A stretch of 64,000 bases of DNA, taken from assembly GCF_002024165.1 (NCBI RefSeq), contig NZ_MWQN01000005.1, positions 186,001-250,000 on the forward strand, given 5' to 3'. Below, piece by piece: positions 1 to 64,000 of the stretch; the first letter of the stretch is position 1; the number at the start of each line of letters is the position of its first letter. The notes under the pieces were generated by a model, which was given only the letters and a program-made list of their open reading frames with translations, did not search any database and had not been told where the DNA came from. Source of the stretch: Embleya scabrispora. Its GTDB lineage: Bacteria > Actinomycetota > Actinomycetes > Streptomycetales > Streptomycetaceae. Made by a program: the position numbers and the translations under genes.

Positions 1-1
1 C

Positions 2-298
2 CCGCCCGAGGTCAGGGTCGCCGCCGCGCTCGGCTGGCTGTGCCTGGTCGACGACTCGGCACCCGAGGACCTGCGCGCCGTCCTGGACGAACTCGTGACG
101 CCCGAACTCGGCCGCCTGATGGCCGAAGTGCCCTGGCTGCGACAGGTCGACAGCCACTCCGGCGCCGGACTGACGCTCACGCTGAAGCACATGTTCGACC
201 CCGCCCCACGGCCCACATTCCCCGGTACCTGGGGCAAGCCCGGGAGGTTCGTCGGCTGGGGGAAGCCCGGGAGGTTCGCCGACGATCCACTCGTCTGA
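2..298 (+). CDS. C-terminal part of a hypothetical protein, cut by the window edge
   Basis: The frame is open from the first bases to TGA at 296-298, giving about 98 residues with no start in view. It contains RVAAALGWLCLVDD and a WLRQVD segment. The same segments recur at 19472-19780, so the two are paralogous ends. The helical, alanine/leucine-rich texture resembles HEAT-like repeat proteins, but I do not recognise the family. The tail carries an imperfect tandem repeat (GKPGRF twice, nine residues apart) not seen in the other copy. Confidence 0.6.
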   Translation, partial: PPEVRVAAALGWLCLVDDSAPEDLRAVLDELVTPELGRLMAEVPWLRQVDSHSGAGLTLTLKHMFDPAPRPTFPGTWGKPGRFVGWGKPGRFADDPLV

Positions 299-643
299 GA
301 CCGCGGCGACACCGCCGCCGGTGTCTCGCCGGTTGTCCCACGTACCCGTGCCGACGGCGATCGTGCGTTTCCCGGGGACGACGATCGCCGTGCGTTGCGG
401 CGAACGATCAACCGGAGCGGGGACGTTGATTCGACCAGGGCCGATGAACAGGGCACCACGAGCCGCCGTCGGCAGTGACCGACGACCGGCGTGATCACCA
501 GTGCGGCGCCTGCGTCGGCGGGATGGACGGCCGGAGCGGGCCCTCGCCCCGGACGGGGGCGTCGGCTGCTTCCGGAGGCGACGGCCGAGAGCCCACCACC
601 GACCCGTGCGCCGGCGTTTCCCAAGTCGTGGGGTGCGCGGCGG
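299..643. other. No gene seen
   Basis: About 345 bases between a gene end on the plus strand and a gene end on the minus strand. The open frames here are arginine/proline-rich shadows. I see no convincing promoter, repeat or RNA. Confidence 0.5.
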
Positions 644-1039
644 TCACCGATTCGTGGGTGGCGGGTGCAGGGGTTGCAGCCGGGAGGCGATGCGGCGCGA
701 TATCCATTCAACAGGTGGTTGGCCGGTGTTGACGGCCCGGATCAACGCGACCGCGTCGCGCGGGGACGCCCACACCAGGCGGTATCCGTTGATCCTGCAC
801 AGATACACCATGGCCAGGATCGCGGTGCGTTCGTTGGCATCGACGAACGGGTGCACGCGCATGATGCCATGGGTCAGGGCCGCAGCGCGGTCCGCGAGGC
901 CGGGATAAAGGTCCCGACCGGACATGCGTCCGTAGACGCTCGCCTGCACCGCGCCGAGCAGCGCCGGATGGCGCACGGTGCCCGTTCCTCCGGCGAGGCG
1001 GTTCACGCCGACGAGGGCGTCGTCGTCGAGACCGCGCAC
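644..1039 (-). CDS. Fic/Doc-family toxin, probably of a toxin-antitoxin pair
   Basis: The 131-residue protein carries HPFVDANERTA, which aligns with the Fic/Doc core HxFx(D/E)(A/G)NKRTA, followed by the usual hydrophobic helix. Doc proteins phosphorylate EF-Tu and Fic proteins usually AMPylate targets; the length fits Doc. The GTG start follows the stop of the upstream small gene directly, so the two are one transcription unit. The conserved Lys of NKR is Glu here (NER), which could alter phosphate handling or mean the toxin is weak or inactive. The family call rests on the motif and gene order. Confidence 0.8.
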   Translation of the reverse strand: MRGLDDDALVGVNRLAGGTGTVRHPALLGAVQASVYGRMSGRDLYPGLADRAAALTHGIMRVHPFVDANERTAILAMVYLCRINGYRLVWASPRDAVALIRAVNTGQPPVEWISRRIASRLQPLHPPPTNR

Positions 1040-1207
1040 CTACAGACCGGCCTCGGCGAGGATCGGCGCGTACTCGGCCAGAATCGCGCGGCTGACCTCG
1101 GCGGTCAGCGCCTCGGGTCCGACGAACTCCAGATCGCCGTCTGCGACCGGCGGATCGATGTCCGCGCTCCAGTCGGCGACGTCGACAGGTTCCGGATAGG
1201 CACTCAT
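1040..1207 (-). CDS. Putative antitoxin of the Doc-like toxin
   Basis: A 55-residue acidic protein lies directly upstream of the Doc-like gene; its TAG abuts the toxin GTG with no gap. I chose the ATG at 1207 because GAGGA lies just upstream and the protein then begins MSAYPEPVDV. Longer in-frame versions add only arginine-rich sequence. No DNA-binding motif is obvious. The antitoxin role is inferred from size, acidity and position, and the family is unknown to me. Confidence 0.6.
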   Translation of the reverse strand: MSAYPEPVDVADWSADIDPPVADGDLEFVGPEALTAEVSRAILAEYAPILAEAGL

Positions 1208-1589
1208 GTCCTCGATGCTCCCACGCGCACGGCGATCGCGATACACCCGGCCCGCTGCAGGGCAACGGGGGAGCCGATCGGCACCCGGGAACGCCGACCG
1301 TGTCCATGGCACCGGCACGAAGTCTCAACCCGGTTCCGACCGCAGCCGTCGACGCGCCGGCGGACTGCGCGGTCTTCTGCCGTGCCGCACCGTGATCGGT
1401 ACCTCCTCGACGTGACACCCCCGGCACACGGCCCGACTCCGCCGCCCACTCGAGACGATGTGGGTCGCTGGTCCCTCGACTGTTCCGAAACTCCATTGCG
1501 CCGAGCACTGCGGACACTACGCTCCGAAACCGCACCATCCGCGCCGGTCGCCCCTGCGGCGGGCGCGCCGCACACGAAGGGGCCGGCCC
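1208..1589. other. Intergenic region with the lasso cluster promoter
   Basis: Divergent spacer between the antitoxin start and the lasso precursor start. The only element I can support is the promoter at 1496-1523. All open frames look like shadows. Confidence 0.5.
1496..1523 (+). promoter_or_regulatory. Candidate promoter of the lasso-peptide operon
   Basis: TTGCGC (1496-1501) and TACGCT (1518-1523) are separated by 16 bases, a good match to actinobacterial housekeeping-type promoters. It lies about 67 bases upstream of the precursor ATG, leaving room for a leader with a GAAGGGG ribosome-binding site. Predicted by eye only. Confidence 0.5.
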
Positions 1590-1802
1590 ATGGACGAGTA
1601 CACGCAGCACACCCCCTATGCCCCGCCGCGTATCGGCGATGTCGAGTCGCTGTTGGCGCGGGCGGAGGCGGACAGTACCGGCAGCAACAGCGACGACGCG
1701 TCGTCGGGCGGCCGTTACAACAAGAACGCCGACGACGACCTCTGGGGTGCCCCGCTCCTCAGCGCCGTCCGGGGCCTGTTCGCCTCCCGGCGCCGGGCGT
1801 AG
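1590..1802 (+). CDS. Lasso-peptide precursor (A protein)
   Basis: A 70-residue protein begins at ATG 1590, seven bases after GAAGGGG. Residues 10-21 (YAPPRIGDVESL) resemble the leader signature of lasso precursors, a Tyr-x-x-Pro-x-Leu-like segment read by the RRE domain. The downstream half contains SGGRYNKNADDDLW at about 39-52 and a hydrophobic, arginine-rich tail ending ASRRRA. I cannot place the cleavage site. If Gly40 or Gly41 is core residue 1, Asp48 could close a 9- or 8-residue ring, and the Asp run 48-50 offers sites for the methyltransferase. The identity is inferred mainly from the three processing genes immediately downstream; the leader lacks the usual Thr spacing, so the core is uncertain. 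Confidence 0.65.
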   Translation: MDEYTQHTPYAPPRIGDVESLLARAEADSTGSNSDDASSGGRYNKNADDDLWGAPLLSAVRGLFASRRRA

Positions 1803-1806
1803 CGGG

Positions 1807-3945
1807 GTGCGTTCGGCGGCGTGGTTGTGCGCGCTGCCCGACGACCCCGCCGCGGGCCGGCACGCACACGCGTTGACGCGTGGCGGCGCGTCGCGTGGTC
1901 GGATCGTGGCCGCGCATCGGAGCGGGCGGCCGTGGATCGTCGCCTGCGGTGCACCGCACTCCCTGTTGTTGTGGGAGCGGCCCGACGCGAGGGTCGTGGT
2001 GGTCGGGCGTACGGGCGCCGACGTCGCCGCGTTGGGGCGTGTGGTGTGCGCGGGTGGCGCCGGGGCCGGGCTTGCGGGTCGGGTGATGACCGGACTGGAC
2101 GGCTCGTTCCACACGTTCGTCTCGACGGCGGACGGCGTGCAGGCGTGTGGGGACGTGGTCGGGCTGTGCCCGGTGTTCCACGCCCGTGTCGACGGCCTGT
2201 CGCTGTGGGGCGATTGCCCGGGAGTGCTTGCCGACCTGGCCGGCCGCACGGACCCGGACCGGGTGTATCTGGCGGCGCGTCTGTTCGGGTGGGCGCCGCC
2301 GTCGGTGCACGTCCACCGCAGCCCCTACGCGCACGTGGGCATGGTGGCGCCCGGGTGCGCGATCGTCCAGGCGCCGGGCGGCGCGGAGCGGGTGGAGCGG
2401 GTGTGGGCGCCGCCGGACGATGACGTGCCTCTGCGCGAGGCGGCGGCGGGGTGCCGCGACGCGCTGGTGCGCGCGGTGTCGACGTGCGCCGCGGCCGGGC
2501 ACCGCACGGTGTTCGAGTGCTCCGGTGGTCTCGACTCCTCGACTCTGGCCCTGCTGGGCCGGCATCTGGGCGTCGCGGCCGCGGTGTTGACGCGATTGCC
2601 CGCGCGCGACGGCGGCGAGGACGCCCGCCACGCCCGCGCGCTCTCCTCCCGTCTGGCCCCGGTACCGCACGTGTGGATCGATCAGGGCCTCGAGACGCCG
2701 GCCGCGTTCGACGGCATCGACACCCCGCTGCCCGGAGGCGAACCCGGCTTCGCCCTGTCGACCCCCGATCTCCAGCGGTACGTGTTCCGGCGCGCGCGGG
2801 AACACGGCGACGTCCTCGTGAGCGGCCACGGCGCCGACGAGATCCTGACCCCGCCGCACAACCACCTCCCCGACACCGCGACCCGCCGCCCCCTGGCCGC
2901 CCTCGCGCACCTGCGCGGCTACGCCGCCCTGGAGGGCGTGCCCACGTCCCGCGCGGCCTGGCGTGCCGCCCACTCCCGCGTCCCCTACGCGGTGTGGCTG
3001 GACCGGTGGCGCGCAAGCCTGACGGCCGAGACGCCGGGCGCACCCACGCTGTGGGGGTGGGAACCCGAACTCCTCGCCCCGCCGTGGATCACGCGCGAGG
3101 CCCGCGCCCTGCTCGCCGACGCCGTCGACACCGCCGCCCCGCCGCTGCACCCTCGGCGCCACCAACACCACACCCACGCCGCGTTGTTGTGGGCGGCGGG
3201 GGAGAACCGCGCTCTCGCACACGCGGGCCGGCACACGGGCCTGTACACGGCCCTGCCGTTCCTGGACCGGCCCGTCGTCGAGGCGTTCGCCGCCGTACGC
3301 GCCGACGAACGCCGCACCCCCCACGCCTGGAAACAGGCCCTGACGACGGCCTTCGCGGACCTGCTCCCCGAAGGCCTGCGCCGGCGCCGTACCAAGAGCA
3401 CGTACTCGCTGAAACCCGACCTCGACGCGGCACGCGAGCGCGTACTCGCCGCGCTGACGGACCCGATCACCGCCGAACTCGGCCTGGTCGCCGCGGAGCA
3501 CGCCCACGCCGCACTGACGGCGGTGGACGCCGACCCGACGAACATGCCGTGCCTGACCCGCCTGTTGGGTGTCGAACTGTGGCTGCGCGCCGACACAGCC
3601 CCGACCCCACACGCACCCCCGCAGGCCCCGCGGCCCGCCGCGAAGACGCACCCGCCGGCACCGCATCGCACACGGGCGCGGCCCGGCGTCCGACTGGCGC
3701 CCGGCGTGCTCCTGGTCCGCGAGCAACACGCCGACCACACCGGCGCGCTCACCCACCACGGCCGCACCGTCGCCCTGGGCAACGCCTCGGCCGTGATCGT
3801 CGCCACCGCCCTGCGCGACGGAAAGGACCCCGCGGTCGCGCTCCACGCACGCTTTCCCGACACCCCCGTCGCCGCGCTCGACGACGCCGTCACCGCCGTC
3901 GTCGACCACCTCGGTGCCCTGGGAATGACGGTCCCCGATGCCTGA
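1807..3945 (+). CDS. Lasso-peptide cyclase (asparagine-synthetase-like) with a C-terminal RRE/PqqD-like domain
   Basis: From GTG 1807, four bases after the precursor stop, this encodes 712 residues. The N-terminal third is a degenerate class II amidotransferase-like domain without a catalytic Cys at position 2. The centre is an asparagine-synthetase ATP-binding domain with the PP-loop SGGLDSS and later VSGHGADE, which in lasso systems adenylates the ring Asp/Glu side chain. After a Pro/Ala-rich linker, the last 85 or so residues run from VRLAPGVLLV to LGALGMTV, the pattern of PqqD-like RRE domains. Those are normally a separate B1 protein or part of B2. No separate B1 gene exists here, so this domain probably binds the leader. 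An in-frame ATG at 1618 overlaps the precursor in another frame and was rejected. Confidence 0.85.
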   Translation: MRSAAWLCALPDDPAAGRHAHALTRGGASRGRIVAAHRSGRPWIVACGAPHSLLLWERPDARVVVVGRTGADVAALGRVVCAGGAGAGLAGRVMTGLDGSFHTFVSTADGVQACGDVVGLCPVFHARVDGLSLWGDCPGVLADLAGRTDPDRVYLAARLFGWAPPSVHVHRSPYAHVGMVAPGCAIVQAPGGAERVERVWAPPDDDVPLREAAAGCRDALVRAVSTCAAAGHRTVFECSGGLDSSTLALLGRHLGVAAAVLTRLPARDGGEDARHARALSSRLAPVPHVWIDQGLETPAAFDGIDTPLPGGEPGFALSTPDLQRYVFRRAREHGDVLVSGHGADEILTPPHNHLPDTATRRPLAALAHLRGYAALEGVPTSRAAWRAAHSRVPYAVWLDRWRASLTAETPGAPTLWGWEPELLAPPWITREARALLADAVDTAAPPLHPRRHQHHTHAALLWAAGENRALAHAGRHTGLYTALPFLDRPVVEAFAAVRADERRTPHAWKQALTTAFADLLPEGLRRRRTKSTYSLKPDLDAARERVLAALTDPITAELGLVAAEHAHAALTAVDADPTNMPCLTRLLGVELWLRADTAPTPHAPPQAPRPAAKTHPPAPHRTRARPGVRLAPGVLLVREQHADHTGALTHHGRTVALGNASAVIVATALRDGKDPAVALHARFPDTPVAALDDAVTAVVDHLGALGMTVPDA

Positions 3946-4447
3946 GATCACCGCACTGCCCCCACGCGTGGCCCTGACGCTCGGCATGCGCGCCCGCGCC
4001 CTCGCCTGCGCCGGCATCGCCCGCGTCCTCGCCTCGCCCCGCTTGACCCGACACCCCGCGTGGGGTGAGACCGTCCTTCCCCGCCTCCTCGCCCGCACCG
4101 ACAGACGCGCCACACGGGCGGCGACCCACCGCGAGGCCGAACACGCGGTGGCGGTCGTCGTCACCGCCGCCCCACGCCTGGGCGGCAACACGACCTGCCT
4201 GCCCCGCGCCCTGGCCGCCAAGCTGTACTGCCGCACCCTGGGCCACACCACCGCCGTCGTGATCGCCCCCGCCCCCGACGCCCGCGCCCACGCCTGGATC
4301 GAAGCCGACGGCCGCCCCGCCGGCGAGGCCGCCGACCCCACCGACCGCTACGTCCCGGTGAACCGATACGGCACACCGCCCCCACCCCGCGACCCGACAC
4401 CCGGGGCACCCGGAACCGACGTCACCCAGGAAGGCCGCATCCCATGA
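3938..4447 (+). CDS. Lasso-peptide leader peptidase (B2, transglutaminase-like)
   Basis: A 169-residue protein matching the lasso B2 protease. The Cys lies in GGNTTCLPRALAA and the His in AHAWIEADG, followed by Asp, which forms the usual Cys-His-Asp triad. It removes the leader so that the cyclase can join the new N-terminus to an Asp/Glu side chain. ATG 3938 overlaps the cyclase stop (3943-3945), and the stop overlaps the methyltransferase start as ATGA, so translation is probably coupled along the operon. The protein has no RRE domain of its own, consistent with the RRE being on the cyclase. Confidence 0.85.
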   Translation: MPEITALPPRVALTLGMRARALACAGIARVLASPRLTRHPAWGETVLPRLLARTDRRATRAATHREAEHAVAVVVTAAPRLGGNTTCLPRALAAKLYCRTLGHTTAVVIAPAPDARAHAWIEADGRPAGEAADPTDRYVPVNRYGTPPPPRDPTPGAPGTDVTQEGRIP

Positions 4448-5634
4448 ACACCACGAACCCGCCCCCATCCGCGTCCGATTCCTGGCAAGCCCACGCGGGG
4501 AAACTCGCCGCCACCCTCGCCGCCGCACGCCGCGACCCGAACCCCGACGTGATCGACTTGTTCACCCGCGTCCCCCGACACCTGTTCCTCCCCGGCGTCT
4601 GGCGCGACGGCCGACACACCCCCGTCGACCACGACCACCCCTACTCCGCGGACCTCCACACCCTCGCCTACACCAACACCAGCCACATGACCCACCAGGC
4701 CACCGCCTCCGACCCGGCCGGCCGCACATCCAGCTGCTCCCAACCCGCCGTCATGGCCGACTTCCTCCACGTGATCGCCGAGCGGGCGAACCACCGGCCG
4801 GTGCGCCGGGTGCTGGAGATCGGCGCCGGCACCGGCTTCCACGCGGCACTGATCGCCACGCTCACCGGCGCCACCGTGCACACCCTCGACGCCGCACCGG
4901 TCATCGTCGCCGAGGCGAACGCCGCCCTCGCCCGCGCCGACCTCACCGACCACGTCACCGCCCACCTGGGCGACGGCCACGCCGGACTGCCCGCACACGG
5001 CCCCTACGACCTGATCGTCGCCACCTGCGGCGTCATCGGCGTCTCCCCACACTGGCTCGACCAACTCGCCCCCCACGGCACCATCCTGATCCCCCTCGCA
5101 CACGGCGGCGCCCACCCCCTCGCCCAGATCGAACCCACCACCCAAGGCCCCCTCACCGGACGACTGCGAAGCTTCGCCGACTTCATGACCGCCACCGGCC
5201 CCCTGTACGGCGACCACCCCGGCACCGCCCGCACACGCCGCCTGCGCCTGCCCGCACCCACCCACACCATCGCCCTCGACACCGGCGACCCCACGTGGAG
5301 CGAGATCTGCGACCTCAACACCTACCTCGCCGGCCACGACACGCGAACGACCTGCCTCCACGTCGAAAACACCCAACCCCGATACGGCGACATCGGCCTC
5401 TACGACGAACCCACCCACAGCGCCGCCCTCCTCCAAGACGGCGCCGCCATGGGCACCGGACCCAACGCCCCACAGATCGCCACCGCCGTCGCCGACCTCC
5501 ACCACGCCTGGAACCACGACCGACGACCCGCACTGGACACGTGGCGATTCGACCTGCGCCCCCACACCGCCGCCGACGGCTCGGTCATGCACGTCCCCCA
5601 CACCTGGACCCGCGACCGATCCGTACTCGACTGA
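4444..5634 (+). CDS. PIMT-like O-methyltransferase of the lasso cluster
   Basis: This 396-residue protein has the isoaspartate O-methyltransferase fold. The SAM motif VLEIGAGTGFHAALIA lies at about 123-138, and PRHLFLP near residue 45 matches the PIMT N-terminal signature. About 170 extra C-terminal residues are typical of RiPP-associated PIMTs rather than the repair enzyme. In described lasso clusters (cellulonodin-2, lihuanodin) such enzymes methylate a ring Asp, which then closes to an aspartimide. The same outcome is inferred here. It is the last gene of the operon, coupled by ATGA to the protease. No exporter follows. Confidence 0.85.
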   Translation: MNTTNPPPSASDSWQAHAGKLAATLAAARRDPNPDVIDLFTRVPRHLFLPGVWRDGRHTPVDHDHPYSADLHTLAYTNTSHMTHQATASDPAGRTSSCSQPAVMADFLHVIAERANHRPVRRVLEIGAGTGFHAALIATLTGATVHTLDAAPVIVAEANAALARADLTDHVTAHLGDGHAGLPAHGPYDLIVATCGVIGVSPHWLDQLAPHGTILIPLAHGGAHPLAQIEPTTQGPLTGRLRSFADFMTATGPLYGDHPGTARTRRLRLPAPTHTIALDTGDPTWSEICDLNTYLAGHDTRTTCLHVENTQPRYGDIGLYDEPTHSAALLQDGAAMGTGPNAPQIATAVADLHHAWNHDRRPALDTWRFDLRPHTAADGSVMHVPHTWTRDRSVLD

Positions 5635-5996
5635 CCGCAGGACACACCGCAACCCGGCCACGATCACCCCGCCGGGGCGCTGCGTTCGGCGCGGCGGCGC
5701 GGCCGGGCCGTGGAAGCGCACCCCACGCCGACGGGAGGTGTGCCAGGGGAATGAGCCGGCTCGTCGGCCCGATGCCCGAGGGCCCGGCAAACGGCGGCGT
5801 GCGCCGTCCGCGCGCCCGACACCGCGGTGAAACCCCGCGCCACTGGCGTGCGTCGCCGGCCCTGGGTCGGCCGTGTTCGGGTGAACGTGAACCGCATCCA
5901 CACCGGCCGGAAACCGTGTCGATCCCGACGCCGGCCCGAGGATCGCGGGCCGGCGATGTCACCGCCGCCCCTGTGCACGACTCGACGGCCCGCGTG
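5635..5996. other. No gene seen
   Basis: Convergent spacer between the lasso methyltransferase and the AlkB-like gene. Frames are shadows. No clear terminator hairpin was found by eye, although the arrangement requires one. Confidence 0.45.
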
Positions 5997-6539
5997 CTAC
6001 GCGCTCGCGGAGGGATGTGGTCCGCAGTGGCGGAAGGTGAGGCTGACGCGTCGGCCGGCGGAGGGCTCTGAGGGTATGGCGTGGGTCCAGCCGCGTTGGG
6101 TGGTGGCGGTCATGAGCAGCAACGAACCGTGTGTGAGGGCGAGTTCGTGGTGATGGTTGCGGTCGAGGCTGCGGAAGAGCAGGCGGCGTGTCGCGCCGAG
6201 CGAGACGATGGCGATTGCGCTGCCGGGGGCGAGGCCGTCGTAGGAGTCCCGGTGGAAACCCATGGTGTTGTCACCGGTTTCGTACAGGTTCGCCAGGCAG
6301 TTGTCGAAGAGGTGCCCGGCGAAGGTGCCCGCGCGGGCGGCGATCGCGGCGATGGGCGCCGGCATGGGAGCGGTGTCGTGCCGACGGCCGGAATAGTCGT
6401 AGGGGATGCCGAAGGAGGCGGTTCGGCGTGCCCGCATGTCGTCGTTCCAGATGACCTCGGTCAGGACGAGGGCGAGGTCGGCATCGGGGTCGGGCAGGAG
6501 TGCCGGGTGATGGCGGATGTCGAGGGGCGGCGGCGTCAT
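5997..6539 (-). CDS. AlkB-like 2-oxoglutarate/Fe(II) dioxygenase
   Basis: From ATG 6539, preceded by GGAG, this encodes 180 residues. The iron site is visible as His96 and Asp98 in GFHRDSYDG and His153 in WTHAIP; Arg164 in RRVSLTFR is the 2-oxoglutarate ligand. AlkB-family proteins oxidatively demethylate damaged DNA or RNA bases, or sometimes other substrates. The NLYETGDNTMGFHRD pattern matches AlkB rather than small-molecule hydroxylases. An upstream in-frame extension to 6647 lacks family features. It stands alone. Confidence 0.85.
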   Translation of the reverse strand: MTPPPLDIRHHPALLPDPDADLALVLTEVIWNDDMRARRTASFGIPYDYSGRRHDTAPMPAPIAAIAARAGTFAGHLFDNCLANLYETGDNTMGFHRDSYDGLAPGSAIAIVSLGATRRLLFRSLDRNHHHELALTHGSLLLMTATTQRGWTHAIPSEPSAGRRVSLTFRHCGPHPSASA

Positions 6540-6892
6540 CGATTCTCCGGGTGGAACGTCGGGGCGGTCGGTGTCCCGCGTGCGTGGGTTGTCGCAGAAG
6601 GTGCCGCACGGGTGAACCGTTGTCGACCGCATTTTTCGACGCACCACCGCGACATCATTTTGTCGCGCACGTCGAAAACCCGCGCTCCCGTGGGCCGGAT
6701 TCCCAAAAGATCGTGTTCGGGTACGGATAACCGGAGTTGGGATCGCGCGGCGTCTCCGGGAACGGCCTGCCTGCCGAGACCCCGGAGACCCGCGTCTTGT
6801 CGACGACGGCGATCGAGGGAAGGTTCGACGAAGCCACGGGCCGCGCCCGTGGGGTGTGTTCGCGGGTGCGGCACATCGTCGTGCCCTGCATC

Positions 6893-7012
6893 ATGGGATG
6901 CGTGGACGAAGAACTTTCCGAGGACGAGATGCGCGACCTGCTCGAAGCGCACGAGGACGACGACGAACCCGAGTGGTGGGACGAGGACTCGTACGACTTC
7001 TCCACACCCTGA
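6893..7012 (+). CDS. Small acidic hypothetical protein
   Basis: A 39-residue reading frame from ATG 6893 is very acidic, with runs of Asp/Glu and EPEWWDED near the end. The frame is open upstream to 6737, so a longer start is possible. No clear ribosome-binding site is visible. The acidity could reflect a DNA-mimic or an antitoxin, but nothing shows this. It may be chance. Confidence 0.3.
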   Translation: MGCVDEELSEDEMRDLLEAHEDDDEPEWWDEDSYDFSTP

Positions 7013-7864
7013 CGCCGTGAGGCGCAGCGCCCAGCCCCTGACGGGCGGACTCAAGCTCCCGGCGGTGACGGTTCTGAGTCGGCCGAGTTGCCGACCGGCC
7101 GCCGCACGCCTGCAGGCTCCGGTCGCTGATCCGCCGAACGTCAGCCTTGGCTCAAGGAGTAGCCGCCGCCGAGCCTGACGTTGCAGTCCACGCCGAGCGG
7201 CCCTTCTCCGAGCCACCGACGAGCGGTGCGGAATACTCTGCCATGAGCGAAGAAACCGAGCGGCTGCCGAAAGCTCTCGTCGAGTCCGGAAGGCCGAGGG
7301 CCTCCCCGTGAGAGAGCTCGCGTATCGCACCGGGTTGAGCCAGGCGACCATAAGCATCCCGAGAGTGATGACCGGCATCTTGACCAGGACGAACCCGCCG
7401 CTGCAACCCTCGGTTCCGGGGTCCGTGGCGTGTTCACCCGGATTACCCACGCAGTCGAGCAGCATCACCATCGCGCGATCGGCGTTGCTCACGACGGCCG
7501 GCAGTCGACCCCGACGAACTGGTCAGCCACGACTCAAGCCTGCCGTCGGCCATTGTTCGCCGAAGCGTCTCGACTGCCGACCGCCACCGGCCATGCCAAG
7601 TAGGACGAGACATCGCCCGTTCGGGGGCAGTTCGGAGACCAACTCTGAGGCATGGTGCCTCCGGAGGTCCTCACCCTCGGCAGTGGCTCGTGGGTTCAGC
7701 GCATCCCTCGTCGTCGGGGCGGCCTGGGCCGGCAGATCCGCGGCGCCCCCGGCATGCGCCCTGCCGGGATGGCCGCGAAGCTCGGGCGCACACACGCCCG
7801 CCCGGTTACGTTGCCTGCCGAGACGGGGGCCAAGGACCTGCGCACCTGGTTCCCGGCTGGGGGT
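7013..7864. other. Mostly non-coding; possible broken HTH gene near 7243-7380
   Basis: I see no intact gene. On the plus strand an ATG at 7243 starts MSEETERLPKALVE. One frame away, about 60 bases on, the sequence continues VRELAYRTGLSQATIS, which looks like a helix-turn-helix recognition segment. Joined, they would be the start of a small DNA-binding protein broken by a frameshift. The rest gives only shadow frames. Confidence 0.3.
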
Positions 7865-8473
7865 TCAGTACATCGCGGCGAGGAGTTCGCCGTATTCGAC
7901 GTCCTGGCGGGGCAGTGTCGTGCCGAACTCGGTGTGCATCATGCGGTGGACCAGGCGTTGTCGTTCGTCGATGCCCAGGTCGGGGTGCGTCCCGTCGGCC
8001 GGCAGCAGGCCCGCGCGGGTCAGGTGGGGAACCAGCCGATCCGGGTCGCAGCCCCAGCGGTCTCGGGGCCGGTCGAACCCGCACACCACGTCCCCGGACT
8101 GCGCGTAGTGGAACATCGTGAGCGCGTTGATGTTTTCGAAGGTGCTCAGGGCCACCGTGCCGGCCGACACGGCGGCGAGGACGTCGCGGTGGGTGCCGCG
8201 GCTGCCAGCGTCCTCGACGGCGAATGCCCACCCGTCGGCCTCGCCGGCTCGGATCACCCTCTCCTTGTCCGCGACCGCACGGTGGCCGAACTCCTCGGCG
8301 ACGTCCTCGATCCAGTGGTTCGCGTCGATCACGCTCTTGCGGGCCGTGCGCGTCACGTCGCAGCCCATGCGCCGCAGCAACTCCGTCGCCGACAGCCCGC
8401 GTGCGAAGGTCACGCAGTACCCGAACTCGACAAAATAGGAGTCCTGCAGCCACTCGACAGTGTCGCCACTCAC
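7865..8473 (-). CDS. DUF6461-like hypothetical protein
   Basis: GTG 8473 is preceded by AAGGAG at good spacing and gives 202 residues. The start, with WLQDSYFVEFGYCVTFARGL and a following LRRMG, matches the actinobacterial DUF6461 pattern (short Tyr-Cys-Val-Thr segment, then LRR-like helix). A later WAFAVEDAG fits the same family. Function unknown, soluble, no membrane segment. It stands alone. Confidence 0.6.
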   Translation of the reverse strand: MSGDTVEWLQDSYFVEFGYCVTFARGLSATELLRRMGCDVTRTARKSVIDANHWIEDVAEEFGHRAVADKERVIRAGEADGWAFAVEDAGSRGTHRDVLAAVSAGTVALSTFENINALTMFHYAQSGDVVCGFDRPRDRWGCDPDRLVPHLTRAGLLPADGTHPDLGIDERQRLVHRMMHTEFGTTLPRQDVEYGELLAAMY

Positions 8474-8670
8474 GGCTCGGCTCCTTCGAATACTTCGACC
8501 GTCGCAGGACTCGACAAGCTACCCGAGCGACCCGACACGACCCCGCTCCCTCCTCCCGGCGGCCGGGGCGCACGATGTCTGCGGCCGGGAACGGCACGCC
8601 GTGTCGGGCGAATTCCCTTCCGCGCCCGGCCCGCCTCGGCCGGTACCCGCCGCAGGACTCCGCGTGCGCT

Positions 8671-9225
8671 TTAGGAGAAGCTGCGCCATTCCTCGGCGGG
8701 GATGTGGCTCTGCGTCGAGTCCGCGCATCGGGGTGCCCATTCCCGGGCGACGAGGACCGGCCGGGTCAGGACGCGGTCCCCGACGCGTTGGACGCGCATC
8801 ACGACGCCGAGGTCGGGCGCGCACAGGTTCGCCTCCAGGGAGAACACCGCCTCGATGCCGTGGGCGACGAGACGGTGGATCAACGCGTCCTCCAGGACGG
8901 ACGGCACCCGACCCACCAGCGGGATCCCGCCGAAGTCCACCTGCGGACCGTTCCGCGCGTCGACGACGATCGCGGCCGGGCCGATCCCCCGGTCGTAGTA
9001 CAGGTGAACCCCGGCTCCCGCGCCGTAGTGGACGGGCCACATGTCGGCCCGCGACACCCACCCGGTGTCGTCTTCAAGCGATCCGATGGTCTCCAGGACC
9101 CCGTCGACCGCGGCCGCCGCCTGCTCGTGGGTCATGCCGAACCTCAGCGGGCCCACGTGCTCGAACGGCGTGAACGACCACACCGCGCGCCGCGACTCCT
9201 CGACCACGTCCCACACACCCGCCAC
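8671..9225 (-). CDS. Hypothetical protein, divergent paralogue A
   Basis: I chose GTG 9225 because GGAGG lies six bases upstream, giving 184 residues. The segments VGPLRFGMT, GVHLYYDRG, VDARNGPQV, LVGRVPSVLE and a final LTRP are shared with the plus-strand gene at 9674-10228, which starts about 450 bases away in the opposite direction. The pair arose by an inverted duplication. The soluble alpha/beta composition resembles small immunity-type proteins, but I recognise no family. Confidence 0.65.
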   Translation of the reverse strand: MAGVWDVVEESRRAVWSFTPFEHVGPLRFGMTHEQAAAAVDGVLETIGSLEDDTGWVSRADMWPVHYGAGAGVHLYYDRGIGPAAIVVDARNGPQVDFGGIPLVGRVPSVLEDALIHRLVAHGIEAVFSLEANLCAPDLGVVMRVQRVGDRVLTRPVLVAREWAPRCADSTQSHIPAEEWRSFS

Positions 9226-9673
9226 GCCGAACCTCCGCCGCTCGTCCGTCGATCCCGCAGCGCGCGGCCGACGCGCGCCCGCCATCGGGGAGGCTACGGG
9301 CACGGGGCGACAACCCGGCCCGCGCATGCCACCACGCTGCGGACCCCGCCGGAGGATCGACGGGGCCACGGTGCGTTCGGTGACGGGGTGGGGGCGGGGA
9401 CGGCTCGGCCCCTCGCGGAGCGCGGCGCCGCCCGGCGTGCCGTGCGGCGGGTTCGTGTGCGCATCGTGCCCAACCGGCGGGCAGGTCGTCCGGCGACGGT
9501 GCCGCGTCGAGCACGGACGGCGGCCCGGTGAACCGGGAGGTGTCTCGGCGGCGGGCGACGGGTTCGGGTTCGGGTTCGACGTCGAACCGGAGGTCGTCGG
9601 TGGGCCGGATCGCAGCCGCCGAGACCGCGGGTCCGCGGCGTCGCGGCGATGTCCGTGGGCACCTGTAGGTTCG

Positions 9674-10228
9674 GTGATCGTGTTCAAGGGTTGGTGGCAT
9701 GTGTTGCCGGACGAAAAGCGGCGGACGTGGCTGCTGGAGCCGTTCGTGGGTGTGGGGCCGCTGCGCTTCGGCATGACCCCCGACGAGATCGCGGACGCGA
9801 TGAGCGAGGTCACCGTGGAAACCGAGCGATACAGGCGCAGTTGTCCGGCGGGCGCCAACGTCTACACGGTCGAGGAGGGGTGGTATCGAGAGTTCGGTCT
9901 GCACCTGTACTACCGGGGCGAGCGGCTCGCGGGCATCGCGGTCGACGCCCTGTGCGGACCACAGGTCCTCGCGGACGGCACGGCGCTGGTCGGCCGAATA
10001 CCCTCCGTCCTCGAGCAATGGATGCTCGATCGCGCCGAGACCCGCCCGCCGTACACCGAACTCGCGTACATGAGCGCGGGCGTTCCCTCCTCCGAGTCGT
10101 TGGGCGTGACGCTCAACGTGCAACGCGAGGGCGACGGCCTCCTCACCCGGCCGATCTTCTACCCCGCCGAGGCACTCGACGACCTTCCCCACTGGCTGCC
10201 GCCGGAGGCCTGGGCGATCCACGACTGA
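9674..10228 (+). CDS. Hypothetical protein, divergent paralogue B
   Basis: This gene of 184 residues starts at GTG 9674, or 182 residues from GTG 9680; AGG at 9667 does not decide between them. It shares VGPLRFGMT, GLHLYYRG, VDALCGPQV, LVGRIPSVLE and LTRP with the minus-strand gene at 8671-9225. Conservation of the whole architecture shows a complete duplicated gene. Function unknown. A strong hairpin 430 bases downstream ends this side of the region. Confidence 0.65.
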   Translation: MIVFKGWWHVLPDEKRRTWLLEPFVGVGPLRFGMTPDEIADAMSEVTVETERYRRSCPAGANVYTVEEGWYREFGLHLYYRGERLAGIAVDALCGPQVLADGTALVGRIPSVLEQWMLDRAETRPPYTELAYMSAGVPSSESLGVTLNVQREGDGLLTRPIFYPAEALDDLPHWLPPEAWAIHD

Positions 10229-10716
10229 GCGCCGTGCGCCGTGCGTGTGAGAATCGACGGATGGTCCCCTACGCGCGTGGCCCGGTCGTCCCGGCGGTTG
10301 TGGACACTCGTCCGCCGTACGCGGTGATGGCGTGTCCGCCCCACGGCGAACGCGCCCTTCCCGAGCCGCGATACCTCGAACCCGACCCGCGGCACCCGGG
10401 CGCCCGGCCCGCGAAGGGCCACGCCTGGACGTCGAGGTCCCGGGCTACCGGCGCCGGCCGATGGCGCCTGTGCCCCGCGTGACCCCGTCGGGGATGACCG
10501 GCCTGGGCGCCGATGGCGTGCGGGCCGCGTGACGCCGCCCCGCCGATGGGGAACCTGCGCGTTGCAGGGGCCGAGGCGCCGTGAGGAAGACCGCGACGAT
10601 CCACGATCGGCGACCGCGCGTTGGAGATCGAGCCGATGCGCCCGCAGGCATCAACGCCGAGCGGCGGCACCCACCTGGGTGCCGCCGCTCTCGCGTACCG
10701 ACCCGCGTTTCGCGAA
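10229..10716. other. Convergent spacer holding a terminator
   Basis: Between two converging genes. Apart from the hairpin at 10659-10690 I see no gene; frames are shadows. Confidence 0.5.
10659..10690. terminator. Near-perfect hairpin, bidirectional terminator
   Basis: The arm GAGCGGCGGCACCCA is followed by CC and then its exact reverse complement, a 15-base-pair stem (less with a sterically allowed loop). It lies 27 bases past the stop of the minus-strand gene and faces the plus-strand gene, so it can serve both. There is no U-tract, as is common in high-GC actinobacteria. Confidence 0.75.
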
Positions 10717-12716
10717 TCAGCCGGGACCGTGACCCCGCTCGACGCGCTGCCACGCATCGGTGAACAGCTCGGGCAGGGTCCGGTCGAAGGTGGCGCGGTA
10801 GTGGATGGTGCGTTTGGGCCCCAGGCGAATGCCGAGGAAAATCGCCTTCCATGTCTCCATCGGGTGGAACCCCGGCCTGTCCGCTTCGGCCCAGGGGCCC
10901 GGCAGGAAGATCCCCCGACGGGCCCGGGAGCGCTTGTCGGGGACCGCCAGACCCGCGTCGACCAGCGCCGTCGCGGCCTTGCGATGACGCGTCGCGGTCC
11001 AGCCGTTCCAGGTGCGCACCCCGCGGTCGGTCGGCGCCTCGAGCGTCAGCAGCTGCAGATACAGGGCCGCCGCGTCCGGCGGCAGGGTCAGCGAGGCGGC
11101 GACCCGGTCCACCAGTTCCGGCACGCTCGCGGCGGGGTTCGCCTCGTAGGTGCCGACGGGCAGCGCGCCGCAACGCACGCGCTCGACCACGCGGGTGAAG
11201 TAGTCGCTGCGGATGCGCCGAACATACGTCGGGACGTCCGTTCCGACGAAGCCGCGGCCGTCGGTGAGTCGCTTCGTGCGCTCGGCGTCGACGTCCAACA
11301 GGGCAGGACGGAAACACAGTTGCGCCCACGACTTGTACCGACCGTGGAACGACGGCGGTGGAGCCCCGATCGCCACGGTCAGCCCGTCGTCGAACGCGGG
11401 CGCGGTCAACGGCTCCGGCCCCACGTAGGGTTCCGGGCCGAAACGCGCGCGCAGATCGTCGGTGACGTCCCCGGCGGCGGTTCCGCCGGGCAGCAGCAGC
11501 CCAGGATGCGCCAAGCGTGCGCGAAGCCCCTCGATCAGGGCCGGGAGGCCTTTCCGGAGCGGGTCGCCGGCGGGCAGTTCGGCGTACACCGTCGGCACCA
11601 TCCCGCCACGTCCTGCAACAGTCGCTCCATCCGCCGCGGTTCGTCCCCCTGGGACGAATCGTCGACCAGGCCGATGCTCATGATCGAGGCGTGGGGCCAG
11701 GTATCCCGGTCCGTGGAGACCAGTGGATCGCCGCTGGGATGAGCAAGGACGGTGCAGAGCTCGGCGGCCGGAGTTTTGGGCTTCAGCGCGGCGATCAGGG
11801 CCCGTGAGGCTTCGGGGACAGAGGCGGGGTGACCGCGTAGGGTCCGCCACACGGCGGCGATCCGGTCGGCGACCACCTTCGGGCCGTCCGGTGCCCACAG
11901 CTCGCCGGGATCCGCCGGCAGGGCGTCTGCGAACAGGTCGAGCCGTTCGGTGTCGATCAGCCAATGCAGTTCCGCCGCGGCGAGCTTGGCTTCGACGTCG
12001 GTCAGGCCCAGGGCCTGCCGCTCCTCGCGATCCGGAAACGGCTCGGGGGACGACCTCGTCCCGGGGTTGGCGGCCAACAGCAGGACGGCCGCGGCGCGGG
12101 AGATTCCGGTGCCGTCGACGAGCCGGGCGACCGCCCCCGGATCCCATGGCATCGGACCGCGGGTCCGCACCAGAGCGATCAGTTCGCGAATCTGTCGCGC
12201 GGCACCCCAACCGCCGCGCGGCGACTCGACGACATCGGTCAACGGGCCCAACCCCGGTGCCGCCGCAGCCCCGCGCCGGAACTCGAGGACGCGCATGCCC
12301 CCCGTGTAGGGGAACAGCCGAATGGTAGCCCCGTGTTCGTCGCGGATCCAGGGCCGGAACACGCTCGGCTCCGACACGTTTCCCACTCGCCATCGGGCAT
12401 CGGCGTCGACGAATACGGACTCCGACCAGACCTCCAACAGGGCCAACAGGCGCTCGCGGTGCTCCGCCGGCGTCGACGGTGTCGCGGCGCGCAACGCGAT
12501 CGCGCCGATCCGGCCGATCAACGCGGTCCATTCGCCGTGACCGACCCGTTCGGGAGCCTGCACCTCGATGGGCGGATCCCAGCCGCCGGACAGGTACCCG
12601 CCGATCCGCTCGAGGCCGACGAGCGAGCCGGCCCGCCAACTTCCGCCCGTCTGAAGCAAACCGGTGACGGCCGAGGGCACACCCTCGTCGTCGATCGCCT
12701 GAAAATCGAGTGTCAT
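10717..12716 (-). CDS. Large hypothetical protein (MolR/DUF4132-like), split by a frameshift
   Basis: ATG 12716, behind AAAGGTGGG, opens a frame that runs to about 11600. The reading then continues in another frame from GMVPTVYAELPAG to the stop at 10717. Joined, the product is about 667 residues. At the junction the sequence reads GTGGCGGGATGG; one extra G restores a continuous protein. The texture (helical, Trp-containing repeats, RFPGP-like patches) resembles large cytosolic MolR/DUF4132-type proteins, a weak assignment. An IS5-family element begins 14 bases upstream of the start and probably separates the gene from its promoter. Confidence 0.55.
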
Positions 12717-12729
12717 GCCCACCTTTCTA

Positions 12730-13684
12730 AGGCCTGTCTGATCTTGTGGTGTCTCGGGGTGGGTTGACGGATGCGGCGTGGGTTCGGATCGAGCCGTTGT
12801 TGCCGGTGGTGGACGGTCGTGGTCGGGCGTGGCGTGATCATCGGCAGGTGATCGACGGGGTGTTGTGGCGGTTGCGCACGGGGGCGCCGTGGCGGGACGT
12901 TCCGGCGCGGTACGGGCCCCGGCAGACGGTGTACGAGCGGTACTCGCGGTACTCGCGGTGGGAGGCGGACGGGACGTGGGCCGCGCTGCTCGAGCACGTG
13001 CGGGTGCGGGACGACGCGGTCGGTCGGGTCGACTGGTCGGTGTCGGTGGACTCCACGGTCGTCCGCGCGCATCGACACGCGGCCGGGGCGCGGAAAAGGG
13101 GGGTTGCGGACGGGGACGAACCGGGCGACGTGGGGCGTGCGGCGCCGGGCCCGACGCCTGCGGGCCGCGAGGGTCTCGGCCGCTCGCGGGGCGGGTTGAC
13201 GACGAAGCTGCATCTCGCGGTGGACGGGCGGGGGTTGCCGTTGTCGATCGTGGTCACCCCGGGACAGGCGGGGGACGCGCCGGCGTTGGACGCGGTGCTC
13301 GCCGGGATTCGTGTGCCGCGGCCGGGTCCGGGTCGGGCCGCGGGTGCGGCCGACCCGGCTGATCGCGGATCGGGCGTACTCCTCGCGGGCCATCCGTGCC
13401 CGGTTGCGGGCGGCGGGGGTGCGGGTGGTGATCCCCGAACGGGCGGATCAGCGGGCGAATCGTCGCCGTCGGGGTCGAGCCGGCGGGCGCCCGCCGGCGT
13501 TCGACCGGCAGGCGTATCGCGAACGCAACGTCGTGGAGCGGTGTTTCGCCCGCCTGAAACAGTTCCGGGCGATCGCCACGCGCTTCGACAAGCTCGCCGC
13601 CCGCTACACGGCGGGCGTCGTCCTGGCCTCACTGATCCTGTGGCTCCGCGAACCACAATCATGATCGTTTTGTCAGACAGGCCC
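12730..13684 (+). mobile_element. IS5-family insertion sequence
   Basis: A 955-base element. Its ends are imperfect inverted repeats: AGGCCTGTCTGA on the left and GGGCCTGTCTGA read inward from the right. TA occurs immediately outside both ends (12728-12729, 13685-13686), consistent with the short target duplication of the IS427-type IS5 group. It carries one transposase in two overlapping frames. It sits just upstream of the large minus-strand gene, so it postdates that gene. Confidence 0.8.
12746..13664 (+). CDS. IS5-family transposase in two frames
   Basis: The first frame, from GTG 12746, has LTDAAWVRIEPLLP and GVLWRLRTGAPWRDVP, then VSVDSTVVRAH with the first catalytic Asp. The second frame (to 13664) has LIADRAYSSRAIR with the second Asp, and ERNVVERCFARLKQFR with the catalytic Glu. 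The frames join near 13340 in a GGG run. Many IS427-group elements make the full enzyme by -1 frameshifting, so this may be active rather than broken. Confidence 0.85.
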
Positions 13685-13729
13685 TAGCAGAGATCCATCC
13701 GACCCAGGTCGGACTCGGGCCGGCGGCTT

Positions 13730-13975
13730 CTACGGTTCACCCATGCGCGGGACGGCGGCCGAAGCGTCTGCGATCCGACGTTCGGGGGCATCCGGGGTGC
13801 GTGTGTGCACCCGGCGGGGTGGGGGCGCCACCGCCTGGGAGAAGTTGGCGAAGGGCTCCGCGGCAGCGATCAATGCGAGCAGCGCGGTGGATGTCTCGGT
13901 GTTCGGGTGCTCGGCGAGCACCGCGCGCGCGTGGGTGATCGCCGCGCGCAACGCTTCATGGCGACTGGTGGGCAT
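13730..13975 (-). CDS. Small helical hypothetical protein
   Basis: An 81-residue protein from ATG 13975, with GGAGGTGA upstream at good spacing. The first 50 residues form two likely helices (HEALRAAITHARAVLAEH, then a second around ALLALIAAAEPF), and the tail is Pro/Arg-rich. The plus-strand frame over the same bases looks like a shadow. Function unknown. Confidence 0.5.
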   Translation of the reverse strand: MPTSRHEALRAAITHARAVLAEHPNTETSTALLALIAAAEPFANFSQAVAPPPRRVHTRTPDAPERRIADASAAVPRMGEP

Positions 13976-14239
13976 CGGCCGTCACCTCCGGGTCGATACG
14001 ACGCGCGTCTATCGTCATTCTCCCCAAAACCGACTGCTCACTCGGCATCGAGGAGACGCCTGAAGCGGGCGAAGCGCCGGCGTGGTCGACGTGACGGGGT
14101 CGACCGCTCGGCGACTTCGGCACGGCGTCTCCGTCTGCGCCTCTTCGGCGGGCGACCGCCCCGGCGTGGGCTTCCCCGTCGGCGCAGACACCGGCTGCCG
14201 ATCCCGCAGCGGGATCCACCGGTGGATCTTCGACTCGGG

Positions 14240-14661
14240 TCACTGGGGCGGTGCCACGTTGGTGATGCCGGTCACGGCGTCCTGGAGGCGGCGCACGGCG
14301 TCCTCGGCTTCCGTGTACTGCTTGGGGCTGGGGATGGTGGTGCCGAAGGAGTGGCGGTTTTCGGCGGGCAGGGCGCGCCAGCGCAGGACGGGTTCGAGCA
14401 CGGTCAGGGCGCCGGAGAGGAACCAGGCCAGGTGTCCGTGGGTGCGGGCGAGGGAGACCGCCAGGACGGCGAGCGTCTCGCGTAGCCGTTCGAGCCGGTC
14501 GATCGGCGCCAGGGCCTCCTGGGTCTCCGGCGGTCCAATGGCCTCGCGCAGGTCGGCTTCGACCTGTAGGAAGAGGGAGCGTTCGAGGGGGTCAGGGCCC
14601 ATACGCGGTCGCGCACCTGCTGGTGGGCCTCATCGGTAAGGTCCGCCATCTCTGTCTGCAT
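14240..14661 (-). CDS. Hypothetical helical protein, probably frameshifted near its start
   Basis: The frame ending at 14240 encodes 120 residues from an ATG at 14602 that has no ribosome-binding site. One frame away, from ATG 14661, the sequence reads MADLTDEAHQQVRDRVWAL. It would join smoothly to LERSLFLQVEADLREA if one C were added to the C run near 14590, giving about 140 residues of continuous helical protein. Ends in TGITNVAPPQ. Family unknown. Confidence 0.5.
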
Positions 14662-14940
14662 GTCCACGCGGAGCACAGTAGTGATCACGGGTGTTGCTCG
14701 CCGGCGCGGGGCGAGACGGGCGCCCCTGTCCTGTGGGGCACCCACCGTCGCCCCGCCTGGCCGACCCGCTCCTACCCGCACGGACGGGCCGCGGGAGCGT
14801 CATCACCACATCTGCGGGTACCGGCGTGATTCCGGGTCGCGCCCCCCGCAGCCTCACGTGCCATCGCCCCTCCCAGGGGTGACCGGACGTCACCACGCAT
14901 CGTCGGATACGCCTGCGGGCGACCGGGCTAGGTTCGGAGC
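14662..14940. other. Divergent spacer
   Basis: No gene seen. The plus-strand gene at 14941 has a -10-like TAGGTT six bases before its ATG, suggesting leaderless transcription. Confidence 0.45.
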
Positions 14941-15789
14941 ATGCAATCTGGTGATGTCGATCTGCGGGTGGCGCCGGTCGAACACGTATTGGACTTGGTC
15001 GAGCACGGACTCCGGGTCCGGTTGGACACGGACTCGGTCGTGCGCAAACGGCGATCGGTGGGCGCCCGTACGAGTCGAGGCACGTGGGTGCGGATCGAGC
15101 GCCGCAGCCTGCACAGGATCGACGGGCAGGGCTGGAACGGCGTCGAGAGCGCCGCCGTCCTGACCGGTATCGCGAAGCCCGAGTGGTTCGCGGGAATGGC
15201 GTGGCGCGAGACCGTTACCGACGCCATGTGGCGTGTGGACGAAACCGAACTGGTCGTCGCGTCACCGGTGAAAGCCGGTGGCCGCCTGGTCGTCGATCCC
15301 GGACTGCCCGACGCGTGGTGGTCGACGCTGAACGCGTCGTTGGACGCGTTGGCGGGACAGGACACCACCCGCGTCGCTACGCCCGACACCGTGACCGTCA
15401 CCCCCGCCGTGGTCACGGAGTCGATCCGGGCGACGTTCGGCGACGGGATCGACACGACGCTGACCGAGTGGGTGCCGGCGCACGCGGACCTGAATTGGGC
15501 GAACGTGACCGGACCCCAATGCTGGATCCTCGACTGGGAGGACTGGGGATTGGCTCCGCGCGGCTTGGACGCCGCCACGCTGTGGGGCAACTCCCTCGCC
15601 GTCCCGGACCTGGCCGAGCGGGTACGTCGGGAGCGGCACGCGGATCTGGAGTCCCGATCGGGGCGGCTGATGGCGCTGTTCTTCTGCGCGAAGGTCATGG
15701 GCCGCTCAAACGATCCGACAGACCCGCTGGTGGGCCCCGCCCGGCGTGAAAGCGTCAGGTTGGTCGGGGAGCTGCGGCTATCGCGTTGA
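14941..15789 (+). CDS. APH/choline-kinase-like phosphotransferase
   Basis: The 282-residue protein has HADLNWANVTG near residue 180, matching the catalytic HxDxxxxN loop of aminoglycoside phosphotransferase-like kinases, then WILDWEDWG with the metal-binding Asp. The N-terminal lobe is short. Such enzymes phosphorylate small molecules, and resistance is only one of many roles. Translation probably starts at ATG 14941, which lies six bases after TAGGTT. The gene stands alone before a degraded stretch. Confidence 0.75.
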   Translation: MQSGDVDLRVAPVEHVLDLVEHGLRVRLDTDSVVRKRRSVGARTSRGTWVRIERRSLHRIDGQGWNGVESAAVLTGIAKPEWFAGMAWRETVTDAMWRVDETELVVASPVKAGGRLVVDPGLPDAWWSTLNASLDALAGQDTTRVATPDTVTVTPAVVTESIRATFGDGIDTTLTEWVPAHADLNWANVTGPQCWILDWEDWGLAPRGLDAATLWGNSLAVPDLAERVRRERHADLESRSGRLMALFFCAKVMGRSNDPTDPLVGPARRESVRLVGELRLSR

Positions 15790-15802
15790 TAAGGGGCATC
15801 CG

Positions 15803-15990
15803 CTAGGCCCGGCGATACACGTCGGTGTGCTCGAAGTCGGGCAGCGTGGCCCGGCGGCCGCTCTGGAAGCCGGTGCTGACGAAGTCGCTGCCGGTGGTGG
15901 CGTTCAGCGCCCAGTTGACCAGCACCCGGGTGCCGGCCGTGACGGTCGGCAGGGCCATCAGGTTGTGGGACAGCGCACCCGTGATCGAGG
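15803..15990 (-). pseudogene. C-terminal remnant, possibly of an FAD-dependent oxidoreductase
   Basis: On the minus strand an open stretch of about 62 residues ends at TAG (15803-15805). It has no start, and an in-frame stop lies just upstream. It contains LMALPTVTAGTRVLVNWALN and TLPDFEHTDVYRRA, which recall the C-terminal end of NADH dehydrogenase-like proteins. The match is weak. The plus strand just beyond ends another short open tail (AVPSLYSLA), so a recombination joint may lie near 15980. Confidence 0.35.
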
Positions 15991-16036
15991 CCGTGCCCTC
16001 CCTCTACTCGCTCGCCTGACGCCTGGAGAACACCCG

Positions 16037-16986
16037 ATGACCCCCGACGCCGACCGCGACCACCTGCGTGCCTTGGTCCTGACCACCGCCCGCACACTGC
16101 ACCCCACCCGCGACATCGACGCGTCCACCGCTCTGGACGAACTGGGACTCGACTCGCTCGACCGCCTCGCCCTGGCCGTCGACGTCGAACACGCCACCGG
16201 CCTGGAACTGCCCGACCGCGTACTCACCGACGCCGCCACGCTCGACGACCTCGTCACCCACCTCGACCACGCACCACGCGGCCCGCGCACCGGATCCCGC
16301 CCGACCACCGAACCCACTCCCGAAGAGCCGACCGCCGACGAGGACCCGACCGCCGACGTCGATCGGACCGGCCGCCCGCAGCCGCAGGACCGGCCCGACA
16401 CCGGTGCCGGCTTCCACGGGCCCGGCCACGCGGATCCCGGCTCCATGGTCGGGGAGAACACCCGCCTGTGGCACCAGGCGCAGGTCGCCACCGGCGCCCG
16501 CGTCGGCGCCGACTGCGTCGTGGGCAAGGGCGCCTACATCGGCACCGGCAGCGTCCTGGGCGACCGCGTCAAGATCGGCAACCACGCGAGCGTGTTCGGC
16601 GCCCGCGTCGCCGACGCGGTGATGATCTGCCCCGGGGCGCTCCTCCTCGAAGACGCCGCAGCCCGCGCCACCACCCCGACGGCCGGCGCAAAGGGCCCGA
16701 CGACTTCGACCGCACCCCGGTCACCGTCGAGTACGGCGCCACCATCGGCGCAGGCGCCGGCGTCGCCCCCGGAGTGCGGATCGGCCGCCATGCCATGGTC
16801 GCCCTCAGGGCCGTCGTCGCCCGCGACGTCCCCGCCCACGCCCTCGTCGCCGGCAACCCCGCCCGCCCCTGCGGCTGGGCGTGCGCCTGCGGCCACACCC
16901 TCGGCACCGACCTCGCCTGCCCGCACTGCGCCCGCGCCCACCGCCCCCACGGCACCGGCCTGACCGAGGTCGCCCCACGCGAGTGA
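16037..16986 (+). CDS. Acyl carrier protein fused to a left-handed beta-helix acyltransferase, frameshifted
   Basis: ATG 16037 follows GGAG. Residues 1-80 are an acyl carrier domain with the phosphopantetheine Ser in LGLDSLDRLA. After an acidic linker comes a hexapeptide-repeat acyltransferase of the WbpD/NeuD type, with repeats such as ARVGADCVVGKGAYIG. At about 16670 the frame is lost in ATTPTAG. Adding one C to the CCCC run restores DGRRKGPDDFD and the remaining repeats, then a Cys-rich zinc-ribbon-like tail to 16986. The ACP fusion suggests an acyl-ACP donor rather than acetyl-CoA. It forms a cassette with the DegT and Gfo/Idh genes downstream. Confidence 0.65.
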
Positions 16987-17070
16987 TCGTCACACCGGTT
17001 TGTCACACGCTCGTCGCAACCCGCCGTGCCGCCGCACCCCGGCGGCGGCACGGCACTAGCGTCCCCAGGC

Positions 17071-17586
17071 ATGACCCACCTACCCCCCGCCGAGTACTAC
17101 GCGACGCTGCCCCACCACATCGGCGGCGCCGGAGCGATCCTCCACGACACCGACGGCCGATTCCTCCTGGTCGAACCCGCCTACGGCGACGGCCACTGGG
17201 AAATCCCCGGCGGCGCCATGGACGAAGGCGAATACCCCTGGGACACCGCCCGCCGCGAGATCAAGGAGGAACTCGGACTCGACCTCACCCCCGGTCGCCT
17301 CCTGGCCGTCGACTGGGTACCGCCCCAACCCGACGGCCGCCCCGCCCTCGCGAACTACCTCTTCGACGGCGGACCCGTCACCGAAACCCACGCCAAGGAA
17401 CGCATCCGCCTCGCCGCCGGCGAACTCACCGCATGGCACCTCGCGGCACCCACCGAGTGGGACACCCTCATGGCCCCCCACATGGCCCGCCGCCTCCACG
17501 CCTGCGCCAACGCGCTCGCCGACCACACCACCGCCTACCTCCACCACGGCACCGCCCCCACCAACAACCACCGCGACCACCGCTGA
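17071..17586 (+). CDS. NUDIX hydrolase
   Basis: The 171-residue protein has a complete NUDIX box from GAMDEGE to REIKEELGL near residues 49-71. These enzymes hydrolyse nucleoside diphosphates linked to another group. Its place between the acyltransferase and the aminotransferase suggests action on a nucleotide-activated intermediate, but that is inference. TAGCGT lies eight bases before ATG 17071, so leaderless transcription is plausible. Confidence 0.8.
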   Translation: MTHLPPAEYYATLPHHIGGAGAILHDTDGRFLLVEPAYGDGHWEIPGGAMDEGEYPWDTARREIKEELGLDLTPGRLLAVDWVPPQPDGRPALANYLFDGGPVTETHAKERIRLAAGELTAWHLAAPTEWDTLMAPHMARRLHACANALADHTTAYLHHGTAPTNNHRDHR

Positions 17587-17634
17587 CCCGGAAAACCCCT
17601 TCCGCGTCGGCCACCGACCCGGAAGGACACCACC

Positions 17635-18742
17635 GTGCACCCCACTATCCCCATCGCCTACACCCACCTGCACGAGGACGACATCACCGCCGCCACCCGC
17701 GTCCTGCGCAGCGGCCGACTCGCCCAAGGCCCCGAAGTCGAGGCCCTCGAAACCGAGTTCGGCGCCTGGTCGACGGCCGCCACTGCGTCGCCGTCAACTC
17801 CGGAACCAGCGCCCTGTGGCTGACCGTCCTGGCCCTGGGCATCGGCCCCGGCGACGAGGTGATCCTGCCCTCCTTCACCTTCGCCGCCACCGCCGCAGCG
17901 ATCCGCCTGACCGGCGCCACCTGCGTCTTCGCCGACATCGACCCCCACACCCACACCCTGGACCACGACGCCGCAGCCGCCGCCATCACCGAACGCACCG
18001 CGGCGCTGCTGCCCGTCCACCTCTACGGCCACCCCGCCGACACCACCCGCCTGGGCGCCCTCGCCCGACGCCACGGCCTCGCCCTGATCGAAGACGCCGC
18101 CCAAGCCCACGGCGCCACCCACCACCACACCCCCGCCGGAGCCCTGGGCACCGCAGCGGCCTTCAGCTTCTACCCCACCAAGAACATGCAAGCCATCGAA
18201 GGCGGCATGATCACCACCGCCGACCCCACCCTCGCCCACACCCTGCGCCTGCTGCGCAACCACGGATCCGCCACCCGCTACCACCACGAGATCGTCGGCA
18301 CCAACGCCCGCATGAACGACGTCAACGCCGCCGTCGCCCGCACCCAACTCACCCGCCTGCCCGACGCCATCCGCGCCCGACGACAACACGCGGCCCACCT
18401 GACCGCCGCCCTCGCCACCCTGCCCGGCATCACCACCCCGACCACGGCACCCGGCACCGGCCACGCCCACCACCAGTACACGATCCGCGTGCACCGCCAC
18501 CGCGACATCCTCGCCCAGGCCCTCACCGCCCACGGCATCGGCAACGCCGTCCACTACCCCACCCCCTCCACCGCCAACCCGCCTACCGCACCCCCGCCGA
18601 CCTGCCCCACACCGACCTCGCCGCCGCCGAAGTCCTCTCCCTCCCCGTCCACCCCGCCCTCACCCACGACGACCTCGACCGCATCACCACCACCCTCACC
18701 GCGCTCTGCGCCTCGCCCGACCACGCCCGGAGCCGGCGATGA
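17635..18742 (+). CDS. DegT/DnrJ/EryC1-family aminotransferase, with two frameshifts
   Basis: GTG 17635 follows GGAAGGA. The start is THLHEDDITAATRVLRSGRL. The frame shifts near 17768, where one C would give VDGRHCVAVNSGTSALW, and near 18575, where one C would give HRQPAYRTPADLPHTD. The middle has the PLP lysine in FSFYPTKNMQAIEGG and LIEDAAQAHGA. The family transaminates nucleotide-linked ketosugars. The repaired product is about 369 residues, a normal length. The stop overlaps the next start as ATGA. As read, the gene is broken. Confidence 0.75.
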
Positions 18743-19471
18743 CCCGCCCCCGACTGCGCGCCGCCCTCATCGGCCTGGGCCGGATGGGCCGCCACCACGC
18801 CCGCGTCCTGCGCCGCCTCGACGGCGTCGACCTCATCGCCGCCGCCGACCCCCACGGCGACCCGTACCACGCCGTCGACGGCCTGCCCGTCGCCCACGAC
18901 ATCGACCAACTCCTGCGCCACCGACCCCACTACGCCGTCCTGGCCTGCCCCACACTCCTGCACGGACCCCTGGGCCTGCACCTCGCCCACGCCGGCATCC
19001 CCACCCTCATCGAAAAACCCCTCGCCACCACCCCCGACGCCGCACGCCGACTACGCGACGCCTTCCGACACGCCGACATCCCCGCCGCCGTCGGCTACAT
19101 CGAACGCTTCAACCCCGCCCTCATCGCCCTGCGCGCCCGCCTCGAAAACGGCGACCTCGGCGACGTGTTCGAAATCGACACCCGACGCACCGGCCCCTAC
19201 CCAGACCGCATCACCGACGTCGGCGTCATCAACGACCTCGCCACCCACGACCTCGACCTCACCGCCTGGATCACCCACCACGCCTACACCTCCATCGCCG
19301 CCCGCACAGCACACCGCACCGGACGCCCCCACGAAGACCTCCTCGCCGGCCTCGGACAACTCGACGACGGCACCGTCACCCACCACCAGGTCAACTGGGT
19401 CACCCCCCGCAAAACCCGCACCACCACCGTCACCGGCGAACACGGCTGCCTCGTCGCCGACACCCTCACCG
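18739..19471 (+). pseudogene. Gfo/Idh/MocA-family oxidoreductase, truncated
   Basis: The N-terminal Rossmann motif IGLGRMGRHHARVL and the TLIEKPLAT motif are intact, and the substrate domain runs to HGCLVADTLTA at about residue 244. The expected last 80 or so residues are missing. At about 19471 the sequence switches to a different frame and a different gene, homologous to the partial CDS at 2-298. This is a recombination joint, not a point frameshift. In WbpB/WbpE/WbpD-like sets this oxidoreductase makes the 3-keto sugar that the aminotransferase uses. Confidence 0.75.
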
Positions 19472-19780
19472 CTGGCCCGGGAACACCGACACGAGGACGC
19501 CACCGCGTTCACCCACGCCCTGTGGTCGGACCCTGCCCGCCCCGCCGAAGTCCGCGTCGCCGCCGCGCTGGGGTGGCTGTGCCTGGTCGACGATCCCGTC
19601 CCCGACACCCTGCGCACGACGATCGAGGAGAACGTCACCCCCGAACTGCGCCGACTGTTGTCCCCGTCGCCGTGGATGCGACAGGTCGACGACATGGGCG
19701 CCGAAGGGTTGTCCCACACCCTGTGGCAGATGCTCGACCCCGACACCTGGCCCGGCCCCCCGCCGGAACCCGTCTTCTGA
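19472..19780 (+). pseudogene. C-terminal fragment, paralogue of the partial CDS at the left edge
   Basis: About 102 residues, open to TGA at 19778-19780 and in a frame different from the preceding oxidoreductase. It shares EVRVAAALGWLCLVDD, VTPEL and WMRQVDD with 2-298, at similar distances from the stop. It has no start of its own and begins at the recombination joint. The left-edge copy probably shows the intact end of the family. Confidence 0.7.
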
Positions 19781-20116
19781 CCTCACCTGCCAGCGCTCGC
19801 GGTACCCGAGGCGCGGAAAAGTCGTGCCGCGGTCGCAGCCGCGTACGGCTTCGGCAGACGCGTCGACTCCCGAGTCGCCACCGGTTCGGGCCGGCGAGTG
19901 TCGGTGCCCGGCGGCAGTCAGGGCCCTGCGCTCGGTGACATCTGTGGAACGACGTCGAGACCTCCGGGGAACCCGTGCGCGACAACGCCCACGACAGCAA
20001 CCCCGATCGCCAAGTGCTGCGCCGGCGCGGGATCCTCCCGTCGTCTCCACCGGTCCGACGCGAGGTCGCCGAGAGTGTCGGCCCGGTGTCGGGGTCGGGC
20101 GCTACCGTGCCCGGTC
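19781..20116. other. No gene seen
   Basis: About 335 bases after the recombined remnant. No clear coding, repeat or RNA signal. TACCGT lies eight bases before the GTG at 20117, a possible leaderless -10 box. Confidence 0.45.
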
Positions 20117-21598
20117 GTGGACGCCAACGATCTCGAGTCCCGGACGCGGTCCGGCTGCATTCCGCCCGAGCTGGCCTCGCGGCTGCTCGAACGAGGCCGT
20201 GCCGACGTAGTGGAGGCGCAGGCCCGACGCGGCCAGTGGTTCTGCGCGTTGGTGTGGGCACGGGTGCTGGGTGATCGGGGCCGGGAGGGCGATGCGTGGG
20301 AGGTCCTCGCTCCGTATGTGGCAACGGGCTGGTGGGCGGCCGTCGTTGGCGCGGCCGGGTTGCTGGAGGACTGGGGCCGCGCCGACGAGGCGATCGCCAT
20401 CACCCGAAAGCGCATGGAGGCCGGGCACCCCATGGCTTTGGACGCCTACACGAGGCTGCTCGCCCGACACGGCCGCGCGGAGGAGGCGTTCGACCTGCTC
20501 GTGCCGCATGTCGACGACCGGGTGATCGCCACCGCCCTGGTCGACGTCGCCGACATCGCCGGCCGCGACGAGGAGGCTGCCGCGCTGCTGGCCGGCCTGA
20601 TGCGGCCCGACCACCATTGCGACGGCCCGTGGTGCTGCCGCGGCCTCGACCCCGACACGGCACTCGGCCTGCTCGTGACGATCCGCGAACGCCAGGGCCG
20701 CATCGACGAGGCCGTCACCCTCCTCCACCGCCGGCAGAACGTCTCGGTCAACGGCCGAGACCAACTCGCCGAGCTGCTGGCCCGACACGGCCGGGTCGAG
20801 GAACTCCGCGCCTACGCCGCGTGCGACGGACACGAGGGGGCCATACGGCAGTTGGCGGAGCTGCTGGAGCAGGGCGGCGACGTCGAGGGCGCGATCGCCG
20901 TGTACGGGCCGGCCGACGGCCCCGCCGCCCGGAACCCGAATCCGGCCTACGATCTCGCGCATCTCCTGGTCCGGCACGGACGGGGCGAGGAGGCGATCAC
21001 TGTGATGCGCGCCCGGGCCGACGCCCACCCCGGCGACGACTGGATCCTCCACGCCCTGGCCGAGCTGTGCCTCGACCAGGGCCGCCCCGCCGACGGCCTG
21101 GCCCACCTCGACGCCCTCCACGCCCGGCGCGGGGGCGAGGACGAGTGGGAGCTGTACCGGATACGGCTGCCGCTGATCGCCGCCCGCAGTGGCATTGACG
21201 AGGCGCTCGAACGCGCCCGCGCCCACCCCGAGGGCGACACCTGGTACGCGGCGCAGGACATCGCACGCCTGCTCGCCGGCGCCGGGCGCACCGAGGAGGC
21301 CGTCACCACCCTCCTGCGGCACGACCGCAGGATCGGTCACGACCTCGCCCACCACCTCGTCGACCTCGGCCGCGTCGAGGAGGCCCTGGCCATCGTGGTG
21401 CACACGAGCCCTCCGCCGCCGCGCGCTCCGTTGGGCCGACCGCGTTCCCCGCTGCACCATCAACGCGGCATACCCTTCCGGCGACTCGACCGGCACCAGG
21501 TACCCCTCGATGGCGCCCTGGCAGCAGGAATGACCCCCGTGCTGGAGCTGGTAGACGACTCCGGAGGGCCCTCCAGGACCACGTGGAGCCAGTCGTGA
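20117..21598 (+). CDS. TPR-like repeat protein
   Basis: From GTG 20117 the protein consists of helical repeats of about 34 residues with the pattern LARHGRAEEA, EQGGDVEGAIAVYG, DQGRPADGLAHL. These are tetratricopeptide-like units seen in Streptomyces proteins of unknown role, perhaps scaffolds. The repeats end near residue 430 at GRVEEALAIVVH. The last 60 or so residues are Pro/Arg-rich and overlap the minus-strand DUF6210-like gene, so the true end is probably near 21400-21430, reached through another single-base error. No membrane segment is visible. Confidence 0.65.
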   Translation: MDANDLESRTRSGCIPPELASRLLERGRADVVEAQARRGQWFCALVWARVLGDRGREGDAWEVLAPYVATGWWAAVVGAAGLLEDWGRADEAIAITRKRMEAGHPMALDAYTRLLARHGRAEEAFDLLVPHVDDRVIATALVDVADIAGRDEEAAALLAGLMRPDHHCDGPWCCRGLDPDTALGLLVTIRERQGRIDEAVTLLHRRQNVSVNGRDQLAELLARHGRVEELRAYAACDGHEGAIRQLAELLEQGGDVEGAIAVYGPADGPAARNPNPAYDLAHLLVRHGRGEEAITVMRARADAHPGDDWILHALAELCLDQGRPADGLAHLDALHARRGGEDEWELYRIRLPLIAARSGIDEALERARAHPEGDTWYAAQDIARLLAGAGRTEEAVTTLLRHDRRIGHDLAHHLVDLGRVEEALAIVVHTSPPPPRAPLGRPRSPLHHQRGIPFRRLDRHQVPLDGALAAGMTPVLELVDDSGGPSRTTWSQS

Positions 21599-21648
21599 TC
21601 GAGATCCTCGACCTGGTCCAGGTCCACATACACGCGACGGTTCATCAT
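21440..21648 (-). CDS. DUF6210-like small protein, frameshifted
   Basis: ATG 21648 (or 21645) starts MMNRRVYVDLDQVEDLDHDW. After VVLEGP the frame is lost. One extra C in GGCCCTCC restores SGVVYQLQHGGHSCCQGAIE and GYLVPV, which match the DUF6210 pattern YQxQxGGxxCxQxxxEGxLVP. The C-terminal limit is unclear because the region overlaps the TPR gene. Function unknown. Confidence 0.5.
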
Positions 21649-21793
21649 GGCCGCATCCTGTACGGCCGCTCCCCGTGTCGCCTCCCCCTTTTTCCCGATC
21701 CCGACCGCGAACGTCGCGACGAGCCGGCGGCACGTGCTCGATCGCCCGTGACGGCGACGGCGCGCGGCCGAGCGGCGGGGCCCGGGCCGTCGG

Positions 21794-22846
21794 CTACGTT
21801 GCGGTGGCGTCGAGGGGGTGTGATTGACGGAGTCCGCCGGTGAGGACGGTGGCCGGCGCGTCGGGCGCGGCTGGGACCCGGATCAGGACGAAGGCGAGGA
21901 ATTTTTCCTTGACGGTGGTGAAGGGTCCGGTTCGGCCCAGGAACGCGATGGTCTTGGGGGCGGTCGCGGTCAGGTGTGCGTCGGGTATCAGGACTTTGGT
22001 CTCGATCGTCTTGTCCAGGACGCAGGGGACCAGGCGCTCGCCGGTGACGGTCTCGAACGTCTGCCGGGCGACGGGGCGGGCGGTGACGGTGGTGGTCTGC
22101 GACATCCGCTCGTCCCGGTGGCCGTCGTCCTCCATCCGCTTGCGCAGGTCGGTGGTATGACTGCCGGGCGCGAAGCCCGCTTTGGGCGCGCCGGGCACCG
22201 ACATGACCGCGGCGTAGCGCCCGCACACCGCCGCGGCGTCGCCCGCGGTCGTGGTGCGCGCGGAGCCGGTGGCGTCGCGGGCGACGTCGTCGAGTTTGGG
22301 GCGGGCCTGGCGTTCGGGGCTCGCGCTCGCCGTCGCCGGCGGGTCGCCCACCCGGGCGTAGGCGGTGAACACGGCTTTCCACGGCGCGCCCGGCGTCTCC
22401 TGGACGAAGTGGACGACGGCGCGGTCCTCGCTGTCGGCAGCGGTGGCGGCGACGGCGACGAACGTGCGGGGGTGGCCGCTCGCCCGGGGGATCCAGAACT
22501 GCGGGTCGAGGTGGGTGAACGGCTTGTACGTCTCCCGGTCCGGGCGTGCCCGGTCGGCGCGGTACGACCCCAGGGAGGCCTCCAGGAGTTCTCCGCCCTC
22601 GACCCCGGCGAGGCGGTCGCCGTCCAAGGCGGAGTTCGCCGCGTTGTTCTCTGCGTCGTAGCGTTCCAGGACCGCGCGGGCCTCTGCCTCGGTGATCACC
22701 AAGGGATCGGGAGTCGGCGCCGCGGCCGAAACGCTGGGCACGGCCGGCTTGCCTGACCCGCCCCCCGGCGAACACCCCGCAGCCGCGCCGCCGACCGACG
22801 CCAGGACGATCATCGCCGCACCCACTCGTCTCGCCCAGCCGTGCAT
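21794..22846 (-). CDS. Secreted lipoprotein of unknown function
   Basis: The 350-residue protein starts MHGWARRVGAAMIVLASVGG and has a lipobox AAAGC, so Cys25 should be lipidated and the protein held on the outer face of the membrane. A Ser/Pro-rich linker follows. The mature part has no recognised motif. Two Cys (CGRYAAVM, VPCVLDK) may form a disulphide. It stands alone. Confidence 0.75.
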   Translation of the reverse strand: MHGWARRVGAAMIVLASVGGAAAGCSPGGGSGKPAVPSVSAAAPTPDPLVITEAEARAVLERYDAENNAANSALDGDRLAGVEGGELLEASLGSYRADRARPDRETYKPFTHLDPQFWIPRASGHPRTFVAVAATAADSEDRAVVHFVQETPGAPWKAVFTAYARVGDPPATASASPERQARPKLDDVARDATGSARTTTAGDAAAVCGRYAAVMSVPGAPKAGFAPGSHTTDLRKRMEDDGHRDERMSQTTTVTARPVARQTFETVTGERLVPCVLDKTIETKVLIPDAHLTATAPKTIAFLGRTGPFTTVKEKFLAFVLIRVPAAPDAPATVLTGGLRQSHPLDATAT

Positions 22847-23408
22847 CCGTTCCCCCGAACTCCCGTCCTACACCGCCGAATCCACACTCTCACGCGCCCC
22901 CGACCACACGCGGACGCGCAAGTCCGGGGTCGGGCGGATCGGATCACGAGCGCGAATCGTCGGGCCGGGCTCCGCGGTGTGGGGTGTGGCCTGTGCGCGG
23001 CATCGGTGGGCGAGTCGTCGCGCGGCGCGCGGCCGGATCCGCCCACGTGTCGCGCTCGGAACCGTGCGGCCCCGCACACGTCGGGGTTGGTTCCTGGCAG
23101 CGGGCGAGGGTGCGGACGAACGTGTCGACGGCGCGCGGATTCGTGTTCGTCCACGCCGCACCGGACGGCGGGCCCGATCAAGGCCGCAGGCCCGGGGGTG
23201 GGGTTCCGGCCCGGCACGCGTGCGGCTGGCGTTCCCGATTGCGCCGCCCGTGCGGCAGTGGCGTCATGCGTCGTCGGCGACGCCACGCCCCGGCACGCGT
23301 GCTCCTCGCGCCGCCGCGACCGCGCGCTCGCCCGTACCCGCGCACTCGGCTTCGCCCCGTAAGACCCGGTCGTCGACGAGAACGCCCGGGCAAGGGCGGC
23401 GTGCCGGG
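22847..23408. other. Long non-coding stretch
   Basis: About 560 bases. The frames are arginine-rich and show no motif or start with a ribosome-binding site. I see no RNA gene or repeat. Confidence 0.5.
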
Positions 23409-24035
23409 TCACGGCGGTGGCGCGGACGGTCGCGGCGGCACGGCCGGCCGCGCGTTCGCGGTCAGGGCGGCGATCTCGTCGCGGATCACCCGCGCCCCGT
23501 TGACGGTGTACCGCGTCCCGGTGATGACGACCCCGGGAAACAGATCCAGGGCCAGGGGCCGGAACATGTCCTCCTCGACGTGGTACATCGCGCGGCGCCG
23601 GAGCGTGCCGTCGCGCAGGCGCAGGTCCAGGCACACCGTCCCGGCATCGGGGCGTCGCCCCGGGCGCAGCGTCAGCGTGATCTCGGCGATCGTGCCCCAG
23701 GGCAGGGGGACGGTGGTGTGCGCGTCGTGCAGGACGAGCGCGTGCGGGCCGATCTCGAGACGGCGTCGGGCCTGGGTGTGCGCGAGGTGGATGGGGATCA
23801 ACGCGAGGAGCAGGTCGATGCCAGCCAGGGCGAGCAGCAGGACCCATCGGCGCGTCGTGAGTGGCCCGTTCACCCCGGCCAGGCCCGCGCCCGCCATGAT
23901 CGCCGCGAGGACCAGGACGGCGACACCCGCGGTCGCGTGCGTGGCGATCCGGCCGGCGTGCACACCTCTCCACACCACCCGATCCCCCTGGACCACGCGG
24001 TTCGCACGCACGGCGTCCATCACCCACCCCCGCAT
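23409..24035 (-). CDS. Membrane protein with two helices and a PH-like cytoplasmic domain
   Basis: The 208-residue protein has hydrophobic helices at about 37-56 (AGVAVLVLAAIMAGAGL) and 67-85 (VLLLALAGIDLLLALIPIHL), followed by a beta-rich domain (LEIGPHALVLHDAHTTVPLP, then several strands). This is the layout of YdbT/YcxB-like and PH-domain membrane proteins. No catalytic motif is seen. Start ATG 24035 or the later MDAVRAN at 24020. Confidence 0.6.
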   Translation of the reverse strand: MRGWVMDAVRANRVVQGDRVVWRGVHAGRIATHATAGVAVLVLAAIMAGAGLAGVNGPLTTRRWVLLLALAGIDLLLALIPIHLAHTQARRRLEIGPHALVLHDAHTTVPLPWGTIAEITLTLRPGRRPDAGTVCLDLRLRDGTLRRRAMYHVEEDMFRPLALDLFPGVVITGTRYTVNGARVIRDEIAALTANARPAVPPRPSAPPP

Positions 24036-24102
24036 CGCGACGTGCCGTGCAGCGTAACCCCGCCTCGACTCGACGTTCCAGGCACCGAGTTCCAGCTACT
24101 GG

Positions 24103-24471
24103 CTAGTGGGGATAGGCCGCCTCGACTGCGCCCAGTGCGGCGATGATCGCCTCGTCGCGGGTCAGGCCGAGCTGGTGTGCGCGGTGCGCGTATTCGAGCG
24201 CGGCCTTGCTCGCCGCCCGGTGCGCGTTGTCCCCGGCCGCGGCGACGAAGCTGCCCGAGCGGCCCCGGGTCTTGATCACGCCGTCCGCCTCCAGTTCGCG
24301 GTAGGCGCGCGCGACCGTGTTGTACGCCAGGCCGAGTTCGCCGGCCAACGCACGTATGGTCGGCAGTCTGGTGCCGGCGGGCAGTGTGCCGGCCCGGGCC
24401 TGGTCGGCGAGTTGCCCCCGAATCTGCTCGAACGGTGCGACGGACGAGGCCGGATCGATGGTGATCGCCAT
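24103..24471 (-). CDS. GntR-family regulator, YtrA-like
   Basis: I chose ATG 24471, giving 122 residues. The N-terminal winged helix reads PFEQIRGQLADQARAG, then TRLPTIRALAGELGLAYNTV and YRELEADGVIKTRGRSGSFV, a complete GntR DNA-binding domain. The C-terminal part is only about 45 helical residues, as in the small YtrA subfamily that often controls ABC transporters. No transporter is adjacent, so the target is unknown. Confidence 0.85.
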   Translation of the reverse strand: MAITIDPASSVAPFEQIRGQLADQARAGTLPAGTRLPTIRALAGELGLAYNTVARAYRELEADGVIKTRGRSGSFVAAAGDNAHRAASKAALEYAHRAHQLGLTRDEAIIAALGAVEAAYPH

Positions 24472-25264
24472 GTGGCCGAGCTTAGACCCGCCCCCATCGC
24501 GGCCCAGGCAACCGGGTGCGATCGGGCGATGGCGGGCGGTGAGGAGCGACACTGCCTCGGCGTCGGTGCGCCGGGCGTCTTTGCCCCGGCCCGGTGTGGT
24601 GAGGGACGGTGCGGGACCAGGACGACAGGTGAGCGCGTCGCTGCGCGGTGCTGGCGAGGGCGAGGCCGTGTTCGACGTGGGCCAGGCTTCGTGGCGTTGG
24701 TCGGCGCGGGCGACCATGGCTGCCGCTCCATACGTTTACGCCCGCAGGTTGTCGGAGCCGCCCCGTTCGCCCGACAGCGCGGCGGCGGCCAGGTGCACTT
24801 GGGCGCAGGTGTGGCCGCCCAGGCAGAACGTGAGGTTGCCCAACAGCGCCGTGAGCCGGGTCGCGACCCCCCGCAGACCGGCAGCCGCGACGTCGTCCCC
24901 ACGGCGGCGTGTTCGAGCACGGGCGCCCCAACATGCCGCGTACACAATGTGGTTCGCCGAACAGGGCCTGTGGAGGGTGGCGCGAATAGTCGAGCACGTG
25001 GTGCTCAACGGCGTCGCCGAGATCGACCAGGGTCGGGGACGGACGCGGGTCGTCGAGGACGGCTCCCGCTGTTTAGCGGTCAGGCCGCTCCGTCGGGATA
25101 CCGCATGACACCGGCATACACCCACAGCCCGCTTCACCGTTACCCCCAACCGAAATTCACAGTAGTGGTTCGTCGGTCCGCAGAGGCACTTCGCGTCCCT
25201 CGGTCTCGGGTCGCCGTCGGCTGGTTGGAGGGTTCGGTGGATCGGGCAGCGCCCGCTGCGGTTG
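24472..25264. other. Non-coding or decayed stretch
   Basis: Nearly 800 bases without an intact gene. On the minus strand at 24736-24870 a short run (TRLTALLGNLTFCLGGHTC, then AQVHLAAAAL) looks coding-like, but no start is in frame. I see no RNA or repeat. Confidence 0.4.
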
Positions 25265-26263
25265 TTAGGTGGCCCACTTTGCCGTCCACGCGGCCAGGGT
25301 TTGTTCGACGGAGAACGTGTGATGTGTGGTGGGTATCCAGAGTGGGTGGAGACGTGTTCCGGAGGCCGCCTTCGATGCGGCGTCGGCGAATGTCATCCAC
25401 GGCGTGGAGTTGCGCGCGACCCATCGTACCGAGACGGATCTCGCGGCGGGCGCCAACGCCTCCGCGAGGGTGCGGACGGACGCCGCCACGCGAGGATGCA
25501 GCGGGAGCCCGGCGCGAGCCCGTTCGAACTGCGCGGCGGCGGCCTTGGAGTCCGTGAAGACGCCCCATCGAAGGGGCTGCGCGGTATCCCCTAGGGCGTA
25601 TGACGCCCCGAGGGTTAAGGCGAACAGCTCCATCGACACCGCGTCTTCGTGGGCAACGTCGGCCGGGACGGGGATCGTGTGGGCACGAACCCTCCCGGTC
25701 GTGTTCATGGGTACGAGGGCGACGTGGGGGACCCCGCTTTGCTGCGGGCCGGACGAGGCGTCGACACACCAACCGAGGTCGTTCGGATCGCACCCCGATG
25801 CCTGCTCCATCGCCTGTTCGGACATCAGACCCAGTGCCGCCTGCGCCAAGTCCGGAACACCCGCCTTGTGCCGCAGGACACGCTCATCACCCGCGTTGCG
25901 CACCAGTCGCGCATTGAGCCGCAGACGGTGCGTCCGAATCATCGTTGCGATCCTGTGGCGCACGACCCCCGCCGGTACAACGTCAGAGAGCCGCTTCCAC
26001 GTCGTCGGGTCGACCAAGAGATCCCAAGCCATGGGCCGGCTCGCCGTCACCCGCATATCGTCGTCCACGCGACTCGCCAGGACTCCCAGTCCCAAACCGA
26101 TCGCCTCGGCCTCGACATCCGACCGCGCTCGGCTACCCGGTCGGACGCGAAGAGTCGCGTTCTTTCTCCGTCCGGAAAAACGCCTGTGGACGACGACGTC
26201 CCAGCCGTGATCGCACGGAATCGGATACGCGGTCAGGGTGACCTTACGTGGGCCAACGGTCAT
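25265..26263 (-). CDS. Tandem RNase H-fold protein
   Basis: The C-terminal half of this 332-residue protein matches RNase HI. Asp168 is in GWCVDASSG, Glu212 in SMELFALTLG, Asp238 in VFTDSKAAAA, and Asp294 in FADAASKAA after VRWVARN, so all four metal ligands are present. The N-terminal half looks like a second, degenerate copy: strand-rich TAYP...WDVVVHRRF, helix DVEAEAIGLGLGVLAS, and RNAGDERVLRHKAGVPDLAQ. Some acidic residues are lost there. RNase H enzymes cut RNA in RNA:DNA hybrids. Tandem copies on one chain are unusual and the substrate is unknown. The start lacks a strong ribosome-binding site. Confidence 0.65.
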   Translation of the reverse strand: MTVGPRKVTLTAYPIPCDHGWDVVVHRRFSGRRKNATLRVRPGSRARSDVEAEAIGLGLGVLASRVDDDMRVTASRPMAWDLLVDPTTWKRLSDVVPAGVVRHRIATMIRTHRLRLNARLVRNAGDERVLRHKAGVPDLAQAALGLMSEQAMEQASGCDPNDLGWCVDASSGPQQSGVPHVALVPMNTTGRVRAHTIPVPADVAHEDAVSMELFALTLGASYALGDTAQPLRWGVFTDSKAAAAQFERARAGLPLHPRVAASVRTLAEALAPAARSVSVRWVARNSTPWMTFADAASKAASGTRLHPLWIPTTHHTFSVEQTLAAWTAKWAT

Positions 26264-26398
26264 GGTGAGCCCATACTGCCAGCTATCTCGGGTTCCCCGA
26301 GCCCGAGACGGGTCGAACGTGCACGACCGGGCGGGGCGACGATGCCGAGTGCGCGGACCTACGCCCAGGCGCAGGCATGCCGAGCAGGAGCCGGACTT

Positions 26399-26560
26399 CT
26401 ATGACTCCCGACGACGTACCACCGGCCAGAGTTTCTCCCGAAAGAGAGGCGGGTTGGCCTTGTCGACCTTGCGGGACGGATTCTGAGTGCGCACCATGGT
26501 GCGGTCCGGGGTGAGTGTCAGCGCAATCTTCTGCCTGGTCATGGCGATGGCACCGGGACC
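26399..26560 (-). pseudogene. C-terminal remnant related to the gene at 47661-48647
   Basis: The minus strand encodes KIALTLTPDRTMVRTQNP, SRKVDKANPPLFREKLWPV and a stop at 26399. The intact gene at 47661 has KVTLTLTPDCAMVRTLNP and PRKGDKNIPPLYRAARWPV in the same order. No upstream part of the gene is recognisable, so this is a detached tail. Confidence 0.6.
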
Positions 26561-26835
26561 GTCTGGTGGAGGCCGTGGGCGAGATCCTTGACCGCCTCCA
26601 CGTAGCAACGTGCTGACGCAGGATTAACGCCGCCTCGCCCGGTCCGCGGACCTGCTGCATGAGTTCGGCCACGCCCGCACCGGCGCGATATATCCCCGGC
26701 ACCCGCCCCCGTTGGTCTCAGGGCCCCGCACCGCGATCGGATGGGTGACTGCGCCGCACACACGGCTTCCGGGCCCCGCAACCACGTCTTCCGCCGCCCG
26801 GGTGAGGTGTCGACGCATGGATTGGTGGTGGGGAG
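26561..26835. other. No gene seen
   Basis: Spacer between the remnant and the lipoprotein end. No supported feature. Confidence 0.4.
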
Positions 26836-27366
26836 TCAGCGGTAGTCGTCGGGGTGGCCCTGCATCCAGGAGTTGATCCGGTCCCGGGTGCGGAGCAGCG
26901 TGGTCTGGTGCTTGTTCAGGTTCTCGAAGGATCGGTCGCCGCCGAGTTCGGCGTCGAGCGCCTTGATCAGGGCTATCGGTTCCGGGAAGTGACCGGCGCC
27001 CTTCGGATCCGTCTTCATTGCCCGGTCCAGGCGGTGCAGTTCGTCGTGGACCCGCCCCAGGAAGTAGGCGCAATTGCTCGGAGTGCAGGTGTCCTTCAGG
27101 GTCGCCTGCAGCCCGGCGAACGCGTCCCGTACCTTCACTTTCAATATCGCGGACGACGGGGCGATCGACGCATCGGCGGACGCCGAAGTACGGGCGGGGG
27201 TGGGCGAGTCGGCCGTGTCAGGTGGGCGCGATGGCACGGACGACGCACTTGCCGCGGCCGTCTTCTGCGATCCGCCGTTCGAGTTGTCGCAGGAGACGCC
27301 GAACACGACGGACACCGTCACGGCGAGCACCGCGCTGCGCATCGATGGTGTGAACGACGTGCCCAT
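26836..27366 (-). CDS. Small secreted lipoprotein
   Basis: The 176-residue protein starts with a short signal segment (AVLAVTVSVVFGVSC) whose lipobox Cys26 should be lipidated. A Ser/Pro/Thr-rich linker of about 45 residues follows. The mature domain is helical with a CTPSNCAYFLG motif, whose two Cys may pair. Function unknown. It is divergently arranged with the PD-(D/E)XK gene. Confidence 0.7.
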   Translation of the reverse strand: MGTSFTPSMRSAVLAVTVSVVFGVSCDNSNGGSQKTAAASASSVPSRPPDTADSPTPARTSASADASIAPSSAILKVKVRDAFAGLQATLKDTCTPSNCAYFLGRVHDELHRLDRAMKTDPKGAGHFPEPIALIKALDAELGGDRSFENLNKHQTTLLRTRDRINSWMQGHPDDYR

Positions 27367-27453
27367 GGAAATCTCCCTGCGGTCGTTGGGTAGCCGGTGG
27401 CGTCAGAGGAGTGACAGTGCCCTTGAGTCGACGGACCCGGACGGGGAGGGCGC

Positions 27454-28233
27454 ATGGTGAACGAACTCGGGCCGGTTGAGCGACTGGGCATGCTCGGACT
27501 GGCCGTACGCGGCGCGGACTTCAAAGAACAGCCGGTGACGAACAAAATCTGCGAGGTGTTCGACGGTCTGGGTAAGGAGGCCGGTCGGCTCGTACTCGAC
27601 GCCTTGCTGTCCGGGGTGGATCCCCAGGTGTGCCGGCGAATAGTGGCCGGGCGCCCGCTGTGGATGTGGCTGCCCAAGGCCAGCCCCGGACCCGACTTCG
27701 GGCTCATCGACGAGGAGGGAAACGTCGTGGCCGTGTTCGAACACAAGCGCGGTGCCCAGGCGAACGCTCCGGCGCTGGATACGCTCGCCCGCTCCGGCCG
27801 GTTCGACGACCCGATCGCGCAATCCCTCGCTGTGCCCGACCACACGCCCGGTCGGCACACCCCGCAGGAGTGCCGCAGTTGCCGGGGATGGTGGCACCAG
27901 CCCCAACGGCACGGACTGTGGGTCGCGGGAATCCCGCAGAACGACCTTTACCGCTGCACCCCCGGACACTGGGTCCGCCCGCTCGCCGACGGAACGCGCA
28001 TACGGCTCGACGCCCCGGCCGACGTCCTGTGGATCATCTTCGACCGGGACGGGCGCACCGCCGAGGAGATCTTCCCCGAGTCGCACACCGCCGACGAATG
28101 GTGGACGACCTCCTACAGTCGATGCGTGGCCGGGCTCCTGGACGCGTACGCCCTGGCCCGCGCGGACGGCGAGACCGGTCCCGACGCCCTCGACCGTCTC
28201 GGCAGGATCATCGAGATGCTCGTCTACGCATAG
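27454..28233 (+). CDS. PD-(D/E)XK nuclease-like hypothetical protein
   Basis: ATG 27454 follows GGGGAGGG. In the 259-residue protein PDFGLIDEEGNVVAVFEHKR (about 80-99) gives Asp81 and Glu96-x-Lys98, the core of PD-(D/E)XK nucleases, on two strands as expected. A CRSC pair near 140 and a later Cys may bind zinc. An all-helical C-terminus follows. Several nuclease superfamilies use this core, so restriction, repair or defence roles are all possible. It stands alone. Confidence 0.6.
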   Translation: MVNELGPVERLGMLGLAVRGADFKEQPVTNKICEVFDGLGKEAGRLVLDALLSGVDPQVCRRIVAGRPLWMWLPKASPGPDFGLIDEEGNVVAVFEHKRGAQANAPALDTLARSGRFDDPIAQSLAVPDHTPGRHTPQECRSCRGWWHQPQRHGLWVAGIPQNDLYRCTPGHWVRPLADGTRIRLDAPADVLWIIFDRDGRTAEEIFPESHTADEWWTTSYSRCVAGLLDAYALARADGETGPDALDRLGRIIEMLVYA

Positions 28234-28363
28234 ACGGCCCTCGGCGCCGCGGGCGGTTCGCCAACCATCGACACCTCCCGGCGTCGGGCCGCAGGGTTTC
28301 ACCGGGGCCAAGGGGTCCCGGCGTGGCCCGCATTGCCAACAATGGGTCGGGGTCGCTGAGAAG

Positions 28364-28609
28364 CTACGCGGACGGTTGCGACCCGGGTGGGTCCTGGTGG
28401 GTGGTGTTGCAGAAGGCCGTCCACGTTCGGGCGGTGTAGCGCAGGTGGCCGTGGGTCGGGGCTTTGGAGTCCCGGATTGCGGTGTGGCCGCCGGGTAGGT
28501 GCGCGACCTGGACGCATTGCTCGCCGCCGTTGCTGAAGGACGAGGTGTGCCAGCGGGCTTGGTCGAGCTGGGGGGCGGCTGGCTCGGCCTTGTGGCCGGG
28601 GCTGGTCAC
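28364..28609 (-). CDS. DUF397 protein
   Basis: An 81-residue protein whose GTG 28609 overlaps the stop of the XRE regulator as GTGA. It contains WHTSSFSNGGEQCVQVA and TAIRDSKAP, the DUF397 signature. In Streptomyces such proteins are paired with XRE-DUF5753 regulators and behave like the small partner in a regulatory or antitoxin-like pair. The pairing here is direct. Confidence 0.9.
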   Translation of the reverse strand: MTSPGHKAEPAAPQLDQARWHTSSFSNGGEQCVQVAHLPGGHTAIRDSKAPTHGHLRYTARTWTAFCNTTHQDPPGSQPSA

Positions 28610-29472
28610 GTTCCTGTTCCTTCCATGAGGTTCTTGATGATTTCGCGCGAGTCGTCGACGGGGAGGGCGGCGGCCACGACGTGGTCGAAGGCGGCTTCGA
28701 AGACCTGGACGTCGGCGGTGCCTTCGACAAAGTAGCCGCCGCGCAGGTTTTCGAGGTTGACGACGGTGGGCCACGGGTTCGGGAAGCGCACGATCTCGAA
28801 CAGTCCGAGGAGCCCGGGGTGGGGGGTGGCGGTGAGTGGCATGACCTGGATGGAGACGTTGGGCAGGTCGGCGGAGTCGAGCAGGTGCCGGAGTTGATGG
28901 CGCATAAGGGCGGGTTGACCGGCGAAGCGTTGGTGGAACGCGGATTCGTGGATGACGGCCCACAGACTGAGCGGGCGGTCGGGGCGGGTGAGGATGGATT
29001 GCCGGGCCTTGCGGACCTCCGCGAGGGACAGAACCTCTTGCGGTGTGCGCGTCAGGGCGGTGGCGGCGATGATCTCGCGCGCGTAGGCGCCGGTTTGGAG
29101 CAGGCCGGGGATCAGGTTCGGGGTGTAGATCCGGGTGCTGTCCGCGTCGGATTCCAGGACGAGGTAGTCGTGCAGGCCTGGAGTGACGACGCCGTAGGGC
29201 TGCCACCATCCCGTCTTGCCCGCGTCGCGGGCGAGGGCTTCGAGGGCCTGGGCGATATCAGGGTCGTTCACGTCGTACAGGCGCAGCAGGCGGGCGACGT
29301 CCTGGGGTGGTATGCGAGCCCGGGCGTTCTCGATGCGGCTGAGTTTGCTGTCGTCCCAACGCATTTCCGAGGCGGCGCGCTCGAGGCTCAGTTGCGCCGC
29401 GGTGCGGTAGCGGCGCAGGGCTTCGCCGAGGCGGCGTCGGCGCAGGGTGGGCACGGCGCGAACGTTGGGCAT
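28606..29472 (-). CDS. XRE-family regulator with DUF5753
   Basis: I chose ATG 29472 behind GGAGGAC, giving 288 residues. The N-terminal helix-turn-helix runs through RRYRTAAQLSLERAASEM and WDDSKLSRIENARARI. The rest is the DUF5753 ligand-type domain, with TPNLIPGLLQT, the YAREI helix and a final NLRGGYFVEG. It is translationally coupled to the DUF397 gene. Its position divergent to the lanthipeptide cluster makes it a possible regulator of that cluster, but this is only inferred. Confidence 0.9.
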   Translation of the reverse strand: MPNVRAVPTLRRRRLGEALRRYRTAAQLSLERAASEMRWDDSKLSRIENARARIPPQDVARLLRLYDVNDPDIAQALEALARDAGKTGWWQPYGVVTPGLHDYLVLESDADSTRIYTPNLIPGLLQTGAYAREIIAATALTRTPQEVLSLAEVRKARQSILTRPDRPLSLWAVIHESAFHQRFAGQPALMRHQLRHLLDSADLPNVSIQVMPLTATPHPGLLGLFEIVRFPNPWPTVVNLENLRGGYFVEGTADVQVFEAAFDHVVAAALPVDDSREIIKNLMEGTGT

Positions 29473-29853
29473 GTGTCCTCCCGGGGTGCGCGAGTCGACG
29501 GCTCGGGTGCAGCGTGGCACCGCCGGGGTGTCCGCGTCGAGACGTCGGGGGTGTCTGTTTCTGTGAATTGGGGTTCCAAGGTTGCGAGTTGGGCGCTTGC
29601 GGATGCATCGTTCCTAGGACACGGCCGATGCGTGTGGTGATCATGCCGATGCGATCGGTCACCTGTCCGGTGGTCCGGGGGTCTCGATGGGTGTGCGCTC
29701 GTCCGAGTACGGAGCCCGGGGGCGGGGCGTGTTCGCCGTGTGGAGCCCACGAGTTCGCGCGACCGCAGGATTCGGTGGCGGTTCGCGGGCGCCTCCGTCG
29801 GGCCCGGGCGTCGTCGACCATGGCACGGTTCGCCTCAGAAGGGTGGGACACGC
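29473..29853. promoter_or_regulatory. Divergent control region of the lanthipeptide cluster
   Basis: The 381-base space between the XRE gene start and the lanthipeptide precursor must hold both promoters. AGAAGGGTGGG just before 29854 is the precursor ribosome-binding site. TTGGGC and TAGGAC near 29587-29618 are promoter-like but poorly spaced, so I do not call them. Confidence 0.45.
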
Positions 29854-30033
29854 ATGAGCACGGGCATCACGGAGCGGGAGCCGGTCACGCGGCCGGTGGT
29901 CGACCCCGACGACGAGGGCTTCGACCTGGACGTCAGTGTGTTGGAGATCGCGGACCCGAACGGTCTGATCACCATGACGGACGACAACTGCGGCTCCAGT
30001 TGTGAGAAGACGACCTGCATCACCTCTTCCTGA
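29854..30033 (+). CDS. FxLD-family lanthipeptide precursor
   Basis: The 59-residue peptide has FDLDVSVLEIADPN (23-36), the FxLD leader box bound by LanB. The C-terminal part, TMTDDNCGSSCEKTTC, ends in ITSS. It has three Cys (46, 50, 55) and several Ser/Thr that can be dehydrated, so up to three (methyl)lanthionine rings are possible. Asp43 and Asp44 lie inside or next to the first ring and are candidates for methylation and rearrangement by the PIMT domain downstream. Exact cleavage and ring topology are not known. Confidence 0.9.
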   Translation: MSTGITEREPVTRPVVDPDDEGFDLDVSVLEIADPNGLITMTDDNCGSSCEKTTCITSS

Positions 30034-30097
30034 ACGGCGGCCGGCGGTCTGCCGTCCATGGCCCTTCCCGGGGCGGCGGTCGGCTGCCGGTCCGTTC
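30032..30097 (+). terminator. Candidate attenuator hairpin between precursor and LanB
   Basis: GAACGG (30032-30037) can pair with CCGTTC (30092-30097), and an inner CCGGC with GCCGG, just after the precursor stop. A partial terminator here would give more precursor than enzyme mRNA, which is common in lanthipeptide operons. Predicted by eye; other folds are possible. Confidence 0.4.
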
Positions 30098-30123
30098 GAC
30101 GCGGCGACGTCGGGAGGCGGCCG

Positions 30124-33100
30124 GTGGGTTCCACGAACGAGAAACCACGACAGGACCCGACGCGGTTCCGCCTGGCGGGTGGGGCGTTGCTGCGTGCGGT
30201 GCGCCCCGTCGAGGCGCCACCGCCGTGGCCCGACCCGGCCGGGGCCGGGCCGCACGCGCACGGGGTGTGGCTGGGCTGGTTGCGGCAGGTGTGGGCGATC
30301 CCCGAGGTGGTCGAGGCGATCGCGCATGCCAGCCCCGGGCTGGACGGGCGGGTCCGGGCGTTGTGCGCAGCTGCCGATCCCGATGTGCGCGCCACGCGTG
30401 CGGCTGTGGTGTCGGTGGCCCGCTACCTGCGGCGCATGTCGCACCGTCCGACGCCCGCAGGGTTGTTCGCGGGGGTCGCCGCACTCGGATTCGGCGCGCG
30501 GGCGTCGGCGCGGTGGGGCCGGGATCACCGTGGCCTTGCGCGAGCGGACGCGCGGTGGCTGGCGCTGATCGTGGAACGGTTGGAGGCCACGCCGCAGGTC
30601 GTGCGGCTGATCCCGGTCCTCGCGGACGACACGCTGTTCGTGCGCGGCTCGAGGTTGATCGTGCCGTACGGGCCCGGTCCGGATCCTTCCGGCCCGGCGG
30701 TCGAGTTGTCGATGCGGTACACCGCGCCGGTGCGTGCGGCCCTGGAGTTGGCCCGGTCGCCGATCGTGCACCACGATCTGGAATCCCGCCTGCGGGAGCG
30801 GTTCCCGACGGTCGCCCGAGAGCGCGTGGCCGCGTTGGTGCGCGACCTGGTGGCGCGCCGGGTGTTGCTCACCGCGCTGCGGGCGCCGTCCACCGAACCG
30901 GACGCGCTCGGACACCTCGTGCGAGCCCTGGAGGAGGCGGGTGTGGGCCCGGCGTCCGGGGTGGACGCCCTGCGGGAGATCCACACGCTGCTGGCCGGGC
31001 ACGACCGGGTCGTCATCGGGCGCAGCGCCGGTTTGCGGGCGGTCGCGGCGGCGCGCATGCGGGCCGTGCAGGACTGTGGGCGGCATCCGGTGGCGGTGGA
31101 CGTGCGCCTGGACGCGGACGTGGTCCTGCCGTGGGCGGTGGCCCGTGAGGTGGAAGAGGCGGCGCTGTTGCTGGCTCGCCTGAGTCCGATGCCGCACGGC
31201 ACGCCGGCGTGGGCCGACTACCACCGGCGGTTCTATCGCAGATACGGCACGGGCGCGTTGGTGCCGCTCCTGGACGTGGTGGCCGACAGCGGGATCGGCT
31301 GGCCGGGCGGCTACCCCGGCGCACCGGTACCCGAGAGGTTCCCGCGCGCGGGGCACAGGGATGCGGTGCTGTCGGCGCTGGCCCAGCGGGCGGCGCTGGA
31401 GGGATGCGTGGAAGTGGTGCCGGATCGGGCGTTGCTCGCGCGCCTGGCGGGGCCCGACACCTCGCGGGTGTGGCTGCCGCCGCACCTGGAGGTGGTGGTG
31501 CGGGTGGAGGCAGCCGACACGAACGCGTTGGATCGCGGGGACTTCCGCGTGGTGGTGGTGTCCCTCTCGCGGGCTGCCGGCGTGGTCGGTGGGCGTTTCC
31601 TCGATCTTCTCGGCCACCGGGGCGGAGACGAACTCGCGCAGGCGTGGGCGGCGTTGCCGGCCGGTGACGCGGGCACCGTCACCGCGCAGCTGTCGTTTCC
31701 GCCGCTGAGCCCGGCCGGTGCGCACGTGGCGCGCAGCATCCGCGTGTCGCCGAGGGTGGTTTCCCTCGGCGAGCATCGCGACCGCCGGGACGAGAACGTG
31801 CTGACCGCGCGTGACCTGGTCGTGGGAGCCGACGGGCATCGCCTGTACGTCGCGGCCCCGCGGTGGGGCCGGCGGGTGGAGGCGTGGGCGACACACGCGT
31901 TGAATCTGCGCCGGTACACCCCGCCGCTGGCGCGCCTGGTCACCGAGTTGCCCCGGGCCGCGTGCGCGCAAATCGTCGACTTCGACTGGGGTGCGGCGGC
32001 GAGTCTGCCGTTCCTGCCGCGGGTGAGGGTTGGGCGGGTGGTGCTGTCGGCGGCGCGGTGGCGGCTGGAGGCCGACGAGTTGCCGTCATGGTCGACGGCC
32101 TGGGGGGTGTGGGACGAGCACCTGACCGGGTGGCGGGCCCGGCGACGCCTGCCGGACCGTGTGGTGCTGGTGGACGGGGACCGGCGACTGCCGTTGGACA
32201 TGGACGAGACGGCCGATCGAGTTCTCCTGCGCGAACACCTGCGCGATCGTGTCTGCGCCGTACTGGAGGAAGGCCCGGCGCGCGACGGCGACGGCTGGTC
32301 GGGCGGGCGGCCGCACGAGGTCGTGGTGCCGGTGGCCGCGACCGGGCCACCGGGCTGGCCGTGCCCGCCCCCGCCCACCAGGGAGCGGATCGTGGGCCGC
32401 GACCACGCGCGGACGCCCGGCGCGTCCGCGCTGCTGTACGCCCGCCTGCACGGCGACCCCCGACGCCAGGACACCATCCTGACCGACCACCTTCCCGCGC
32501 TGTGGACCGGTGCGCCCGCGGACGGCGCTGGCGCACCGGTGTGGTGGTTCCTGCGATGCGACGACGGCGCGGGCGATCACCACCTGCGCCTGAGAATCGC
32601 CCTGCCCGGCGCCGACGCGTTCGGCGCGACCGCGGCCCGGGTCGGCGCGTGGGCGGACGGGCTGCGCCGAGCCGGCCTGCTGCGGGACGTGGAGTTGGCG
32701 ACCTGTCACCCCGAGACCGGACGATGGGGCGACGGCCCGGCGTTGGCAGCGGCGCAGGCCGTCTTCGCCGCCGACTCCCGCGCGGTCCTGGCCCACCTCT
32801 CCCGGCCCGCGCCACCGGAGGGGGACCGGCGAGCGGCGGTGGCGGCCCATCTGGTCGCGATCGCCGCCGCGTTCACCGGCAGCCCCACCGCAGGGGCGCG
32901 TTGGGTGATCGAACACGTACCCCGCCGCCCGCCCCAGGCCCTGCCCCGCCCGCTCTTCGATCGTGCCGTGCGCCTGGCCGACCCCACCGAAGACTTCCAC
33001 GCCTACCGCACCGAGCTCGCACCGCCCGGCACCGCCGCAGACCCATGGTCGGAGCGCGCGCAGGCGATCCGCGCCTACCGCGGCCACGTAGGCGGCCCCC

Positions 33101-33267
33101 ACACGCGAGGAATCGACCCGGACGCCGTGCTCGACGCGCTCCTGCACGCCCACGTCCTGCGCGCCTGCGGCACCGACCGCCGCGACAAGGCCGTATGCCT
33201 GTACCTGGCGCGATGCGCGGCCCTGGCCCACACCGCCCGCACCCGACCCACGGGGAGCCGCCCGTGA
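30124..33267 (+). CDS. lanB: Class I lanthipeptide dehydratase (LanB, full length)
   Basis: I chose GTG 30124, six bases after GGAGG, giving 1047 residues, normal for full-length LanB. The N-terminal two thirds is the glutamylation domain (FRLAGGALLRAV near the start, MSHRPTPAGLFAGVA). The last 270 or so residues form the SpaB_C elimination domain (TILTDHLPALW, WWFLRC, HLRLRIAL). The enzyme uses glutamyl-tRNA to activate Ser/Thr of the precursor and then eliminates glutamate. Its stop overlaps the LanC start as GTGA. A second SpaB_C-like domain sits on the methyltransferase downstream. Confidence 0.92.
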   Translation: MGSTNEKPRQDPTRFRLAGGALLRAVRPVEAPPPWPDPAGAGPHAHGVWLGWLRQVWAIPEVVEAIAHASPGLDGRVRALCAAADPDVRATRAAVVSVARYLRRMSHRPTPAGLFAGVAALGFGARASARWGRDHRGLARADARWLALIVERLEATPQVVRLIPVLADDTLFVRGSRLIVPYGPGPDPSGPAVELSMRYTAPVRAALELARSPIVHHDLESRLRERFPTVARERVAALVRDLVARRVLLTALRAPSTEPDALGHLVRALEEAGVGPASGVDALREIHTLLAGHDRVVIGRSAGLRAVAAARMRAVQDCGRHPVAVDVRLDADVVLPWAVAREVEEAALLLARLSPMPHGTPAWADYHRRFYRRYGTGALVPLLDVVADSGIGWPGGYPGAPVPERFPRAGHRDAVLSALAQRAALEGCVEVVPDRALLARLAGPDTSRVWLPPHLEVVVRVEAADTNALDRGDFRVVVVSLSRAAGVVGGRFLDLLGHRGGDELAQAWAALPAGDAGTVTAQLSFPPLSPAGAHVARSIRVSPRVVSLGEHRDRRDENVLTARDLVVGADGHRLYVAAPRWGRRVEAWATHALNLRRYTPPLARLVTELPRAACAQIVDFDWGAAASLPFLPRVRVGRVVLSAARWRLEADELPSWSTAWGVWDEHLTGWRARRRLPDRVVLVDGDRRLPLDMDETADRVLLREHLRDRVCAVLEEGPARDGDGWSGGRPHEVVVPVAATGPPGWPCPPPPTRERIVGRDHARTPGASALLYARLHGDPRRQDTILTDHLPALWTGAPADGAGAPVWWFLRCDDGAGDHHLRLRIALPGADAFGATAARVGAWADGLRRAGLLRDVELATCHPETGRWGDGPALAAAQAVFAADSRAVLAHLSRPAPPEGDRRAAVAAHLVAIAAAFTGSPTAGARWVIEHVPRRPPQALPRPLFDRAVRLADPTEDFHAYRTELAPPGTAADPWSERAQAIRAYRGHVGGPHTRGIDPDAVLDALLHAHVLRACGTDRRDKAVCLYLARCAALAHTARTRPTGSRP

Positions 33268-34490
33268 CCCCGGACCAGGCATTGGCCGTCGCCGACGACC
33301 TCGCCGACCCCACCGACCCCCGACGGCCGACCCAATCCCCATGGTGGGCACTGTCCCTGGCACACGGCGCACCCGGCATCGCACTCCTGCACGCCGAGAC
33401 CGCGGCCGCCGGGCTGCGGCCGTGGAAACGCGCCCAGGACTGGCTGACGGCCGCCGCAGGAACCGCGGTCAGCGCCGCCGGCGGCACCGGCGCCTTCTAC
33501 GGCGCCCCCGCCCTCGCCCACGCCCTCGCGGCCGTCGACACCGCCCGTCCTGGCTCCTACCGCCGCGCCCTCGCCGTCCTGGACACACAGGTCGCCGCGC
33601 ACGCCCTGCGCCGCGTCGACGCCGCCCAAGCCAGGCTCCGCGCCGCCACGTTGCCGCACCTGGCCGAATTCGACACGCTCCGGGGCCTGGCCGGCGTAGG
33701 CGCACACCTGCTGCGCCGCGACCCCGGCGGCCGGGCGGTGCGGGCGGTCCTGTCCCACCTGGTGCGCCTGACCGAACCCCTCGCGGACGAGGAGGGGCCG
33801 GTGCCGGGCTGGTGGAGTCCGACCGGGCCGTCCGGACACCACGACCCGGAGTTCCCCGGCGGCCACGGCAACGCCGGGATGGCCCACGGAATCAGCGGCG
33901 TGCTCGCGGCTCTCTCCCTCGCAGCGGTGCGCGAGGTAGCCGTGCCCGGACAAACGCGTGCCATCGACACGATCCGTGCGTGGCTCGACGCCCACCGCCT
34001 CGACACCGCACTCGGGGCCCGATGGCCCTACCTGCTCACCCGCGCCGAACAAGCAGCACCCCCCGCGCCCGAGCTACTGCGCCACGCCGGGGACCGCCGC
34101 CGCCCGTCGTGGTGCTACGGAACCGCGGGCATCGCCCGCGCCCTGCAAATGGCCGCCCTGGCCCGCGGGGACGAACGAGGCCGACACGAGGCGGAGACCG
34201 CCCTGCTGGGGGCGATGCGCGATACCCGCCGGCGGGCTCTGACGGTCGAAGGGTCGCTGTGTCACGGGCACGCCGGACTGGCCCGCATCTGCGCCCGCGC
34301 CGCCGCCGACGCCGACGGGCCCAACGCGGACCCCCTGCGGGCCATGGTCCCCGAACTCCTCGACGCCGCACACCCGCCCGCCGACGCGCGGCCCGGCCTG
34401 CTGGAAGGGGCCGCCGGTATCGCCTTGGCCGTACTCGCCGGCACCGGCGTCCCGCGCACCGGCTGGGACACCTGCCTGCTGATCACCTGA
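33264..34490 (+). CDS. lanC: Lanthipeptide cyclase (LanC)
   Basis: The 408-residue protein has the LanC zinc site: Cys284 in SWCYGTAG, then Cys333-His334 in LCHGHAG. GHGNAGMAHGISG supplies the conserved His. It catalyses addition of Cys thiols to dehydrated residues, forming thioether rings. Its GTG start overlaps the LanB stop, and the methyltransferase follows 24 bases later, so the three act together on the precursor. Confidence 0.93.
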   Translation: MTPDQALAVADDLADPTDPRRPTQSPWWALSLAHGAPGIALLHAETAAAGLRPWKRAQDWLTAAAGTAVSAAGGTGAFYGAPALAHALAAVDTARPGSYRRALAVLDTQVAAHALRRVDAAQARLRAATLPHLAEFDTLRGLAGVGAHLLRRDPGGRAVRAVLSHLVRLTEPLADEEGPVPGWWSPTGPSGHHDPEFPGGHGNAGMAHGISGVLAALSLAAVREVAVPGQTRAIDTIRAWLDAHRLDTALGARWPYLLTRAEQAAPPAPELLRHAGDRRRPSWCYGTAGIARALQMAALARGDERGRHEAETALLGAMRDTRRRALTVEGSLCHGHAGLARICARAAADADGPNADPLRAMVPELLDAAHPPADARPGLLEGAAGIALAVLAGTGVPRTGWDTCLLIT

Positions 34491-34514
34491 GCCCACATTC
34501 GTGAAGGGACCCCG

Positions 34515-36596
34515 ATGGAAAGCGGATGGCAGCAGTACGCGATCACCTTCCCCGATCGCGACACGGCCGAGACGACCGCCGCGCGCCACCTCGCACCCAC
34601 CCTGGAGGACGCCCGCGCCACGGGCCGTATCGGCCCCTGGTGGTACATCCGCAAATCCCCCACCTGGCGGCTGCGGGTACGGCCCGGCACCGATGCCACC
34701 GCCCTCGGTGACCTCCTCGGGGACCTCGCCACCCGCGGACACATCGCCGCGTTCGTCACGGGCATCTACGAACCCGAAACCCTCGCGTTCGGCGGCCCCG
34801 CCGCTATGGAAACCGCCCACACGCTGTTCGAGCACGACAGCCGACACATCCTCGCCCGCACCGCCCACCTCGAGCCGCCACCGCTGGGACGCCGCGAAAC
34901 CACCGTCATGCTCTTCAGCCTCATGCTCCGCACCGCAGGCCTGGACCGGTTCGAACAAGGCGACGTGTGGAACAAAGTCGCAGGCCTGCGCCCCATCCCA
35001 CCCGCACCCACACGGCCCGGACACCGCGAAGCGCTCGCCCGCCTGACCACCACCGACCCCCGCCGCGTTCCCGAACACATCCCCACCGACTGGGCCGAGG
35101 CGTTCGTCGACGCCGGCCGCAGCCTCGCCGCACTCCACCACGGCGGGCACCTGGAACGCGGACTGCGCGCGGTCCTGGCCCACCACTTCATCTTCACCGC
35201 GAACCGCGCCGGACTCTCCGCCCGCCACCAGGCCGCCCTCGCGCACCTGGCCGTCGACGACGTCTTCCACCACTCCCGCGACCACCGACCCCGCCCGAGC
35301 GCCCCCGAGGAAGGCCCCGAGCCCGCTAGGGTCCGTGAAATGACGAACACCCTCGGTGACACCCCGGTTTCCCCCGCGTCCATCACCACCCTGCGCCACC
35401 GCCTCGCGGACCGGCTGCGCGACCGCGGCGCCGCCCGCACCCCCGCCGTCCACGACGCACTGCGCACCGTGCCCCGCCACCTGTTCGTCCCCCACGCCCC
35501 CATCGCGGACGCGTACGCCGACGAAGCCGTCTACACCAAGGAACGCGACGGAGTCTCCCTCAGCGCGGCCTCGCAACCCACCATCGTCGCCACCATGCTG
35601 GAACAACTCGCCGTCGAACCCGGCCACCACATTCTCGAACTCGGCGCCGGAACCGGCTACAACGCCGCCCTCCTCGCGGCGATCGCCGGCCCCCACGGGC
35701 ACGTCACCACCATCGACGTGGACGAAGACCTCGTCACCGACGCCCGCGCCCACCTCGACGCCGCCAGAATCACCGGCGTCGACGTCGTCCTGGGCGACGG
35801 CGCCCTGGGCCACCCCAAATCGGCGCCCTACGACCGGGTGGTGGCAACCGTCGGCGCACACGAGGTCCCCACCGCCTGGCTGGACCAACTCGCCCCCGAC
35901 GGACGCCTGCTCGTCCCCCTGCGCCTGGCCGGCGCCGCCTCTCGCACCATCGCCTTCGAACGCGAGAACGGCGACTGGGTCGACCGCGGCAGCGAAATGG
36001 CCGTCTTCATGCCACTGCGCGGCGGCATCGGCGACGACTCCCGCACCGTCGTCGACCTCACCGGCACCGGCGAGGTCACCCTCCAGACCCACCGGGACAA
36101 CCACCCCCACACCGACCCCACCACCCTCGCCGGCGTCCTCGACAACCCCCGCCACACCACCTGGAGCGGCGTGACCTTCGGCTCCGGCGAGTCCTTCGAA
36201 TGGCTGGACCTGTGGCTGGCCTGCGCGATGACCAACCCGATCATGCGGATGAACGTCCAGGCCACGGCCCGCGAACGCGGCCTGGTCGCCCCCATGTTCC
36301 CCATCGCCGCCATGGCCACCACCACCCCGGACGGCACCCTGGCCTACCTGACCATCCGCGCCGCCGACCCCGTCGACGACGCCCCCCGCTACGAGGTCGG
36401 CGTCATCGCCCACGGCCCGCACGCCGCCGACCTCGCCGATACCTTCGCCGGACACGTCAGCACCTGGGACCGCGACGGATTCCGCACCCGCACCGTCCGC
36501 TTCGCCCTCGAGGACCACCCCGCCCCCACCGACCCGAGCCGCGGACGCTTCGTTCTGACCCGCCCCGACCACCCCGTCACCGTCACCTGGCAATAA
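34515..36596 (+). CDS. Fusion of SpaB_C/thiopeptide-type domain and FxLD-system methyltransferase
   Basis: ATG 34515 follows GAAGGGA. Residues 1-270 resemble the C-terminal elimination domain of LanB-type enzymes (WWYIRKSPTWRLRVRPG, then HDSRHILARTAHL). From Met276 a PIMT homologue follows, with PRHLFVPHAPI, the SAM motif ILELGAGTGYNAALLA at about 373-388, and the long RiPP-type C-terminal region. In described FxLD/olivapeptin-like systems the PIMT methylates an Asp of the cyclised peptide, giving aspartimide and then isoaspartate. A -10-like TAGGGT lies exactly seven bases before the Met276 codon, so the methyltransferase could also be expressed alone. Confidence 0.88.
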   Translation: MESGWQQYAITFPDRDTAETTAARHLAPTLEDARATGRIGPWWYIRKSPTWRLRVRPGTDATALGDLLGDLATRGHIAAFVTGIYEPETLAFGGPAAMETAHTLFEHDSRHILARTAHLEPPPLGRRETTVMLFSLMLRTAGLDRFEQGDVWNKVAGLRPIPPAPTRPGHREALARLTTTDPRRVPEHIPTDWAEAFVDAGRSLAALHHGGHLERGLRAVLAHHFIFTANRAGLSARHQAALAHLAVDDVFHHSRDHRPRPSAPEEGPEPARVREMTNTLGDTPVSPASITTLRHRLADRLRDRGAARTPAVHDALRTVPRHLFVPHAPIADAYADEAVYTKERDGVSLSAASQPTIVATMLEQLAVEPGHHILELGAGTGYNAALLAAIAGPHGHVTTIDVDEDLVTDARAHLDAARITGVDVVLGDGALGHPKSAPYDRVVATVGAHEVPTAWLDQLAPDGRLLVPLRLAGAASRTIAFERENGDWVDRGSEMAVFMPLRGGIGDDSRTVVDLTGTGEVTLQTHRDNHPHTDPTTLAGVLDNPRHTTWSGVTFGSGESFEWLDLWLACAMTNPIMRMNVQATARERGLVAPMFPIAAMATTTPDGTLAYLTIRAADPVDDAPRYEVGVIAHGPHAADLADTFAGHVSTWDRDGFRTRTVRFALEDHPAPTDPSRGRFVLTRPDHPVTVTWQ
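35327..35342 (+). promoter_or_regulatory. Internal leaderless promoter candidate before the methyltransferase domain
   Basis: TAGGGT (35327-35332) is followed by seven bases and then an in-frame ATG (35340) at the exact domain boundary. The same TANNNT-N6-8-start spacing precedes several other genes in this window. No good -35 is visible. Confidence 0.4.
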
Positions 36597-36598
36597 CA

Positions 36599-37750
36599 AT
36601 GGACCCCACCGGACCCACCGCGCGCCGCTTCCCCCTCGTTCCCCGACCCCGCCCCGCCTGCGCGCCCCTGCCCCGGCGCGTGGCGGAACTGGGTGCGAAA
36701 GCCCGGGAAGCGGCCCGCACCGGCGACCGCGAACAGGCCTCCGCAGTCCACAACCTCGCCGCCCTCCTCGCCTCCGACTGCGGCATGCCCGACCTGGCCC
36801 GACAGTGGTGCCACCGGCACGCGAACCTGTACCTGCACGCCCGACCCCTGCACGCGCAGGCCGTCCGCCAGGCACTCGAGCCGCTCGTCAATCTCGCCCG
36901 CCTGCGCATCCGCGCCGGCGACGGACTCGGCGCCTGCGCCCTCGTCGACACCCTCCACACCGCGGTCGCCACACGCACCGACACGACCATCGACGGCATC
37001 CACATCCCCGCCGCCCGGATGGCCACCACCCGCGACGAACACCGCGAGATACGCCGCTGGTTGTGGGTCGTCCTCCTCGCCACCACCGCCCGCGGCCTCG
37101 CCGGCGCCGGACGCTGGGAACAAGCTCACGCCCGGCTGCTCCAACACAAAGGCGTAGGCCGCCGCATGCTCGACGGGCGCCAGGTCGCAGTCCTGGCACA
37201 CGCCAGCACCGGCGACACCCGCGGCGCACTCGAACTCTGCGCCACCACCCTGCCCGGCGACCCCTGGGAACAGGCCGTCACCGCGTGCCTGGCAACCCTG
37301 TGCCACCCTCACGGGGACAACGCGGCTCTCCTGCCCGGTCTCCTTCGCACCCTCGCGCCGGACAAACCGGGTCTGACCGTCTTCGGGTGCCGCCTCGGAC
37401 TGAGCGCAGTCGACGCCCTGACGGCCCACGACTTCCCCCGCGCCCGAACCCTGGGCCTCGACCTGATCCATCACACGATCGCAAACCCCGACGGCTACAC
37501 CGCCCGCGACCTGCTGAAGCACCCCCTGTGCAGCGAACTCCTCACCCCGTCCCAGGCACATCGACTCGCAAACCTGGTCCACACCTGCGCCCTGGGAACC
37601 GGAGTCCTTCCGGCGGCCCTGCGTGCCGAACTCGACACGGCCCTGACCATGACGGAACCGATCATGGCGAACGCCGCGCCCCGCACCTCGAACGAACAGT
37701 CAGACCGCGTCCGTCAAGCGCCCGCGGACTCCGCAGCACGACCCGCGTAG
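36599..37750 (+). CDS. TPR-like helical protein of the lanthipeptide cluster
   Basis: ATG 36599 is two bases past the methyltransferase stop. The 383-residue protein is helical, with repeats of the type REQASAVHNLAALLASDCG, PDLARQWCHRHANLY and LVNLARLRIRAGDGLGACAL, resembling TPR scaffolds found next to RiPP genes in Streptomyces. The role is unknown. The C-terminal segment RAELDTALTMTEPIM has a counterpart, RTELDTALTIAETVI, in a remnant at 57619-57860, so a related gene once existed there. Confidence 0.65.
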   Translation: MDPTGPTARRFPLVPRPRPACAPLPRRVAELGAKAREAARTGDREQASAVHNLAALLASDCGMPDLARQWCHRHANLYLHARPLHAQAVRQALEPLVNLARLRIRAGDGLGACALVDTLHTAVATRTDTTIDGIHIPAARMATTRDEHREIRRWLWVVLLATTARGLAGAGRWEQAHARLLQHKGVGRRMLDGRQVAVLAHASTGDTRGALELCATTLPGDPWEQAVTACLATLCHPHGDNAALLPGLLRTLAPDKPGLTVFGCRLGLSAVDALTAHDFPRARTLGLDLIHHTIANPDGYTARDLLKHPLCSELLTPSQAHRLANLVHTCALGTGVLPAALRAELDTALTMTEPIMANAAPRTSNEQSDRVRQAPADSAARPA

Positions 37751-38686
37751 GACCTCCCCGGCCCAGCCACCGCCCGGCACGACCTCAGGCTCGCGCTGTG
37801 GAAGGAGAGCCGGTTCGAGGAGGCGATCGTCGCCTGCGAACGCGCCCGCGACCTCTCCGAAGGATGGGGCAAATGCCGCTGGTGCCCGTCCGCGAACGGA
37901 ATGACGACTCCGTCCGGGGACAGGTTGGACGCGCCGAGAAAGGGATAGGCGAGGAAGCTCAGCTTGGCCTGTTCGCCCCTGATTCCGGCCGAATGTTCCT
38001 TCTCGCGCCCCAGAGAGATCGTGACCTTGGTCGACGCAGGCTGGGCTGCCCGGTGTACCCGGGGGCGGGCGAGGAACCGGGCGGGTTCCGGACCCGTCGC
38101 GCCCGGCCGCATCGTCGGGTCCGAACGGACTCGCGGTACAGGTCGACGGGATGTGTGCGCCGGCCGGATGGCCCCAGAGTGCTTCGCGCTGTTCGCGTGA
38201 GAGCGGGTATGCCGCAGCAGCGCCGCGATGATCCGGTGGGCGACGTCGCGATCGGCGTCCAAGTCGGCCTGCCCAGCGACCAGTTGCTCGAATTTGGCGG
38301 TCGCTCTCCTCGGTGCCGAACAGTTCCCGAAGCGCGTCTTCCGTCGCGGCTTCCAGATCGACGTCACGCCCGAGACTGCGTTCCTGTGTCACGTGCCGGT
38401 GGACGCGTTCGATGACGGCGGGGTTGGCGGGGTCGCCCAGCACCAGCGTCGGACGGGGTCGCACAGGTGATCGACGACCTCGTCGAGTCGACCGACGACG
38501 GCCTTGCGCCGCGGTCCGCCGCCGTACGGCCTGACAACAGGTCGGACCCGAAGACTCCGCCTCGTCCCGACCGCATTCGCCCTCGACGTCGGAAACCTCT
38601 CCGCCGCCCGCGTGCACACCCGACCGGCTGTGATCACGGCCGAATCCGCGCTCGGCGGGCACCTGTGCGCCGCCGCGTGGGCCATC
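37751..38686. other. Decayed region left of the transposon
   Basis: No intact gene. On the plus strand at about 37770-37870 a coding-like run reads HDLRLALWKESRFEEAIVAC without a start. On the minus strand at about 38230-38450 two pieces in different frames (VIERVHRHVTQERSLGRDVD and AGQADLDADRDVAHRIIAAL) look like one broken gene. Another minus-strand piece near 37900-38035 has AKLSFLAYPFLGASNLSPD. I cannot name any of them. Confidence 0.4.
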
Positions 38687-38867
38687 CCCCGTGTGACTGG
38701 TCGCGATAGATGACACCGGTGGAGCATGCCGAGCAGGCCCTGTCCCGTCGCAAATGATCTGGTCTGCGGACGTTGCTGTGACCTGCGGCGACCAGATGGA
38801 TTGAGACGTCAGACTGGTGCTTGTCTCAGTTGATGTGGTCTGCCAGACGCGGATGTCACTCGTTGTC

Positions 38868-40010
38868 TCAGTCGATCTGGTTCGGCGGTGGCGTTTCGAA
38901 GTGATGCCAACTCTGGGTGTTCAGCCACGACTGGTAGGTCCTGAAGATCTCGGCGAGTCCATCCGGCTGCTCGCGCTGGTCCAGGAATTCGGCCAGGAGT
39001 TGGAAGAGCGTCGCGACGGCTTCGATATCCGCGTGTGGTGTGAGCGGATGGACCCATCCTGCGGGTGTGAGGTGGCGAACGAGGACTGGCCAGGTGAGGT
39101 CGTGTCCTTTGCCGAGGCGGGTGACCAGCCATTCGTGGAAGCCGGTGAGCATGCCCCAAGAGCTTCCGGCATCGCAGCCGAGGACGAAGGCGGTGGTGGT
39201 GGCGAATGAACCGTCGATGCCGTGCATGGCGGGTTGTTGGCGAACGGCGGCAAGCATTCCGCGGTAGTGCCTGACCATCCCGGCCTGAAGGGTTTGCTGG
39301 GTAGCGGCGAGGAAATTCCCGGCGGGACGCCCGGGAGTGCTGGTAACGCCATTGGGGTTCTTGAGTGGATGTCCGGAGAGGAAGCGGCGAATCGTTGCGT
39401 AGGAGACGTCGGCGTCGTATTCGTCCAGGAGTCGTTCCCAGATCAGCCGGGTCGAGGGGAGGTGACCGCAGTGTTTGGCCGCGTACTCGTCGAGAATTGC
39501 GTCGAGAGCGGGACGGACCCGGTCCAGTGCCGGGTTCTCCTGAAGGGTGCGGGGTTTGCGGGGCGGTGGGTTCGGTGAGGACAGCGCCTGGACGACGGTG
39601 CGGTTGTGAACGCGGTTTCGCTTGGCCAGGGGGGTGACCGTCAGGTGTTCGGCATGGGCGTCTCGGCGGATGGCCGCGAAGAGCGCGGGCTTATCCGCAC
39701 TGAGAGTGACCCGCCGCTTGGGCTTGGCCGGTTGGTCGGGCTCGGTCGGCTTGCGTGGGGCCAGGTCAATCAAGGCCCTTTCCAGGGATGCTTGTTGGCG
39801 GCCTGTGACGACGGCGAGCCGCTCGGCTTTGGGGCGGTTTCCGTAGCCGTAGTCGGGCGGTCCCGCGAGATATCCGCGCAGATAGCTCGGCTTGAGATGG
39901 TTGGCATGAGCCAGGCGGCGGATATAGGAGTCGGTGGATTCCCCGGATCTGGGCCGGGGGCGGGCCGGCAGTGGGCGGAGCCGGTCGTCGCTGTTGGACT
40001 CGGCGGTCAC
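38868..40010 (-). CDS. tniQ: TniQ-like targeting protein with a C-terminal HTH region
   Basis: GTG 40010 overlaps the TniB stop as GTGA and gives 380 residues. The N-terminus has LPARPRPRSGESTDSYIRRL and HANHLKPSYLRGYL, the TniQ signature. The usual zinc-binding Cys pairs are not seen. The middle and C-terminus contain HTH-like segments (PLAKRNRVHNRTVVQAL, VSYATIRRFL) more like those of IS21-type or TnsB N-termini. TniQ-family proteins direct TnsABC to target sites. The last codons overlap an ATCTGGT repeat. Confidence 0.7.
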   Translation of the reverse strand: MTAESNSDDRLRPLPARPRPRSGESTDSYIRRLAHANHLKPSYLRGYLAGPPDYGYGNRPKAERLAVVTGRQQASLERALIDLAPRKPTEPDQPAKPKRRVTLSADKPALFAAIRRDAHAEHLTVTPLAKRNRVHNRTVVQALSSPNPPPRKPRTLQENPALDRVRPALDAILDEYAAKHCGHLPSTRLIWERLLDEYDADVSYATIRRFLSGHPLKNPNGVTSTPGRPAGNFLAATQQTLQAGMVRHYRGMLAAVRQQPAMHGIDGSFATTTAFVLGCDAGSSWGMLTGFHEWLVTRLGKGHDLTWPVLVRHLTPAGWVHPLTPHADIEAVATLFQLLAEFLDQREQPDGLAEIFRTYQSWLNTQSWHHFETPPPNQID

Positions 40011-41071
40011 GAGGCGGATTTCGTCTTGCGGGTTTGGGCGGCGTGGTCGAGTTGAACGCTCTTCAGGGAATTGCGGGTGATCGTCTCGGAGCCGTCGAGG
40101 ATGGCGTCGATGGCGGCTCCGCGAATGAGATGGGAGAGACTTCCGATCATGCCGCCGGTGCGTCGGTGGAGGTATTCCGCCAGCGCTTCCAGGGTTCCGG
40201 GTCGGTGTTGGTGCAGCCGCAGGGCCGCTTCGAGGGCGCCGACGAGCCCGGTCCATTCCTGAGTGCGGGGGAAGGGAATGGTTTCGATGACCGCGAAGCG
40301 TCCGGCGATCTGTCGACCGCGGGTTCCGGCGAACAGTCCGTTGTCTTCCAGGTCGACTCCGGCATAGACGAAGGTGGCGGGGATGCGTTCGGAGAAGTAC
40401 TTCAAGGTGTCGGAGACTTCGGCGCCGTTGCGTGTCGCCAGCGAGAGGTTGTGCAGTTCGTCGACGCATACGACGCTGACACGCGCGTCGATGAGGACAC
40501 CGCAGACGGCCTCGATGACATCGGTGATGTTGGCGCGAGTGGTCACCGGGATGCCGAGGAAGCGGGCGAACTCGACGGCGAGCATGCGGGAGGTCGCGGC
40601 GGGTGGAACGGTGACGTAGACCACCGGAATGCGGTCGACTCCCGGGTGTTGGCGCCGGTCGATGATCTCGATGGTCTTGCCGAACTGGGTGAGCGCGGTG
40701 GTCTTGCCGGTGCCGGCGGCCCCGGAAAGGATCAGGCCGCGGCGGGCGCTGATCGCGTGGCGGTTCAGCAGCGTCAGGCGCCTGCCGGCGTGGACGACGG
40801 TGCGCAAGGTCGAGGTCGCGGCGACCGTCAGGCGGGTGTGGTAGTCGAGGCGGTCCTCGTCGTAGTCCAGCCGCTTGTCCGGGTCCAGGCCCGCGAGCGT
40901 GTCCTCGGGCAACAGGTCGGGCGGAGCCGGATCCTGGGTGGTGAACTCGTGCCATCCTTCCAGGGTGGTGAGGTGACGGTGTAGTTCCTCCTGGTCCAAG
41001 GCCCGTCGCCAGCCCCGCCGACGTGCGGGATCGGGGTCCTGCCCCCGCGCGGGTCCGGTCGCGGTCACCAT
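40007..41071 (-). CDS. tniB: TniB/TnsC-like AAA+ ATPase
   Basis: The 354-residue protein has Walker A GAAGTGKTTA at 117-126, Walker B VSVVCVDELHNL near 198-209, and a sensor-like FVYAGVDLEDNGLF. These features match TniB/TnsC regulators, which form filaments on target DNA and switch on the transposase. The start overlaps the TnsB stop. The gene lies between TnsB and TniQ, the usual order. Confidence 0.88.
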   Translation of the reverse strand: MVTATGPARGQDPDPARRRGWRRALDQEELHRHLTTLEGWHEFTTQDPAPPDLLPEDTLAGLDPDKRLDYDEDRLDYHTRLTVAATSTLRTVVHAGRRLTLLNRHAISARRGLILSGAAGTGKTTALTQFGKTIEIIDRRQHPGVDRIPVVYVTVPPAATSRMLAVEFARFLGIPVTTRANITDVIEAVCGVLIDARVSVVCVDELHNLSLATRNGAEVSDTLKYFSERIPATFVYAGVDLEDNGLFAGTRGRQIAGRFAVIETIPFPRTQEWTGLVGALEAALRLHQHRPGTLEALAEYLHRRTGGMIGSLSHLIRGAAIDAILDGSETITRNSLKSVQLDHAAQTRKTKSAS

Positions 41072-43188
41072 CGCTTGTCCGCCTCCTTGAAGGGGTCGAA
41101 AACGCCGAGCGGGATGACCTTCGCAATCGGCCGTGTGTCCCGGTCTTCCGCCGCTTCGGCCGCCTCGGGTGCGGAATCCGTCGTCGCGGCTGCGGATCCC
41201 GGTTCGGGCCGTGGCGGCCGGGGCCCGGTGCTCTGCGCGGCGGCGCGCGTCCGGGCGGCGACGCGTCTGTTCCGCTTGGCGGACCGCGATGTCACGTCGC
41301 CTTCGCGAGCCGGTCCCTCATCCGCTCTGACCAGCAGTTCCGCAACCGCTGTGGCGATCTGTTCCTCGGTGGGAGAAGGGTTGCCGGTTCTTCGGAGGTC
41401 GGCTGCCGCGTGGTCCCAGGCCAGGTCACCGAAGGGCTGTGGGACGCTGCCCAAGTGCGTCCAGGGGACCGGGATCCAGTCCGTTTCGGGGTTCCAGTGG
41501 TTGCGCATCCAGAGCCGGTTGGCGTCGTAGGGGTCGCGGTGCGTCTCCCACAGGTTCCTCGTGCGTGTGACGCCCGAGGGTTGGCGCCGGAAGGGGGCCA
41601 GGTCAGGGCAGTCGTAGATCCGATTGTTGATTTTGATGCCGTAGGCGTTGACGGCCCGCCAGGTCGCGGGCAGAAGTTCGACGTAGTCGTCTCCGCTCAG
41701 GGCGAGGGGGACGTAACCGGCGGTCTCGACGAGGCTTGTGTACTTCTGGTTCGGGGTGAACATGCGCCCGGGGCTGCCCGGGTCGCGGAGCCCGTCATGT
41801 GGTCTGTTCTGCCACTTGGCGACGAGCCATTCGTCCAGAAGTTCCTGGATCTCCAGCATCGACCAGAGCGGCTCGTCCTCCACGTTCCGGCCGCGGTGTT
41901 CGGCGGTGCGGCCGAGGTAGCCGGGGAGGAACTGGCAGAAGAGCGTGGCCACCGATTCGATCGTGCGTTCGATGTGGGGCTTCTCCGTCGGCGATCTCGG
42001 ATGGCAGGGTTGGAAGTTGATCTCCAAAGTCCGGCAGGCGGAACGGAAGTTCTCCGAGATGAACGCCTTCCCTCGGTCGCAGACGATCGTCTCGGGGATG
42101 ATCACCGGCCGGGCGGCAGCGTGTTCCAGACGTTCGTCCAGGGTCAACAGCCTGCGATGCGGCAGCACCGAGCGCGACATCGCCAACGCCTTCGCCCAGC
42201 CCGGTCGCATCGGCTCCGGGGTCAGCGCGCGGGCCAGCAGCAGCGAGGCGTCCACCGACTTCGTGGTCGGCCGCACCACAGCGGCGGCCATGGTGCGGGT
42301 GGCCACGTCGACCAGACCGCAGAGTTCCACCCGCCCGGGAACACCCTCGTCCAGCCGGACCAGCACGTCCATCGGGGTGGAGTCGATCTGCATCAACTCG
42401 CCCGGGGCCACCACTTGTTCGAAGCGAAACGGGCCCTCGGGCCGGTCGGCCAGGGAACGGCGCGTGCGGGCCGACCCCGTCACGTGCACCCCGTGGGACA
42501 GCTTGTCGAAGAGCCGGTAGAACGTGGCCCGCGAGGGCATCCGAACCGCGTCCCCGCCGTGCTCGGCGATCAGGATGCGCTCCGTGCGCCAACGCGCGTA
42601 CTCGATCGTGCGGGTGGAGGCCGGGACGCTCTCAGCGATGGCCCGGCGGATCGCCTCCACCACACGCGGATCGGCCCGGCCGAGCAGCGAGGCGTGCGGC
42701 GCGAGCCTGTGGTCCACTACCGCCTGGACCCCGCCCGCCTCGTAACGCTGCCGCTTGCGCTTTACCGTCCGTGCCGTGATCTCTTCGCCCAGCGCGACCA
42801 GTTCGGCTGCCTTGGCCCGCTCACGTTCGGCCAGCGAGCGCCGCCCGACCGGGTCGTACTCGGGTCGGGGACGGGTTCCCTCGGGAGCGTCCGGCGGTAG
42901 TCCGGTGAGAAGTTCGACCAAGTGCCGCTGCCACCACAGTGCGCGCTCGGCCACGTCCTCGGGAAGCTGACCCAACAGTGCGGCAGAGCCCAGCGCGGCC
43001 CGCTCGCCCGCCCCGATCACGGCGAAGTCCTCGGCCGCCTGCAGATGGACCTGGTCCACCAGCATGCCGGTGCCGTGGGTGTCGGCCAGCCGGACCCGCA
43101 TCCCGGTCAAACCGACCACCGTATAGGTGCGTTTTTCGAACCGAACCCGGTCGCCCAACCGCAACCTCCCCGGCCGCGCAGACGTCAT
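41065..43188 (-). CDS. tnsB: TnsB/TniA-like DDE transposase
   Basis: ATG 43188 follows GGGAG and gives 707 residues. DDE residues are visible as Asp269 in LMQIDSTPMDV, Asp371 in IVCDRGKAFIS and Glu407 in PHIERTIESV. N-terminal HTH modules (RTVKRKRQRYEAGGVQAVVD, RATFYRLFDKLSHG) should bind end repeats. A Mu-type C-terminal domain follows, and the last 100 residues are Ala/Pro-rich, perhaps contacting TniB. It performs strand transfer, with TnsA cutting the other strand. Confidence 0.9.
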   Translation of the reverse strand: MTSARPGRLRLGDRVRFEKRTYTVVGLTGMRVRLADTHGTGMLVDQVHLQAAEDFAVIGAGERAALGSAALLGQLPEDVAERALWWQRHLVELLTGLPPDAPEGTRPRPEYDPVGRRSLAERERAKAAELVALGEEITARTVKRKRQRYEAGGVQAVVDHRLAPHASLLGRADPRVVEAIRRAIAESVPASTRTIEYARWRTERILIAEHGGDAVRMPSRATFYRLFDKLSHGVHVTGSARTRRSLADRPEGPFRFEQVVAPGELMQIDSTPMDVLVRLDEGVPGRVELCGLVDVATRTMAAAVVRPTTKSVDASLLLARALTPEPMRPGWAKALAMSRSVLPHRRLLTLDERLEHAAARPVIIPETIVCDRGKAFISENFRSACRTLEINFQPCHPRSPTEKPHIERTIESVATLFCQFLPGYLGRTAEHRGRNVEDEPLWSMLEIQELLDEWLVAKWQNRPHDGLRDPGSPGRMFTPNQKYTSLVETAGYVPLALSGDDYVELLPATWRAVNAYGIKINNRIYDCPDLAPFRRQPSGVTRTRNLWETHRDPYDANRLWMRNHWNPETDWIPVPWTHLGSVPQPFGDLAWDHAAADLRRTGNPSPTEEQIATAVAELLVRADEGPAREGDVTSRSAKRNRRVAARTRAAAQSTGPRPPRPEPGSAAATTDSAPEAAEAAEDRDTRPIAKVIPLGVFDPFKEADKRW

Positions 43189-44042
43189 CGCCGCTCCCGC
43201 GGCGCCGCGTGGACCATGGTGTCGGTGCCCAGTGGGGCCGATGTCAGATCCACGGCCAGTTCGTGCAGCCAGAGGAGATGAAAAAGGACCGGTAGCACCG
43301 CCAGACGATCTCCGACCGCCTCGGCTCCGGCGACAAGCGGGAGCGGTTCGGCAAACACGTTGCGCAGTCGATCCGCCACCGGTGCTTGGTGGCAGCGGGG
43401 ATGACGGTAGCGGGCCAGCCAGCGCAGGTTCACCCGATACGGCTGGCTCAGGTCCCCGACCCGTCGGAACTGCCAGCCCACCGCCTCGCAGACCTGCGCG
43501 GTGAACTTGAAGACCTCGGCGGCGGCCTCGTCGACCAGACCTTCGGGGCGCACATCGACGACAACGCCCGTGCCATCCGCGAGCCGCGCGAAATAGTCCG
43601 GAGTGTGCCCACGCTCCCGGTCGCGGTCCCGGTCCGTCCATGCGAGCCGGAAGGGCTGGGATGCCAGAGCGATGACGGCCGGATCGAAGTCCAGGGCCAT
43701 CGCCGCGTCCCGTTCGACCCACGATTCGTAGCCCACATGGGAACGCGAGGTCGCGGCCCAGTATTCGCCGGTGAAATTCTTCTGCCCCTTGAACGAGACG
43801 AACTTCCGCACTGGGGAGACCAGTTCGAAGGGATCGCCCCAGTGTCGACCCAGCGAACCCAGACGCTCGATGCCGTCCGCGTCGATGAACCGCACCTCGA
43901 CATCGGACGCGAAATCCCAGGCAGACGCTGCCGCTGCCGACTTGCCCACGAGCACCTCCGCTCGTCCGCCCAATGCCTCGTGCGTACGAGCGTGGAACAC
44001 CCCACGCAGGCTCGTCATCCAGAAGCGAGCGGCATCACTCAA
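43185..44042 (-). CDS. tnsA: TnsA-like endonuclease
   Basis: The 285-residue protein starts at ATG 44042 and overlaps TnsB as ATGA. YESWVERDAAM (Glu110), HTPDYFARL (Asp149) and VVVDVRPEG form the core of TnsA, a PD-(D/E)XK nuclease that cuts the 5' ends during excision. The usual Lys of the last strand is Arg165 here. SRSHVGYESWVE is the common TnsA lead-in. If active, the element moves by cut-and-paste. If the Arg inactivates it, cointegrates would result. Confidence 0.8.
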   Translation of the reverse strand: MSDAARFWMTSLRGVFHARTHEALGGRAEVLVGKSAAAASAWDFASDVEVRFIDADGIERLGSLGRHWGDPFELVSPVRKFVSFKGQKNFTGEYWAATSRSHVGYESWVERDAAMALDFDPAVIALASQPFRLAWTDRDRDRERGHTPDYFARLADGTGVVVDVRPEGLVDEAAAEVFKFTAQVCEAVGWQFRRVGDLSQPYRVNLRWLARYRHPRCHQAPVADRLRNVFAEPLPLVAGAEAVGDRLAVLPVLFHLLWLHELAVDLTSAPLGTDTMVHAAPRERR

Positions 44043-44156
44043 AAGGGCGATGCCTCATCCCGAACGATCTGGCGAACCAGATCATCTGAGACCACGAGCG
44101 AATCGGACCCGTTCACTTGAGACGGGGACCAGATCGATAGAGACGGGACAAGGCCC

Positions 44157-44351
44157 GATGCTCCGAATTGATCGCGATGGTTGACACTGGTTGGTCATCG
44201 TTGTTGGCACATGGTCGAGTTGGTTGACCGACCTGACCCCGGCCCGGAACAGTTCCTGCTGGTCAGCGGCCTCGTGCATCGCGGCGGTCACGTCAACGAG
44301 GCGTCGGTGTCAATTGCCGCGACCAGATGTCATCTATCTCGACCAGTCACA
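44157..44351. other. Right arm of the outer element
   Basis: This 195-base stretch lies between the inner and outer right ends. It contains GACCAGATG and several TTGGT copies, possibly further TnsB-type sites. On the minus strand HEAADQQELFRAGVRSVN looks coding-like but is short. No gene called. Confidence 0.4.
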
Positions 44352-44402
44352 CCCCGATGCCCCGGTCTCGAACGCCACACCGTGCCTGTCGGTAGGGGTC
44401 TC

Positions 44403-44418
44403 TACACTCCGCGTGATG
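44403..44418 (+). promoter_or_regulatory. Leaderless promoter of the mini-ORF/NUDIX operon
   Basis: TACACT (44403-44408) is followed by CCGCGTG and ATG 44416, with GGTAGGGGTC just upstream. The copy at 53062-53091 keeps GGTAGGG, TACGTT, CCGCGTG and ATGA at the same spacing, so this is a conserved promoter with start-site transcription. GTAG and CTAC flank the spacer and could be an operator. Confidence 0.55.
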
Positions 44419-44520
44419 ACATCGAAGTTGCTCCTCCCAGCGCCACGCATCGCTCGTCCCGGCCCCGACGGAGTGATCACGACCAGGGGAGCCAGCCGAC
44501 AGCCGGGGACGTCCCGATGA
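44416..44520 (+). CDS. Leaderless 34-residue mini-ORF coupled to NUDIX
   Basis: ATG 44416 begins MTSKLLLPAPRIARPG, and the stop overlaps the NUDIX start as ATGA (44517-44520). The decayed copy at 53089 begins MIANPYLPASR, so the start and the LPAPR/LPASR element are conserved. It may be a leader peptide that sets NUDIX translation, or a small product. It has no Cys and few Ser/Thr, which argues against a lanthipeptide. Confidence 0.45.
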   Translation: MTSKLLLPAPRIARPGPDGVITTRGASRQPGTSR

Positions 44521-44999
44521 GTGGCGAGGAGGAAGTCCCGGCAGCGAAGCGGGACACGAGGGGCGTCCTGAACGTCATCGGCGTCCACCTCTACCTCGAG
44601 GACCCCCAAGGCCGGGTCCTGCTCGGGCTGCGACACCCCGATTCCCTCTACGCGCCCTCGACCCACCACTTCCTGGCCGGGCACTGCGAGCAGGAATCCG
44701 CCGTGGCCTGCCTCGTGCGCGAGGCCCGAGAGGAAGCCGGACTCTCCATCGACCCCGACGACGTCGAATTCGTCCACGCCGTCCACCTGCTGGACGCACC
44801 GGGAACTGGCCCACGCATGCAGATGGTCTTTCGAGCCCGGCGATGGACGGGCACCCCCGAAGTCCTCGAACCCGACAAGTGCCTCGGATGGGGATGGTGG
44901 CACCCCCACGACCTCCCCGACCCCACCGTCGACTACACCCGCACCGCGATCCACGCCATCAAGGCCGGCCGCCTCTACACCGAGCTCGGGTGGGCATGA
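44517..44999 (+). CDS. NUDIX hydrolase, first of a pair
   Basis: The 160-residue protein has LLGLRHPDS, FLAGHCEQESAV and VREAREEAGLSI, a NUDIX box with one residue fewer than usual between the Gly and the first Glu. The C-terminus TRTAIHAIKAGRLYTELG is matched by a remnant at 53115-53170. It is coupled to the mini-ORF and followed 160 bases later by a two-domain NUDIX gene. Substrate unknown. Confidence 0.8.
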   Translation: MSGEEEVPAAKRDTRGVLNVIGVHLYLEDPQGRVLLGLRHPDSLYAPSTHHFLAGHCEQESAVACLVREAREEAGLSIDPDDVEFVHAVHLLDAPGTGPRMQMVFRARRWTGTPEVLEPDKCLGWGWWHPHDLPDPTVDYTRTAIHAIKAGRLYTELGWA

Positions 45000-45161
45000 C
45001 ACCGACCGCGCACCACCCGCGCGGACGCCGCCGAAAGCCTTCCTTCGTCGGCCCACGCGCCGAATCCACACCCCACCCCGCGAACACAGAAAACCACTCC
45101 ACCCGCCGGCCCGAACCGACCCGCCACGCCGGACACCGAAGGCAACACACGAAGGACCCAC

Positions 45162-46301
45162 ATGGAACCCGACGCACACCCCGGAAACGGCAACCCGGTC
45201 GACGTGCACGTGCTGCTGTATCGCGAAAACGAACTGCTGTTCCTGCGCCGCAGCCGAACCTCCCCCTACGCCCCCGGACTGCTGTGTCTGCCCTCGGGCA
45301 AGGTCGAACCCGGCGAGGACGTCGTCACCGCCGCCGTCCGCGAAACCCGTGAGGAGACCGGCGTCGTCCTGCACCCGGCCATGCTCCGCTGCGACCTCGT
45401 CCTGCAACACCGGCCACCCCGCGGGCCGTTGCGCATCGGCTGGTTCCTCACCGCCGAGGGATGGCCCGGCGCACGCCACCCCACCACCCCCGACACCGTC
45501 CACAACGCCGAACCCCACAAACACGACGAACTCCTCTGGGCCGACCCCGACAACCCACCCCACAACCTCGTCGCCTACACCCGAGCCGCCCTCGAAGCCA
45601 TCCGCACCGGCACCCCCTACGCCCTCCACCTCCAACAACCCCACGACACCGTCCACGACGACGGCCACCCCACACGACGCCTGACCTCTATCCGCGCCGC
45701 CGACCACGGCAACGAACCGCTGCGCCGCGAACTCGGACTTCGCCCCGCCCCACGCATGGGCCGGCGCTGGGCCTGGCACCCCGACGAGCCCGTGCCCGAC
45801 ACGCTGCCCGTCGCCCAGTCCTCGGGGTGGCTGTTCGCCGACGACGGCCGCGTGCTCCTGGTCGCCGACCAAGGACTGCTCGCGCTGCCCGGAGGCGGCA
45901 CCGACGCCGGCGACGCCGACCCGTGGGCGACGCTCACCCGCGAGGCGTACGAGGAAGCCGGCGCCGTACCAGGCGCGCACACCTACCTCGGCTACCTCCA
46001 CGACCACGACGCCCTCATTTACGGCGGCGCCCCCGTCGCCCGTATCCGCTACGCGGCCCGCCTCGCCCGCCTGGGCCCGGCGCAGCCGGATCCGGCGACC
46101 GGACGGGAATGGCGTCGCCTCCTGGTCAACCCGGCAACCGCCGTCGACCTCCTGGGCTGGGGCCGCGACGGACTGCGCGAGGCGCACACGGCGCAGCGTC
46201 GCGCGCACGAGGTCCTCGGCGTACCCGTCGCGGGGGAGAGGTCCGTCGTCGAGGTCCCGCGCGATGGGCTGTCGATGCGGCCGGAACGGGCGCGCGGCTG
46301 A
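45162..46301 (+). CDS. Two-domain NUDIX hydrolase
   Basis: ATG 45162 opens 379 residues. The N-terminal domain has a full box, GKVEPGEDVVTAAVRETREE with the following TG. The second domain, from about residue 210, has GGTDAGDADPWATLTREAYE with EAG, in which the first Glu is Asp and one residue is inserted, so it may bind rather than cut. The segment PWATLTREAYEEAGAVPG onward is copied, with changes, at 60774-61019. Likely one operon with the preceding NUDIX. Confidence 0.8.
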   Translation: MEPDAHPGNGNPVDVHVLLYRENELLFLRRSRTSPYAPGLLCLPSGKVEPGEDVVTAAVRETREETGVVLHPAMLRCDLVLQHRPPRGPLRIGWFLTAEGWPGARHPTTPDTVHNAEPHKHDELLWADPDNPPHNLVAYTRAALEAIRTGTPYALHLQQPHDTVHDDGHPTRRLTSIRAADHGNEPLRRELGLRPAPRMGRRWAWHPDEPVPDTLPVAQSSGWLFADDGRVLLVADQGLLALPGGGTDAGDADPWATLTREAYEEAGAVPGAHTYLGYLHDHDALIYGGAPVARIRYAARLARLGPAQPDPATGREWRRLLVNPATAVDLLGWGRDGLREAHTAQRRAHEVLGVPVAGERSVVEVPRDGLSMRPERARG

Positions 46302-46342
46302 ACCGGGCCCGTGCCGGGTCGCGGGCTCGATCGCTCTCGACA

Positions 46343-46786
46343 TCACGCCACTGCGGCCGGACGGTCGAGGCGATCGCGGCGGTGCGCGCGATCGTGGTGG
46401 CGGTACTCCCGGGGGTGACGGTCGGTGTCCCGGCGCAGGACGGGCACGGCCATGGTGCGCAGGATGGTGATGGCTTCTTCGTACAGGTCGAGTTCGCGGG
46501 TGACGTTGTCGGGGTCGTCCTCGAACCGGTGGTGGGATCTCCCGTTGCGTCGGGCGACCAGCTCGGCGTCTACTTCGAGCCCCGGCCACCGCAGCCTCGG
46601 TGTGCAGGAGCGCCACTCCGGGCGCCGTGGGCCAGCGACGCGCACCCCCAGGGCTGGGTTCACGTCGGGACCCGGAGGGACGAGCAGGCCGACCACCTCG
46701 TTGAATGCGGCCTCGCGGTCGAGGAACGCCGCAGGGCGAGCGAATGCCGTCGCACGGCACCACCGCCGAGTGCGTCCGACAGCCAC
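46343..46786 (-). CDS. Hypothetical protein
   Basis: The minus-strand frame has a natural composition (FLDREAAFNEVVGLLVPPG, LYEEAITILRTMAVPVL) and ends at 46343. I placed the start at GTG 46786 without ribosome-binding support; the frame is open to 46930. No family recognised. Confidence 0.4.
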   Translation of the reverse strand: MAVGRTRRWCRATAFARPAAFLDREAAFNEVVGLLVPPGPDVNPALGVRVAGPRRPEWRSCTPRLRWPGLEVDAELVARRNGRSHHRFEDDPDNVTRELDLYEEAITILRTMAVPVLRRDTDRHPREYRHHDRAHRRDRLDRPAAVA

Positions 46787-47088
46787 TGCGGCTACGGGTC
46801 CCGACTCTTGCGGAGACTTCGGGCATTGCCGACGCCATCCCCGAGCGCACCCCGTGGAACGTCCCGGCGGCGGCGCGCCAATGAAGTACCCGCCTGGTGC
46901 CCGGGTTTCGCGGCGAGGACGGTTCGGCATCCGAAGTGTTCACCGGGGTTCCGGCCGTGATCCGGTGTACCGTCCCGGTTCGGCCGGTTGACCCGGCCGG
47001 AATCGGTGTTTGCCGTTCTGAGAGGATCGAGGGCCACGCCGGTCGGATCACGAGACGCTCCGGCAACCGACGTGAGGAGCGACCGCCA
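46787..47088. other. No gene seen
   Basis: About 300 bases. Only shadow frames. GAGGAGCGACC just before 47089 is the ribosome-binding site of the next gene. Confidence 0.4.
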
Positions 47089-47377
47089 TGACCGAGGGCT
47101 CCGGGAGTTCTACGAGGAACTCGACGAATTCCTTGAGGAGGCGGGCTATGCGTGGATCATGGATGCCAACCTTGCACGGCTGCGGCACATCGATCCGGAC
47201 GCGGCCCTGATCACCGTCGACTTCGTTGACGCCCTCTGCGACCCTCGCCTGTACAAGGAACAGGGCCGGTCGCATCGCGCGTATACGGCCGTCAAGGACG
47301 CACAGGGGCGCCTCGACCTGTGGGACTCCCTCTTCGACGGCACCCGCGACGCGGACGAGGAGTCCTCCGCGGCGTAG
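47089..47377 (+). CDS. Small hypothetical protein, frameshifted near its start
   Basis: ATG 47089 has an excellent GGAG at the right distance, but after MTEG the frame is wrong. One more G or C in GGGCTCC joins it to LREFYEELDEFLEEAGYAW and the rest, ending at 47377, about 95 residues. The body has LRHIDPDAALITVDFVDAL and is acidic. Family unknown. Without the repair the frame has no good start. Confidence 0.5.
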
Positions 47378-47660
47378 TGTGGCTCCGCCGTCGTGGAGCA
47401 TGCGCCGAATCGGAGCAGGTTGTTCGCCGCCGACGCTCCCGCGGATTCGCGACGTTGCCCGGGGGAATGGATCGGTTTCGGTCCGCCGGGGTTCCACCTG
47501 GCGACGCCGTGCAACACCGCGTTCACCCTCACACGTTCGGCCATGGCGATACCCACCGCGATTCCCGGGCCGGGCCGAGTGCCCGACCCGGGGGAGTGTC
47601 GGGAATTCCCCGCGGGCGCGTCGAGGCCGCGGTGAAAGTTCACGGTGAGCCGTGTGGACG
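47378..47660. other. No gene seen
   Basis: Convergent spacer. Frames are shadows and I see no clear hairpin. Confidence 0.4.
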
Positions 47661-48647
47661 TCACTCGTCGATGGTCGCGAAGCGGTCGCCCCCGTAGGGG
47701 GTTTCCGTGTCCGTGGGGGATTCGGCGTTGCTTCGGTCGCGTCGGGGTGGCCTCGGACGATCGACAGGCCAGCGCGCGGCCCGGTAGAGCGGCGGGATGT
47801 TCTTGTCGCCCTTCCGGGGCGGGTTGAGCGTGCGCACCATGGCGCAGTCCGGGGTGAGGGTCAGTGTGACCTTCCGTCCGGATACCGTGATCGAACCGGG
47901 TCCGATGCTCACCTTGCCTTCGCTCGGCCTGCGCAGGAGAACGTCCAGTACGCGTGTCAGCGCCTCGCAGCGCTCTTCCAGCGGCACCTTGGCGAAGAAC
48001 GGACTGTTCAGCGCGTCGGCGTGGAAGACGACATGCGGGCGACGCCCGACGTGGCGAACGCGGGCCTCTTCCGTGACGGGCCGCCGGGGCGACGGAACCG
48101 GAACCGCCGTGCCGTTCCTGTCGTACTGACCCATGGCCATCACCGGCCACATCGGCCGGAGGGCCTCCGCGCGTCGCCTCGCGGCATCCTCCTCCTGCTC
48201 CCGCATGCGCCGCTCGTGCGCCGCGCGGCGCTGTCGGGCTTCCTCCATGCGCGTTCGGCGTTCGGCGCGGCGCCGGAGAACGTCCTCGAGGGGGACGTGA
48301 CCACGATCGAACCAGGACACGGCCGGTCCCCGGAAGCCGACGACGTGTGGGTACGCCCTGTCCAGGTAGAACGCGTACGCGTCGCTTCCGTCGATCGTGG
48401 GGCTGCGAACGCGAAGCGTGCCGTCGACTCCTCGGGCCAGTCTCCCGATCTGCAGAAAGCGTTCCAGAAGGTGCCGGATCTCGGTGTCGGCGGTGGCCTC
48501 GCAGACGATGTACGTCCCCATGTACGCCCGCCGGGCAGGCAACGCGATCCGTGCTGTTCGGACGAACTCCTGTGCCTCGTGGCAAGGAAGGGGTTCGATC
48601 GGTCGCCATGCGGTCTCGGCGCCGAATGCAGGTGTCGAGTCGTACAT
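47661..48647 (-). CDS. Hypothetical protein with a paralogous remnant elsewhere
   Basis: I chose ATG 48647, giving 328 residues. The first half has ARRAYMGTYIVCEATADTEI and FDRGHVPLEDVLRRRAERRT, then a charged coiled-coil-like stretch (residues 120-165). The C-terminal domain has VSIGPGSITVSGRKVTLTLT and VRTLNPPRKGDKNIPPLY. The tail is the part found alone at 26399-26560. Function unknown; ESX- or phage-like roles cannot be judged. Confidence 0.55.
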   Translation of the reverse strand: MYDSTPAFGAETAWRPIEPLPCHEAQEFVRTARIALPARRAYMGTYIVCEATADTEIRHLLERFLQIGRLARGVDGTLRVRSPTIDGSDAYAFYLDRAYPHVVGFRGPAVSWFDRGHVPLEDVLRRRAERRTRMEEARQRRAAHERRMREQEEDAARRRAEALRPMWPVMAMGQYDRNGTAVPVPSPRRPVTEEARVRHVGRRPHVVFHADALNSPFFAKVPLEERCEALTRVLDVLLRRPSEGKVSIGPGSITVSGRKVTLTLTPDCAMVRTLNPPRKGDKNIPPLYRAARWPVDRPRPPRRDRSNAESPTDTETPYGGDRFATIDE

Positions 48648-49086
48648 GTCCGATACCGTACCGACTCGGGTCGGACGGTGGCTGTACGCGAAGGCGACAC
48701 GACGAGGTGTCGCCACCGGGCGGGGACTCGGCGACTTCTTTGAACATCCGCGCTCGGGATGGTCGCGAGCGGGAACGGGCGCTTCCGTCCGTCCGGACGC
48801 CCGATGATCGCCCCGGCTGCTGTTTCGGCCCTGCGGCTCCACGGAATCGGGCAGTCCGGGCGTCCCCGTACCCCACGCCGACCGGCCGAGGGGTGAACGA
48901 TCCCTTTTCACGGTTTCTCGGTACCCGTGTGTTCGTTGACGCGATGATGACGGGACGTGGGGCCACGGAGCCGGAGGTGCGGCTTGGTATCGATCGGGGT
49001 CGTCACTTTGGTTGCGCTGCGCGTCCCTCGGCAGTTAGGAGCGGATGTGCCCGATTGCGCGGCGGCGATACAGGGGGTCGGGTGGG
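48648..49086. other. No gene seen
   Basis: Divergent spacer of about 440 bases. No convincing promoter, RNA or repeat. Confidence 0.4.
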
Positions 49087-49740
49087 GTGGACGAGGAGAC
49101 GTTCGAGCGGGGGATGAAGTGGGTTTTCGGGGTCGTCCTGGTCCTGGGGGCGGCGACGGTGTCGTGGCAGTGGCTGCGGGGACAGGCGTGGCCGTGGATC
49201 ACCGGACATCCTTGGTGGGTGGCTGCCGTGGCCGGAACTCTCGTGGCCGGTCTCGTGGTTCTCGGTCTGGGCCGTGGCTACGACGACGTCGCGTACGTCG
49301 AGGACTTCGACGTGGTCGAGGACGTCCGTGTGGGTCGGGCACGCGGCGGGTTGGTGTGGCTGGAGTCGGTGAGTCCGACCGATTTCGAGCACGCCTGTGC
49401 CGATTTTTTGAGGCGTGACGGTTTTCGGGCAGTGCGACGTGTGGGTGGTCCCGGCGACAAGGGGGCCGACGTCCTGGCCGAGGACCGGTCGGGTCGCGTT
49501 GTCGTGATGCAGTGCAAGCAATTTGCGAAACCGGTTTCCGCCGGGTACGTCCACGCGTTCAACGGGACGGCCGGGCCCGAACACGGTGCCGACGTCGCGA
49601 TCATGGTCGGGCTCAACGGCTTCACCGCCCCGGCGGCGAAGTTCGCCGCAGACCACGGCATCCACCTCGTCGGCCGCGCCGAGCTGGGGGAATGGGCGCA
49701 CGGCAGGCACCTGTACGACCTCATCGACGTGTACTTGTAG
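49087..49740 (+). CDS. Membrane-anchored Mrr-like restriction endonuclease
   Basis: From GTG 49087 the 217-residue protein has two hydrophobic helices at about 11-27 and 38-58 (WVAAVAGTLVAGLVVLGL). A Mrr_cat-type domain follows: SPTDFEHACADFLRRDGF, GGPGDKGADVLAE and VVVMQCKQF supply the Asp and Gln-x-Lys of the PD-(D/E)XK core, and VGLNGFTAPAAKFA matches the family. Membrane-bound Mrr-like proteins occur in phage defence, but the role here is not shown. Confidence 0.82.
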   Translation: MDEETFERGMKWVFGVVLVLGAATVSWQWLRGQAWPWITGHPWWVAAVAGTLVAGLVVLGLGRGYDDVAYVEDFDVVEDVRVGRARGGLVWLESVSPTDFEHACADFLRRDGFRAVRRVGGPGDKGADVLAEDRSGRVVVMQCKQFAKPVSAGYVHAFNGTAGPEHGADVAIMVGLNGFTAPAAKFAADHGIHLVGRAELGEWAHGRHLYDLIDVYL

Positions 49741-49931
49741 CGGGCCGCATCCGCGCCGCCGCCCGTGACCGAGTGGGAGTCGAACGCGACGCCGCCCCGG
49801 GTTCCGGCAGCGATGCTCCGCGCGGCGTGGCCCATGCATGCCCCGGGCGCGATAGCCTCGACGTCCGCGCCTCTCGGCGGGGACCCGGTCGCCTCGGTCA
49901 AGGCCTGGAATCGTCGTGCCGAGGGATACCC

Positions 49932-50852
49932 GTGACCGCAGCCACCACCCCGCTGTTGCTCGTCGACGGCCACCACCTGCTCTACAGCGCCTGGTTCGGC
50001 TTCCCCGCCCGCATCACCAGCCGCAACGGCGCCGACCTCACCGGCGTGTTCGGCACCCTCGCCCTGCTCCGCAAGGCGTGCCGCGAACACGCCCCCGAGC
50101 ACGAGGTCCTCGTCGCCTTCGACGGCGAACACGGAAGCGTGGCACGCGCCGAGGCCGATCCCGACTACAAGGCCAACCGTGCCGACGCCGACCACAGCCC
50201 CATCGCGTCCCTGCCGTGGGTGAAAACCGCTCTCGACGCGATCGGCGTGCGCTGGATCGAGCACGACACCGCCGAGGGCGACGACACCATCGCCACTCTG
50301 ACCACCCGAGCCCTCGCCGAGGCGCGGCCGGTGCGGATCATGTCCGGCGACCGCGACCTTCTCCAACTGTGCACCGACCCGAGCGTCAGTATCCTCAACC
50401 GGGGCGCTCCACCGGAGCGACGTGTCCAGACCGGACCCGATGTCCACGCCCGCTTCGGTGTCCACCCCGAACAGTGGCCGTGCTTTCGAGCCCTCACCGG
50501 GGATCCGGCCGACAACATTCCCGGCGTCCGCGGAGTCGGAGCCGTCACCGCCGCCCGTCTTTTGTCCGGGGGCCTCACCCTCGACCGACTCCTGGCCTCC
50601 GACCGCCTGGTGGGGGCCGTGGGCGCGCGCGTCGCCGCCCACGCCGAACACCTTCGCCGATGGCGTGACCTGATCCGCCTCGACCACCGGCTCGACCTCC
50701 CCGACGACCTCACGACAGGACACCCCACGCCACAGCTCGCACCCGCTGCCGCAATCCTGGACCACCTCGCACTGTGGGACACCACCACGCTGAACACACC
50801 GCCCGACAAGGACCGGATCGCATGCCGACGCCGGTCGACGGGGCACCCGTGA
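49932..50852 (+). CDS. 5'-3' exonuclease (FEN/PolA N-terminal-like)
   Basis: GTG 49932 follows GAGGG and gives 306 residues. LLLVDGHHLLYSAWFG, VLVAFDGEHGSVARAEADPD, EGDDTIATL, IMSGDRDLLQL and TGDPADNIPGVRGVG are the standard metal-binding and helix-hairpin-helix motifs of flap endonucleases. It is a second, stand-alone enzyme, distinct from the polA-encoded domain, as is common in actinobacteria. It should trim 5' ends or flaps. Confidence 0.92.
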   Translation: MTAATTPLLLVDGHHLLYSAWFGFPARITSRNGADLTGVFGTLALLRKACREHAPEHEVLVAFDGEHGSVARAEADPDYKANRADADHSPIASLPWVKTALDAIGVRWIEHDTAEGDDTIATLTTRALAEARPVRIMSGDRDLLQLCTDPSVSILNRGAPPERRVQTGPDVHARFGVHPEQWPCFRALTGDPADNIPGVRGVGAVTAARLLSGGLTLDRLLASDRLVGAVGARVAAHAEHLRRWRDLIRLDHRLDLPDDLTTGHPTPQLAPAAAILDHLALWDTTTLNTPPDKDRIACRRRSTGHP

Positions 50853-51333
50853 CCCACGTCGACATCCGGACCACCAGCCTCGACGAACGCCACTTCGACC
50901 CCACCCGGCCACAGGCACCGACATGCCCCGCCGCGGGTGTCGACCGACGGCCTGGACCCGACGCCGGGACGAAGGCATGCCCCGCCGACTTCGCACAAGC
51001 GCGTCTCGTACCCCGGGGAACTCGCGTCATACTGTGCGCCCGGCGAATGCCGGGGCGGGCGCGGTCCGGACGCCACAGGGACGGCGGTCCGGGCCGCGCG
51101 TTGACCCCACGGACCCCCAGTCCGCCGGGTATCGAGGATCGGTCGACGCAGGCCGGCGTCGACCGGCCCCGGCCTCGGAGGCTGCCGGCAGGAACCGGCG
51201 AGCGTCGCACGCCGAACCGCGCCCGGTGTCCACGTCCACATCGGCCGGCGGGCAACGCCCCACAACCATGGGGGTCGTCCGCGGGCCCGCGGACGACGAC
51301 CGACGGATACCTCCCAGCCGTTAGCCTGCGGTC
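50853..51333. other. No intact gene; possible coupled ORF start
   Basis: A GTG at 50849 overlaps the exonuclease stop as GTGA and begins VTHVDIRTTSLDERHFDP, which looks coding. After about 25 residues the frame turns Arg/Pro-rich. This may be the start of a decayed gene. TAGCCT lies six bases before the ATG at 51334. Confidence 0.35.
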
Positions 51334-52236
51334 ATGAGTCTGGATGCCGAACTGGACGCTCTGGCGGCCCAAGAGGACCTCGCGGCCGACCTGGTGTGGC
51401 GTCTGCTTCGACACCCGCAGGCCCGCCGCACGGTGGCGCTGCTGCGCCGGGACCTGACCGAGGCGATGATCGAGGAGATCATCGCGCTCGGGTCCATACG
51501 TTCCCTCTCGGTCAACGCCTGCGTCCGCGCCGACATCAGGGCCCGCCTGGCCGAGCACCCCGAGCCGATCGTCCGGTGCGGAATCGCCAGTAGCGTCGCC
51601 GACGATCCGCCGGGGTTGCTCGCGCGACTGGCGGACGATCCGGATTCCTCCGTGCGGACGTTCCTCGCGGGCAACCATCATCTGCCGCCGCAACTGCGGG
51701 CCCGCCTGGCCGCGGACCCGGATCCCGGTGTGCGCCGGGAGATCGTCCGCTACTGGCGCGACGCCCCGGACCGGGTGCGTCGGGCCCTGATGACCGATCC
51801 CGACCCGAACGTCCGCACGAGCAGTATCCGCAAATGGGTCCCGCCGGCGGACCTGCTGCCCGCACTCCTCGCCGACCCCCAGACCCGCCCCGCCGCCGTC
51901 GATCATGGGGGCCCCTCACCGGAACTGGCCGCCGACCCGGATCCCGCCGTGCGTGTGGCCGTCGCCGACCACCCGGACCTTCCCGCGAATCTGCGCGACC
52001 GACTCGCGGAGGACCCCGACATGTTCGTCCGCAACGCGATCGCGGCCCGCCCGGACACCCCACCGGCCCTGCACGAGCGGATCGTGGCCACCCTGAACAC
52101 CGACAACCCCGTCGCCCAGTGGATCCTGACGTACCGCCGCAACCCCAACGTCGGCGGCGACCGCACACCACGACCGGCCCCACCGAAACTCACCCGGGAA
52201 CAGGCGGAAGCACTCCTGGCCCGCGCCGACCTATAG
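51334..52236 (+). CDS. Leucine-rich-repeat-variant (LRV/HEAT-like) protein
   Basis: The 300-residue protein consists of repeats of about 24 residues, of the form LARLADDPDSSVRTFLAG, LRARLAADPDPGVRREIV and LRDRLAEDPDMFVRNAIA. This is the LRV pattern, predicted to form a curved helical solenoid for protein binding. No enzyme motif. ATG 51334 lies six bases after TAGCCT and lacks a ribosome-binding site, so the mRNA is probably leaderless. Confidence 0.75.
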   Translation: MSLDAELDALAAQEDLAADLVWRLLRHPQARRTVALLRRDLTEAMIEEIIALGSIRSLSVNACVRADIRARLAEHPEPIVRCGIASSVADDPPGLLARLADDPDSSVRTFLAGNHHLPPQLRARLAADPDPGVRREIVRYWRDAPDRVRRALMTDPDPNVRTSSIRKWVPPADLLPALLADPQTRPAAVDHGGPSPELAADPDPAVRVAVADHPDLPANLRDRLAEDPDMFVRNAIAARPDTPPALHERIVATLNTDNPVAQWILTYRRNPNVGGDRTPRPAPPKLTREQAEALLARADL

Positions 52237-52404
52237 GGCGAACGACACGTTCCGGGCGAACGGGGCACGCAGGCCCCGCTTCCACGCCGCGGGGAAGAGC
52301 CGGACCGTACCCCCCGACGCGTCGTTCCCACGCACGTGAGCGGCACGATCATGGGCGCGCGCTCGCGCCGGCGGGATGGGCACACCGTTCGGACGGTGTG
52401 TACG

Positions 52405-52647
52405 CGGACGCGGGCCGAACACCGAATCTTCACCGGCCTGCGCAACCTGGCCGGCGACCGCGCGGTCGTGCTCGTCACGCACAACCTTGCCAACACCTCC
52501 GTCGCCGATCGCGTGGTCGTCCTGGAGAAGGGCCGTGTGGTGCAGAACGGAACCTTCCACGAACTGGTCAGCCGGCCGGGCTTGATGCAGGACCTGTGGC
52601 GCCTCCAACAGGATCGGGACGCCTACCGGCAGCGAGAGCAGCCATGA
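52405..52647 (+). pseudogene. C-terminal tail of an ABC-transporter ATPase
   Basis: About 80 residues from AEHRIFTGLRNLAGDRAVVL through VTHNLANTSVADRVVVLEKG to a stop at 52647. VTH is the H-loop, and the following VLEKGRVVQNGTF is the usual end of an ATPase domain. Walker A, signature and Walker B are absent, and unrelated sequence precedes it. It differs from the transporter at the right edge, so another exporter was lost here. Confidence 0.65.
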
Positions 52648-52779
52648 CCGAGATGCATGGGCGAACCGGTGACTCAGTGGGCTGCGCGAATCTTGCTCGG
52701 CCCGTCTTCGTATCCCCCCGGGAGCGCGGGCCCTCGGCCTGGCCGGGGGCCGCCCCGACGACACGGCGAATCCGCGCGG

Positions 52780-52960
52780 CTTCACGGACGGGTTCGTCGC
52801 CGCCCGAGCGTGCGACGCCACCACCGAGCTGTGCAAACGCTGCGGGCCTTCGCGTCCGTCATCCCGCGCGGGTAACGCGCCTGCGGGTACGTGGAGTTGC
52901 CAGCGGAGCGGGCATCCACGCGGGGACGACTCCGGACAGCGACACGGCACCGATGAGCGA
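52780..52960. repeat. Dispersed repeat, related to 57755-57880
   Basis: GCGGGTAACGCGC with flanking sequence occurs at 52868 and 57831, and surrounding bases also align (minus strand YPQARYP in both; TSRARAATNPS against ASHARAATNPS). The two stretches are diverged copies of the same lost sequence. No gene is intact in either. Confidence 0.5.
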
Positions 52961-53061
52961 GCTCGTGCCGCTTCGGGCGACACCCGCTCTGCCGAGGCTC
53001 ATCCGCGTGGTTGACCCTTTTGCGCGATCCCGGAGTCCGGACGACATCAGTCCGCCACTGT

Positions 53062-53170
53062 TGGTAGGGACATCTACGTTCCGCGTGATGATAGCGAACC
53101 CGTACCTCCCCGCGTCGAGGTCCGAGCCATCCAAGCCAGCCACCTCTACAGCGAGTTCGGCCGGACCTGA
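53062..53170 (+). pseudogene. Deleted copy of the mini-ORF/NUDIX locus
   Basis: The left part repeats the promoter and start at 44394-44420 (GGTAGGG, a -10 box, CCGCGTGATGA). The right part, EVRAIQASHLYSEFGRT and a stop, matches the NUDIX C-terminus HAIKAGRLYTELGWA. The whole NUDIX core is missing between them. This is an internal deletion of a second copy. Confidence 0.6.
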
Positions 53171-53230
53171 AATCGAAGACGCACTCTCGTCCGTACAGAA
53201 GGGGAGTCGTGTGTGAGATGTGTGCGTCGG

Positions 53231-54424
53231 TCAGTCGCGGCCGGCGTGTAGGAGGTGTTCCGCTGCGCGGCGGGTGAGTCGGTCCGAGTCGGTGGGGTCG
53301 AGGCCGGCGTCGGCGGGGAGCGTGATGGTGGCGAGGTTGGGCCCGATGCGTACGAAGATCGAGTCGACGGTTCTGGTCTCGCCGCTCTGGGTCGTGACGA
53401 TGCGCATGCCGAGTGTTTCGTCCCCGACCGTGGGGGAGGCGACGGCACGAAAGCGTGCGGTGGCACCCGCCCACGGCACGGGCACGTCGGCACAACCGGT
53501 CAACATGGCACGGGTCCTGGCCAACTGGAGCGCGGCACCGTTGCCTTCGTATGCCTGGACGGTGGCGACCACCCGGGTTCCGGCCGTGTTCTCGAAGGTT
53601 CGTTGTGCGCCGAGGAGGACGACGATCGGGCCGGTCGGCGCGCCCGCCAGGGCGCGGTCGCACCCGGCGTCGCCGCTGACGCCCGAGTACGGCGCGGCGG
53701 CCGGCTTGGGCCCGGTGTCGGCCAGAGCGCCCGCGGTCCAGCCGGTGCCGACGTCGTCCACGGTCAACACGGCACGCCTGGCCCGCTCGGGGGTCAGCGC
53801 GGCCGTGGCGGTGGCCGGGGCAGTGGTGGAAGGGCCGGAGGGGGCGTGCTTCACGGTCGAGGCAACTCCCGGGCGGCCCTCGAACGCGGAGATCACCGTC
53901 GTGATGGTGCCGGGGTCCTTGAGTTTGACGCGGAAGGACTCCGGGAGTTGCTCGGCCGTCATGGCGTCGAGAAGGAGGGGGTTGGCGGCGTTCTGCGCGC
54001 GAAACAACTCCCACGCCTGTCTCCGGTCCTCGAAGTACACGTGCTTGACCTGCGGCATGGCTTTGAGGGCGGCGAGGATCTCCTCGCGTTGGGTGTTGGT
54101 GACTGCGCCGTTCGAGCAGCCGCCCGTCTTCGGGTCGGAGGCCCGGCACAGGAACACCGCGAGGTCCACCTTCCCGGCCCAGAAGTCGACGCCCGGCGGC
54201 AGATTGTCCATGTCCCAGGTGGGAGCCTCCTCGTTCGCGTCGTCGGAGCCGGGCCCGGCCGATCCCGGCGACCCCGCAGCCGCCGAAGGGGCCGCCTTCG
54301 GTTGCTGCGGGCGGGCCTTGGCGCCGTCGTCGTCGGAGCAGGCGGCAGCCGTCGTGATCGCCAGGATCACGGCCGCACACCGGACGGTGATCTCGCCCGT
54401 GCGGGACGTGTCTCGCTTGCCCAT
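53231..54424 (-). CDS. Lipoprotein with an FtsX extracellular-domain-like region
   Basis: The 397-residue protein has a signal ending in AITTAAAC with lipid Cys29, then a Pro/Ala linker. Residues 85-195 (VDLAVFLCRASD, EILAALKAMPQVKHVYFEDR, ESFRVKLKDP) match the extracellular domain of the cell-division permease FtsX. The C-terminal 180 or so residues have TVDDVGTGWTAG and paired Cys, like PknH-type sensor domains. In FtsEX the domain activates peptidoglycan hydrolases; here it has no FtsE or membrane part, so it may bind the same partners from the cell surface. Confidence 0.7.
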   Translation of the reverse strand: MGKRDTSRTGEITVRCAAVILAITTAAACSDDDGAKARPQQPKAAPSAAAGSPGSAGPGSDDANEEAPTWDMDNLPPGVDFWAGKVDLAVFLCRASDPKTGGCSNGAVTNTQREEILAALKAMPQVKHVYFEDRRQAWELFRAQNAANPLLLDAMTAEQLPESFRVKLKDPGTITTVISAFEGRPGVASTVKHAPSGPSTTAPATATAALTPERARRAVLTVDDVGTGWTAGALADTGPKPAAAPYSGVSGDAGCDRALAGAPTGPIVVLLGAQRTFENTAGTRVVATVQAYEGNGAALQLARTRAMLTGCADVPVPWAGATARFRAVASPTVGDETLGMRIVTTQSGETRTVDSIFVRIGPNLATITLPADAGLDPTDSDRLTRRAAEHLLHAGRD

Positions 54425-54889
54425 CTCATCCCCCGATGTGAACGTGTCTGCTATCGAGGGTAGTTGCCAGGTCTATGGCGGGATCCGACTTGCCCTCGTG
54501 GGTGTTCGGCGGGTCGGAAGTCCGCCGCGACCGCACACTGTTCCGGCTGATCCGGCTCGTATCCGGAGGCACGGGCGACCGGGCCGGATCATGGCCGGGA
54601 TCGATCGGTCTGGCCTATTCCTTTCGGAAGGTCCGAGGTCTACCGTTTACGGCCCGGGAGAGGTCCGGTGTCCTGCGTCACCGGGTGCCTCCGCCCACAC
54701 GCCCGAGGGGGTGTGCGGCTCCCGGCACCGGGCCCCTGCCCCCAGGTCGGGGGCCCTCGTGCTTTCCCGCAGCGGGGATCGTAACGGTCCCGGTGAGGAG
54801 GGTTCGCCGGTGTCGGGGCCTCGCGCCGGTGGACCGGTACGCCGTACGGACGGTTCGGACCCGGGCGCGAAGTCGCCTCGGGAACACGG
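54425..54889. other. Spacer with a GC hairpin
   Basis: No gene seen. GGGCCCC near 54737 can pair with GGGGCCC near 54758 around a CCCCCAGG loop, a terminator-like hairpin at about 54735-54765. Confidence 0.4.
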
Positions 54890-55633
54890 TCATTGCTGGA
54901 AGTAGGGATCGAGGACGGACACGATCACGACGCTGCTTCCGGCCGCTCGGGGCGCGTTCGTGACGGAGTGGACGTCGAAATCGGTGATCGTGCCGGTGGT
55001 GGAACGTGCGTCGGTGGGTCGCAACCGGGAGGAGAAGTAGGGCAACGGGTCCTGGTCCGAGAACTGCGCACGAAGGCTCACGCGGGACGGCAAAGTCGCC
55101 TCGATGATGCACGCGTATTCGTGGACGACCTGCGTGGAGGGGGTTCGGGGGGCGGACGGCGCGGGCGCGGGACACGGGGAGGTACCCGGATCCACGAGAT
55201 CGGCTCCGGGGCGGGACCAGCCGGCGGCGGTCAGGGCGTCGGCGACGACCGTTGCGTGCGTTGCCCGGGGTCCGTCGAGTACGTACGCGCGCACGATCTC
55301 GCGCTCACAGCGGACCTTGCTCCACCTCCCGCCCCCTTCGCCGAAGAACGACGGACGCTTCAACATGGCACCGCACACGTCCGATACCGCCTCGCCACGG
55401 CGCTCGGCGCGCCCGCCCAGCGACTGTTCCAACGCCGTGTACGCGGCCTCGACGTCGCGTACGGCCGCCCGCTGGGCCGCACCGACCTCGGGCGCACCGG
55501 CGACCCTGTCGACGTCGGGCGCACGCGGGGTCTTCGTGTTCTGCGTGCACGAGGACACGCCCCACGCAACCACCCCGAGCAACAGGAGGAGGACCGACGC
55601 CACCGCGCCCACGAACCACCTGATCACGCGCAT
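54890..55633 (-). CDS. Membrane-anchored exported protein
   Basis: I chose ATG 55633, giving 247 residues. A single strong hydrophobic segment (GAVASVLLLLLGVVAWGV) is followed by SSC, either a signal anchor or a lipobox-like Cys. The outer part has VCGAMLKRP and Cys pairs (KVRCERE, EYACIIEATL) suggesting disulphides. No family recognised. It is one of several surface proteins in the window. Confidence 0.65.
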   Translation of the reverse strand: MRVIRWFVGAVASVLLLLLGVVAWGVSSCTQNTKTPRAPDVDRVAGAPEVGAAQRAAVRDVEAAYTALEQSLGGRAERRGEAVSDVCGAMLKRPSFFGEGGGRWSKVRCEREIVRAYVLDGPRATHATVVADALTAAGWSRPGADLVDPGTSPCPAPAPSAPRTPSTQVVHEYACIIEATLPSRVSLRAQFSDQDPLPYFSSRLRPTDARSTTGTITDFDVHSVTNAPRAAGSSVVIVSVLDPYFQQ

Positions 55634-55837
55634 CGCCGTGGAGTTCACGACCTCATGGTGGCTCACGGCGGGCCTGAGGGGCACCGACGAGAGGGATCGG
55701 ATGCTCCACCGACGGTACCCAAGTCCGCCCGCGCGAGTGCGCCGTCCTCGATGCCTGACCGTGCCCGAGTGCCGGGGCGTGACGCCCTACGCCGACGAGG
55801 GATTCCACCTCGGGAGGTGTTCACGAGTCGAGGATGT

Positions 55838-55938
55838 TCAATCGTCGACGGGCGTTCTCGTGGTGGGGATCGTCCCTCGACCGCAAGTCTCGGACGGGTG
55901 CGTGCCGTACCGGTCGGATTGAAGCGTGTACATGTCGT
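55838..55938 (-). pseudogene. C-terminal tail of an ABC exporter
   Basis: The minus strand encodes DDMYTLQSDRYGTHPS, then GTIPTTRTP and a stop. The exporter at 62298-64000 ends DMFTLQSDQYGAHPT with GTIPTTRTP. This is the extreme tail of a close paralogue, lying directly against the end of the gene at 55939. Confidence 0.65.
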
Positions 55939-56388
55939 CTATTCGGTTGTCGCGGCCTTGTAGGCGGGGAAGAGGGGGCTGTCGGACCCGATGTTCAGGT
56001 TCCAGCCGTCGGCGGCGTATCGACGCAGGAGTTCCGCGATCGACGGGTCGTCGGGCGTGACGTCGACGCCGACGGGGCTGTGCAACACCAATACCGCGAC
56101 AGGCTCGTTCGTTCGTGACCACGACGCGGTCGCGCCGTCCCGGACGGGACGAAGATAGTGCTCGACGTGACGGACCCGCAGGAAGGGTCCGCCATCTCCG
56201 TGCAGGGTCGGCCCCTCGCCGATCTCACCGGCGCGAACGCTGCTCAGCGCGACGAAGTCGCCCACGGACGGCGCGGTAACCCCTTGATACCCGTCGTCGC
56301 GCAGGATCGCCCCCAGATATCCCTCGGAGTTCACGTCCATCCCCTGAACGTGTTCGTACAGTTCGATTCTGATGCCGAGTTCGACCAT
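55939..56388 (-). CDS. Hypothetical protein
   Basis: ATG 56388 follows GGAAGGA and gives 149 residues starting MVELGIRIELYEHV. It contains LRVRHVEHYLRPVRDG and AVLVLHSPVGVDVTP, a soluble alpha/beta composition. No known family. A longer in-frame start at 56469 has poor support. It lies just upstream of the ABC-exporter tail. Confidence 0.6.
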   Translation of the reverse strand: MVELGIRIELYEHVQGMDVNSEGYLGAILRDDGYQGVTAPSVGDFVALSSVRAGEIGEGPTLHGDGGPFLRVRHVEHYLRPVRDGATASWSRTNEPVAVLVLHSPVGVDVTPDDPSIAELLRRYAADGWNLNIGSDSPLFPAYKAATTE

Positions 56389-57051
56389 GAAGCGATCCTT
56401 CCAAACCAAGGGGCTTCGGTGCAGCCGGACGACCCAACCCGATCCGGTCAGGGCGCTCCGGCCCGGCAATCACCTTGAGCCGCGCGCGCGATCCCTCGAA
56501 CCGCGCGTTCCCGGCCCCTTCGACATGACAAACGCGGCGGACACCGGACACGGAGGTTGTCGCGGACCGTCCTTCCGGACGGAGCAGCCGCCGGATCCGA
56601 CCGAGCTCCCAGACCCGCATACGGGGCGAACGCAGAGCACGTTCGTAACTTGAGTCGCTTCAGTCCCTTCCCGGCCACGGTTGCCGGGGGGCGCAGTCCG
56701 GTCGACGCGGCCGGAGCTGGTCCCAGGGTCGGATACCGGCGGGTCCGTCCGGTTCCCCGAGTAGGACGACGCGGCTCACGCCGCGTCGTCGGACGGTCCG
56801 CACATCGCCTCGACGTCGTCCGGAATCGAACGTCGATGCACGACCTGGTAGCCGGTACTTCGTAGCGCGGGTGTCCACGCGGGTCGATGCGCGGGTCGGG
56901 TCGCTGCGCCGGAGGCGGCTTGTTCCTCCGCGATGCTCGTCCGTGGGCCTGCCCCCGAAGAATCACGCCCGAGCAGTCGTCGATCCTGCTCGGTCGGTGG
57001 GCGAGGTGGGCCGCCGGATCGGGTGTCCCCAGCTCCTTCTAGCATCCGCAC
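56389..57051. other. Long non-coding stretch
   Basis: About 660 bases without a gene. TAGCAT lies six bases before the ATG at 57052. Confidence 0.45.
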
Positions 57052-57513
57052 ATGCTGATCTCTACGACGTACACCCACACGTGGCGGACCGGTGCCGCGG
57101 CGACGTTCGCGGCCTATCCGAGGTGGGGTCGCTGGGGGGTGGTCGCCGTGCCCGTGGTGGTGTTGCTCCTGGCGTTCCCCATGGGGAGTCTCCAGATGGG
57201 TCTGTGGTCGGTCTTCTTCGTGCTTTTCATGGTGTTCGTGCACGGCAGGCACGTGCGTGCGCTGATCGGGCAGGGTGCGATCGACGTCGTGCTCGACGAC
57301 GAGGGATTCACGCGCGAACGACCCGGTGTGAGTACGGCGAGCATACGGTGGACGGCTACCTTGGGTGTGCGGAGGCAGTTCGGGCTGCTGGTGATCCGCA
57401 CGGCGCCGCGGTCCGTGGCCTCCGTGCCCGAGACCGCCTTCAACGCCGAACAACTGGCCCGGCTCGACGAGTTCATCCGCATGCGCAACTCGCCGACGGT
57501 GACCGCCGGATAG
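57052..57513 (+). CDS. YcxB-like membrane protein
   Basis: The 153-residue protein has two adjacent hydrophobic segments (VVAVPVVVLLLAFPMG and LWSVFFVLFMVFVHG) and a C-terminal PH-like region with VVLDDEGFTRERPGVSTASI, IRWTATLG and SVPETAFNAEQLARLDEFI, the YcxB-like pattern. Function unknown. No ribosome-binding site, and TAGCAT is placed for leaderless transcription. Confidence 0.75.
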   Translation: MLISTTYTHTWRTGAAATFAAYPRWGRWGVVAVPVVVLLLAFPMGSLQMGLWSVFFVLFMVFVHGRHVRALIGQGAIDVVLDDEGFTRERPGVSTASIRWTATLGVRRQFGLLVIRTAPRSVASVPETAFNAEQLARLDEFIRMRNSPTVTAG

Positions 57514-57618
57514 CTCGACGGCTGCCGCGTCGTCGGCCGGGTGTCGCTCGGGCCTGACGGATGGATCTTGAAGACCCGAGCCGACACCGGCGGGTGCGGG
57601 CCGACGATGCCCGTCGCG
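57514..57618. other. Spacer
   Basis: Short converging spacer, nothing seen. Confidence 0.3.
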
Positions 57619-57860
57619 TCATGGCAGGGCACTCGGCGTTGTCTCGGCGTCGGGTTTCGGCGGTGGGGGCCGAGTGTCGCCTCCGCCCGGGGTGTGCGCG
57701 ATCACGGTTTCCGCGATCGTGAGCGCGGTGTCGAGCTCGGTGCGCACGTTCGATGGGTTCGTCGCGGCTCGAGCGCGCGACGTCACCCCCGTGTTGTGCT
57801 GACGCTGTGGGCGTTCGCGTGGAGATCCTGCGGGTAACGCGCTTGCGGAGACGAGGAGTC
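57619..57860 (-). pseudogene. Remnant of a TPR-like RiPP-cluster protein
   Basis: RTELDTALTIAETVIAH on the minus strand resembles RAELDTALTMTEPIMAN at the end of the 36599-37750 protein. It is preceded by VTSRARAATNPSNV, which also occurs in changed form near 52790. No start or complete domain is present. It belongs to the field of fragments in this region. Confidence 0.45.
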
Positions 57861-58157
57861 GCCGGGCTTGACGCCCGAGCATCGCGCGGTGCCTTGGTTG
57901 CAGGTCGAAACACGCGGCGGGTTCCGGGCCTCCACAGGCGCAAGTTCCTTTGCGCGCGGTCCGCAGCATGTTCGGCGCCAGTGTGTCCGATGCCCGTCAG
58001 TCCCAGTCCACCTGCAGGGCCCACCGTCGGACGCGACACCGAATCGCCCTGCGGCGTGCCCCACTCGCCACGGGGATGGTGGTGGGGCCGTGGACGAGGA
58101 ACCGGGCGATCTCGGCGGAGAGGGCATCGGGAGGAAGGTTTCGCGATCGGCGGTGGT
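57861..58157. other. No gene seen
   Basis: Only shadow frames and part of the dispersed repeat. Confidence 0.35.
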
Positions 58158-58550
58158 TCAGCTCTCGAGCCACGCCCCTCCGGGTGTGTTGCGGTGGCCG
58201 CGCCACGCCGGGAGGCTGTAGCGGTTGACCAGGGTCCACGCGGTGCGGGTTGCGTCCTCCACCCAGGCGTGGCCGGCGGCCGGGATGGCGCCGACACCCC
58301 GCAGGTTCTCGGTGACCTGATCCTGGGTGATGTGGCCGTTGCCGCGGCCGAGGTACTTGAGGATGTACACCGCGAGGTAGTCGACATCGCGCGCGTTGCC
58401 CTGCCCGGCGAGGATCGGTCGGAGCCGACCGCCGATCTTCTCGTCCAACCCACCCCAGAAACTCCGCGTTCCCGGGCCCGGGAGCATGTCGATCAAGTCG
58501 ACCAGGTGGGCAAGGTCGGCATCGTCGGCCAGGGTGATGGTTCCGCGCAT
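58158..58550 (-). CDS. Hypothetical protein
   Basis: ATG 58550 follows GGAGGGGG and gives 130 residues. It has an acidic start (TLADDADLAHLVDLIDML), DYLAVYILKYLGRGNGHITQ and AGHAWVEDATRTAWTLVNRY. No membrane segment or catalytic motif. I do not recognise the family; the strong start makes it a real gene. Confidence 0.55.
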   Translation of the reverse strand: MRGTITLADDADLAHLVDLIDMLPGPGTRSFWGGLDEKIGGRLRPILAGQGNARDVDYLAVYILKYLGRGNGHITQDQVTENLRGVGAIPAAGHAWVEDATRTAWTLVNRYSLPAWRGHRNTPGGAWLES

Positions 58551-58736
58551 GAAGCCCCCTCCGTCGTCGGCGGCCGTACCGCCGGGTTAGGCGCCCAGTC
58601 TCGTACCCCTGCTCCCCCTCTGGAGGCGAAACGGCGAAGGGGCCCGTGGACCGGATCCGCCGGCGAGGCCGCAGGCCCGCGTCGGGTTCCCGCTGAGCAA
58701 GAACTGCGGCAGCACCCCCAAGCCGAACGCGTGGCG
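58551..58736. other. Spacer
   Basis: Nothing supported in this stretch. Confidence 0.3.
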
Positions 58737-59213
58737 TCACGCGCTCCGTGCGACGGGCACACCGAACACCTCGTCGAATCGGTGTGCCCGGGCGGTGCCG
58801 ACCAGGTGATAGGAGCCGCCGGGCGGACGCCACGAGTCGGCGGTGTAGTGCGCGACTTCGGCGGGGGTGAGCACGCGCAGGTCGCCGAAGACGTAGAACA
58901 GCGGCATCGGGGCGTTCGCCCCGGCGAAGACCAGCCCGGCCCGCACGCACGCCCGCGAGACGGCGTACCGGCCGGAAGTGGTGCTCGGCAGCGCCGTCTT
59001 CGCGTCGATGGCCACCAAGTCCCGACCGCGCGAGGCGATCAGGTCGGGAAACTGCCGCAGCGCCGTATCGGAGCACCTCAACGCTTCCCGGATCGCGGCG
59101 GGGTAGGTCCCCTGTCCGCACCGGTGCGCGGTCCAGCCGCGGTGTTCCAATTCCCGCATGACGCGGACTTCGTGCCGTTCCCCGACGGTCTTGCGCGTGT
59201 GCCAGTCGGACAT
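58737..59213 (-). CDS. PD-(D/E)XK (Holliday-resolvase-like) nuclease
   Basis: ATG 59213 follows GAGAG and gives 158 residues. GERHEVRVMRELEHRGW with a Glu, FPDLIASRGRDLVAIDAKTA with Asp and Asp-x-Lys, and a following beta strand match archaeal-type Hjc/resolvase-like PD-(D/E)XK folds. It could cut branched or foreign DNA. It is divergent from the 59292 gene, 78 bases apart. Confidence 0.65.
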   Translation of the reverse strand: MSDWHTRKTVGERHEVRVMRELEHRGWTAHRCGQGTYPAAIREALRCSDTALRQFPDLIASRGRDLVAIDAKTALPSTTSGRYAVSRACVRAGLVFAGANAPMPLFYVFGDLRVLTPAEVAHYTADSWRPPGGSYHLVGTARAHRFDEVFGVPVARSA

Positions 59214-59279
59214 CGGTCTCTCCCCGAGAAAGTGGCCGTGGTACCAAGTCGAATGGTTCCGTCCTACGACGGTACCGGC

Positions 59280-59301
59280 TAGCATGCCGTCATGACGGCA
59301 T
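59280..59301. promoter_or_regulatory. Palindrome over a start codon, with a leaderless -10 box
   Basis: ATGCCGTCATGACGGCAT (59284-59301) is a perfect 18-base palindrome that includes the ATG of the gene at 59292. TAGCAT (59280-59285) lies six bases before that ATG. A protein bound here could block transcription and translation of this gene and, as the divergent gene starts at 59213, perhaps both. Confidence 0.55.
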
Positions 59302-60179
59302 ACGTTGACCCACGCTTTCGTCCCACGCTCTGGCCGGGCGTTGTTGTCCCCACCCCGCCGATCCGGCAGTTCGACGAGGTTTGGGTCGACGGCGACTGGA
59401 TCTGCTGGGGCATCGGGGGACTCACGAAAGGGCCGGAACCGGCCGAGCTCCCCGAGGACTTCTACCTGCGGGAGCTCCTGGAGACTCCCGTCGACGACCT
59501 CGACGCCGCAGCCCAACTCTTCGTCGACCACGGACTTTTGTTCGATCCCGATTGTCGCGACCTGAGCCTGATCAACCTCGCCCAAGAGGAAATCGACCGG
59601 ATCAACGTCATCCCCCAACCCGGACACGACGAGGACGGCGGCTACCGGCTGGGCGTCCACCGCGACCTGGTCCGACTCCACCTGGAAACCGCCCAGGAAG
59701 CCGTCACGACCTGGCTCGCCTGCCAACGCGAAGGAGGCCTCGAAGAACTCGTGGAACCCCAAGTCAACGACGCCGAACTCGCTGCCGTACGCGCACAAAA
59801 CCCCAACCACGACCCACCGTGGCCAGCCTCCCTCGACGAACTGCGCGCCGTGGACATCGCGATCCGCGTGGACAACCTCGAAGACGCCCTTACCGGGGCA
59901 CTGAGCCGGTTCAGCATCGGACCCCGCGACCTCGCCGACCGCAACCCCACCGTCTACTCCGTCGCCTTCCTCCAGCTGTACAACCACATCGCCGAACAAG
60001 CGACCACACGACGCTGCGCCAACGAGAACTGCGGACGACACTTCGTACGCCAACGCGGACGCGCGACGTACGGCCAACACCGCACCAGCGGCGTCCTGTA
60101 CTGCTCCCGCGAATGCGCCCGCGCCCAGGCCCAACGCAATCTCCGTCGACGGCGCCGACAAGAAGCCGATGCCTCGTGA
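59292..60179 (+). CDS. Protein with a CGNR-like zinc finger
   Basis: The 295-residue protein ends in [17 protein letters not shown], then [20 protein letters not shown], a CGNR-type zinc-binding and basic DNA-binding tail. The N-terminal 220 residues are acidic and contain [17 protein letters not shown]. Such proteins are often transcriptional regulators, here possibly of the divergent nuclease. The start is set by the palindromic leaderless promoter. Confidence 0.65.
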
Positions 60180-60300
60180 CCCGAACAGCCGAGACGGTAT
60201 CGGTGGTGCTTCCCGGACCGGACTCCGCGCGTGACTGTCGCCTGCCGTCGGCAGAGTCCCCAAGGACGGTACTTTCCGGTACCAGCCCCACCAGGCACGC

Positions 60301-60770
60301 ATGACCGCACAGATGTGCACCGTCGCAGGAAGGTACCTCCAGGCGTTCACCGTGGCATGGATCCACGAACCGGAGGAGTTCGGCAAGCAGGCGAACTGCC
60401 AGGTCGCGGTGAGCGTGCACGCGGTCTCCGACACCGCGTCGTGTCCGAACCAGTGGCGGCTGTTCCTGCCGCCGGAGTGGGACGCGGACGCGAAACGCCG
60501 CCTGCGGACGGGGGTTCCGGACGTGGTGCGACACGTGGAGAAGTGGCAGCTCGCCCTGGACGAGGCCGCGGCGTCGGGGATGCGCCCGCCGGTGGTGGTG
60601 GCGGACGCCGCCTACGGGCAGAACGCGCTGTTCCGGGCGGGTTGACGGAACGGGCTCGACCACGTGGTCGCGATCCGCGCCGACGCCGTCGTCCATCCCG
60701 CCTCCGCGCTCCCCACGACGCTCGCGTGGACGGGACGGGCCGCCCGTCGGCGGCACGGTATCGCGAGGCT
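60301..60770 (+). pseudogene. IS701-family transposase fragment
   Basis: From about 60301 the frame reads KQANCQVAVSVHAVSDTASC, WRLFLPPEWD, then VVVADAAYGQN, a DDE core of IS701-type transposases. TGA at 60643-60645 interrupts it, and the next in-frame residues NGLDHVVAIRADAVVHPA continue the same protein. Both ends of the transposase are missing and no terminal repeats were found. It ends at about 60770 against a NUDIX fragment. Confidence 0.7.
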
Positions 60771-60773
60771 GCA

Positions 60774-61019
60774 GTGCACCCGTGGGCGACGCTCACCCGC
60801 GAGGCGTACGAGGAGGCCAGCGCCGTACCGGGCGCGAGCGTCTACCTCGGCTACCTCCACGACCACGACGCGCTGATCTACGCCGGCACACCGGTCGCCC
60901 GCGTCCGCTACGCCGCCCGCGTCACCCGCCTGGGCCCGGCCCGCCCGGACCCGGCGACCGGCCGGGAATGGCGCCGCCTCCTGGTCGACCCCGCCACCGC
61001 CGTGGACGAAGACCTCGTC
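60774..61019 (+). pseudogene. NUDIX-domain fragment
   Basis: PWATLTREAYEEASAVPG, YLGYLHDHDALIYAGTPVA and DPATGREWRRLLVDPATAVD match the second half of the 45162-46301 protein closely (EAGAVPGAHTYLGY, LIYGGAPVA, LLVNPATAVD). It has no start and is joined to the transposase fragment on one side and a PIMT fragment on the other. Confidence 0.75.
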
Positions 61020-61036
61020 ACCGGCACCCGGCATCG

Positions 61037-61180
61037 GCGGCGGTTCCCGCCACGAAGTCGGGACCATTGCCCGCGGCCCGAACGCCCCGGACCTCGCCGA
61101 CACCTCCGCCGGACACGTCAACACCTGGAACCAAGACGGAATCACACCCGCACGTCCGCTTCGCAAGCGACCCGCACATT
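61037..61180 (+). pseudogene. Fragment of an FxLD-type methyltransferase
   Basis: RHEVGTIARGPNAPDLADTS followed by AGHVNTWNQDG aligns with RYEVGVIAHGPHAADLADTF and AGHVSTWDRDG near the end of the methyltransferase at 34515-36596. A small indel follows and the frame is lost. It shows that a second FxLD-like cluster, or part of one, once lay here. Confidence 0.7.
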
Positions 61181-61559
61181 CCACCCGGTGGTGCTTCGGC
61201 CCGCCGAGTGGAACTGGGCGGGCCGATATCGCCACCGGCTTCGCATCCGGGATCGCGGTCCTGGGCGCTGTCACGACACGGCGGGTCGGGCGGCTGTCAC
61301 GGGTGCGGTGACGCAGTACTGCTCGGCGAGGGGTGGGCGCGCTGTTCAGCGCGCCGCATCGTGGGCCTGAAGAGCGAGCGCAGCCCGACGCCGCGGGGGA
61401 TCGTCCTCTTCCTGCGGCGCGGCCAAGTCACCGACGATGATGAGGAGATCGCGCTCCATCACACGAGAGCCGGCCGACGGGTGAGGATGCCGGCCGGTCC
61501 TGCGTTCAGGGTGGCTGACCCGGACGCCATCGGCCGCTGACGGAAGAGGGGGAACGTGC
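61181..61559. other. No gene seen
   Basis: About 380 bases of degenerate sequence. GAAGAGGGGG before 61560 is the next ribosome-binding site. Confidence 0.4.
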
Positions 61560-62153
61560 ATGACGCAGCAGGAGCGCTGGGGGCACTGGCGGCCTGCGTT
61601 TCGCTCGGGGGAATCGGTTCGCCTGGTGCGTGCCTGGTATCGGCGCGTGGAGTGTCCTGCCTGCGGCGCGGCCGCTGGCCGCGCCTGTCGCTCGCCCTCG
61701 GGCTACGCCACGAACGAGCACCGGGCCCGACGAGATGCTGCCGGACAGCCCCCGTACGAGGAATGGCGGCAGCAGGGGCTCATCCCGGAGAACAGGCACA
61801 TCCCTGTTCCCGCGCTGCTCGACGCCTGCCGCGCGGCCCGGGAGGAGTTCGGGATCGACGAATCCGTCGGTGACGCCGTGGCGGTCGTTCGCAACGTCCT
61901 GACCGACCTGATCGGCATCGCTTTGGGCGACGACACCACATTCGACCGGCTCGACGACGCAACACGTGCTTTGGTCCTGGCGCGCGGACCCGAGGGAAGC
62001 GCGGACGTGATCACCGTCCTGGCTTCCCTGGTGGTCACGCTCACCCGCCGCCTTGCGGAGCCTGATGGTGACCCCGATGCGCTGTTGACAGCCTTGATCC
62101 GCTCACAAGTCGACCACGCACGCCGGCACCGCGTACACACCCGGAAGACGTGA
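61560..62153 (+). CDS. Hypothetical protein with a small zinc-binding motif
   Basis: ATG 61560 follows GAAGAGGGGG. Of 197 residues, 31-56 contain VECPACGAAAGRACRSPSG and a following NEHRARRD, the Cys-x2-Cys...Cys...His pattern of small zinc-finger domains in actinobacterial and phage proteins. The rest is helical (LLDACRAAREEFGI, NVLTDLIGIALG). Function unknown; nucleic-acid binding is possible. Confidence 0.6.
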   Translation: MTQQERWGHWRPAFRSGESVRLVRAWYRRVECPACGAAAGRACRSPSGYATNEHRARRDAAGQPPYEEWRQQGLIPENRHIPVPALLDACRAAREEFGIDESVGDAVAVVRNVLTDLIGIALGDDTTFDRLDDATRALVLARGPEGSADVITVLASLVVTLTRRLAEPDGDPDALLTALIRSQVDHARRHRVHTRKT

Positions 62154-62297
62154 CGGCGTCGGCCAGCACGGGCCTTGCTTCCCAACGTCGCGTCTCCGTT
62201 GGTCCGGTTCCGGTCCCCGTCGCGGCCGACCGTCCTGTCCGAGGCCTGGGGCGTGCCGGCGGTCGTCGACGAAGAACGTCCACTCCGGGTGGGGCGT
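62154..62297. other. Converging spacer
   Basis: Nothing supported. Confidence 0.3.
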
Positions 62298-64000
62298 TCA
62301 CGCGTTGGGGGACGTTCGCTCATCGGCCGGCGTCCTTGTCGTGGGGATCGTGCCCGAGCCGGAGGCTTTGGTCGGGTGCGCGCCGTACTGGTCGGACTGA
62401 AGCGTGAACATGTCGGCGTAGATCGCGCCTGCTGCCATGAGTTCGTGGTGGGTGCCGTGTTCGGCGATGCGGCCTTTGTCGAGGACGTATATGTGGTCGG
62501 CGTGTTGGACCGAGGCGAGGCGGTGGGTGATCAGGACGACGATGGTGCCGTCGGCGACGAGCTCGCGGATGCGGGCGAACGTCTCGATCTCCTTGCGGGC
62601 GTCCAGCGCCGAGGTGGGCTCGTCCGCGATGACCACGGGGGCGCGCCGGTACCGTTCGCGGGCCAGGGCGATGGCCTGCCACTGTCCGCCGGACAACTCG
62701 ACGCCGCCCTCGTAGTTGCGGTCGAGCAACGTGTCCAGGCCGCGGGGGAGGTCGGCGACCACGGGCCCGGCGCCCGCGTACGCGCACGCCGCACGCAGGG
62801 CGTCCTCGTCGGGCCCGGTGTCGATGTCGGGCCGGCCGAGGACGATGTTCGCCCGGGCGGTCAGGTCCCACCGTACGAAGTCCTGGGGGACCAGGGCGAC
62901 CTGGTCGAAGAGGCTGGTGCGGTCGGCGTCGGTGACGTCCACGCCGTCCCATTCGATGCTGCCGCTCTCGGGCCGGTACAGGCCCGCGATCAGCTTGGCC
63001 AACGTCGTCTTGCCCGAGCCGTTCTCCCCGGCGAACGCGACGATCGTGCCTCGGGTCAAGGTGACGTCGACCCCGTCGAGGGCCTTGTGGTCCCGGCCGG
63101 GGTAGGTGAACGACACGTCCTTGACCCGCACCCTGTGCGGCGCGGTGATCGTGCTTCCGCTGGTGGGGATGGCGTGCAGGTCGGCTTGGGCGCACGCTTC
63201 CTGGAGGTCGTTGGCGAACAGGGCCTGCTCGTACAGGTGTTGGATCCCGGTGACGAGGCCGGCGAGGCTGGTGGTGCCGGTGCGGATCGCCAGCACGGCG
63301 GTGCCGGAGGTGGCCAGGTCCGCGCGTCCGCTCAACAGCAGCCACGCGAGGGTGAGGTAGGTCAACCCGGACGCGACGCCCGACAGCGCGGACGCCACGA
63401 GGTCGGTGCCCGCCTCCGCCTTGGCCAGACGCTCCTTCTCCGCCTCCGCCGCCGCGGCCATGCGCTCGTAGTGGTGCAAAAGATACGGCCCCGCGCCGTG
63501 CACCCGGACCTCCTGGGCGGTGTCCTGCGCGGTCAACGCCCAGACGATCTCGCCCTGTTGCCTGCCGTGGTCCGTCCACGCGAGGACGCTTTCGTAGCGG
63601 CGCCGGGCGGAGCGCACGGTGCCCCACCCCGGCGGCAGGATGATCAGCAGCATCATCGGCAACAACAGCGGATGCAACACCGCCAACACCGTGCCCACCG
63701 CGGCGAGCGAGACGAGCGCGTTGACGACCTGCACGCTGTACGTGATCATCAACCGGCTCGCGTTGGTGCCCCACTTGGCGGTCTGCAGCAGGCGTTTGAA
63801 GTCGGCGTCCTCCAACGTCGCCATCTCCACCCGCATCACCCGCCGCAGCAACTCGACCTCGGCGAACCGCTCCACCTTCGGCTCCAACCGCCCGGTCGCC
63901 GCCGTCGAAGCGGCCCGCAGCAGCGCCCCCGTCACCCCCATCGTGGCCACGAACACCAACGCGGGCGCGGCGGAACGCACCCGGTCGGGGGTCGGGCCGG
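62298..64000 (-). CDS. ABC exporter (fused permease-ATPase), partial
   Basis: The frame is open to the window edge, so the N-terminus is missing. The membrane part has hydrophobic segments (VNALVSLAAVGTVLAVLHP, PMMLLIILPPGW, LTYLTLAWLLLSG). The ATPase has GENGSGKTT, VPQDFVRWDL, LSGGQWQ, VVIADEPTSALD and the H-loop ITHR. It is a type I exporter of the kind found beside RiPP clusters. A paralogous tail lies at 55838-55938. Its substrate is unknown. Confidence 0.88.
   Translation of the reverse strand, partial: GPTPDRVRSAAPALVFVATMGVTGALLRAASTAATGRLEPKVERFAEVELLRRVMRVEMATLEDADFKRLLQTAKWGTNASRLMITYSVQVVNALVSLAAVGTVLAVLHPLLLPMMLLIILPPGWGTVRSARRRYESVLAWTDHGRQQGEIVWALTAQDTAQEVRVHGAGPYLLHHYERMAAAAEAEKERLAKAEAGTDLVASALSGVASGLTYLTLAWLLLSGRADLATSGTAVLAIRTGTTSLAGLVTGIQHLYEQALFANDLQEACAQADLHAIPTSGSTITAPHRVRVKDVSFTYPGRDHKALDGVDVTLTRGTIVAFAGENGSGKTTLAKLIAGLYRPESGSIEWDGVDVTDADRTSLFDQVALVPQDFVRWDLTARANIVLGRPDIDTGPDEDALRAACAYAGAGPVVADLPRGLDTLLDRNYEGGVELSGGQWQAIALARERYRRAPVVIADEPTSALDARKEIETFARIRELVADGTIVVLITHRLASVQHADHIYVLDKGRIAEHGTHHELMAAGAIYADMFTLQSDQYGAHPTKASGSGTIPTTRTPADERTSPNA

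Follow-up and report, generated by a model that had tools for sequence, protein, structure and literature searches.

How did one Tn7-like transposon come to lie inside the end of another, and was the place chosen? The question is raised by a 64,000-nucleotide stretch of Embleya scabrispora DNA (hereafter the window), in which two pairs of transposon ends are nested. The outer termini (38692 and 44351) are identical at 21 of 22 bases (TGTGACTGGTCG[C/A]GATAGATGA) and are flanked by a perfect 5-bp target-site duplication (TSD), CCCCG, at 38687-38691 and 44352-44356, whereas the inner termini (38741 and 44150) agree at 18 of 22 bases (TGTCCCGTC..GATCTGG) and are flanked by a perfect 6-bp repeat, AGGCCC, at 38735-38740 and 44151-44156. 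Both pairs of termini and all four duplication copies were read directly and scored, and both terminal pairs are among the longest found in an inverted-repeat scan, confirming the nested ends, each with its own duplication, that were reported in a preliminary description of this locus. Taking out the inner transposon and one AGGCCC copy joins the two outer arms (38692-38740 and 44157-44351) into a 244-bp element that contains no gene, in good agreement with the small element of about 245 bases into which the inner one had been proposed to jump. The outer element consists of a four-site end and a two-site end: its left arm comprises the terminus, the first TnsB-like site and the spacer that holds the inner transposon, and in its right arm the remaining three TnsB-like sites of the left end (about 44168-44229) are separated by filler from the two-site right end (44307-44351). 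Insertion took place between the first and second TnsB-like sites of the four-site end, 49 bp from the terminus. With its terminal repeats and 5-bp TSD but no transposase gene, the outer element has the features of a non-autonomous Tn7-like element. Searching the genome for the outer end with up to three mismatches returned just these two places (zero for a reversed-pattern control), and an end-library search found no other Tn7-like end in the 64-kb window.

The inner element (38741-44150; 5,410 bp, with its genes on the minus strand) carries tnsA, tnsB, tnsC and tniQ in one operon between TGT..ACA ends that contain several TnsB-like repeats. Its tniQ-side end (38741-38867), relatives of which are present in 32 plasmid records, is followed by minus-strand genes for TniQ (38868-40010, 380 aa; TniQ domain at residues 15-79, PF06527, 2e-6), the TniB/AAA ATPase TnsC (40007-41071, 354 aa), the rve/DDE transposase TnsB (41065-43188, 707 aa) and TnsA (43185-44042, 285 aa; TnsA_like_Actin NF033179, E 1e-85), and then by the tnsA-side end (44043-44150), which has repeats of the type GTCTCA....GATCTGGTC. 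No cargo gene is seen in these 5,410 bp, and no resolvase gene was recognised within the element. Members of the Tn5053/Tn402 family lack TnsA, encode a resolvase and insert at res sites; the presence of tnsA places the inner element outside this family. Its TSD is 6 bp long as opposed to 5 bp in seven relatives (L149, L194, L197-L200 and L206), although, with one end misplaced by a single base, AGGCCC could be a 5-bp duplication extended by a chance match. As a result, filing the inner element as Tn7-like rests on its genes and relatives. Elsewhere in the window, a gene at 34515-36596 combines a lantibiotic-dehydratase C-terminal domain with a PCMT methyltransferase in one fusion, which points to a peptide natural-product cluster next to the transposon.

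The inner Tn7-like transposon thus sits inside a 244-bp element of another Tn7-like family, and comparison with relatives establishes, at the level of sequence, the two elements, their duplications and the order of insertion. An uninterrupted outer element is present in the Streptomyces sp. NBC_00445 plasmid NZ_CP107915.1, where it aligns over positions 1-243 of 244 (73.6%). In addition, S. chryseus has a left terminus identical to that of the outer element followed by the left part of the element without interruption, and a congeneric genome contains a fragment that crosses the insertion point (positions 37-169, 87%). The string GARCAGGCNCGAT is unbroken in all three, as expected for an empty site, so that the empty outer element sought on the advice of the preliminary description does exist. 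Two copies of the inner transposon (L148, 80%; L149, 78%) share its ends, TGTCCCGTC......GATCTGGTC, but not the outer repeats. Because these 78-80% relatives lack them, it is not the case that copies of this transposon always carry both repeat pairs, and a single compound end structure is ruled out by the uninterrupted outer copies together with the inner copies that have no outer repeats.

The layout of the outer element resembles that of L027 (TGCGACTGGTCGAGATAGATGTCAC) and L109 (TGTGACTCGCAGCGATAACTGTCAC), which encode tnsBC-tniQ with tnsA, and it is therefore most likely a non-autonomous representative of a second Tn7-like family, similarity to these two autonomous, tns-bearing elements being partial. 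Autonomous outer-type relatives have tnsABC-tniQ with their own terminal inverted repeats (TIRs) and 5-bp TSDs, and 5-bp duplications are seen in L108, L109 and L111 of this tns-bearing group. The TnsB proteins of L027 and the inner element are far apart (28%). The exact autonomous partner of the outer element was not found among the tns-bearing relatives compared, to which similarity is only partial. Two further arrangements of outer-type ends were observed: in L025 (G002:C90, about 9936-10400) a mini-element of roughly 400 bp with L108-type ends (TGAGCCGAAGCACGATAGTTGTCAC) lies within an outer-type right end (75 bp, 95% to the window), a second nesting, and in S. chryseus (L011, 4348-4403) outer-type right and left ends stand back to back with 7 bp between them.

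The preliminary description had read the target as a hairpin, given that GGAGCAT (38721-38727, plus strand) and ATGCTCC (44158-44164, plus strand) can pair across the joined site. This pairing is real, and the rejoined 38-nt site folds well (-15.7 kcal/mol, z -2.3), but the sites used by inner relatives show no unusual fold: the rejoined L148 and L149 sites have z values of 1.2 and 0.2, and the L191 flank one of -0.5. Among outer-type ends, a stem is possible in the spacer of several but |z| exceeds 2 in just 3 of 10; L109 has a better stem than the window in the same spacer, and several other outer relatives have none. The stem-loop may be a feature of outer-type ends; it is not one that the targets of the inner family have in common, and we consider it very unlikely that the inner element selected a hairpin.

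A different regularity is seen in the inner family. Twelve copies other than that in the window have a definable TnsA-side end, and in 11 of these the end lies 30-35 bp, mostly 32 bp, outside a differently typed Tn7-like terminus, always in one orientation. The gap is 32 bp in L148, L149, L155, L197, L198, L200 and L203, 33 bp in L194, 35 bp in L191 and 30 bp in L199; L206, which was fetched after the prediction had been made, also has a gap of 32 bp together with a 5-bp TSD. The sole exception is L196 (about 7 bp). To put the regularity to the test, plasmids were searched using the inner tniQ-side end alone, and eleven listed records were fetched; in seven of these (L194, L196-L200 and L203) the other end could be placed and has a usable flank. 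L201, L202, L204 and L205 were left out of the count for want of a usable TnsA-side end (the other flank of L205 is the same as that of L203), as was L195, which has a degenerate end and no TSD. In the seven relatives with 5-bp TSDs listed above, the duplication spans the inner element. L148 offers a second case of nesting, its inner-type transposon lying within a small element (618 bp, 22/22 matching termini), 28 bp from the end of the latter; this small element is itself 4 bp from the end of a third, which puts the TnsA-side end 32 bp from the third terminus. Two of the neighbours are complete small transposons with TIRs and 5-bp TSDs (956 bp in L148 and 1,572 bp in L199).

Because the gaps had first been read by eye from visible termini, leave-one-out analysis and L206 provide the fair tests. 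Leave-one-out versions of a target profile built from ten targets (consensus ANCGGTCAANNTTCGNTGNCACAGGACA) rank the stated gap first in nine of the ten and second in L200. Moreover, when compared with a library of ends from complete elements, the target ends obtain scores of 37-86, whereas the 99th percentile of 400 random windows is 30. No match at 30-35 bp is found on the TnsA side of any of 21 elements with other TniQs, three of which lie 7, 20 or about 41 bp from the end of another element, and none is found on the tniQ-side flanks of the inner family. TniQ is known in just two of the 11 good cases (L148 and L149), the others being copies that are broken or have no tns genes. L152, which belongs to that TniQ clade and is seen on its TniQ side alone, abuts another end there, and L151 has no neighbouring end on its TniQ side. 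These sequence comparisons show a fixed 32-bp geometry and site-specific insertion in the inner family, and because inner relatives are almost always about 32 bp outside another Tn7-like end, other transposons seem to serve the family as landing sites. A short core pattern of the site, allowing three mismatches, was dropped as too loose, and IMG/VR contains neither a relative of the TniQ protein nor an exact match to the inner ends. On plasmids, inner-type ends are found directly upstream of an aminoglycoside phosphotransferase family gene in L195 and L197, and in L197 both inner-type ends are present with no tns gene annotated between them.

The protein that most plausibly reads the target is TniQ. 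In the window copy it comprises the TniQ domain (residues 15-79), an IS21-transposase-like HTH region (115-213) and a C-terminal region (213-380) that is conserved in the window clade alone. Three TnsABC relatives with an unrelated TniQ C-terminus (L150, L188 and L190; about 78-82% TnsB identity) are inserted 36-39 bp from TCAACGATATATCG with the TnsA side nearest, and the more distant L160 and L165 are likewise near TCAACGATATATCG, giving 36-40 bp and the same orientation for all five. Since relatives with other TniQs insert 36-40 bp from this sequence, the superfamily homes at a fixed offset from a site that changes with TniQ, and TniQ is likely to be the target selector. In the inner family this protein has probably adopted other Tn7-like ends as attachment sites; we can only guess that its C-terminal region determines the target. 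The HTH region alone would not account for end recognition, because a similar region is present in shorter TniQs whose elements insert near an operator-like sequence (L157). No sequence relative of TniQ is present in the PDB, and an AlphaFold model of the protein (pLDDT 51) is too poor to use. The five transposons beside TCAACGATATATCG adjoin what looks like a regulator's operator, and L157 and L158 share another site, CAGATATCTCGATGTCGAGATAACTCTAGTAC; perhaps other TniQs home to operators.

We therefore favor the explanation that an autonomous inner transposon lies in the end of the outer element and that its family homes, by means of TniQ, to positions about 32 bp outside the termini of other Tn7-like elements, and assign this reading as a whole a probability of roughly 0.8. 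Its mechanistic part, which we likewise hold to be likely, is that TniQ has been redirected from host genes to other Tn7-like ends, with insertion about 32 bp outside and the TnsA-side end nearest, and that the landmark may be either the terminal TnsB site or TnsB of the rival bound there. The single TniQ would act as a TnsD-type selector, binding the consensus terminal TnsB site of other elements (about GGTCAANNTTCGNTGNCACAGGACA) or the foreign TnsB bound there; the TnsC/TnsAB complex would thereby be placed at a fixed offset and in a fixed orientation, in the manner of Tn7 at glmS. The window copy departs from this pattern, having landed inside an end. The closest terminus of the outer element lies on the wrong side, at a distance of 49 bp, the duplication is 6 bp rather than 5 bp long, and the outer TGTGAC ends differ from the TGTCCTG-type ends targeted by inner relatives. 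On its TnsA side, the 30-35 bp interval has as its best match a site internal to the outer element, CCAACAACGATGACCAACCAGTGTCA (gap 31 bp), and this match is weak (p about 0.09). The same machinery probably mistook this internal site of the outer array for a terminus, which would have directed insertion into the end, a step that the weak match supports only faintly.

Chance nesting, in which the inner element inserted at random into a mobile-element-rich region where the outer element happened to be, is an alternative for the window copy, whose match to the target profile of the family is weak. Other TniQ groups also have abutting Tn7-like elements, at varied gaps (2, 7, 20 and 39 bp), and it is possible that the window copy itself is a chance insertion. 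Random insertion does not predict, however, that 11 of 12 family members would lie at 30-35 bp in one orientation, and the window is devoid of any other Tn7-like end; we regard chance as a rather unlikely account.

Different Tn7-like elements might instead home to one host site and so become neighbours, an arrangement known from tandem Tn7-like islands. Several relatives with other TniQs do share TCAACGATATATCG, and L150 has the end of another element adjoining, but shared attachment predicts a conserved host sequence, whereas the 30-35 bp gap sequences have nothing visible in common. The common feature is the neighbour's terminal site and, in L148, L197 and the window, the inner element is within the sequence of another element, making a shared host site improbable. 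The gap alone gives no order of events, so that other elements could in principle have homed to the TnsA-side end of the inner family at 32 bp. Such a reversal would require many different families each to pick the same spot, and is contradicted by the window and L148, where the inner element is inside, by the uninterrupted outer copies and by the seven TSDs spanning the inner element; we judge it highly improbable.

Homing by the inner family resembles that of Tn7 and its relatives, in which TnsD/TniQ proteins recognise glmS, tRNA, comM and other att sites, in its tnsA, tnsB, tnsC and tniQ genes, its arrays of TnsB sites, and the constant spacing and orientation with respect to the recognised site. 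For example, the TnsD of a type I-D CRISPR-associated transposon (CAST) inserts 30-33 nt downstream of its tRNA site (PMC10293859). Unlike in these systems, the site recognised by the inner family is the end of another Tn7-like transposon rather than a host gene, and the window TniQ has a C-terminal region found here just in its own clade. The nearest precedent is the Tn5053 family of 'res site hunters', which lack TnsA, use a site-specific recombinase and land, with a single TniQ, in the resolution sites of Tn3-family transposons (PMC11406308). Both use a single TniQ to land in another transposon, but the inner element has TnsA and the sites of its family are transposon ends. Insertion sequences of the IS1111/IS110 group insert in the inverted repeats of transposons, employing an RNA-guided DEDD transposase and no Tns proteins; they share with the inner family the use of transposon ends as targets, although their transposase is unrelated. 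The relatives of both the inner and outer elements are actinobacterial Tn7-like elements like those of clade 2; according to the report on that clade (PMC8649781), in the consulted passages of which no end-directed targeting is described, none of its members has been experimentally characterised. No Tn7-like element aimed at Tn7-like ends is described in the open-licence literature that we searched.

Where Tn7-like and CRISPR-associated transposons insert is determined by TniQ/TnsD proteins. If our reading is correct, a TniQ that recognises the ends of other transposons would represent a new class of attachment site and would account for the stacking and nesting of Tn7-like elements in actinomycetes, and an element so equipped could ride on any mobile DNA already carrying a Tn7-like element. 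It would also raise the testable question of whether TniQ reads DNA or the rival's TnsB.

As a separate observation on the ends themselves, a CTGACCTG- or CTGAGCTG-like motif is present in one end of most Tn7-like families in the end library and at 38741-38800 of the window, lying in the spacer that follows the first TnsB site, about 35-47 bp from the terminus.
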